Program-made: the position numbers and the translations under genes | The notes under the pieces: model-generated | Told to the model about the DNA's origin: nothing | What the model saw: the letters and a program-made list of their open reading frames with translations, nothing else | Database searches by the model: none | Shown here: positions 1 through 33,237 of the stretch, in pieces | Numbering within the stretch: position 1 is the first letter of the stretch | How the letters are laid out: each line of letters opens with the position of its first letter | Source: Leptolyngbyaceae cyanobacterium M33_DOE_097 | Lineage (GTDB): Bacteria > Cyanobacteriota > Cyanobacteriia > Leptolyngbyales > Leptolyngbyaceae | Length of the DNA stretch: 33,237 nucleotides | Direction of reading: 5' to 3' | Assembly: GCA_015296075.1 (NCBI GenBank) | Contig: DVDV01000185.1 | Coordinates: 1-33,237 of the forward strand

Positions 1-138
1 TAAAGTCTGTGGAGCGAACATAAGACCTGATAGGCATGAGTCTAAAGGGCAGTTGCGAAAGTCCAGTAATGGAAAGAAACAGAAACCTAAGTCGTGAGTC
101 TTAGGAATCCCACTCCTTTAGGGGTGGGAGGATGTCAA
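1..138 (+). mobile_element. Right end of an IS200/IS605-type (TnpB) insertion sequence
   Basis: The sequence ends in the typical subterminal hairpin of the IS200/IS605 group: CCCACTCC (109-116), loop TTTA, GGGGTGGG (121-128), then GGATGTCAA up to 138. The end falls where the reading frame of a TonB receptor on the minus strand loses its family resemblance, so this is an insertion junction. The transposase and/or tnpB genes would lie to the left, outside the window. The TAA at 1-3 could be the tnpB stop, but this cannot be verified here. The TCAA at 135-138 resembles the cleavage tetranucleotide known for IS608. The exact boundary is uncertain by a few bases. Confidence 0.78.
4..138 (+). ncRNA. 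Putative omega-RNA (reRNA) scaffold of a TnpB element
   Basis: In IS200/IS605 elements the transcript over the right end is the guide RNA scaffold for TnpB. Here the segment folds into consecutive stems: AGAC/GTCT (23-26 with 40-43), CCTAAG/CTTAGG (86-91 with 100-105, 8-nt loop) and the terminal CCCACTCC/GGGGTGGG stem (109-116 with 121-128, one G-U pair). The guide would be the 15-20 bases just outside the element, starting near 139, which are receptor-gene sequence. The scaffold role is established for the family; that this copy is active is inference, because tnpB is not in view. Confidence 0.65.
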
Positions 139-376
139 CTGCCGTGCTTAGCGTAATTTCCAGCCCAATATCTGTCAAATCAATACTGACGCCTGTGACT
201 GGAACAGTCTCCGCCTCGATTTGAGCAATCCATTCCTTTACAGTGGTGGCAGGGCGATCGCGGCGATCCATCGGAGCCTTTTGGGTTTTAGGTTGTTCCC
301 CAAACTCCACAGCCCAACTCGCCTGAGCAACCACTAATGATGTCAAGCCTAACAACCAAAGTGTCATCCGATTCAT
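137..376 (-). pseudogene. N-terminal fragment of a TonB-dependent siderophore receptor (AMIN type), cut by an IS
   Basis: Starting at the ATG at 374-376 (MNRMTLW), the fragment has a signal peptide (hydrophobic LLGLTSLVVAQ followed by ASWAVE) and then the segment VKEWIAQIEAETVPVTGV. Cyanobacterial siderophore receptors commonly carry such an AMIN domain before the plug. Homology stops after GLEITLSTA at the insertion-sequence end. The plug and beta-barrel (normally several hundred residues) are absent from the window and may lie on the far side of the element or be lost. An open frame extends upstream to 409 from a weaker start. The neighbouring PchR-like regulator and exbB/exbD/tonB genes support the identification. 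Confidence 0.75.
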
Positions 377-471
377 TTGTCGATCCTTCACACCTAAAAT
401 CTGGAGCAATCAGTTAGGAACTTTTCTCAACTGCTATGGATCAGATGGTAAGACGAGTTTGTCATCGATAC

Positions 472-509
472 TTTGTTGAAACGGAATTCTTGTTTGTTGA
501 AACGGAATT
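472..509. promoter_or_regulatory. 21-bp-period direct repeat, candidate AraC/PchR operator
   Basis: TTTGTTGAAACGGAATT occurs at 472-488 and again, exactly, at 493-509. The two copies are offset by 21 bp, two helical turns. The pair lies about 100-135 bp upstream of the receptor start (376) and between that gene and the AraC-type regulator gene. AraC-family dimers bind direct repeats of about this spacing. PchR-type regulators control adjacent TonB receptor genes, so this is the natural operator candidate. The repeat is seen; the binding role is inferred. Confidence 0.45.
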
Positions 510-634
510 TTTCGCAAATACTGATGACATCAAAATCAACACACAACAAGATAATAAAGACTCGCCCAGAACAGGCCGCGTCTCTCAAAGAGAATGCCTC
601 TGGAACTATCAACTACGACTCAACTGTTTATTTG

Positions 635-1633
635 TTAAGCTCCTACTTTGCCCCCTTGCATGGCCCGTGGGCTAACGCCGTACCGTTTGCGGAAAGCAGA
701 ACTGAAAGCAGAAAGATTCGTGTATCCAACCGTTTGGGCGATCGCCGTGACCGAGTGTTGATTTTCGAGTAAGAGCGATCGTGCTTGTTCCATCCGGCAC
801 TGATGTAAATAGCCAAACACCGTTATGCCAAATACTTGCTTAAATCCTCGTTTTAACGTGCAGTCGTTTAAGCCAACTTGTCGCGCCAGGGTTAGCAGGG
901 AGGGGGGATGATCTAACTGGTTTAAAAGAATTTCTCTGGCCTGATGAATCCGATCAATATCTACAACTGCTAGCGTAGGAGACGGTTGAGATAGCGCATC
1001 ATCTGCATGAACCTGGTCTAACCATAAAGCGAGCACTTCCACTGATTTACTCTCTAAATACATTTGCTTAATCACACCCTGGTAAGGGCAGTCGAGCATT
1101 TGCTGAAGTGCGACCTGCATCGCAGGTGTAATTGAGCGAACAGGCGAGAAGGGCGTTGACTCATCTCGTTCTAACATTCGCTGCAATTCAGTGGGTAAGA
1201 CATCAATTTGATCGCCCACTAGAGTTTTTAAGCCTTCCGGTTCTAAGTGAATATCAACTTCTATGGTCGTGGTGTAACCTAACCCTTCAACATTTCCACC
1301 AGGCGTAATCAACCCAGCTAACAAGTGCTGCCCCTGGCTGATCTGAACCCCACCTGGTAGTCGAACAGTGGATGACAGGGCAAACATCCATTCTAAATAA
1401 CCCGTTTCTTCAGCTGGAACTCGATCCATGACTAAATCATCCCTAAGCTGATAGCGATGAAAAGTCAGATCAATTCCATTTCTAAGCTCAATGTCTCGCT
1501 TGTAGCCTTTTCCTAAAATCGACGGGCAAATTGCAACGCGATCGCCGGCATCTTGTGGATCGGCTTGTTGAGCTTGTTGACGGCTAATTTGCCACAGGTG
1601 ACCACAAACATCTCCAGGAAGAACATTGACCAT
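635..1633 (-). CDS. AraC-family transcriptional regulator, PchR-like
   Basis: A 332-residue protein if started at the ATG at 1631-1633; an in-frame TTG at 1705 would add 24 residues. The N-terminal two thirds is the sensor part typical of cyanobacterial PchR-like proteins (WQISRQQAQQ near the start; GKGYKRDIELRNGIDL; HRYQLRDDL). The last ~100 residues form the double helix-turn-helix of the AraC/XylS family, with LARQVGLNDCTLKRGFKQVF as the first helix pair and VTAIAQTVGYTNLSAFSSAF as the second, ending RYGVSPRAM. Such regulators sense a ferric siderophore and control the neighbouring receptor gene. Here the receptor lies downstream on the same strand and is broken by an insertion sequence. 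The ABC ATPase gene diverges from it. Confidence 0.88.
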   Translation of the reverse strand: MVNVLPGDVCGHLWQISRQQAQQADPQDAGDRVAICPSILGKGYKRDIELRNGIDLTFHRYQLRDDLVMDRVPAEETGYLEWMFALSSTVRLPGGVQISQGQHLLAGLITPGGNVEGLGYTTTIEVDIHLEPEGLKTLVGDQIDVLPTELQRMLERDESTPFSPVRSITPAMQVALQQMLDCPYQGVIKQMYLESKSVEVLALWLDQVHADDALSQPSPTLAVVDIDRIHQAREILLNQLDHPPSLLTLARQVGLNDCTLKRGFKQVFGITVFGYLHQCRMEQARSLLLENQHSVTAIAQTVGYTNLSAFSSAFRKRYGVSPRAMQGGKVGA

Positions 1634-1837
1634 ACTAGGGTTATAGCCAAGAGAGAATCTATCAAAATACTGAAGTAGACTATCACAAATGAGAATAACT
1701 GGCAACAGAAAAGTTGTCGGTTCCTGTCAATGCTAAGCTATGACAGACCTGGTAAACCAGCTCCTTGAACAAAAGCTTCCCATAAAGGCAGGAATCTGAT
1801 TAAGATAAAGTTGGCTTTGCTATTGAAAATACTTCTC

Positions 1838-2659
1838 ATGTCTATCTCGCCTGCTCTCACGACTCATGACCTGACGTTGGCCTATGAAAACACGGTGATT
1901 GTTCAAGATTTGACTTTAGCAATTCCATCCGGCCAAATTACGGTGTTAGTGGGTGCAAATGGATGCGGAAAATCAACATTGCTGCGCGGTTTGGCACGAC
2001 TTTTGAAACCTACGCGCGGAGCCGTGTACTTGGATGGGAAGTCAATCTTGCAGCGCTCAACCAAATCGGTTGCTCAACAGTTAGGCTTACTTCCACAAAG
2101 CCCTGTAGCCCCTGAAGGGTTAACCGTTAAAGACTTGGTGGCACAAGGACGCTACCCCTATCAAAATTGGATGCAGCAGTGGTCATCTCAAGACGAGAAA
2201 TACGTGCGGCAAGCCCTAGAAACAACTGATTTAGTGGAACTGAGCGATCGCCCCCTCGATACGCTTTCAGGCGGGCAGCGTCAACGCGCCTGGATTGCAA
2301 TGGCACTAGCCCAAAATACCGAAATTCTTTTGTTAGATGAGCCGACAACGTTTCTAGATTTGGCACACCAAATTGATGTCTTAGATTTGCTCTATGAGCT
2401 GAATCAGAGGCAAGGACGCACGATTGTGATGGTACTCCACGACTTAAATCATGCCTGCCGTTATGCTGACTATTTAGTTGCGATCAAGCAAGGCCGAATC
2501 TTTGCTGCCGGTGAACCTAAAGCAGTTATTACAGAAGATACAATGCAAGCTGTGTTTGGCTTAAATTGTCGGATCTACTCTGACCCCATTACAGGTACAC
2601 CAATGTGTATCCCAATTGGGGCAAAATCAGCCCCAAAAGATACTTACTCAACTCTATAA
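1838..2659 (+). CDS. ABC transporter ATP-binding protein, FecE/FepC-like (ferric siderophore or haem import)
   Basis: A 273-residue nucleotide-binding subunit from the ATG at 1838; an in-frame TTG at 1811 is possible but lacks support. It shows Walker [10 protein letters not shown] (residues 39-47), Q-loop LPQSP, signature LSGGQRQR (near 143), Walker [10 protein letters not shown] (near 165) and the H-loop [14 protein letters not shown] (His about 201). The last motif is characteristic of FecE/FepC/BtuD-type importers. It would power a permease that imports ferric siderophores across the inner membrane. Neither permease nor substrate-binding protein is encoded next to it, so it is an orphan ATPase here. 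GATTAAGATAAA just upstream (1798-1809) loosely resembles Fur hexamers, which is weak evidence. Confidence 0.9.
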
Positions 2660-2815
2660 AAAGGTTCCGAGCATTGACCCTGAAAATCTGTAGTTAAGCG
2701 AACAGCTAATGGTCAGCATAAATCAGAGTAAGTTAGAAGTTATACCGATCAGAACTATTCACTAGACTTGATTTTAAGATAATCCTTGATAATAAACTGG
2801 TTCTACTCACATAGA

Positions 2816-2851
2816 ACTACTCTGAAGCATTATTTTTAACTTCAGAGTAGT
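2816..2851. terminator. 12-bp perfect inverted repeat between convergent genes, probable bidirectional terminator
   Basis: ACTACTCTGAAG (2816-2827) and CTTCAGAGTAGT (2840-2851) are exact reverse complements around a 12-base A/T-rich loop. The structure lies between the stop of the ABC ATPase gene (2659) and the stop of the convergent exbD gene (2909). No long T-tract follows on either strand, so it may be a weak or Rho-assisted terminator or an mRNA-stabilising hairpin. Confidence 0.55.
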
Positions 2852-2908
2852 CTCTCACTCAGAAATAATAGGGGTGACATTAAGGATAGGTAAGCCACAC
2901 TGAAAGAT

Positions 2909-3319
2909 TTAAGGCCGACGAGTTGCGATCGCCAAACGTGTACCAGGCACCTTGCGAATCACGTCCATCACCGAAATAACTTGCTCATGTTTAACAGCCC
3001 CATCCGCGTTGAGTACGACGGTTAATTCCTGACCGGGTTGTTTTTGCTGGCGTAAAGCTGCTTCTAAATTAGGAATTGCAACTGGTTCTCGATTTAGAGA
3101 AATGGCACCCTGCTGGTTAATTGTTAAAGTTGCTCGGCTCGTTTTTTGAGAAGTACTTGTTTGTGCCTTTGGTAAATTGACCGATAACCCTTCGAGTCGA
3201 GTTAAAAATAGAGTTGACATGATGAAAAATGCCAAAATTGAGAAGATCACATCGATCATCGGTGCAATATTAATTTGAGCCGGAATATCAGGTTCTTCAA
3301 TAACTCGACGGCGTGGCAT
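2909..3319 (-). CDS. exbD: Biopolymer transport protein ExbD
   Basis: The start is the ATG at 3317-3319, preceded by a strong GGAGGAG ribosome site, giving 136 residues. It has a short cytoplasmic N-terminus (MPRRRVIEEPDIPAQINIAP), then a single membrane helix beginning MIDVIFSILAFFIM that carries the conserved protonatable Asp, and a periplasmic domain ending in RKVPGTRLAIATRRP. ExbD forms with ExbB the proton-driven motor that energises TonB. Its start overlaps the end of exbB by 23 bp, so the two are translationally coupled. Length and topology are usual for the ExbD/TolR family. Confidence 0.93.
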   Translation of the reverse strand: MPRRRVIEEPDIPAQINIAPMIDVIFSILAFFIMSTLFLTRLEGLSVNLPKAQTSTSQKTSRATLTINQQGAISLNREPVAIPNLEAALRQQKQPGQELTVVLNADGAVKHEQVISVMDVIRKVPGTRLAIATRRP

Positions 3320-3956
3320 AACTCTCCTCCTTTCGTTTTTGGCGACGACGATACAGTAGCTCAGCTTCAGCCGCATATTCTTGAATGAGGGCGAGTTGTC
3401 GCTGGTAAAAGCCCCGAAACGTGTTTGCAAAAAATAACGTTCCCAAAGCAACAATGAGTCCAAAAGCGGTTGAAATCAGTGCTTCGCTGATCCCACCTGT
3501 GACGCCAACCGTCTGACTTGAACTCGCATCCCCAATCGTTAATGAGGCAAATGATTGAATAAGACCTAGTACCGTTCCTAACAGACCTAACAACGGTGAC
3601 AGGCTCACAATTGTGTCAAATACATTACTAAAACGCTTCAACACTGGAATCTCTGCCTGAATGGCCCCATCAATTGCTAATGAAAGTTCATCTGGCTCAG
3701 CATCTTCAAGCGAGAAAGCTTCCAGTAGAATTCGAGGAATTGGCAAATCCACATTCCGCTTTAGCTTTTCAACTGCAAGGTCAGGATCTTCGCGGTACAG
3801 TTGCAGACCTTGACGTACGACAGTATCTTGACGCCTGAGAACTTTTACCCAAAAGACAATGCGCTCGATAATTAGCGCGATCGCTACAATCGAAAAAGCA
3901 AGCAGTGGAATCCCTACAATTCCCGCTGCAACGACAAACTCACCGATTCTTTGCAT
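3297..3956 (-). CDS. exbB: MotA/TolQ/ExbB proton channel family protein (ExbB)
   Basis: A 219-residue membrane protein with an N-terminal helix (GIVGIPLLAFSIVAIALIIE), a cytoplasmic segment with the family's helical region, and two C-terminal helices: LSPLLGLLGTVLGLIQSF, a hallmark of ExbB/TolQ proteins, and ALISTAFGLIVALGTLFF. The tail is highly basic (YRRRQKRKEE). It is the pentameric channel partner of ExbD and uses the proton gradient to drive TonB. It is the first gene of the exbB-exbD pair and diverges from the small gene at 4006 with about 50 bp between them, so both promoters must lie in that short gap or overlap coding sequence. Confidence 0.94.
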   Translation of the reverse strand: MQRIGEFVVAAGIVGIPLLAFSIVAIALIIERIVFWVKVLRRQDTVVRQGLQLYREDPDLAVEKLKRNVDLPIPRILLEAFSLEDAEPDELSLAIDGAIQAEIPVLKRFSNVFDTIVSLSPLLGLLGTVLGLIQSFASLTIGDASSSQTVGVTGGISEALISTAFGLIVALGTLFFANTFRGFYQRQLALIQEYAAEAELLYRRRQKRKEESYATPSSY

Positions 3957-4005
3957 GAACTGTGCCTAACTTAAGAGAAATAAATATGAACCGTGGAGCT
4001 AAGGC

Positions 4006-4344
4006 ATGGAAAAGCGTTCCGTTGATATATCCACACAAATGGAACCCATAACAAATGTTGTTAACCGAATCCTTCAGCAAAATACTTTCAGCGAACGAAT
4101 GCACGCCACACTTGCCAATAGCCTGCCTAGCCTATCCATTGTTGAGACTAAGCTTAATGGGAATAGCTGTCAAGTAATTCGTCAGATCATTAAGATAGGA
4201 AAAGACTCAACGGCTGAACAACAACTCGAAATGGTTATTTGCAGGGCTAAAGGCGCGATCGCATGGAATCGACCTGATGAATCAAAACCATTGTTTACGA
4301 GCAATCGTGAGCAGTTACAGGCTGTATTTGCTCTGATTGCATAA
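4006..4344 (+). CDS. Small protein of unknown function between exbB and tonB
   Basis: A 112-residue soluble protein with no signal peptide or membrane segment. ATG at 4006, with GGAG about 10 bases upstream. I do not recognise the family. The sequence looks like one compact alpha/beta fold: an N-terminal helix (ITNVVNRILQQN), a strand-rich middle (LSIVETKLNGNSCQVIRQIIKIG), another strand (QLEMVICRAKGAIAW) and a C-terminal helix. It lies between the divergent exbBD pair and the co-directional tonB gene, which suggests a link with iron uptake or its control. That is inference from position only. Confidence 0.6.
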   Translation: MEKRSVDISTQMEPITNVVNRILQQNTFSERMHATLANSLPSLSIVETKLNGNSCQVIRQIIKIGKDSTAEQQLEMVICRAKGAIAWNRPDESKPLFTSNREQLQAVFALIA

Positions 4345-4459
4345 AATAAATTTGATTTTTTCTGGTGGAATTCCTAACTAAAAAGTAGCTTACCCCTATT
4401 ATTTGAGAATAACTTGCAGTAGAATAACCTTGACTCATCAGCCCCTTGGAACAGGTATC

Positions 4460-5974
4460 ATGCATCGTGCTTCAATTGCGACCCACCAACGCCTTAAAGA
4501 GCGCCGTGCTTTGCGGCTTTTCCTGGTAGGCAGTTTGACGGCTTCTGCTTTGCTCCACGCACTGACTCTGATGGCGCAAATTCGTCCACTGCAGAGTGAT
4601 CTGGAAAACATACCTGAAACCGAAATTGTAATTGAGGAACCCGAAACGGTATCCGATCCCCTTAGCAAGGCAGGAAACAGAGGTGGTGATGGACGAGCCA
4701 AACTTGCAGCACGGGCTTCAGCATCCTCTCCTGCTCGACCCGTGGCACCTCCTCCACCTGTATCAGAGACTTTACCGCAACCTGTTGCTGAGCCTCCTGT
4801 CGAACCTGAGATTCAAGAAGCTGAAATTCAACCTGAGCGATTAGAAAAGATAAAGCCAGAGCCAACCCCTCTGGCTAAACAGCCCGAGTCACCAAAGCCT
4901 GTGCCCAGTCCGCAGGCGACTGCGAGTCCAACTCCAGACCTACCTACTCCTACAGCTACAAACTCATCCCAAGGTAGTACTTCGTCAACTCAAGAGTCGC
5001 CGTTAAAACTGGGGGATAACTTAGGCAATAGTTCCGATCGCCCTGGAATCTTCAATAATTCTGGTACAGGGCTAGAAGTGGGGCCTGGAAAAGGCGATAC
5101 GGGTGCTGTTGGTAGCAGTAACTCGCCAGGAGAGGGGACTCCAGCTAAGGCACCTGCTCCTGCCGTTGATGCCGTAGCAGCCGTTAAGAAACCAGAAGTT
5201 GTTCCTGCTCAAAAGCCAACTGGAACTAATAAACCGACTTGTGTTAGCTGCCCCAAACCGAACTTTAAAGGACGCGAAGGAAGTGCGCGTGTCACGTATG
5301 ACATTGATGCGAGTGGAAATGTCATTAATGTGCGGTTGCGCAAGTCAAGCGGCAACCCTGAAGTGGATCGTGCAGCGCTGGAAGCCGTACAACGATGGAA
5401 GTTTAAACCTTCAGCGGAAGGGTATCGCAATGCACGCCAACGATTAACGTTTGAAGAGGATGGCTCTAAGTTTCAACGCGAACAACAGCGGCGACGCGAA
5501 CAGGATGCAGAAAAACGACGCTTGGCTGAGCAACAACGACAGCAACGAGAAGCGGCTGAGCGCGATCGCCAGGAAGCAGAGCAGCGATCGCGACCGACAG
5601 CAAGCGAACCACCCGCACCCATCAAACCACAAGCGCCTGAGAAACCGTCTAAGCCTGTCGCACCTGCGCCTAAACCCGCGCCAGAAGCACCAGCAGCAAC
5701 GAGTGAACCGCGATCTCCAGAACCGGAGAAGCCAAAGCCGCCAGTTGCCCCTAAGCCAGTTGAGTCGAGTGAGCCTGTTAAACCTAAACCCGAACGGGCT
5801 GCACCCCCCCCTGTTAGGACATCTCCCCGTGTAAGGCGACGTCCTGCGGCTCCTACACCAGTGCGCATTCGTCCTGTGGTACCTGCGCCTGCGCCTGCAC
5901 GCCCCCCCGCACCTGCACCTGCACCTGCAGCAGAGCCTGCACCGACTAAGCCCGAAAGCGGCGCTGAAAATTGA
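4460..5974 (+). CDS. tonB: TonB-family energy transducer with an extended C-terminus
   Basis: From the ATG at 4460 (MHRASIAT) the protein has 504 residues; an in-frame TTG at 4403 is less likely. Order of parts: a short basic N-terminus, one membrane helix (about 19-41) carrying an SxxxH motif (S29, H33) like the one TonB uses to contact ExbBD, and a Pro/Glu-rich periplasmic stretch to about 260. Next is the TonB C-terminal domain at about 261-335 (PKPNFKGREGSARVTYDID; RAALEAVQRWKFKPS). Unlike classical TonB it continues: a charged Arg/Gln/Glu coiled coil (about 336-375), then about 125 residues rich in Pro, Ala and Lys. C8 and C7 tracts occur in that tail. It would link ExbBD to outer-membrane receptors. 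Confidence 0.88.
   Translation: MHRASIATHQRLKERRALRLFLVGSLTASALLHALTLMAQIRPLQSDLENIPETEIVIEEPETVSDPLSKAGNRGGDGRAKLAARASASSPARPVAPPPPVSETLPQPVAEPPVEPEIQEAEIQPERLEKIKPEPTPLAKQPESPKPVPSPQATASPTPDLPTPTATNSSQGSTSSTQESPLKLGDNLGNSSDRPGIFNNSGTGLEVGPGKGDTGAVGSSNSPGEGTPAKAPAPAVDAVAAVKKPEVVPAQKPTGTNKPTCVSCPKPNFKGREGSARVTYDIDASGNVINVRLRKSSGNPEVDRAALEAVQRWKFKPSAEGYRNARQRLTFEEDGSKFQREQQRRREQDAEKRRLAEQQRQQREAAERDRQEAEQRSRPTASEPPAPIKPQAPEKPSKPVAPAPKPAPEAPAATSEPRSPEPEKPKPPVAPKPVESSEPVKPKPERAAPPPVRTSPRVRRRPAAPTPVRIRPVVPAPAPARPPAPAPAPAAEPAPTKPESGAEN
5880..5945 (+). repeat. Low-complexity GC(A/G)CCT hexamer repeats with a C7 tract in the tonB tail
   Basis: The 3' part of tonB contains degenerate hexamer repeats encoding Pro-Ala, interrupted by a run of seven C at 5902-5908. 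A run of eight C lies slightly upstream at 5804-5811. These are slippage-prone sequences inside a coding region, located after the conserved TonB domain. Confidence 0.7.
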
Positions 5975-6385
5975 GCAGAGAAAGCCTTCATAATACTGTT
6001 TGGATGTGGAACGATTGCGTTGAATTGAAAGCGATCGCTCCACTTTCATTACACTCTTTAGAGTGTATCGATTTCGACATTGGTGTTTTTCTTGCTATCT
6101 CTAAACCGTTAAAGTCTAAGGGATTCGCAAACAATTAAGTCCCCAGTGTTGGAGCCTTCTGTGGTAGTGGTTTGGCATGTCAAACTTCTATAGTGGGATG
6201 ACATTTACCTGCAAATCCCTAAGGTCATTTCTTCTCGCTAAATACATGACTATCGCCTGCATCTGGTTTAGTGATCTAACACAGATTATTTAGCTGATTT
6301 TCACTTTTTATTGCCTTAAGTGGTCGATTTAAAGTTAACCGATATAATAACTTGATGACAATTAAGCAATATAAAAGGAGCTTCT
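5975..6385. terminator. Intergenic region tonB-ferritin with two hairpins and a -10-like element
   Basis: No gene is seen. Hairpin 1 pairs GTGGAACGATTGC (6006-6018) with GCGATCGCTCCAC (6031-6043), with one mismatch and one wobble pair. Hairpin 2 is ACACTC-TTTA-GAGTGT (6051-6066). Together they probably end the tonB transcript, although no clear T-tract follows. Upstream of the ferritin gene, TATAAT at 6343-6348 is a plausible -10 box, about 40 bases before the ATG; no good -35 at normal spacing is visible. Confidence 0.45.
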
Positions 6386-6919
6386 ATGCTGTCACAAGCA
6401 ATGATTGATCGGTTAAACGAACAGATCAATTTAGAAATGTTTTCATCTCACCTGTATCTGCAAATGAGTTCCTGGTGTGCCTATAAAGCTTTAGATGGTT
6501 GTGCCACGTTCCTGAGTCAACATGCGACTGAGGAGATGACACATATGCAACGGCTGATCAGTTACCTTCAAGAAACGGGGGCTTTGGCGATCGTTGGCGG
6601 CATGGAAGCTCCACCGAGAGAATTTAACTCTTTGCAGGAAATGTTTGAGAAGATTTACGCACACGAACAGTTTATTACAGGCAAGATCAATAACCTGGTG
6701 CATCTTGCTACTACTGAGTCCGATTATTCCACGGTGCAATTTCTTCAATGGTATGTTGCAGAACAACACCAGGAAGAATTTTTATTCAAAGGAATTCTCG
6801 ACAAAATCAAGCTAATTGGGACAGAAGGACAAGGGCTTTTCTTTATTGACCGCGAAGTTGCAACACTAGCAGCCAACAAAGGAAAGGAAACAACATCTAT
6901 GTCACCTGCTGAAGCGTAA
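6386..6919 (+). CDS. Non-haem bacterial ferritin (FtnA-like)
   Basis: A 177-residue four-helix-bundle iron-storage protein. All ferroxidase-centre residues known from E. coli FtnA appear at the same numbering: E17, Y24, E50, H53, E94, Q127 and E130. It oxidises Fe(II) and stores the ferric mineral in a 24-subunit cytoplasmic shell. The ATG at 6386 is preceded by AAGGAG at a good distance. The C-terminal tail (KGKETTSMSPAEA) is variable, as usual. Its place directly after the TonB/ExbBD genes makes this an uptake-plus-storage iron locus. There is no haem-binding Met as in bacterioferritin dimers, and length and motifs favour ferritin over Dps. Confidence 0.95.
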   Translation: MLSQAMIDRLNEQINLEMFSSHLYLQMSSWCAYKALDGCATFLSQHATEEMTHMQRLISYLQETGALAIVGGMEAPPREFNSLQEMFEKIYAHEQFITGKINNLVHLATTESDYSTVQFLQWYVAEQHQEEFLFKGILDKIKLIGTEGQGLFFIDREVATLAANKGKETTSMSPAEA

Positions 6920-7043
6920 TTGAACCAGAGTTTGTTAAATGATCATTCTCTAGAATACTGACAAAGTACTTTATGAGAAATAATCGGAAATGAATGAGAA
7001 GACAATATTTTGTCAAAGATGATTACTGATTGGATCCTCCTGG

Positions 7044-7067
7044 ATTGAGCTTCCTTATTCGCTCAAT
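7044..7067 (+). terminator. Hairpin downstream of ferritin
   Basis: ATTGAGC (7044-7050) and GCTCAAT (7061-7067) form a perfect 7-bp stem with a 10-base loop, followed by TTGTCC. It lies about 125 bp after the ferritin stop and probably ends that transcript. The rest of the roughly 310-base gap (6920-7230) holds no gene; TATAAT at 7097-7102 may be part of a promoter for the next gene, but no well-spaced -35 is visible. Confidence 0.4.
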
Positions 7068-7230
7068 TTGTCCTGCTTCTACTCTGTATTTACGCCTATA
7101 ATAGGACGGTGTCATCGAGATATCTGTTTAAGGTAGAAGAGTCTACTAAGTAGCGCAGTATTGCCTACACCATCAAGCTGCTTGAGGTTAAGTAGGCGAT
7201 CGCGACTATTAGTGAATGGGAGGAAATAAA

Positions 7231-7818
7231 ATGGCACAAGAATTGAACCAAAAGAAAGTTGCCATTCTTGCAACAGACGGAGTGGAGCAGGTAGAACTCC
7301 TTCAACCGAAACAAGCTCTAGAGAATGCAGGTGCGCAAGTCCATGTCATTGCGCCTAAAAACGGTAGTATCCAGGGCTGGAATCATTACGACAAGGGTGA
7401 TTCGATTCCTGTAGATAGGGCCTTAGAACAGGCTAGTCCCAATGATTATGATGCCCTTGTACTGCCAGGGGGAACTGTCAACCCTGACCAGTTGCGTGTC
7501 AACCAGAAAGCGATTCAATTTGTGAAGGCGTTTTTTGAAGCAGGCAAACCCGTTGCAGCAATTTGTCATGGTCCCTGGACACTGATTGAAGCCGATGCTG
7601 TTAGAGGACGCACCGTAACGTCTTGGCCTTCGTTACGAACAGATTTGAGTAACGCTGGTGCAAATTGGGTCGATCAAGAAGTTGTTGTTGATCGAGGGCT
7701 GATTACCAGTCGCAACCCCCAAGATATTCCGGCTTTTAACCGCAAGCTAATTGAAGAGATTTCTGAAGGGCAACACGAAGGACAGCGCCTTGCTTCATCA
7801 AGCACAGCATCCCGATAG
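7231..7818 (+). CDS. DJ-1/PfpI family protein
   Basis: A 195-residue protein; ATG at 7231 chosen because GGGAGGA lies just upstream (an in-frame ATG at 7216 overlaps that site). It has the class I glutamine-amidotransferase-like fold of the PfpI group: KKVAILATDGVEQVEL at the N-terminus with the conserved Glu (E19), DALVLPGG in the middle, and the nucleophile elbow AAICHGPWTLIEA with C112-H113. Relatives (PfpI, YhbO) are described as stress-related proteases, chaperones or protein/nucleotide deglycases. The exact activity cannot be read from sequence. It is probably a single-gene transcript, since a good terminator follows. Confidence 0.92.
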   Translation: MAQELNQKKVAILATDGVEQVELLQPKQALENAGAQVHVIAPKNGSIQGWNHYDKGDSIPVDRALEQASPNDYDALVLPGGTVNPDQLRVNQKAIQFVKAFFEAGKPVAAICHGPWTLIEADAVRGRTVTSWPSLRTDLSNAGANWVDQEVVVDRGLITSRNPQDIPAFNRKLIEEISEGQHEGQRLASSSTASR

Positions 7819-7875
7819 AAGCGGACGGTACGCTAGTTCTCTAATTGTCATGCACCGATGGCAATGCTAAAGCGT

Positions 7876-7914
7876 AAGGGGTAGGCTGAAGAGTCTGCCC
7901 CTTTTCTATTTTTT
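7876..7914 (+). terminator. Rho-independent terminator after the DJ-1/PfpI gene
   Basis: A 12-bp stem pairs 7876-7887 (AAGGGGTAGGCT) with 7892-7903 (AGTCTGCCCCTT), including two G-U pairs. The loop is GAAG, and a T-rich tail TTCTATTTTTT follows immediately. Confidence 0.85.
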
Positions 7915-8019
7915 ATGAAATAGCAATCACAAAAGAAGCTGTTTTCGCTGGTTCTACCAGGAATCGTAAGCTGATAATAGATTGACTTGTATAACACCAA
8001 GCCTGATCGCCTAAATACT

Positions 8020-8487
8020 ATGAACTGGCAACAAAACATAATTAAAGACTCCACTGGAATTCAAGCGTTACTGGCTGAGACAAAAACGATCGCTGTGCTA
8101 GGAATTAAAACAGAAGCAAAAGCAAATCAACCTGCTTTTTATGTTCCCAAGTATCTTGACTTAGTAGGATTTGAAATCGTTCCTGTACCCGTCTATTATC
8201 CTGATGTCACTCAAATATTGGGGCATAAAGTTTACCGAAAACTGATTGAAATTCCCTTCGATATAGACATCGTTAATATTTTCCGTCGTCCGCAAGACAT
8301 TCCGGCCCATCTAGAAGATATTTTAAGAAAAAAGCCTAAAGCTGTATGGATGCAATCAGGCATTAGATCTGATGCAGTGGCAGAAGCTCTAGCACAAGCC
8401 GGAATAAAGGTCGTGCAAGATCGGTGTTTAATGGTTGAGCATCAACGTTATAACCAGACTCATGCAGCAGTTATAGGCGATGTGTGA
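8020..8487 (+). CDS. CoA-binding domain protein (CoA_binding_2 family)
   Basis: A 155-residue single-domain Rossmann-type protein; ATG at 8020 (MNWQQNII), with an in-frame TTG at 7987 judged less likely. The nucleotide-binding start TIAVLGIKTEAKANQPAFYV, the middle motif FRRPQDIPAH, and the end motifs VWMQSGI and VVQDRCLMVEH are those of the YccU-like CoA-binding family, related to the N-terminus of succinyl-CoA synthetase alpha but without a ligase domain. The cellular role of stand-alone members is not established. It converges on the Mrp operon, whose last stop is 36 bases away. No hairpin with a T-tract is evident in that gap. Confidence 0.85.
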   Translation: MNWQQNIIKDSTGIQALLAETKTIAVLGIKTEAKANQPAFYVPKYLDLVGFEIVPVPVYYPDVTQILGHKVYRKLIEIPFDIDIVNIFRRPQDIPAHLEDILRKKPKAVWMQSGIRSDAVAEALAQAGIKVVQDRCLMVEHQRYNQTHAAVIGDV

Positions 8488-8523
8488 AATGAGAGAGGTA
8501 TTGTGAAAAGGTTTCCAGTATTT

Positions 8524-9183
8524 TCACAAAAGTCCTCGGTATCGAATAAAAATTAAAATCACTGCCCATGAACCAAGAGCAACTTTAATTGCAACTAAAA
8601 TATTAAGTATTGGAATGATTCCGCCACTTATTAAAGCTCCTAAATCTCCATGCGGTAGTTCCAAGCCAGTTAATGTCATGACCGATAGAAGAATAAAAAT
8701 CAGGACAGATACCTTTTCCCACATGGCCGCTCGCCAGCGTTGGTAAATTGTCTGCATCCATTCTGGAGAAGAGGTCATAGCCACTAGCCCGATCGCCGTT
8801 CCACCTGCAACGCCCGCCGCGAAACCTCCCCCAGGGCTAAGGTGGCCCCGGAGTGCTAACTCAATTCCAACAAGGGCTGCGATCGTTGCCCCTAAACGAG
8901 CTAACAAGATTGAAGATTGATCGGTAAACTGATGTACCTGGCTTAATGGACGTTCATTCGCCAGCAAAAAACTGCTGCCAATAATGGCGATCGTAAATAC
9001 AATCACTTCAAAAATAGTGTCGTATAGACGATTGCGAAGAATAATGCCTGAGACAACATTGGGCACACCGCTATCTTGCACTACTGCAGCAACAATCGAA
9101 AATGGCAAAGACGGTGATGCATTTGTTAATAAAAACATTTTGAAATAAAAGGCGATGCCTGCCGCAACATAAATCCATCTCAT
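8524..9183 (-). CDS. mrpB: Mrp Na+/H+ antiporter subunit B (MnhB domain)
   Basis: A 219-residue membrane protein with about six helices. After an N-terminal hydrophobic segment comes IILRNRLYDTIFEVIVFTIA and the MnhB hallmark ALRGHLSPGGGFAAGVAGGTA. It forms part of the hydrophobic core of the Mrp complex, which exchanges cytoplasmic Na+ for H+ at the plasma membrane. It is the last gene of the operon, and its start overlaps the mrpA stop by 4 bp. It is longer at the N-terminus than stand-alone MnhB; that part may supply helices belonging to MrpA in other bacteria. Confidence 0.9.
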   Translation of the reverse strand: MRWIYVAAGIAFYFKMFLLTNASPSLPFSIVAAVVQDSGVPNVVSGIILRNRLYDTIFEVIVFTIAIIGSSFLLANERPLSQVHQFTDQSSILLARLGATIAALVGIELALRGHLSPGGGFAAGVAGGTAIGLVAMTSSPEWMQTIYQRWRAAMWEKVSVLIFILLSVMTLTGLELPHGDLGALISGGIIPILNILVAIKVALGSWAVILIFIRYRGLL

Positions 9184-9761
9184 AGACAGACCTCTTTGGG
9201 ATTTAAAGCATTGATATCGACTAAAACAGAAGTCAAACTAGGATCAGCATTGAGAATCTCATGAATACGCTGAAGTCGAGTATTTAGATAGAAGGAATCA
9301 CCTGTATAACCTGCTTTAGCGTCTGATTGAGTGTAGATTACATGAACTTCTTTATTGATGAGCGCATGGTGTAAATCTGCATGATCTAAATAGGGAACAA
9401 GTTCAACTCGTAAATGATATTTTTCAAATAGAACCCGGAGGTTCGCGAGTTTTTGTTTGAGATGATTGGTGTGATCCTGATCCGCATCTTGCTCGATCGC
9501 CAGGAAATCATCTTTCAAAACTCCTAACCGCAACACCAGAGAAGAGCGCACTGCAACAGCATAGAGTGTAATTGCCAGCAAAGTTCCGACGAGTGCTTCT
9601 GTCAAGGCAACATCTGCCGCTCCTAAGATTGCGTACACCAACGCAGAAATCGCCCCAAGCACCCCCCGAATCACCAGCGCATGGTAAGGATTGGTCTGAA
9701 ATACCAGCATAGACGCAGCGAGCGGCAGCAAGGCTGTAATGATATAGACATAACTATCCAT
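9180..9761 (-). CDS. mrpA: Short MrpA-type subunit: DUF4040 membrane domain plus soluble C-terminal domain
   Basis: A 193-residue protein. The first ~80 residues contain three membrane helices of the DUF4040/MbhD type (ALVIRGVLGAISALVYAILG; GAADVALTEALVGTLLAITL), equivalent to the C-terminal part of a full MrpA. The large NuoL-like antiporter part of MrpA is absent. After KDDFLAIEQDADQ comes a soluble domain of about 110 residues (FEKYHLRVELVPYLDHADLHHAL; SLTSVLVDINALNPKEV) whose function I cannot name. Short MrpA proteins are known in cyanobacterial mrp operons. It overlaps mrpG by 8 bp and mrpB by 4 bp. Confidence 0.82.
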   Translation of the reverse strand: MDSYVYIITALLPLAASMLVFQTNPYHALVIRGVLGAISALVYAILGAADVALTEALVGTLLAITLYAVAVRSSLVLRLGVLKDDFLAIEQDADQDHTNHLKQKLANLRVLFEKYHLRVELVPYLDHADLHHALINKEVHVIYTQSDAKAGYTGDSFYLNTRLQRIHEILNADPSLTSVLVDINALNPKEVCL

Positions 9762-10047
9762 CTATCTGCCCTCCGTCATTAGAGTCGCTACTTGAGCAGT
9801 AGGCTAAAACATAACCCAACATTGTGTTCCAGAGTACCAGAGAAAGAATCGCGAGCAGTAATAAAGGAAACTCTGTTGGTCGTCTCAGAAGCAACCCAAA
9901 AATGATGGCGATCGAGCCGAGCGTATCTGACACAGAGAGATGATGAAGTTTAAACAGCACCGATCGCGAACTCAATAGAGATACAGTTCCCCAAAACCAG
10001 AAAACCAGCCCAACTCCAAGGCAAAAGTAGCTTAATAGGTTAATCAT
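9754..10047 (-). CDS. mrpG: Mrp antiporter subunit G
   Basis: A 97-residue protein with three membrane helices. The family signature is FKLHHLSVSDTLGSIAIIFG, the short cytoplasmic loop and following helix of MnhG/PhaG. It is an essential small subunit of the Mrp complex. The C-terminus is hydrophilic (SSSDSNDGGQIDG). It overlaps the mrpF stop by 4 bp and mrpA by 8 bp, so translation is coupled. Confidence 0.9.
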   Translation of the reverse strand: MINLLSYFCLGVGLVFWFWGTVSLLSSRSVLFKLHHLSVSDTLGSIAIIFGLLLRRPTEFPLLLLAILSLVLWNTMLGYVLAYCSSSDSNDGGQIDG

Positions 10048-10298
10048 GAATCACCCATCCGCTTCAAAATGTGTGCTAGCAGCATAAAACCAGCATTGCC
10101 GACACTTAGGATGATGACACCAACAATTCCAATCATCCAATCATCGCGCAGAATCGAAACCAGCAGAATCATCACTGCCGATTTTGCCGAAACACTGGCT
10201 AATGCCAGCATCGTCTGCCAAATATCCTCATCTCTCCAGGCCTGATAGAGCGGGATGAGTAAGGCCACAATCATTGCCATAAGAACGAGATTTAACAT
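10044..10298 (-). CDS. mrpF: Mrp antiporter subunit F
   Basis: An 84-residue, three-helix protein (MLNLVLMAMIVALLIPLYQAW; SAKSAVMILLVSIL; IGIVGVIILSVGNAGFMLLA). Size, topology and place between mrpE and mrpG match MnhF/PhaF, though the sequence itself is weakly conserved in this subunit. Its start shares one base with the mrpE stop, and its end overlaps mrpG by 4 bp. Confidence 0.85.
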   Translation of the reverse strand: MLNLVLMAMIVALLIPLYQAWRDEDIWQTMLALASVSAKSAVMILLVSILRDDWMIGIVGVIILSVGNAGFMLLAHILKRMGDS

Positions 10299-10687
10299 TA
10301 TGACCGCTTCCTCCTAGCAAGGCGATGAACTTCATACCAACCCGCCTTGTGATACTTCAAAACGATGGTCATCGGCGTAAATGTAATCAGAAAAATATCC
10401 AAGAAGATCAGACCTGGCGATCGCCGAGATTGAACGCGCTCCATCACGATCTCTTCGTGATTGTGGGGCTTGAGAATCAGCTGGACAGCCTCACCATACG
10501 CTTGTGGAATGGCAGCAACAATCTTGCCCAAACCCTGGAGTAAATCTTTCAGTCGTTCTGGAGAAGTCCGTGAGGGGAGTCCTGGTAATAGAAGAGACAC
10601 CCCAACACCAATAATGATATTTGCCAAGCTAAAGTTTGCTGTGAGCAAAAACCAGATGACCAGTCGGAGGATAAGATGTCCAATCAT
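10298..10687 (-). CDS. mrpE: Mrp antiporter subunit E
   Basis: A 129-residue protein with two N-terminal membrane helices (LILRLVIWFLLTANFSLANI; IIGVGVSLLLPGL) and a cytoplasmic C-terminal domain with the family pattern PQAYGEAVQLILKPHN followed by TFTPMTIVLKYHKAGWYEVH. It belongs to the MnhE/PhaE family; subunit E supports assembly and activity of the complex. It is slightly shorter than the usual ~160 residues. It overlaps mrpD by 4 bp. Confidence 0.88.
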   Translation of the reverse strand: MIGHLILRLVIWFLLTANFSLANIIIGVGVSLLLPGLPSRTSPERLKDLLQGLGKIVAAIPQAYGEAVQLILKPHNHEEIVMERVQSRRSPGLIFLDIFLITFTPMTIVLKYHKAGWYEVHRLARRKRS

Positions 10688-12144
10688 GCTAATGCCATCC
10701 AGAACAACAAGATTAAACTCAAACTCATAACACCGATCAGATGCTCAAATTGCTCAAACATGCGAGGTAGCTTGATCGCAATCCGTCCAAAAATGAACCA
10801 GTAAAGCAGCCAACCGATCGCGATTGTCGCAAGCGGTTTAACAACATTCTCAAGGCTATAAGCATCGTAATAGATGAGATTAGCAACAAACAGGCCACCG
10901 ACTAGCAATCCCATTGCTGTCCAAAAACCTACCTTTAAGGGCGAGTTATGCAGTGTCTGAGCAGCCTCAGCTTTGCCAAGATTTTTGTGTGGTAAAAAGA
11001 TAAATTTCGCAAACGAAATGGCGGTTCCTAAAGCGGCAAGGTTCATTCCAACCACCTGCCAGGGTAACAGGTTTTTCATGGTTAGCACCTTTGCCCCAAA
11101 TCCCGATAAGAGGGGGAAACCCGAAATCGAAAAACTGGCGATCGCCAATGCGATCCAAATTGGGGTATGAATGGGTTGGTTCTGCAGTTCCTTAAAATTG
11201 CGGCTTGGCAGCACTCCTGCAATCAAAAAAAGAGCTGACTTGACCAATCCATGAGTTAGGGCGTAAAACCCACCTACTTCTGGGGCTGCGAGAATAAAAC
11301 CCAATTGGGAAACCGTATGAAAGGCTAACATCCGTTTGGTGTCCTTCTCAAAAACAGCATAGAAGACACCAAATAAAGCCGTACCCACCCCAAAAACGCG
11401 AATGATGGGATCAACTTCTTCGAGCAGCAGGGCACAACGAGCCAACGGCAGCACGCCCGCTTTCACAACCGCGCCCGACATCAACGCTGAAACGGGCGAT
11501 TCTGATTCAGAGTGGGTCAGTGGCAACCACAAGCCAGAAACAAAAATGCCACCTTTAACTAACAACCCCATAAAAATCAGCGCAAGTGCCTCTGGAGGGG
11601 CCTCTCGCAGACCAATAAAATCGAAGGAATGGTGAGCTTTGTAAACCAGCACCGCGCCAACCAGGTAGAACAGCATGGCGACGTTACTAACAAACAAATA
11701 CCGCAACCCAACCCAAATAACGCGATCGCTACGAGGGTAGGCAATTAAAAGAAAAGCAGCAATACTCAATACTTCTAGAGCAACATAAAGGCTAATAAAG
11801 TCAGCACAGGCAAGCGCTGCATTCACACTGCCATGCAAGATTAGCGTTTGTGCATAAAAGAATGTCGTACGACTACTGCGCCAGCAATAAATGATGACCG
11901 CCGCTGTCACCAGTGCATTCGTTAAGACAAAGAACCCTGTCAAAGAATCGAGTAACAAATTCACCCCGAAGTGATCCAGCAGCCTCAGGGTGAGCGGCGA
12001 TCGCAACGTAAATAGTTGAGCCGCAAAAGCAGCCGAAGCAACCGCTCCAGTTAGCGCTAGCGATCGATCTAGCCGGGGAAATAAATAGATGATAAACCCG
12101 GCTAGAAACGGGAAAGTAACCCAGATGAGTGTCAGCGTAGTCAT
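10684..12144 (-). CDS. mrpD: Mrp antiporter subunit D (NuoN/NuoL-like proton/sodium-translocating subunit)
   Basis: A 486-residue polytopic protein with about 14 helices, homologous to the antiporter-like subunits of complex I. The conserved charged residues of the ion path are visible: Glu in LYVALEVLSIAAFLL, Lys in GLLVKGGIFVSGLWLP, Lys in GAVVKAGVLPLARCALL, and His/Lys in FHTVSQLGFIL and HGLVKSALFLIAG. Because MrpA here lacks its own antiporter half, MrpD is the only such subunit encoded in the complex. It overlaps mrpC by 4 bp (ATGA) and mrpE by 4 bp. Confidence 0.92.
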   Translation of the reverse strand: MTTLTLIWVTFPFLAGFIIYLFPRLDRSLALTGAVASAAFAAQLFTLRSPLTLRLLDHFGVNLLLDSLTGFFVLTNALVTAAVIIYCWRSSRTTFFYAQTLILHGSVNAALACADFISLYVALEVLSIAAFLLIAYPRSDRVIWVGLRYLFVSNVAMLFYLVGAVLVYKAHHSFDFIGLREAPPEALALIFMGLLVKGGIFVSGLWLPLTHSESESPVSALMSGAVVKAGVLPLARCALLLEEVDPIIRVFGVGTALFGVFYAVFEKDTKRMLAFHTVSQLGFILAAPEVGGFYALTHGLVKSALFLIAGVLPSRNFKELQNQPIHTPIWIALAIASFSISGFPLLSGFGAKVLTMKNLLPWQVVGMNLAALGTAISFAKFIFLPHKNLGKAEAAQTLHNSPLKVGFWTAMGLLVGGLFVANLIYYDAYSLENVVKPLATIAIGWLLYWFIFGRIAIKLPRMFEQFEHLIGVMSLSLILLFWMALA

Positions 12145-12476
12145 GGCGTGTTGCTTCTCTCAATCTCGTTGGTTTCTAGAGTGGGGTTATCTTGCGCCAA
12201 CTTCATCACCCCAACCAGCATCAGTGCTTGAATTGAAAAACCAATCACGATCGCCGTTAGGATGACAGCCTGAGGCACAGGATCAGCATAAGCACCTTTG
12301 GGGTCGCCTGCAAGAATCGGAGTAAACACCCCCTCACGAGCTGCGACCACCACGTAATAGGCGATCACTCCCGTACTCATGACATCCATCGAAATGATCT
12401 TCATGATCAGGTTTTTCTTGAAAATAATGCCGAAAAACCCTAACAAGATTGTGAGAAAAACAAACGCTTCTAGCAT
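12141..12476 (-). CDS. mrpC: Mrp antiporter subunit C (NuoK-like)
   Basis: A 111-residue, three-helix protein of the MnhC/NuoK family. The helix-2 and helix-3 signature ADPVPQAVILTAIVIGFSIQ is clear. The hydrophilic tail (NPTLETNEIERSNTP) overlaps the mrpD start. It begins two bases after the antiporter gene upstream and therefore belongs to the same transcript. Confidence 0.9.
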   Translation of the reverse strand: MLEAFVFLTILLGFFGIIFKKNLIMKIISMDVMSTGVIAYYVVVAAREGVFTPILAGDPKGAYADPVPQAVILTAIVIGFSIQALMLVGVMKLAQDNPTLETNEIERSNTP

Positions 12477-12478
12477 GA

Positions 12479-13891
12479 CTAATCACTCACTGGCTCTGCT
12501 TGAGGAGGAGAATCAATCGCTGATTCCCCAGATTGACCAAAGGCAACTCGTAAAAATGGAGGAGCAAGAAAGGTTGTCAAGATGACCATGATAATGATCG
12601 ATACTTCCAAAGGCTTGTCTAAAATGCCACTTGCAGAACCAATTCCTGCAAAGACAAGACCCACTTCCCCTCTCGGTATCATACCAACACCGATCGCAAC
12701 CCGATTGATCCCCGGTTGACCAAAGACAGACCAGCCAGTGATCAATTTGCCAATAATTGCCACCCCAATTAAAAAGACAGCAATTAAAAGTCCGGCTCGG
12801 TTTTCAGGTACGGTTGGATTTAAAACCCCTAAATCGGCGCGTGCCCCTACAGTAACGAAAAAGATGGGAGTCAGCAAATCAGCGATCGGCTTGACCAATT
12901 CATCTAACTCATTACGAGCATCTGTTTCATCGAGTACTAAGCCAGCTGCAAACGCTCCTAAAATGGCCTCTAAATGGATTGCATTGCCCAAAAAGGCCAT
13001 AAAAAAGGCAAAAATGAATGCAGGAATCACAATATTCCCACGTGTCTTTAACTTGTCAACAATTGATACAAACGTTTTATTGAAAATACCACCCAGAAGA
13101 ATTGAACCAATTAAGAAGGCGGTTGCGCTGCCAATCAAGTAAATGACATTTGCAACATCAATTTCACCTGTTTTCGCTAAGCTCGCAACAACTGCCAGGA
13201 CAATAATGCCAAGAACATCATCAATTACTGCCGCGCCAACAATGATTTGCCCTTCTTTGGATTTGAGTTGACCTAACTCTGATAACACTTTAGAGGTGAT
13301 ACCGATACTCGTTGCCGTTAACGCGGCCCCCGCAAAAATTGCTGGAATTGCCGCTACATGAAAGAGTATCATCAACCCTGCCGTACCCGCCGCAAAAGGT
13401 GCCGCGACCCCGACACAGGCGACAACCGTGGCTTGAATTCCCACTTCCTTCAGTTGCCGCAGATCGGATTCCAGTCCAATTTCAAACAGCAGAATAATTA
13501 CGCCGATTTCAGCCAGAACCGAAATCACTTCACTTTGCGACTCAAAGATCCGGGTCAGCGCATCCGGTGCCAAGTGATTTAATCCTTGCAGCGCTGTCAT
13601 AATCACCGAGTCAGAGGCAGACATCCCTCCTTCGGGAAAAATCACCAGGTGTAACGCCGAAACCCCGACAAGTACACCAGCGACCAGTTCCCCCAAGACA
13701 GGCGGAAAGTCTAATCGCCTAGCGACCTCTGCACCAAATTTACTGGCCAGATAAATCACCACCAGCGTCAGCAGTACGCCAGACAGAATGATGGGTGAAT
13801 CCTCAGCAACAACAGTCGCCAGGACGGGTATCGGAGCCATCAGAGTGGCTATTCCCCCACTGAAAGGAGGCAGAATGTTAGATAAAATCAT
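12479..13891 (-). CDS. CPA-family cation/proton antiporter (NhaS3/Kef-type)
   Basis: A 470-residue membrane protein with about 12 helices. It carries the double-Asp ion-binding motif of CPA2 antiporters (GAAVIDDVLGIIVLAV), an early RRLDFPPVLGELVAGVLVG, IILLFEIGLESDL, and late FVTVGARADL and MIPRGEVGLVFAGIG motifs. There is no C-terminal TrkA-N domain, so it is not a full KefB/C. It resembles the cyanobacterial NhaS3 type, which is inference. It leads the mrp genes with a two-base gap to mrpC and follows sbtAB, so it probably takes part in Na+ extrusion that supports Na+-driven bicarbonate uptake. Confidence 0.9.
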   Translation of the reverse strand: MILSNILPPFSGGIATLMAPIPVLATVVAEDSPIILSGVLLTLVVIYLASKFGAEVARRLDFPPVLGELVAGVLVGVSALHLVIFPEGGMSASDSVIMTALQGLNHLAPDALTRIFESQSEVISVLAEIGVIILLFEIGLESDLRQLKEVGIQATVVACVGVAAPFAAGTAGLMILFHVAAIPAIFAGAALTATSIGITSKVLSELGQLKSKEGQIIVGAAVIDDVLGIIVLAVVASLAKTGEIDVANVIYLIGSATAFLIGSILLGGIFNKTFVSIVDKLKTRGNIVIPAFIFAFFMAFLGNAIHLEAILGAFAAGLVLDETDARNELDELVKPIADLLTPIFFVTVGARADLGVLNPTVPENRAGLLIAVFLIGVAIIGKLITGWSVFGQPGINRVAIGVGMIPRGEVGLVFAGIGSASGILDKPLEVSIIIMVILTTFLAPPFLRVAFGQSGESAIDSPPQAEPVSD

Positions 13892-13974
13892 GAGTCTAAA
13901 GCGATGAAGATTAAGAGTTTGAGGCAGTCATGAAACTGCGGAGCGGGATAAAAGAGGCAACCGGGCAAGGGCAG

Positions 13975-14165
13975 TCATGCTTTAAATACGGTTGCCTGGA
14001 TCGAGACAAGCCTGGTCGTCAATGAGTGATGCGGGCGAATGGTGTCGAGATTATCTTGAATCACAATCAGTTTCTCCATTTGGGCATCATCTAAATCGAC
14101 TAGCGGTTTGAGTAATGGTCACCAAAAAGCCGGGGTCATGACCTGGCCATTTAGGGCTGCGTCAT
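13975..14165 (-). pseudogene. Possible decayed coding remnant between sbtB and the antiporter gene
   Basis: Directly after the sbtB stop, the minus strand has protein-like but broken frames. One reads DDAALNGQVMTPAFW before a TGA. In the same frame after that stop comes LVDLDDAQMEKLIVIQDN and then DTIRPHHSLTTRLVSIQATV, ending at 13975. From the first ATG (14077-14079) only 34 residues remain. I do not recognise the family. The neighbourhood also has a 10-bp direct repeat GGCAGTCATG (13923-13932 and 13970-13979) and an inverted repeat GGCAACCG/CGGTTGCC (13956-13963 and 13989-13996). It may be a true remnant or chance. Confidence 0.3.
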
Positions 14166-14531
<366 letters not shown>

Positions 14532-14588
14532 TTAATCTATTGGGTCTGCCGAGCTCAGGGAGCGCCGACAGACTGTGACCCATCTGGA

Positions 14589-15680
14589 TTAGAGTCCGCC
14601 GAGCGCCTGAGCAAGCCCGACGAAGAACGGGATACACAAGCCGATCGCAATTGGCGTGCCGATGGCTGTGGACGCACCAATATAGGCGGAGGGATTAGCA
14701 GATGGGATACCGGCTCGCAACGTTGGTGGGCCTGAAATATCCGAACTGGAGGAGGCAATAACGGCCAGAATAACGACACCGCCCATGCTGAATCCTGCAA
14801 CTTGGTGGGCAATCATGCCGAGACCGAAGGCGATTAGCCCATGAATAAATGGTGCCACTATGCTATATACGACATACCATTGGGCCACCTTGCGCAGTTC
14901 ACCAAGTCTAGACCAAGCTTCCATGCCCATAACCAGCATTAGAATCGCCAGCAAGCCGCGAAAAGCGGGATCGAAGAAGCCCTTATAGACGCTTTCCGGC
15001 TGGGCGAACAGGCCAAGAGCGAGACCTAACAACATTGCCGATAAGGCAGGACCCTGGAGGCTTTCCTTAATAATTGGCCAGATCTGAACCCGATTAGCAC
15101 CAGGATCCTTCTGCTGGTCGCGATATTCCTGCTTGGTGCTGGGATAATTGACTGCTTCTGCGGCACTAGCCTCTAAGGCAGCAGACTTAGCCTTCTTCTT
15201 GTTGAGATAAATGTTGGCCACAACAATCGCAGTCACGAGCGCTGGGATATCCATAAAGGGATAAAGTGCGCCAGCCCATGCCTCATATGGAATTTTTTGT
15301 TCTTCCAGTAGCGTCAGTCCGGCGGCCATGGTAGAACCACTCACGGCTCCAAACAACCCCCCCGTTGCAAGCGCATCCACGACTTTGACCTTTGGTAGTT
15401 TAGCCAGTGTATAGCGTGCAATGAAGACAACCAGAACCCCTACCATTACAGCAAAGAGCATGGGTAACACCATCTCCGTCAGGTTGGAATTGCGAATCGC
15501 AATTCCACCAGTCAGTCCGATTTTGGTAAGCAACATAAAGACAATGATCGAACAAATTGCGTCTGGAATGACCAATTCGCTACCGAGAGCCGCAATGATC
15601 ATCCCCCCAATTAAAAAGCTGAGTGTTGGGGACTGCAACTGCTTAATGAAGTCCATTAAAAATAAGGACAAAAAATCCAC
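14589..15680 (-). CDS. sbtA: SbtA, sodium-dependent high-affinity bicarbonate transporter
   Basis: A 363-residue membrane protein with about 10 helices in two inverted halves. The chosen start is GTG at 15678-15680: it reads MDFLSLFLMDFIKQLQSPTL, matching known SbtA N-termini, and GGAGG lies six bases upstream. An in-frame upstream start at 15716 would bypass that site. Visible signatures include GGLFGAVSGSTMAAGLTLLE in the first half and SSSSDISGPPTLRAGIPSAN then IGASTAIGTPIAIGLCIPFF in the second, with a hydrophilic cytoplasmic loop between. It symports Na+ and HCO3- into the cell for the CO2-concentrating mechanism and is normally induced at low inorganic carbon. Confidence 0.97.
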   Translation of the reverse strand: MDFLSLFLMDFIKQLQSPTLSFLIGGMIIAALGSELVIPDAICSIIVFMLLTKIGLTGGIAIRNSNLTEMVLPMLFAVMVGVLVVFIARYTLAKLPKVKVVDALATGGLFGAVSGSTMAAGLTLLEEQKIPYEAWAGALYPFMDIPALVTAIVVANIYLNKKKAKSAALEASAAEAVNYPSTKQEYRDQQKDPGANRVQIWPIIKESLQGPALSAMLLGLALGLFAQPESVYKGFFDPAFRGLLAILMLVMGMEAWSRLGELRKVAQWYVVYSIVAPFIHGLIAFGLGMIAHQVAGFSMGGVVILAVIASSSSDISGPPTLRAGIPSANPSAYIGASTAIGTPIAIGLCIPFFVGLAQALGGL

Positions 15681-15900
15681 GAATGCCTCCTTCTCCCCTG
15701 ACGAGGAGTATTGCAATAGATGAACTAAATGAACTCTAGGAGTTAAAGAGTGTAAGAGTGAGGCGCTTCACCCTTACAGCCCAAGCGTCGCACGAGAACC
15801 TCTAGACAGGGCTTAAGGTCATTAGCCCCGTCGGTTCAGAGGTCACGTCAGGGTACTACCAAACAGGGCAGCCCAAAAGCCGCCATAAACTGCCCTGTAG
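15681..15900 (-). promoter_or_regulatory. Structured upstream region of sbtA with three stem-loops
   Basis: Read toward sbtA, three inverted repeats follow one another. A: 15898-15890 with 15871-15863 (ACAGGGCAG, perfect 9 bp, 18-base loop). B: 15828-15824 with 15813-15809 (GGGCT, 5 bp). C: 15778-15751, an almost complete 28-bp palindrome (TGTAAG..CTTACA, one mismatch, one wobble pair). C ends about 70 bases before the GTG start. This could be a folded 5' leader or contain a regulator site such as a LysR-type CcmR/NdhR operator; neither is proven, and no T-tract attenuator is evident. Confidence 0.4.
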
Positions 15901-16557
15901 AAATCACCTCGCAGGTTATTTAGACGAAGTAGATTAGTGGACAACATAAAGTACACCTAGACGCTTAGGCCAAACCCGACCGATAACTGCGATCGCAGAA
16001 ACCAGTCCAATTCCCCAAAAACTTTCAAACAGTTTTCCAGGGGATTTCTCACCAACACTTTCAGACTTGAAAGTGATTTATCAGACTTGGAAGTAATTCG
16101 GATTAATTTAATGATTTTAACTGTACGACAAATTAGGTATTAAAACTTACTCTGTAGCTAAGAATAAAACCTTTTCCCCATTGGAACTTCCTATTCTTTC
16201 TATAGAAATAACAATGAAACACCTGAAGGTTTTGTAGACTGCGCTCAATAGACCGAAAAATGATTGAAATAGATAATCGTCTCCATTGAGGAATCTTAAG
16301 GTTGCTTTGCTTAGCTGCTTCAAACAATCGCCGTAACCAGTTAAAAAGCCAGTCTATTGCATGATTCGCTTGAGCTTTTAACCCTGTTTATCTATAGGAA
16401 AGCCTCAACTTTTCAAATACTTCCAGCAATAAGGGAACTGTCGAATAGTAACGATAATGCCTTTCAGTGCAAGCTTAGCAATAGGGTGGTCTGAAACTAG
16501 AAATGAACCCTTACACAGATAGACGAGCATAAATGCAAGTCATTGACTAATCCCTTT
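15901..16557. other. Non-coding stretch upstream of sbtA with a possible gene remnant
   Basis: No complete gene is seen. On the minus strand 16077-15934 is open for 47 codons without a start codon and reads like a membrane-protein end (FESFWGIGLVSAIAVIGR, then WPKRLGVLYVVH, stop), possibly a truncated gene. A second protein-like open stretch without a convincing start runs minus-strand near 16385-16133 (QANHAIDWLFNWLRRLFEAA). Both are low confidence. The sequence is more A/T-rich than its neighbours. Confidence 0.3.
16056..16095. repeat. 20-bp tandem repeat overlapping a 7-bp inverted repeat
   Basis: TCAGACTTGAAAGTGATT at 16061-16078 recurs as TCAGACTTGGAAGTAATT at 16081-16098, exactly 20 bp later with two changes. 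The first copy lies within a palindrome, CACTTTC (16056-16062) and GAAAGTG (16069-16075). It is about 390 bp upstream of sbtA, and its function is unknown. Confidence 0.5.
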
Positions 16558-17178
16558 TTACGCCAAGGGTTTAGTTGCAACTCCTCGATATAAATGAGTG
16601 ACAAGATCAGGCATTTTCTCAGGTGTAAATTGCTCTATCTCAACTTGGCTAAACTGACCTTTTACGATTTGCTCAATGTTGCGATCGAGATGGCACCCGT
16701 CAGCAATCACTTTTTGAATTGGAGTCAATCGATGTTGCCATGTTTGCACTTTAGGGTTGTCACTTAACCCATGTTCCACAAAGAAGAACTTTCCTCCTGG
16801 CTTCAGCACCCGGTAAATCTCCTTCAGTGCTTGTTCAACATTGGCAATACTACATAGTGTCCAAGTACTCACAACACTGTCAAAGCTGTTCTCCGCCATT
16901 GGCAAGCTTTCACTACTCAGGACATAGTGCGCTACTGCTTTGTTAGAATCGCGAATCCGTTTTTTCGCCAACGAATTCATCCCTGGATTGCTGTCTATCA
17001 CAGTGATTTTATTGATATGTGGCGGGTAGTAAGCCAAGTTTAGGCCCGTGCCAAACCCAATTTCTAAGACTTCTCCTTGGACATCTGCTAATAATGCTTG
17101 ACGATATTTGGCTAGAGTTGCGTCTGATAAACTCCAATCTAGGAGGCGCGGCAAAATTACCTGTGAGTAAAATCCCAT
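16558..17178 (-). CDS. SAM-dependent class I methyltransferase (Methyltransf_11 / UbiE-like)
   Basis: A 206-residue protein from the ATG at 17176-17178 (MGFYSQVILPRLLDW), preceded by GAAGGG. The upstream in-frame extension to 17370 does not look like family sequence. Motif I is VLEIGFGTGLNLAYYP, followed by the acidic strand end TVIDSNPGM, then FDSVVSTWTLCSI and the post-motif RVLKPGGKFFFVEHG. This is the architecture of small UbiE-like enzymes that methylate lipids, quinones or arsenite-like small molecules. The substrate cannot be read. It stands alone, with the carotenoid oxygenase remnant behind it on the same strand. Confidence 0.88.
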   Translation of the reverse strand: MGFYSQVILPRLLDWSLSDATLAKYRQALLADVQGEVLEIGFGTGLNLAYYPPHINKITVIDSNPGMNSLAKKRIRDSNKAVAHYVLSSESLPMAENSFDSVVSTWTLCSIANVEQALKEIYRVLKPGGKFFFVEHGLSDNPKVQTWQHRLTPIQKVIADGCHLDRNIEQIVKGQFSQVEIEQFTPEKMPDLVTHLYRGVATKPLA

Positions 17179-17413
17179 AATTGAAAACCCTTCAGAACAG
17201 CTGATGACTTGAGAAAGAGCTAGAAACAGTTGTTGAACTGACTCCACTGTACCCCAAGTTCGCGATCGCGCCTGAGTGGCTGCATCTTCTACTGTTGATA
17301 GAACTGAACCTTCGTATGCTTCACCTGCGAAAAAGAGCAAAGGACTTTGAAATAGTTTTTTAAGAATCAACTAAACATAAAAACTGTGAATTAGAGGAAC
17401 ATGATCAGACTTC

Positions 17414-17863
17414 TCAAACAAGGCTGCTAAAACAACTATGCAGACCGTAGGGGACATGGTGCTTCAGATAAAGCCGAGCGATCGCGCCTCGATCAAAATC
17501 TACACCATTGAGAATGACAACATCGGTTTGGTTATGGGCCGTGTCATACACGAGATCTAGCACCCAACCATCAGCTTCGGCACGGCTGTTAGGCTTGGGC
17601 ACAAACACAGGTTCATCCGTAGATCCTTTGGGGGCAGCTCAAAAGCATTCGCGTGATGAAAAACAAAGCAGGGTTCTGCTTCTAGTTTTTGTGCAGGTTT
17701 GGAATCATACCGGGGGCATAACCCAAATGTAAGTCGGGCGATCGCTATGAAGCATAAAGCACTCAGTCGCTCCTCGCAGGCCAAAAAGATCCGGAAAAGG
17801 ATTAAAGGTGACTGGATTTTGGAAGAACGGGCAGTAGCTTGGCATAATCACAAAATTAGTGAT
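17414..17863 (-). pseudogene. Degraded carotenoid oxygenase (RPE65/CCD family) gene
   Basis: Three pieces of one carotenoid cleavage dioxygenase occur in different minus-strand frames. Piece 1 (about 17863-17709) reads FVIMPSYCPFFQNPVTFNP and then DLFGLRGATECFMLHSDRPT. Piece 2 (about 17705-17640) reads LEAEPCFVFHHANAFE, carrying one of the four iron-ligand histidines. Piece 3 (17608-17414) reads MFVPKPNSRAEADGWVLDLV and ends RLYLKHHVPYGLHSCF, the family's C-terminal motif with the last histidine ligand. In intact proteins pieces 2 and 3 are separated by a much longer segment, so there is an internal deletion besides the frameshifts. The N-terminal half is missing. It cannot be functional. Confidence 0.85.
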
Positions 17864-18287
17864 GCAGCTAGTCTCTAGCGCCCTGCCGAAAAGGTTAATT
17901 CCGCTGTTTAATGAAGTGTTTAGCTTACAAGCTACTAACACCGTTCTATTTTTTAGAAAAGAATAAACAGACACTTTCAATTGTCTTTGTGAGTCCGTCT
18001 TAAAGGCAATACAAGGGATCTAAAGACTCAAACTTTAAGTTAAATTCGTTGGCAGAGAGAATTGTCTTTTATCACCCTAGCCAAATTCTGTAGCTGTTAC
18101 AGAACTTAAATGGCTGGGAATCATAATCGTTAGATCATTCGTCCCCTAATCCAGTCAAAGCGCAAATCTTTACAGGAACTTATATGTAATGTAGTCAAAG
18201 CAGCAGATAACCGCTGTTAGTATCGAAAACTCTATTTCTAGCTCGGTCATATCTTTTATTTCGTTCATTTCACCTCTAGGAGCATTC
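17864..18287. promoter_or_regulatory. Upstream region of the ethylene-receptor-like kinase with a nested inverted repeat
   Basis: No gene is seen. A two-part hairpin spans 18076-18118: outer stem CCTAGCCA/TGGCTGGG (18076-18083 and 18111-18118) and inner stem TTCTGTA/TACAGAA (18086-18092 and 18098-18104). It lies about 170 bp upstream of the kinase start, and no T-tract follows. It could be an operator or a terminator of upstream transcription. A GGAG site (CTAGGAGCATTC) precedes the kinase ATG. Confidence 0.35.
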
Positions 18288-19610
18288 ATGCTGGAACAGT
18301 TACAGACATTTTTAAGTCCTTCTGGGTTTATTCCACATGGGCACTGCTACCTCTGGAAGTCGCCTCTCGTTTGGCTCCATCTTGTTTCAGATAGCATCAT
18401 CGCGCTATCCTACTTCTCCATTCCTATCACACTGCTCTATTTCACTACGAAACGAAAGGATATTCCTTTTAACTGGATCTTCTGTATGTTTGGGGCTTTT
18501 ATTCTCGCGTGTGGAGTGGGGCACGTAATGGATGTTTGGACACTCTGGCACCCTAACTACTGGACTTCTGGCCTGATTAAAGCCCTCACAGCATTGATCT
18601 CCGTTATTACAGCGCTTGAATTGATCCCGCTTGTACCTAAAGCACTGGCACTTCCAAAACCGGCTGAACTAGCCGCTTCTAACCAGGAGTTAGAAGCCAC
18701 CCTTCGCCAACTGCAGCAGGCTCAAATTCAGTTGATTCAAACCGAGAAAATGTCAAGTTTGGGTCAACTTGTTGCCGGAATCGCCCATGAAATTAACAAC
18801 CCAATTAACTTTATTCATGGCAACTTGACCCATGCCACTGAATATATCCAGGAACTCGTAGGATTGTTACAGCTTTACCAAAAGACTTATCCAGAGCCAG
18901 AACCAGAGCTTCAAGCAGCACTGGAAGAGTCTGAAGCGGAGTTCATCCTTGAAGATTTGCCTAAGCTAGTTACCTCTATGCAAGTTGGAAGTTTACGGAT
19001 TCGGCAATTAGTGTTGTCGCTCCGAAATTTTTCGCGTTTAGATGAAGCGGATATGAAACCTGTTAACTTGCACGAAGGGATCGACAGCACACTCCTTATT
19101 TTACAAAATCGATTACAGCCAAAGGTCGGACATCCAAGCATTAGCCTGATCAAGGAGTATGGTACGTTGCCTTTGGTGGAATGCTATGCCGGACAGATCA
19201 ACCAGGTATTTATGAACATTATTGCGAATGCGATCGATGTGTTGGAAGCAGAAGGAATCAGAACATCGACAGCAGACGAAACGAAAGCGTGTTATTTACC
19301 TTGCATCAAAATTCGGACAAGTCTGTGTGATTCAAACTGGGTCATGATTGAGATCTCTGATAACGGAGTGGGTATGAGTGAGGCAGTCAAGCAGCAGATT
19401 TTTAATCCTTTCTTTACAACAAAAAGTATCGGAAAAGGGACAGGACTGGGCCTATCGATTAGCTATCAAATTATTGTTGAAAAACATGGTGGCTCATTAG
19501 AATGTATGTCTACTCCTGAGCAAGGAACCACGTTTCAAATTCGGATCCCAACCCAACAGCCGCGATCGCACCTCGCTTCTGGCCGAGTCATGACCCAATT
19601 GACTCCTTGA
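18288..19610 (+). CDS. Ethylene-receptor-like sensor histidine kinase
   Basis: 440 residues. The N-terminus has three membrane helices matching the ethylene-binding domain of plant ETR1: HLVSDSIIALSYFSIPITLL, then FGAFILACGVGHVMDVWTLW. Residues D35, Y42, I72, C75 and H79 correspond to ETR1 D25, Y32, I62, C65 and H69; the Cys and His bind the Cu(I) cofactor in ETR1. A coiled coil (LEATLRQLQQAQIQLIQTEK) leads directly, without a GAF domain, into the kinase: phospho-acceptor H167 in [15 protein letters not shown]-box NQVFMNIIANAIDVL, ISDNGVGM and FFTTKSIGKGTGLGLSISYQ. No receiver is attached or next door. Cyanobacterial ethylene receptors are known (Synechocystis Slr1212); ethylene as the ligand here is inference from the conserved residues. 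Confidence 0.92.
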   Translation: MLEQLQTFLSPSGFIPHGHCYLWKSPLVWLHLVSDSIIALSYFSIPITLLYFTTKRKDIPFNWIFCMFGAFILACGVGHVMDVWTLWHPNYWTSGLIKALTALISVITALELIPLVPKALALPKPAELAASNQELEATLRQLQQAQIQLIQTEKMSSLGQLVAGIAHEINNPINFIHGNLTHATEYIQELVGLLQLYQKTYPEPEPELQAALEESEAEFILEDLPKLVTSMQVGSLRIRQLVLSLRNFSRLDEADMKPVNLHEGIDSTLLILQNRLQPKVGHPSISLIKEYGTLPLVECYAGQINQVFMNIIANAIDVLEAEGIRTSTADETKACYLPCIKIRTSLCDSNWVMIEISDNGVGMSEAVKQQIFNPFFTTKSIGKGTGLGLSISYQIIVEKHGGSLECMSTPEQGTTFQIRIPTQQPRSHLASGRVMTQLTP

Positions 19611-19706
19611 GACTCCCGGCATTTTTGACAGATTTGCTGGCGTTCGGCTGCTAGTGAGGCATTTACCTGCAATGATCTGAGTCAGTGCATCGTTGAGGAA
19701 TCATTC

Positions 19707-20528
19707 ATGCAGGTGACGATCGCGGCTCTAATTTGGGATAAACCACCTCATCTAGCAGCATTTCTCGATGCGTGCAAGGCGCGTGCTGTCGAGGCTTTAG
19801 GTCAAAAGTTTCGAGGCTACGACACAGACAAGCAAATTCACGCCACGATTGTAGGACTTGAACGCATTCCTACAAACACCTCCGCATTTCATAACGCGAA
19901 CTTCAACAGGCATCGCCAGTGCCAGTTAGAGATGGACTATGCAGGTTTGCTCAATTACTTTCAGACGTGTGCCAATTTCCCAATCCAAATTCAGATTGGA
20001 GGTTTTCAGAACCGAGACTACCCATTTGTGAGTCGGGGCGATCGCCCCTTTTCGCGCTCTTTCTCCATCCGTCCTGGACGCAACCATGCAGGCGATGAGG
20101 TTGAATTTATTGTGATGATGGGCTGGCCAATTCAGGCAAGAGAGCTGACCACTGCTCAAAACCAACTGCCAGAGCTTAATGAAACACTCAAGTACCCAAA
20201 ATCTCTCGACTCTATTCGACAAACGGTTCAAACGTTTAATGCGCTGCACGCCTATCATGCAGCACCGACTGATATAGACAACGACTTCTTTTTTCGGATT
20301 GGCATCATTGATAACCCAGCCGCGATTGATCCCGTTATCAAACACCAGCTTATTGACTCAATGCGTGAGTGGCTTGCCCACCGTGATCCAATTATCGTCA
20401 ATGTGAAACGCTCAGATGTTTGGCTGATTCAATATGCATCGCCTGAGTTGCCACCCGACTCAACGACCAACCCTTATCGAATCACTGACCCAAATCTAGA
20501 CGCAGACTTTTGTCGATCGCTCTACTAA
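19707..20528 (+). CDS. Protein of unknown function with an HxT motif (possible 2H phosphoesterase relative)
   Basis: A 273-residue soluble protein, ATG at 19707. I do not recognise a named family. Near the N-terminus KQIHATIVGLE (H45, T47) has the HxT look of 2H phosphoesterases (LigT, 2'-5' RNA ligase group), and the C-terminal strand SDVWLIQYASPELP sits where a second HxT/S would be expected, but the histidine is absent there. The middle (DRPFSRSFSIRPGRNHAGDE, then EFIVMMGWPI) is strand-rich with many aromatic and Arg residues. It lies between two histidine kinases of the same type, 96 bases after the first. A role in their pathway is only suggested by position. Confidence 0.6.
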   Translation: MQVTIAALIWDKPPHLAAFLDACKARAVEALGQKFRGYDTDKQIHATIVGLERIPTNTSAFHNANFNRHRQCQLEMDYAGLLNYFQTCANFPIQIQIGGFQNRDYPFVSRGDRPFSRSFSIRPGRNHAGDEVEFIVMMGWPIQARELTTAQNQLPELNETLKYPKSLDSIRQTVQTFNALHAYHAAPTDIDNDFFFRIGIIDNPAAIDPVIKHQLIDSMREWLAHRDPIIVNVKRSDVWLIQYASPELPPDSTTNPYRITDPNLDADFCRSLY

Positions 20529-20753
20529 AACGGTAGAAAGGGTTTCTTCGTCGCCATCATTTTGTGCCAGCTTCATCTGAGCTTTAATCGATGAAGTTTC
20601 GATTAGGGCAATCCAGTTTTGTTACCTGTAAGACCAAGTGAGCCATCTTTTCCAGTTAAGCTTTTACTTCTCCAGAGCAATCACCGAGCTTCTCAGGGGC
20701 AATTTATCACGCCATTTCAGTCTTTGAGTGTAACGATGTAATGTGATTTAACG

Positions 20754-23291
20754 ATGTTGCAGAGAGTAACTACTGGTTCCCCTGAACGCGATCGCTCGAA
20801 CTTAGCCAGCTCAACTCAATTACCTCGCAATCTGAGCCTTGTAGAGACTTGGGGATTTGGCCTGACAGGTCTGCTGTTATGGATGGGAGTCGCACCGGGC
20901 ACCCAGGCTGAGTTAGGCGCGCAGGCAATGTGGGTTTGGATTCCGGGGGCGATCATCGGAGTTTTAGTCAACTTACAGGTTCGCGCTTTAGGGCAGATGT
21001 TTCCGGATGTGTCTGGGGGCACACCCAACTACGTCACGCATCTGCTGAAAGACTACCCAAAACTCACGAGCTATGCGGCGATCGGCTACTTTATCAGTTG
21101 GGTCGCCGTTTTACCCGTCAATGCCATCATTTTGGCTGACTTGATCAATGCAGTTCTAGAGCCGTTAGGCATTGCATTGCCCGATCTGGCATTACGAGTC
21201 GGCTTCACCGTTATAGCCTTTGTTGTTGCTTTTAGCGGCAGCCAGGCTTTAGGCACTCTGCACCTCGTCTTCTTATTACCAGCTGTCGGGTTTCTCCTGG
21301 CGTTTTGCTTACAAGGCACTCACGCAGTGCTGTCTTCATCCTCTACCCTCAGCATCTTGCCCGACAACAGCTCTACTTTTTCCTTTCAGGGTTGGGCTAA
21401 GTGGTATCTCAACGGCACCTACGCATTTTATGCCTGCGAAACCGCATCGGTCTTTGTCGCTGACAGTAAGAAGCCCTTTGGTACACTGCAAAGTCTACTA
21501 GTTGCGGCAGCGTTCATTCCGCTTGTATATATTGGCGGTTCCTGGGTATTGCTGCACCTGGCACCCGACACTGGACTGGCCAACAATACTTTTTTGAGTT
21601 TGTTAGCCGCTGCCAAGCCCTTTTGGGGAGAGTCGGCTTCATTTTTAGTGACGTTTCTTGTTGTCTCCAGCAGTTTGCTGTCTTGTGCGACAGCGGTTTC
21701 TATCTGTCCGCGAGTTCTATATCAGTTAGCCCAAGATCATCACCTCTCTCCAATATTTAGTGTGACTTCGCGCCAGGGCGTTTTTGCACCAGGTTTACTG
21801 CTGACCCTAATTTTGAGCCTGGTCTGGCTGATTTGGGGAGACGTTCATCAAATTGTGATGATCACAGGCGTTAGCTGGCTTGTGTGTTTTATCGTCTTAC
21901 ATTGGGGTTTGTGGCAACAGCGCAATGACTCAGTGGTGTTCTTGCCCTGGTTGTCGCTGGGGCTTTGTGTGTTAGAGGTGTCAGCCTTACTGGTTGGTGG
22001 TTTTGCCTGGGGGCTGCAAGATTTGCTGATCGGTCTGTTACTACCGATCGCCCTGTTAGCGATCGACGGGCTACTGCGGCAATTGCCTCTGCAAGCTCAC
22101 ATGACGCAATGGCTTAAGTATTGGTATCGCGATCGCAAGCAAAAAACGCTGCACGGGTTTATTGCCTTGCAGGTGTTTGTGCTGGTTCTGTTCATTTGTG
22201 GTGCGACCATCCTGAGCTGGTTTGGTAGTACGCTTGTAGCCAACAGTGCCACCGGACTCAATGCCGATCTGCTCGTTGTGATGATTTTGGTGCTCTCCTT
22301 TATTGGCATTGCCGTTGCCTGTTGGACTATTTTTCCTCAAATTGTGGCAGTCGATGAAGCTCGTCAAGAAGCCGAAGAGTTATCAAATGATCTGCAACAA
22401 ACCCTGCAGCAGCTTCAGCAAACTCAGCTCAAAATGGTGCAGCAAGAAAAAATGTCGAGCCTGGGCCAACTGGTCGCTGGAATTGCCCATGAAATCAATA
22501 ACCCCGTCAACTTCATTTATGGAAATGTCAACCACGCCCAAACCTACGTTGAGGACTTGTTGAGCTTTATTCAGCTGTATCAGAAGCAATATCCCGGCCC
22601 TCACCCAGAAATTGACGAAGCAGCAGAAAGCATTGATTTAGAGTTTCTGCAAGTCGATTTACCCAAGCTTCTCAGCTCTATGCAGATTGGCACAGACCGG
22701 ATTCGCGAAATTGTGCTGTCACTGCGCAACTTTTCTCGCATGGATGAAGCCGAATTTAAGGCCGTCGATATTCATAGCGGCATTAACAGCACCTTGATGA
22801 TCTTGCAACACCGGATTAAAGCCAATACCCAACGTCCAGAAATTGCCGTGATCAAGAACTATGACCATCTGCCGCTGATTGAATGTTGCGCCGTACAACT
22901 AAACCAGGTGTTTATGAACATTTTGTCCAATGCGATCGATGCCCTGGATGAGATGAATGTAAAACGGAGCTATCAAGAAATTGAAGCAGACCCCAATCGC
23001 ATTACCATCACCACGGCTGTCATTGATTCAAACTGGGTACAGATCGCGATCGCCGACAATGGCCCTGGCATCCCTGAAGCGATCAAAAACCGGATTTTTG
23101 ATCCCTTTTTCACCACCAAAGCCGTTGGCAAAGGTACGGGGATTGGCATGTCCATCAGCTACCAAATCATTGTTGAAAAACACGGTGGAAAGCTTGAGTA
23201 CTTCTCATCCCCCACTCAGGGAACCGAATTTATCATTCAAATTCCTGTCCACCAGTTAGTTTCAGAAGGTGCTTTAGATCCACCGCTTTAG
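20754..23291 (+). CDS. APC-type permease fused to a sensor histidine kinase
   Basis: 845 residues in one uninterrupted frame. Residues about 30-450 form a 12-helix amino-acid/polyamine/cation (APC) permease: a helix-1 break of the type [16 protein letters not shown], a proline/glycine-rich [20 protein letters not shown] and [20 protein letters not shown]. Next come two more helices with a short extracytoplasmic loop ([39 protein letters not shown]), a Gln-rich coiled coil ([17 protein letters not shown]), then the kinase: H579 in [58 protein letters not shown]. The kinase half closely resembles the ethylene-receptor-like kinase upstream. The permease part may sense its substrate by transporting or binding it, as proposed for CbrA-type fusions (which use another transporter family). 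The substrate is unknown. Confidence 0.9.
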
Positions 23292-23312
23292 CCTGAGACA
23301 GGAATTTCTCAA

Positions 23313-24092
23313 TTATTTGACCAGGTGCGGATAGATTTTGCGAATGGCGAGACTCAAAAAAATCAGCATAAGGGCAACGAGCCAAAGCAATTGCAGCCAC
23401 CAATAGGGTTGAAGTCCTAAGTTCCAGCGCAGCAGATCGATTAGCGAAGACAGCGGCAGAACAGTTGCGATCGCGTGCAAAACAGGTGGCAGGGTTTCGC
23501 GCGGGAAGTAAGTGCCACACAGCGTAAACATCGGAATGATGAACAAAAAGATGGGGATGTTGATTTGGTCGATTTGACGTACACTGCCAGCCGTGAACAG
23601 CCCCATTGCCCCAAATAAGAGGCTACCCAGCAGCATTAAGGGTAAAGAGAGTAGTAGATTAAGCGGCGAGTAAAGCCCCCAGGCAACCGCCACCAGACCT
23701 GTCAAAGTTCCGGCAATCATGCCCTTTGTCGCGGCCCACAACCAATCGCCTAAAAAGACTTCGGTAAAGCTGAGCGGCGCGGTCAGCAAGGCTTGCCACG
23801 TTTTTTGAAAGTTCAGCCGAATAAAACTGGAGTATCCCCCCTCAAAAAAGGATTGAAACAGCACCCCGATCGCAATCATAGCCGGGGCAATAAACCGCAG
23901 ATAAGAGACGGGCTGACCAGCATAGGTGATGTCTCCAACCAGAGGAGAAAGCCCAAACCCGAAAGCAATCAGGTACATGATTGGTTCTGTGACAGGCGGC
24001 AAGAAGTTGACCAACCAGGTGCGTTGATAGACCTTAGCGTGGCGATGCCAGACAGAGTAAACTCCCCAAGGAGTGGCAGATAGGCGTTTCAT
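23313..24092 (-). CDS. ABC-2 type permease, NodJ/DrrB-like exporter subunit
   Basis: A 259-residue protein with six membrane helices and the ABC-2 transporter topology: an amphipathic start (WGVYSVWHRHAKVYQRTWLV), helices around LIAFGFGLSPLV and GVLFQSFFEGGYSSFIRLNF, and the conserved C-terminal stretch IPMFTLCGTYFPRETLPPVL that characterises NodJ-type permeases. It pairs with the ATPase encoded immediately upstream (4-bp overlap) to export a lipid-like, oligosaccharide or drug substrate that cannot be deduced. It converges with the permease-kinase gene, with 21 bases between the stops. Confidence 0.92.
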   Translation of the reverse strand: MKRLSATPWGVYSVWHRHAKVYQRTWLVNFLPPVTEPIMYLIAFGFGLSPLVGDITYAGQPVSYLRFIAPAMIAIGVLFQSFFEGGYSSFIRLNFQKTWQALLTAPLSFTEVFLGDWLWAATKGMIAGTLTGLVAVAWGLYSPLNLLLSLPLMLLGSLLFGAMGLFTAGSVRQIDQINIPIFLFIIPMFTLCGTYFPRETLPPVLHAIATVLPLSSLIDLLRWNLGLQPYWWLQLLWLVALMLIFLSLAIRKIYPHLVK

Positions 24093-25024
24093 TCCAAAAC
24101 TTTTCCTGTTAAACGAAGGAATACATCTTCAAGGTTGGCGAGGCGACGGGTCAGGCGTTGCGGTTCAGCTGCAACCAAATAATCCCAAAGGGGAGTGTAA
24201 CCGGGTAAGGCCAGGAGGTAGCCACTGCCAAACGGGCGACACCAGGTATTGAACTGAGCCGCTAAAGCCTGGAGTTTGGCTTCATCCACACCTTCAATTT
24301 CCACAACTTCTTTGCCAACTGTGCGCTGGATCAACTCATCCGGAGCGCCCTGGTCAATCACCTGCCCCTGCTGAAGCAGTAGGAGGCGATCGCAGAGCCG
24401 CTGAGCCTCATCCATATAATGAGTGGTGAGCAAAACGCCACACCCTTGCTGTTTGAGCGCAATCACGAGTTTCCAAAATTCTTGCCGCGCATCGGGGTCA
24501 AGTCCGGTTGTTGGCTCATCTAGAAAAACAACATGAGGATGGTTGATTAAGGCACGGGCGAGTACCAATCGCCGTTTCATGCCTCCCGAAAGTTCATCGA
24601 TTCGTTTTTTGGCATGGTCTTCTAAATTGACCTGCGCCAATAGCTCACCCACTCGATTTCTTGCGGCCTTTCCGGTGAGGCGGTAATGATGCGCAAAGTG
24701 GAGCAGGTTCTCAAAAACAGAAAAGTCAGGATCAAGGTTGTCTTCTTGCGTGACAATGCCCATTTTGGCGCGAGCCGTGCGGCCATCACTCTGCACTTGA
24801 ATCGAACCCAGTTTGACAAAACCCCGACTGGGGGCAACGCCGCCATAGAGCATGCCAACGATCGTTGTTTTTCCGGCTCCGTTGGGGCCAAGTAACCCTA
24901 AAACTTCACCGGGATGGATTGTGAAACTGACATTTTGCACAACAGGCGTGTCACCGTATTGCTTGTATAGATCATAAGCAACCAGGGCGGTTGTATCGGT
25001 TGTTTGAGTGGTAAGCGACAGCAT
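24089..25024 (-). CDS. ABC exporter ATP-binding protein, NodI/DrrA-like
   Basis: 311 residues. Walker A LLGPNGAGKTT, Q-loop IVTQEDNLDPDFSVFENL, signature ELSGGMKRRLVLARALI, Walker B VVFLDEPTTGLDP and the switch His in LLTTHYMDEAQRLCDRLLLL are all intact. The QEDNLDPD form is typical of NodI-like ATPases. A C-terminal regulatory part of ~90 residues follows. Its stop overlaps the permease start (ATGA), so the two form a transcriptional and translational pair. Start ATG at 25022-25024. Confidence 0.94.
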   Translation of the reverse strand: MLSLTTQTTDTTALVAYDLYKQYGDTPVVQNVSFTIHPGEVLGLLGPNGAGKTTIVGMLYGGVAPSRGFVKLGSIQVQSDGRTARAKMGIVTQEDNLDPDFSVFENLLHFAHHYRLTGKAARNRVGELLAQVNLEDHAKKRIDELSGGMKRRLVLARALINHPHVVFLDEPTTGLDPDARQEFWKLVIALKQQGCGVLLTTHYMDEAQRLCDRLLLLQQGQVIDQGAPDELIQRTVGKEVVEIEGVDEAKLQALAAQFNTWCRPFGSGYLLALPGYTPLWDYLVAAEPQRLTRRLANLEDVFLRLTGKVLE

Positions 25025-25625
25025 GGATTAAGTTAATGGATGTGTAGCAATTGGGCATTGCAGAATGCCGTTTGGGTAAACTGTCTCAACTGAAACGGCT
25101 CGTTCTTTTGGCCTTCTCTTCTTGGAAGTGACCGCATTCATTACAATACTACATCGTACTACAAAAAAATCCCCCAAATGGATGATTGGAATCTGGGGTA
25201 ACACACAAATTTCTCTCAGGAAAAGTGAATAAAGCAACGCGATCGCCTGTCGCTGCTTAAACACAACCTTATCCACAATCCAAAATCTAAAATTTCTACA
25301 AGCACAGAGCAGATCGCCACTTTTCCAAAGTTGGAGATCTTGACCACTCACAGCGACTTATCCAAAAAATCGTGGGCAAAACTCGCCTCTACCCAACCGA
25401 CCACCTCACCCAAAATTCCTGAACTCCAACTTGACGTTTAGAGTGTGCTTTAAAGATCTGATATGAATACCTTAACTCTCATCTACCCATCCACCTGCAA
25501 CCCGTCAACTTCTAGACAAGCTCCTGCTGGATTGTGAAAGGAATTTCCCAAAGAGAGATTCCTTTCACAACGCTCTCCGTTCTCAAATGATTTGCGACTG
25601 TTCTATCGCAATCCGATCTGGACTG
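25025..25625. other. Gene-free stretch with a strong hairpin
   Basis: No convincing gene is seen in about 600 bases; a 107-codon minus-strand frame just upstream of the ATPase gene has low coding character. The notable element is a perfect 13-bp inverted repeat, TTGTGAAAGGAAT (25532-25544) and ATTCCTTTCACAA (25558-25570), with a 13-base loop. It lies 56 bp past the stop of the secreted-protein gene and is probably its terminator, although it lacks a T-tract. Confidence 0.5.
25532..25570 (-). terminator. 13-bp perfect inverted repeat downstream of the secreted-protein gene
   Basis: Arms at 25532-25544 and 25558-25570 are exact reverse complements around a 13-base loop. The position behind the stop at 25626 on the minus strand suggests transcription termination or mRNA 3'-end protection. 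The bases after the stem are not T-rich. Confidence 0.5.
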
Positions 25626-26810
25626 TTATAAAACGGGATGTGCAATTACGGGGCAGTTGATAATTGCCTTAGTTGGGCGCAAGCCGTATAGCCAGGGGTT
25701 ACTCGGGCCATCAGGATTGATCGAAGCATTTGTCACCAACCCAGCTTTTATCAATCCTTGTAGGTCTTCAAACGAGGTAATTCTTCTAACTTTGTTTGCT
25801 TTGATGGCTGCTTCTGTCCACATATTGACGTGGGCATCCCACAAAGGGCTGTAGTTATTGTTGGCAGAGCGATCGTTATTCGACGGGGGATAAGGGAAAA
25901 CGTTAATTGGGTCAATCCCACCATTTGCTAATGAAGCGGTGAATCCTTGATGTTGACCTGTGCTCGTGTCGGTAATTCCATTCAGCACCGGGGAGAAACC
26001 CAACAGCGCAGAGCGATCGGAAGGCGTTGATTTTCCATAGGCAGGAATATTCGCCAATCGGGGTGTATAAACACCTTTCTCTAAAACGGAGGGAACATCC
26101 GCTGATACATCCGTCACCAGATGATAGAAATATTGCCGACCTCCCTGAAACCCATCCAGGATGGATAAGGTTACTGTTCGCTGCTTTAGATCTAGAGATA
26201 CGAGGCGATCGTGACTGCCTGAAGCATTATGAACAAGTTGCACGTTTAGAACAACTTTGCTGGGCATGACAACCATAGAAGACCACTGAGCATCTCCCAC
26301 AGCTCCTGGTTTTGCCACTTTAGGAGGAAAAACTTCTGGCGAGCCTGGTTCAACTTGATACTCAGGAGAAAAATCGACATTTCCTTTGAACTTGAGCAAC
26401 CCTCCCTGCAAAGTGACCGTTTGGGCACCGTTAGAAGCGATCGCGTACTTCATCTTAGGGGCGTAATTGACGCCCAGTCTCTTAGCCACATTGAAGTCAG
26501 AAGCTTCTGTGATGATGTAGTACACAGAGTTGCCTTTGGGCGAAAGCCCTCGGTACAGGGGTAGCGTTACATTTGCTTTATCAGGGGTAAAGTCAATTGC
26601 CAGGGCACTCTTGACATAGACATTGTCGCTAGGCTTAAACTTAACGGCTGTTTTTTCAGAATAAATTGGTCTGCCCGATTCTTTCGCAGCTGTTGCTAGC
26701 AAAGCTTGAGCCTCTGCCATTCCATTGGGTGCAGCTACAACATATCCTGACCCAATCGACACCATTAGGGCAAGTAGGAATCCGATCACCAATCCCAATC
26801 GCTTATTCAT
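25626..26810 (-). CDS. Secreted protein of unknown function
   Basis: 394 residues from the ATG at 26808-26810, preceded by GGAAGG. A signal peptide is clear (MNKRLGLVIGFLLALMVSIG, then VVAAPNG), so the protein is exported. The rest is hydrophilic and looks like two related beta-rich halves: one containing VTLPLYRGLSPKGNSVYYII and TEASDFNVAKRLGVNYAPK, and a second with VTLSILDGFQGGRQYFYHLV and TDVSADVPSVLEKGVYTPRL. A C-terminal part has PLWDAHVNMWTEAAIK and ends with NCPVIAHPVL. I know of similar exported proteins in other soil bacteria but no assigned function. It appears monocistronic. Confidence 0.8.
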   Translation of the reverse strand: MNKRLGLVIGFLLALMVSIGSGYVVAAPNGMAEAQALLATAAKESGRPIYSEKTAVKFKPSDNVYVKSALAIDFTPDKANVTLPLYRGLSPKGNSVYYIITEASDFNVAKRLGVNYAPKMKYAIASNGAQTVTLQGGLLKFKGNVDFSPEYQVEPGSPEVFPPKVAKPGAVGDAQWSSMVVMPSKVVLNVQLVHNASGSHDRLVSLDLKQRTVTLSILDGFQGGRQYFYHLVTDVSADVPSVLEKGVYTPRLANIPAYGKSTPSDRSALLGFSPVLNGITDTSTGQHQGFTASLANGGIDPINVFPYPPSNNDRSANNNYSPLWDAHVNMWTEAAIKANKVRRITSFEDLQGLIKAGLVTNASINPDGPSNPWLYGLRPTKAIINCPVIAHPVL

Positions 26811-27485
26811 GTATCCTTCCTTTGAGAGTGATTCAATTAACAAACTCATCCCCACTGATTGAGCCACTGCAAGCTGAGATCCCATGAGATCAGCTCGGTC
26901 AATACCTGATCACTGAAGAGCATTTGCTAAGGAATAGGAACCAAATAATAACGAGAAAATAAGACGGAAAGGGCTAACTTAAAGGAGAAGCTGAGGGCTA
27001 CTATTATCAATGCTTTGGGCACATTTTGAGCAGATTTTGCAGCTTAAATCTCGATTCCATTGTGAATGGGTCTTATTGTCAAAGTTAGCTTTACTCCTAA
27101 CTTTGATAAAGTAGCCCAGCCCTTGACTGGCGAGTTCTGAAAGTCCTACAGAACGATTGAAAAAACAGTCTGGACGATTGCCTTAGAGAACCGATCCAAA
27201 AGTCCGAATCGTCTTTGCTGGATGCCATACACAGGCTCAGTGAATTCGCACAAGCTGGTATTTTTCAGGTTTCTCCCCCAAAATAATACTTACAAAATCA
27301 ATCTACTTAGAAGTACTTTAGTTCTACTTCCTGTCGCCTGTTGCTGTAAATCCCTATGGCCTTGAATGATGCTGCATTCTCTTCAACTTGGGACGAATAG
27401 GCAATTTGTCCTCTAAAAAAACAACTGCCATAGCAAACGCGATCGCTACAGCAGTTTTGTCAGTTATGTAAGAGGAGAGATTCGA
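26811..27485. other. Gene-free stretch with an inverted repeat
   Basis: No gene is seen in about 675 bases. Besides the terminator at 27415-27456, there is a perfect 10-bp inverted repeat, TCAAAGTTAG (27079-27088) and CTAACTTTGA (27097-27106), with an 8-base loop. It lies about 270 bp upstream of the secreted-protein gene. No T-tract follows; its function is unknown. Confidence 0.45.
27415..27456 (-). terminator. Rho-independent terminator of the winged-helix protein gene
   Basis: Read on the minus strand, AACTGC (27456-27451) and TAGC (27448-27445) pair with GCTA (27434-27431) and GCAGTT (27428-27423), followed by a run of seven T (27421-27415). It starts about 30 bases after the gene's stop. 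Confidence 0.8.
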
Positions 27486-28277
27486 CTAGGCTTTCACCCC
27501 GTTGGCTGCGTAGACACCTTGCCCAATACTCTGCCATTTACCTTCCATCTTGCCAGCTGAGAGCAATTTCGTCAGGGCTAGTCTGGCTCGCTTTGAATCT
27601 GCTTCTGACAAGTTGCCGTACATTTCCTTGACCAAGTCATTTACATGGACTGGCTTACTGGCGCGAGTCAGAAGTTCGTCAGCGATTTCTCCAAAGGTTT
27701 TGTCTTGATATTTTTTCGCCAACAACTCACGTAATTCTTTTGTTTTACCCGCAGGTGCCGGCTTAGAACTCGCCTTTGGTGCAGCAGGTTTCTTCTCCTT
27801 AGTCGAACTACTTGCCGGAGTTTTGGCTGCTTTTGCCTTCGTTTGAGGCTTTACATCGCCTTTTGGGGCTGTTTCAGTCTTTGCTGCTGATTCTACTTTG
27901 GTCGGTAAACTGTCTAGCACTGATGTCAAAGCCAGCAACGGGTCGAAAGCAGGAGGTGCATCTCCATTGGAGGTTGTTCCATTTTCGGGGGTTGCCGTCG
28001 GGGCACTCGCTACCTTTTTAGAAGGTGCCTTTGATTTTGTCGAGGCAGGAGTCGCTGCGGTTTTAGCCGCTGGAGTTGAGGGTTGAGAACCGGGTTCTGT
28101 CAGCCCTAAGCTATCCGCTTCTGCCAGTAAGGTTTCAATACCTTGCAACTGGGTTGTTTTCTGCTGGAGTTGTTGATTCATCCAGTCCAGTTCTTCGGTC
28201 AGGTGCTCTTTTACTTTTTGAAGGGATGTGACAAGGGCGATCGCTTCGTCTGAAGGGAGAGTTTTTAGGTAAGCCAT
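27486..28277 (-). CDS. Lys/Ala-rich protein with N-terminal coiled coil and C-terminal winged-helix-like domain
   Basis: 263 residues from the ATG at 28275-28277 (MAYLKTLPSDEAIALV). Residues about 12-55 form a coiled coil (LQKVKEHLTEELDWMNQQLQ). Then comes a long low-complexity linker rich in Ala, Pro, Lys, Thr and Ser (TKSKAPSKKVASAP; KPQTKAKAAKTPASSS), like histone-H1 or AT-hook style tails. The last ~80 residues read AKKYQDKTFGEIADELL, then ASKPVHVNDLVKEMYGNLSE, ending GKWQSIGQGVYAANG, which has the pattern of a small winged-helix (HARE-HTH/H1-like) domain. The composition suggests nucleic-acid binding, possibly nucleoid-associated. I do not know a named family, so the function is inference. 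Confidence 0.75.
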   Translation of the reverse strand: MAYLKTLPSDEAIALVTSLQKVKEHLTEELDWMNQQLQQKTTQLQGIETLLAEADSLGLTEPGSQPSTPAAKTAATPASTKSKAPSKKVASAPTATPENGTTSNGDAPPAFDPLLALTSVLDSLPTKVESAAKTETAPKGDVKPQTKAKAAKTPASSSTKEKKPAAPKASSKPAPAGKTKELRELLAKKYQDKTFGEIADELLTRASKPVHVNDLVKEMYGNLSEADSKRARLALTKLLSAGKMEGKWQSIGQGVYAANGVKA

Positions 28278-28664
28278 TAGAGTTGTCGTTAAAAGAGAGT
28301 AATGATTTGATTCTACGCCACACTTTGCCGATTCAATCAAAAATATAAAAATAATAGAGATACAAGTTGGTTGAGGTCTTGAGGCGACCACGACTCAGTG
28401 CCAGCTTAACCCCTTTGGTTTAGCTGAAGCCGTTTTAGGAAAGAGACTATCCTCCTGGGCTACACTTTCCAAAACTCAAGAACCGCAAGCCACTTGGTTC
28501 CATCTTTGTAGGGCTAATACTTCCTTTGCCTACTGGGATCAGCTGGTTTCGCTTAATAAGTTGAAATATTGAGGTCGATTCCAAACTGGCTTCCAGTACC
28601 ATTCATAACGTTAAGATAGACGAATAGACCCTGATTGATCTGATTGCAAAATGGAGTACGCTTT
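28278..28664. other. Intergenic region between divergent genes
   Basis: About 390 bases between the divergent winged-helix and Mpo1-like genes. No gene, strong inverted repeat or clear -35/-10 pair was found; both promoters should lie here. Confidence 0.4.
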
Positions 28665-28976
28665 ATGAATCAGTCAACACGCTATCGGTCATTCACTGAG
28701 TTTTACCCGTTTTACCTCGACGAACATTCCAATCCCATTTGTCGTCGATTACACTTCATTGGCACAACTTTGGCTTTGATCTTTCTGATTGCCGCGATCG
28801 CAACTCAACTCTGGTGGCTCATTGCTGTGGGTATTGCCCAAGGCTATATGTTCGCCTGGAGTGGGCACTTCTTCTTTGAGCGCAATAAACCTGCAGCCTT
28901 TCAGTATGTCTGGTTTAGCCTTCTCAGTGACTGGTGTATGTGGTGGCAAATTTTGACGGGTAAAATACCGCTTTAA
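28665..28976 (+). CDS. Mpo1-like / DUF962 membrane protein
   Basis: 103 residues from the ATG at 28665, with GGAG about 10 bases upstream (an in-frame TTG at 28644 is unlikely). The family signature is complete: FYPFYLDEHSNPICRRLHFI, two membrane helices (ALIFLIAAIATQLWWLIAVG), GHFFFERNKPAAF, and a C-terminal FSLLSDWCMWW. The spaced histidines match those that bind Fe(II) in yeast Mpo1, a dioxygenase of the fatty-acid alpha-oxidation route. Bacterial members are mostly uncharacterised, so a lipid-related oxygenase role is inference. Confidence 0.88.
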   Translation: MNQSTRYRSFTEFYPFYLDEHSNPICRRLHFIGTTLALIFLIAAIATQLWWLIAVGIAQGYMFAWSGHFFFERNKPAAFQYVWFSLLSDWCMWWQILTGKIPL

Positions 28977-29460
28977 TGAAATGGAATCGGTACAGACAGA
29001 GGATTCTCCAGGCGAACGACATCGGGGCAACAATACGATGCTGGAATGAGTAGTATGTCAGTACTGCAAAAGTGATGACGGAGTGCAGGGCGGAACTCCT
29101 GCCTGGGGCGTGCCTCTACATCCTCTTGTGCCAAACTCTATGAATATCGCTATACCTTTGATGCTGACTTTTAAGTGAGGGCAACAATGCGGATCGAAAG
29201 GTGATCTCGTTGTATGTCCACACTTAGCCAACTCGGACTGGATCAGATTTTGGATGTTCTTGATGGAGTACCAGTTCGTTCCCAAGCCTACAAAATCTTC
29301 TATGTCCAGCGGTAAGTTAGGATTACATTAACAACTTAATCTACAGTCCTAAATCTGTTGTGGGGTTGGGCGATCGCCGTGCGAGGCTCTTTCTGCAGGA
29401 AATTTCTCACAATCGAAATAGGCTTGCTGATTTGGGTATTTATGCTTGACAATCACAAAT
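28977..29460. other. Intergenic stretch with one tiny open frame
   Basis: No clear gene in about 480 bases. The plus strand 29214-29315 encodes 33 residues (MSTLSQLGLDQILDVLDG, then VPVRSQAYKIFYVQR) of protein-like composition but without a ribosome site. It could be a remnant or a small protein, at low confidence. A minus-strand frame over 29058-29285 does not look coding. Confidence 0.25.
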
Positions 29461-29838
29461 ATGACCAAAAAAGTCCTCTTGATCGACGATGATTTAGACA
29501 TTCAAGAAATCACTCAAATTGTTATTCGCAAAATTGCCGGATGGACAGGCATTTCGGCTACAACTGGAATTGAAGGGTTACAGAAGGCAAAAACAGAATT
29601 GCCTGATGCAATTCTCTTGGATATTTCCATGCCGGATATGGATGGATTTCAGGTGTTTGAGCAACTGCAAGCTGACCCCGTGACCCGATCAATTCCGGTT
29701 ATATTGTTGACTGCAAAGACATCCCACAGCGATCGCGATCGTTTTGCTGAAATGGCGATTGCAGGAGTGATTTCAAAACCTTTTGACCCGGTAACGCTTT
29801 GGCAACAAGTGGCTACCTTTTTGGGATGGCCTCTTTAA
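29461..29838 (+). CDS. Single-domain response regulator (receiver only)
   Basis: 125 residues from the ATG at 29461; the in-frame TTG at 29446 is not needed. It is a canonical receiver: acidic cluster D9-D11 (VLLIDDDLD), phospho-acceptor D54 in ILLDISMPDMDG, T84 in ILLTAK and K106 in ISKPFDP. There is no output domain, so it acts by protein contact or as a phosphotransfer intermediate. It could serve one of the orphan kinases upstream, though they are 6 kb or more away. The next gene is a diverged relative that has lost these residues. Confidence 0.93.
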   Translation: MTKKVLLIDDDLDIQEITQIVIRKIAGWTGISATTGIEGLQKAKTELPDAILLDISMPDMDGFQVFEQLQADPVTRSIPVILLTAKTSHSDRDRFAEMAIAGVISKPFDPVTLWQQVATFLGWPL

Positions 29839-30119
29839 ACCAAATATCTTATAAGAATCTTAGAAGTTCGCCCTAGCATTTAGCTGTTGGTCTTCTAAAG
29901 AAAGTCACGTTTCGTAATTCAGGATAACGTTACCTATGAACGTCTTAATTCTGGCGCTATTAAACCTCTGACAATCCTCAAACTCCCTGCCTATTAAAGA
30001 TTTTAAACCACAAAGTCTACTTTCTTGAAACCGCCCTAAAGCTCTTTAGAGGCATTACGCCCAATCATTTATCAGAAACCTTGTCGGAATTCTGATTAAT
30101 TTTTATCGATTTAGTAACA

Positions 30120-30536
30120 ATGACTTCTAGGCTTATCTTACTGGTCAATGAAAGTAATGCAGAGGAGGAAAAAGTTATTCGCCTGTGTTTAAATCACGTC
30201 GCAGGTTGGAATGTCGTTTCTATTTCCTCTAAATATAAAGAACTCAGTTTGTTGCTCAAAAATCAGCCTGATGCGATTATTATTAATGCCTTATTAACCA
30301 ATATTAATGGCCTCAGCTCAAACCAAACAGGTCTAATTCACAATCTTAAAAAACATCCTGTGACCCAAAGCAGCCCCATCTTGTTGTTGATTGATACAGC
30401 CAACTGGCTCACAACTGTCCAATTCAAAACTTGGAGAATCGCAGGAGCGATCGTTAAACCGTTTGATCCGATAACGTTGCCTTTGCAGATTATGAGTATG
30501 CTGGGGTGGAATGAGCCTCAAGAACGGTTGATGTGA
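30120..30536 (+). CDS. Atypical receiver domain protein lacking the phospho-acceptor Asp
   Basis: 138 residues with the same length and framework as the receiver gene just upstream (LILLVNESN versus VLLIDDDLD; GAIVKPFDPITL versus GVISKPFDPVTL; both with a GW-containing C-terminal helix). The acidic pocket is replaced by N10-E11, the phospho-acceptor position is N56 (DAIIINALLTNING), and the conserved Thr is replaced. Only the Lys (K113) remains. It probably arose by duplication and works without phosphorylation, for example by binding partners. It is co-directional with the first receiver, 281 bases downstream, and carries no output domain. Confidence 0.82.
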   Translation: MTSRLILLVNESNAEEEKVIRLCLNHVAGWNVVSISSKYKELSLLLKNQPDAIIINALLTNINGLSSNQTGLIHNLKKHPVTQSSPILLLIDTANWLTTVQFKTWRIAGAIVKPFDPITLPLQIMSMLGWNEPQERLM

Positions 30537-30844
30537 TTGAATTAGGGCGTGCTTTAAAGGTTTAGGAGAAGTGTTTTAGCTTTTGCGGATCTCCCTGCTC
30601 CCCCGTGCTTATGTGTCGCTACCTGTTGAGGCACGTGGATTAAATAACCTGTAAAACGTGCGATCGCCATCAGCCATCATCCTGCCCCTCTCCCTGAGAA
30701 GAAGCATACCAGGATTTTCTTAGGGGCATTAGAATTTACATGAAAGACAGCCGTTTCAACAGTTAAACGCTACAAAGACATCGCGGAACGCAATTGAGAA
30801 TTGCTAGTTGATCCAGGGGTTCTGTCATTTCTAGAGGAGACAGC
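30537..30844. other. Intergenic region before the AraC-type gene
   Basis: About 310 bases without a gene. I see no strong inverted repeat and no clear promoter boxes. A GGAG (AGAGGAGACAGC) directly before 30845 serves as ribosome site of the next gene. Confidence 0.35.
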
Positions 30845-31525
30845 ATGGAATTTGTATTTGATGAAAAGTCAGCAACTTCGTCCTTTGTCGAGATAATCTG
30901 GCAGGGCCACAGCGATCGCGCTGGCACTTTTACTTCGGTTGCGACTAGCAACTGGGAAATGGTGTTCACAACCTTTAATGGGAGGACGAGCATCACTGCG
31001 CGGGGGCCAGAAACCAAAGCTTCAACAGCCGATTACCCCGCCGATGCTGATTTTTTTGGCATTACCTTTAAGCTTGGCACGTTTATGCCCCATCTCCCCA
31101 TCAAAACCCTGTGCGATCGCCAGGATGCATCTCTGTCTGAGCTGTCAGGCAATTCGTTTTGGCTCTACGGTTCTACATGGGAGATTCCAACTTTTGATAA
31201 CGCCGATGTGTTTATCAGCCAATTGATCCGTCAGGATATTCTCGTGTATGATCCGATCGTCGCAGCAGCAATCCAGGGAGACACGCCCGACCTGTCAATT
31301 CGTACCCTGCAATACCGATTCTTGCAGGCAACGGGCTTAACTCACAAGACAATTCAGCAGATCGATCGTGCCCACCATGCCGTCTTATTGCTTGAGCAAG
31401 GTGTACCTGTCTTAGAAACAGCTTTGGAACTCGGCTATTTTGATCAGGCTCATTTGACGCATTCGCTCAAGCGGTTTATCGGCCAAACCCCTGCCCAAGT
31501 TGCTCAAAGACGTGTAGTGGAATAG
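30845..31525 (+). CDS. AraC-family transcriptional regulator
   Basis: 226 residues, ATG at 30845 with a GGAG site. The N-terminal part (FVEIIWQGHSDRAGTFTSVA; WEMVFTTFNGRTSITARGPE) resembles the DUF6597-like sensor found in AraC proteins that precede small-molecule-processing genes. The C-terminal ~85 residues form the double helix-turn-helix: IRTLQYRFLQATGLTHKTIQ and VLETALELGYFDQAHLTHSL, ending RFIGQTPAQVAQ. The next gene, 80 bases downstream on the same strand, encodes a RibD/DHFR-like reductase and is its likely target or partner. This pairing occurs in other bacteria. Confidence 0.9.
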   Translation: MEFVFDEKSATSSFVEIIWQGHSDRAGTFTSVATSNWEMVFTTFNGRTSITARGPETKASTADYPADADFFGITFKLGTFMPHLPIKTLCDRQDASLSELSGNSFWLYGSTWEIPTFDNADVFISQLIRQDILVYDPIVAAAIQGDTPDLSIRTLQYRFLQATGLTHKTIQQIDRAHHAVLLLEQGVPVLETALELGYFDQAHLTHSLKRFIGQTPAQVAQRRVVE

Positions 31526-31605
31526 GTTGCGTTTTTTTCCAAGACGGTTGGGGTATAGCTGCAATATGCTGACAGCATCAGTTGCGATCGCAAAAGGAGA
31601 ACGTC

Positions 31606-32139
31606 ATGCGCAAAATAGTCGTCACCGAATTTCTTTCACTAGATGGTGTTATGGAAGAACCTGCCTGGACAGTACCCTATTGGAATGACGCGATCGCACA
31701 GTTTAAGGACGATGAGCAAAGTACTACTGATGCTTTGCTGCTTGGGCGCGTAACCTATCAAGGCTTTGCAGCGGCTTGGCCCCAGAGTACAGATGAAGGC
31801 GCAGACTATATGAATAACGTATCCAAATATGTAGTGTCTACCACATTGGAAACTGCTGAATGGAACAATTCAACACTGATTAAAGACAATATTGTGGAAG
31901 CGATCAATCAACTGAAACAGCAAGAGGGACAGGATATTTTGGTCTATGGCAGCGCGACTCTTGTGCAAACACTCATACAGCATGATCTGGTCGATTGCTA
32001 CCGCTTGCTGATCTACCCAGTCGTTTTAGGAGAAGGCAAACGCCTATTTCAAGCAGGGACTCCCACAACTCTAAAACTAATAGATTCACAGTCTTTCTCA
32101 GGCGTTGTAGCGCTTGTTTATGAACCCAATCGCGAATAA
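31606..32139 (+). CDS. RibD C-terminal / dihydrofolate-reductase-like protein
   Basis: 177 residues from the ATG at 31606, with AAAAGGAG upstream (an in-frame start at 31582 lacks it). It shows the NADPH-binding reductase fold of the RibD C-terminal family: MRKIVVTEFLSLDGVMEEPA, LLLGRVTYQGFAAAWP, then YVVSTTLE, GQDILVYGSATLVQTLI, and the end motif YPVVLGEGKRLFQ. Stand-alone members are common in bacteria and mostly uncharacterised; this one is not a riboflavin deaminase-reductase because the deaminase half is absent. It is probably co-regulated with the AraC protein upstream. Confidence 0.9.
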   Translation: MRKIVVTEFLSLDGVMEEPAWTVPYWNDAIAQFKDDEQSTTDALLLGRVTYQGFAAAWPQSTDEGADYMNNVSKYVVSTTLETAEWNNSTLIKDNIVEAINQLKQQEGQDILVYGSATLVQTLIQHDLVDCYRLLIYPVVLGEGKRLFQAGTPTTLKLIDSQSFSGVVALVYEPNRE

Positions 32140-32414
32140 TCCGTTCGCCCTAATCCACTGCCTCAAAAACAGTCGTTAAGTTTTATTGCGTTTCGTTGTA
32201 GGGTTGCCCAATCGAGGCTGGACTGACGCGATCGCATCTGTCCTTTTCTTTGCTTGGTTGCTAGCTGCAGGCTTTCCACCGTTTGCTTAACTCACGGTCA
32301 TGCTACTATCAAAACCCGCTCAGAAAATGCTGTGAACGTGTTTTCTAATGGTGGTTGGAGCCGCGCAAGAAACGATCGCAGACAAAACCGGAAACAGAGA
32401 AACCCTAAATGAGA

Positions 32415-32852
32415 TCAAACCCCTGTAGAACCAAACCCGCCCTCGCCTCGTACGGTTTCAGATAAAGACTTCACTTCCTCAAGTTCTGCGCGGAGGACGG
32501 GTGCGATCACCATCTGCGCGATTTTCATGCCCGGAAGCACCTGAAACATTTGCTTGCCATGGTTGATCAAAATCACGCCAATTTCACCTCTGTAACCCGC
32601 ATCGACTGTGCCAGGTGTATTGAGTACCGTAATCGCATGTCTCAAAGCTAAACCGCTTCTAGGCCGGATTTGAGCCTCAGTGCCCAGAGGGAGTTCGATC
32701 GCAATCCCTGTTTTAACAAGTTGCGATTCACCAGGGGCGATCGCTTGCGCTTCAACGGCAAACAGATCTAAACCGGAATCATCGCTATGCTCATATTTGG
32801 GAAGCATTGCAGACTCCGCCAACTTTAAAACCTTGACCTTTACCATTTGCAT
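32415..32852 (-). CDS. dut: Deoxyuridine 5'-triphosphate nucleotidohydrolase (dUTPase)
   Basis: 145 residues from the ATG at 32850-32852 (MQMVKVKVLKL); the ATG two codons later or the TTG at 32885 are alternatives. All five motifs of the trimeric dUTPase family are present: SDDSGLDLF, RPRSGLA, LNTPGTVDAGYRGEIGV with the catalytic Asp, AQMVIAPV, and the C-terminal arm RGEGGFGSTG. It hydrolyses dUTP to dUMP, keeping uracil out of DNA and supplying dTMP synthesis. It lies alone between short intergenic regions. Confidence 0.95.
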   Translation of the reverse strand: MQMVKVKVLKLAESAMLPKYEHSDDSGLDLFAVEAQAIAPGESQLVKTGIAIELPLGTEAQIRPRSGLALRHAITVLNTPGTVDAGYRGEIGVILINHGKQMFQVLPGMKIAQMVIAPVLRAELEEVKSLSETVRGEGGFGSTGV

Positions 32853-33115
32853 CCGCGATCGCCGCTCCAAAACAGACCGACTCAATCCTTACCATACAAA
32901 CTTGCGCGCTGGCTAGGTCTGCCCGGAAAGGGTTGTCAATCCTTGAGGCAAGCGGAGTCTAAGATCAAATCCGGGGTATCCATGCAGGATCCGTAGGGGC
33001 GAGTTGTGCTTCTACATTTCGCTATTGATTCGCTTCTGTCTGCTAAACCCCCCGTACAAATCATGAGTATTCATCAGATTTGATCTAACCTTTCAATCCT
33101 GGTTGGCTGACAGAA

Positions 33116-33237
33116 CTAAGAAGGTGGAATGCGGCTGAGGACGGTGAATTCGCGCCTAAAGGAATCTTCTTGCTGTCGCTTGGAGGCCATGGCAGGTTGA
33201 GGGTCAGGCAGACTCGATAAGAACTGAAAAACTTGAA
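33116..33237 (-). CDS. C-terminal end of a gene cut by the window edge
   Basis: On the minus strand the last 39 codons before a TAG at 33116-33118 are open and protein-like (VFQFLSSLPDPQPAMASKRQ, then DSFRREFTVLSRIPPS). The frame stays open to the window end, so the gene would start beyond 33237. The product is not recognisable from this piece. Confidence 0.35.
   Translation of the reverse strand, partial: QVFQFLSSLPDPQPAMASKRQQEDSFRREFTVLSRIPPS

Follow-up and report, generated by a model that had tools for sequence, protein, structure and literature searches.

Does the gene at 20754-23291 on the forward strand of the window, the whole 33,237-nucleotide stretch of DNA from Leptolyngbyaceae cyanobacterium M33_DOE_097 that was analysed here, encode a transporter, a sensor, or both in one chain? 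A preliminary description, made from the letters alone, had read it as a full APC permease joined to a complete histidine kinase through two extra helices and a coiled coil, and had proposed that the transporter-shaped part acts as a sensor. We find this sensory role likely, and the fusion to be real and conserved as a fusion.

One reading frame and its predicted structure

The frame of 845 codons is unbroken from the ATG at 20754 to the stop codon ending at 23291, and encodes in order an APC-fold permease and two further transmembrane (TM) helices, then a long helix leading into a histidine kinase that bears H, N and G boxes. In Pfam, AA_permease (PF00324) is matched at residues 36-378 (E 1.1e-8; 34.6 bits vs a cut-off of 24.6), which places the protein in the APC family by sequence match; PF13520 is absent from its Pfam rows, and the NCBIfam APC models reach about 25 bits, far under their cut-offs of 578-850. 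Relatives with no AA_permease row at E 0.001 also exist, e.g. L069, L074, L080 and L087. The permease half gave no match in a single-sequence search of the PDB sequences, whereas a profile of 30 family rows reached LysP as the sole solved structure (9eyd, E 7.9e-5), and the alignment to E. coli LysP has an E value of 2.8e-5. Residues 379-569, which contain the two extra TM helices, gave no match to the Pfam models searched, among which STAC may be missing.

The kinase end carries the H box and a HATPase_c domain with N and G boxes, as in sensor histidine kinases. Its dimerisation and phosphoacceptor part (22449..22748, forward strand) includes H579 (22488-22490), a histidine aligned in 87 of 90 kinase-type rows, and its HisKA match at residues 570-594 lies slightly below the cut-off (25.2 vs 26.9 bits). 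The catalytic domain (residues 714-833; 22893..23252, forward strand; HATPase_c E 8.9e-25) displays the N box NAIDAL together with DNGPGIP and GTGIGMS. This end matches solved histidine kinases such as LvrB among the PDB sequences, and the nearest NCBIfam family is T2SS_HK, under its cut-off (233.7 bits vs 450).

Across the junction (residues 450-565), the mismatches to six close relatives amount to 0.28-0.38, 0.09-0.16 and 0.50-0.64 at codon positions 1, 2 and 3, a pattern typical of coding DNA. Moreover, in a set of 58 genomes of relatives, the permease half was recovered in 24, and all 30 full-length matches (two fragment rows are left out of this count) lie in fused frames of 738-1419 amino acids. 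Analogously, a phylum sample of 292 genomes, with at most five first-look candidates scored per genome and four partial rows left out, returned the permease half in 27, with 36 of 36 full-length matches in fused frames of 822-1194 amino acids. No stand-alone family member occurs among the full-length matches of either set. The permease-kinase fusion of the window is confirmed, contradicting the idea, raised as a possible refutation in the preliminary description, that two separate genes are present; a frame error or chance open reading frame was rejected on the basis of the fused homologues and the coding pattern at the junction.

The AlphaFold2 model of the protein was built on 81 sequences (mean pLDDT 84.6) and has a pTM of 0.66, rendering the relative placing of permease and kinase unreliable. 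It comprises a 12-helix domain followed by two extra helices, 466-497 and from 503, and, similar to the LeuT fold, it shows breaks in helix 1 (residue 42) and helix 6 (residue 226). The permease-like domain (residues 20-459; 20811..22130, forward strand) includes an interfacial helix in addition to the 12 TM helices. Using VIA-align (model range 19-459), it matches y+LAT1 with a Z of 37.0 (431 residues, 3.5 A), SLC7A10 with 36.8, KimA with 36.6, AdiC with 35.9 and ApcT with 35.2, while Foldseek placed kinases on top for the window model, then y+LAT1 and LAT1. A second model, of the block of the GGDEF-EAL member L152 (which shares 48% identity with that of the window; mean pLDDT 84.4, pTM 0.85), maintains the helix 1 break (residue 38), with helix 6 unbroken; here KimA comes first in VIA-align at 37.1 and y+LAT1 has a Z of 36.2, with relatives as for the window block. 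Both predicted models thus display the APC/LeuT-type 12-helix fold, and by this fold and by Pfam the block is an APC-derived domain.

The two extra helices, TM13-14 (residues 466-535; 22149..22358, forward strand), have lower confidence in both models, roughly 60-79 per ten residues. In the window model a single helix spans 503-612, comprising TM14 and reaching into the kinase, and the stretch between membrane and kinase (residues 536-565; 22359..22448, forward strand) is a predicted signalling helix within it. Hence, the fusion, the 12 helices and the two extra helices of the preliminary description stand, but its complete kinase includes a weak Pfam match for HisKA, and its coiled coil is only a predicted long helix.

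Conservation and loss in the permease core

The break of helix 1 (residues 39-48; 20868..20897, forward strand) is where the family departs from stand-alone APC transporters. All 101 distinct members have W43 (20880-20882) and none has glycine at both 42 and 44; one member, L079, holds GPG further on, at 45-47. By comparison, among 25 control proteins, stand-alone APC members encoded in this genome and its neighbours, helix 1 contains G-x-G-[IV] in 22, of which 21 were counted by script and one, L213, was added since its motif lies beyond an N-terminal extension; the remaining three have SGDFSG instead. The 25 controls derive from 29 loci, from which L206, with no frame, and the partial frames L226, L230 and L231 were dropped. 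Profile alignment using hhalign pairs G-x-G with 'LL-W' by opening a gap of one residue, in agreement with the predicted break, and the equivalence of the helix 1 residues rests on this gapped alignment and on that break. G-x-G of APC helix 1 holds the substrate carboxylate, and a lysine of TM5 couples protons in ApcT; in the family alignment, the aligned TM5 positions 165-185 have no lysine.

Other parts of the core are retained. Helix 6 (residues 211-234; 21384..21455, forward strand) keeps an APC-like Y-[AGS]-C-E-T pattern, with E229 in 100 of 101 members, and 33 columns of the permease core are invariant in 30 rows. Loss of permease core residues in homologues, named earlier as grounds for refutation, is therefore seen in part: the fold is kept in the two models, but G-x-G is gone throughout and the TM5 segment is without lysine. 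As the motif of amino acid transporters is missing, we do not class the block among functional amino acid transporters of the APC family, and the proposed reporting of amino acid or amine flux is unsupported. Transport would still be compatible with a missing G-x-G, considering that three stand-alone controls are also devoid of the motif, and the strong conservation of the core would equally be expected of a working transporter, which counts against a reading as a receptor.

The ligand of the block need not be an amino acid. Ion transporters, namely KimA and NKCC1, match it about as well as amino acid transporters do in VIA-align, and since K+ and chloride transporters match about equally, the fold alone does not name the ligand. 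The same genomes also encode stand-alone APC transporters (AA_permease_2), which are alike in fold and alignable in sequence (hhalign E 3e-15, 367 columns), but they occupy their own shorter genes, three of them in the genome of the window with frames of 451-466 amino acids, and mostly retain G-x-G.

Spread of the block and its output domains

Scanning of 84,980 species genomes returned 226 relatives, of which 80, all with cyanobacterial titles, entered the analysis (146 lie outside). The best frames of the 80 loci all extend past the permease, with three shortened by a contig end (L133, L156) or an early stop (L121), and together the collected 110 proteins collapse to 101 distinct ones. The fusion is also present in named isolates such as Phormidesmis priestleyi and Leptolyngbya, while a search of plasmids for the family gave no match. 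The distribution is patchy: the sole genome of the same genus has no copy of the permease half, and the window's own genome has a second family copy, a PAS-GAF-kinase on contig C8 (L061).

Several loci hold two fusion genes in tandem or near-tandem, L126 (2858-5785 and 5947-8889), L145 (5923-8736 and 9386-12205) and L123 (5902-8826 and 11056-13296), which suggests local duplication, possibly with divergence of the ligand. Furthermore, some members end early: L121 (5974-7800, 609 aa) and L067 (2294-4384, 697 aa) both stop inside HisKA, and L108 (2715-4991, 759 aa) has PAS alone. These may be broken copies, assembly errors or split genes.

With the two truncated kinases included, a further signalling domain follows the block in 98 of the 101 distinct proteins. 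The three exceptions are L133 and L156, the frames of which are cut by the contig end, and L108, which has only PAS. Histidine-kinase parts are found in 93 proteins, 91 of them with a hit for the catalytic domain. The output classes stem from single-sequence phmmer, with L067 and L121 counted as kinases despite their early ends, and comprise PAS-HK (61), HK (24), PAS-HK-REC (4), and HK-REC, PAS-GAF-HK-REC, PAS-GAF-HK and HisKA_2 (1 each), the remainder being PAS-GGDEF-EAL (3), PAS-SpoIIE (2), PAS only (2) and none (1). Pfam, applied to 29 relatives of the initial search and 10 of the 80 named loci, likewise yielded kinases, some of which include PAS, GAF or receiver domains while others do not. 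GGDEF-EAL is located behind the block in L149, L152 and L166, SpoIIE in L097 and L098, and a HisKA_2 kinase in L148. Placement of an APC block before GGDEF-EAL and SpoIIE is an unusual link to cyclic-di-GMP and PP2C-type signalling. With 93 of 101 outputs being histidine kinases, the diversity is real but uneven.

In a tree of the sensor block, the output class changes at least nine times and the presence of PAS changes five times; the tree is a quick one of 100 rows (98 classed), with long branches and 33 of 97 inner branches open, L156, L133 and L108 being without output class and L156 absent from the tree. The window protein falls in an 11-row clade of kinases lacking PAS, adjoining the SpoIIE member L097. 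With this repeated change of output behind it, the 12+2-helix block acts like an exchangeable module for input, and such reuse, as read from the domain assignments, would be expected of an input module rather than of a transporter fused once by accident.

TM13-14 carry residues that are kept across these classes. Q473 and W489 are invariant in the column counts, Q473 being kept in 3/3 GGDEF-EAL, 2/2 SpoIIE, 1/1 HisKA_2 and 92/92 other kinase rows; W524 is kept in 3/3, 2/2, 1/1 and 91/92, respectively. The latter belongs to the AIACWT-x-LPQ segment of TM14 (residues 520-529, read in the window protein as [10 protein letters not shown]), which is strongly conserved and maintained in the SpoIIE and GGDEF-EAL members, suggesting a common coupling element.

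Candidate roles and genomic surroundings

Taken with moderate confidence, the gene product would be a membrane receptor kinase, the sensor of which is a former APC transporter, with H579 controlled by a ligand or ion via TM13-14 and the long helix. A small ligand or ion would occupy the central cavity of the block and shift the LeuT-type domain between states; this movement would be relayed by TM13-14 and along the continuous helix, and would thereby control how H579 autophosphorylates, from which phosphate would go to a response regulator encoded elsewhere. Transport would, with less certainty, have been lost or be merely incidental. Such a receptor is favoured over a flux-reporting transporter.

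The main competing explanation is a true transceptor of the CbrA type, in which the APC part still transports and a single chain combines transport with kinase control. The complete predicted APC fold and the conserved permease core speak for it, and so does precedent, as CbrA both takes up histidine and autophosphorylates according to PMC7918813 and PMC13022988. Yet G-x-G is missing in every one of the 101 members, the TM5 positions are devoid of lysine and no stand-alone member is found among the full-length matches of the relatives set and the phylum sample, making this a possible but rather unlikely account. Less probable still is that the APC part serves as a membrane anchor or scaffold, with the signal being read by cytosolic PAS or GAF domains or by the kinase itself. 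Most relatives (72 of 101) do possess a PAS domain, and PAS is considered a likely signal site of CbrA in PMC7918813; however, 25 of the 101, including the window protein (24 HK and one HK-REC), have neither PAS nor GAF between block and kinase, and 12 helices with invariant residues of the buried type far exceed the needs of an anchor. An artefact of sequencing or assembly that merged two genes can practically be dismissed, considering that the full-length homologues found in independent genomes are fused too and that the coding pattern continues across the junction.

The preferred reading as a receptor has relatives among known systems. The SLC5/STAC kinases (CbrA, CrbS/MxtR, RpuS), the comparison already made in the preliminary description, share a LeuT-fold transporter joined to a kinase, and CbrA remains a valid precedent. 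Nevertheless, CbrA belongs to the SSS (SLC5) rather than the APC family, its linker is the soluble STAC (PMC13022988) and not two TM helices, and it transports histidine (PMC7918813 and PMC13022988), whereas the window family has a changed helix 1 motif. Pfam gave no SSS match in the window protein at E 0.001, a test of sequence, as LeuT-fold families are alike in structure. SSS domains with PP2C-type outputs, mentioned for Actinobacteria in PMC7918813, parallel the SpoIIE members. The SLC5 comparison was however too narrow, since an Amt-kinase fusion, Ks-Amt5, is published, which according to PMC5764959 binds ammonium, has lost transport and regulates its own kinase. Its transporter domain is repurposed as a receptor and joined to a kinase with PAS, HAMP and STAC all missing, an arrangement that the window protein shares for PAS and HAMP and probably for STAC; it differs in its trimeric Amt fold and known ligand (PMC5764959), the window family having a LeuT fold, two extra helices and several outputs. 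At E 0.001, the window protein has no Pfam match to the Amt family. The 5TMR/S-component receptors also use a transporter-related membrane fold as a kinase sensor with several outputs, but that fold is of the ECF S-component and not of the APC type (PMC11109136).

LysP, of the APC family, acts as co-sensor of CadC. It is a transporter acting on a separate regulator, whereas the window family combines sensor and output in one chain. Among the open papers listed by literature searches, GGDEF combinations included, no title or abstract beginning describes an APC-kinase fusion. This speaks only weakly for novelty, the searches having left most of the subscription literature outside. We see about even chances that the family constitutes an undescribed class of sensory domain: an APC transporter turned dedicated receptor, its substrate motif replaced by an invariant tryptophan and two added helices serving as universal coupler, which has spread among cyanobacteria and feeds into signalling by two-component systems, PP2C and cyclic-di-GMP. 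If so, the APC fold would, like SLC5 and Amt, have been turned into a sensor, on a broad scale, and many cyanobacteria would use a single input block for outputs of the kinase, phosphatase and cyclic-di-GMP kinds. The family would moreover offer a natural system for how LeuT-type conformational cycles become signals, and could help to trace what orphan kinases of cyanobacteria respond to.

The window fusion gene itself looks like an orphan kinase: no response regulator is adjacent to it in the window, with receivers only at 29446 and 30120. Among 80 related loci, the closest downstream gene on the same strand, at most 112 nucleotides away, carries a receiver domain in 10, so that some members sit in two-component clusters. 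Clustering of the neighbours of these 80 loci brought up signalling genes and synteny among close strains, and no nameable shared transport or metabolic gene. Congruently, when 11 genes of the window were compared with 111 loci by tblastn, the window neighbours were not conserved round the homologues, only scattered ABC-ATPase and receiver hits and a single ETR1_N-type hit, in L158. A promoter scan gave 2 sites vs 4.1 expected and was set aside.

Upstream of the fusion gene, a protein of 273 amino acids without Pfam match is encoded at 19707-20528 on the forward strand, preceded by an ETR1_N (ethylene-receptor-like) histidine kinase at 18288..19610 on the same strand (ETR1_N E 6.1e-43), the kinase part of which is 55% identical to the fusion kinase. 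We treat it as a neighbour only, any partnership with the fusion kinase being putative. Its helix segment ACGVGH contains a cysteine and a histidine that we take to resemble a copper/ethylene site, and judging by its residues the protein may bind ethylene. Downstream, an ABC-2 exporter pair, assigned by Pfam, runs in the opposite direction, and a predicted secreted-type protein with a DUF7482 match is located at 25626-26885. The receivers are two tandem proteins (29446-29838 and 30120-30536); the latter, at 22.5 bits for Response_reg against a cut-off of 30.2 and with an apparent asparagine at the expected phospho-aspartate, may be a pseudo-receiver. Finally, the region 8524-15716 groups Mrp-type antiporter genes with those of a Na+/H+ exchanger and a bicarbonate transporter resembling SbtA, forming an ion and carbon transport neighbourhood.
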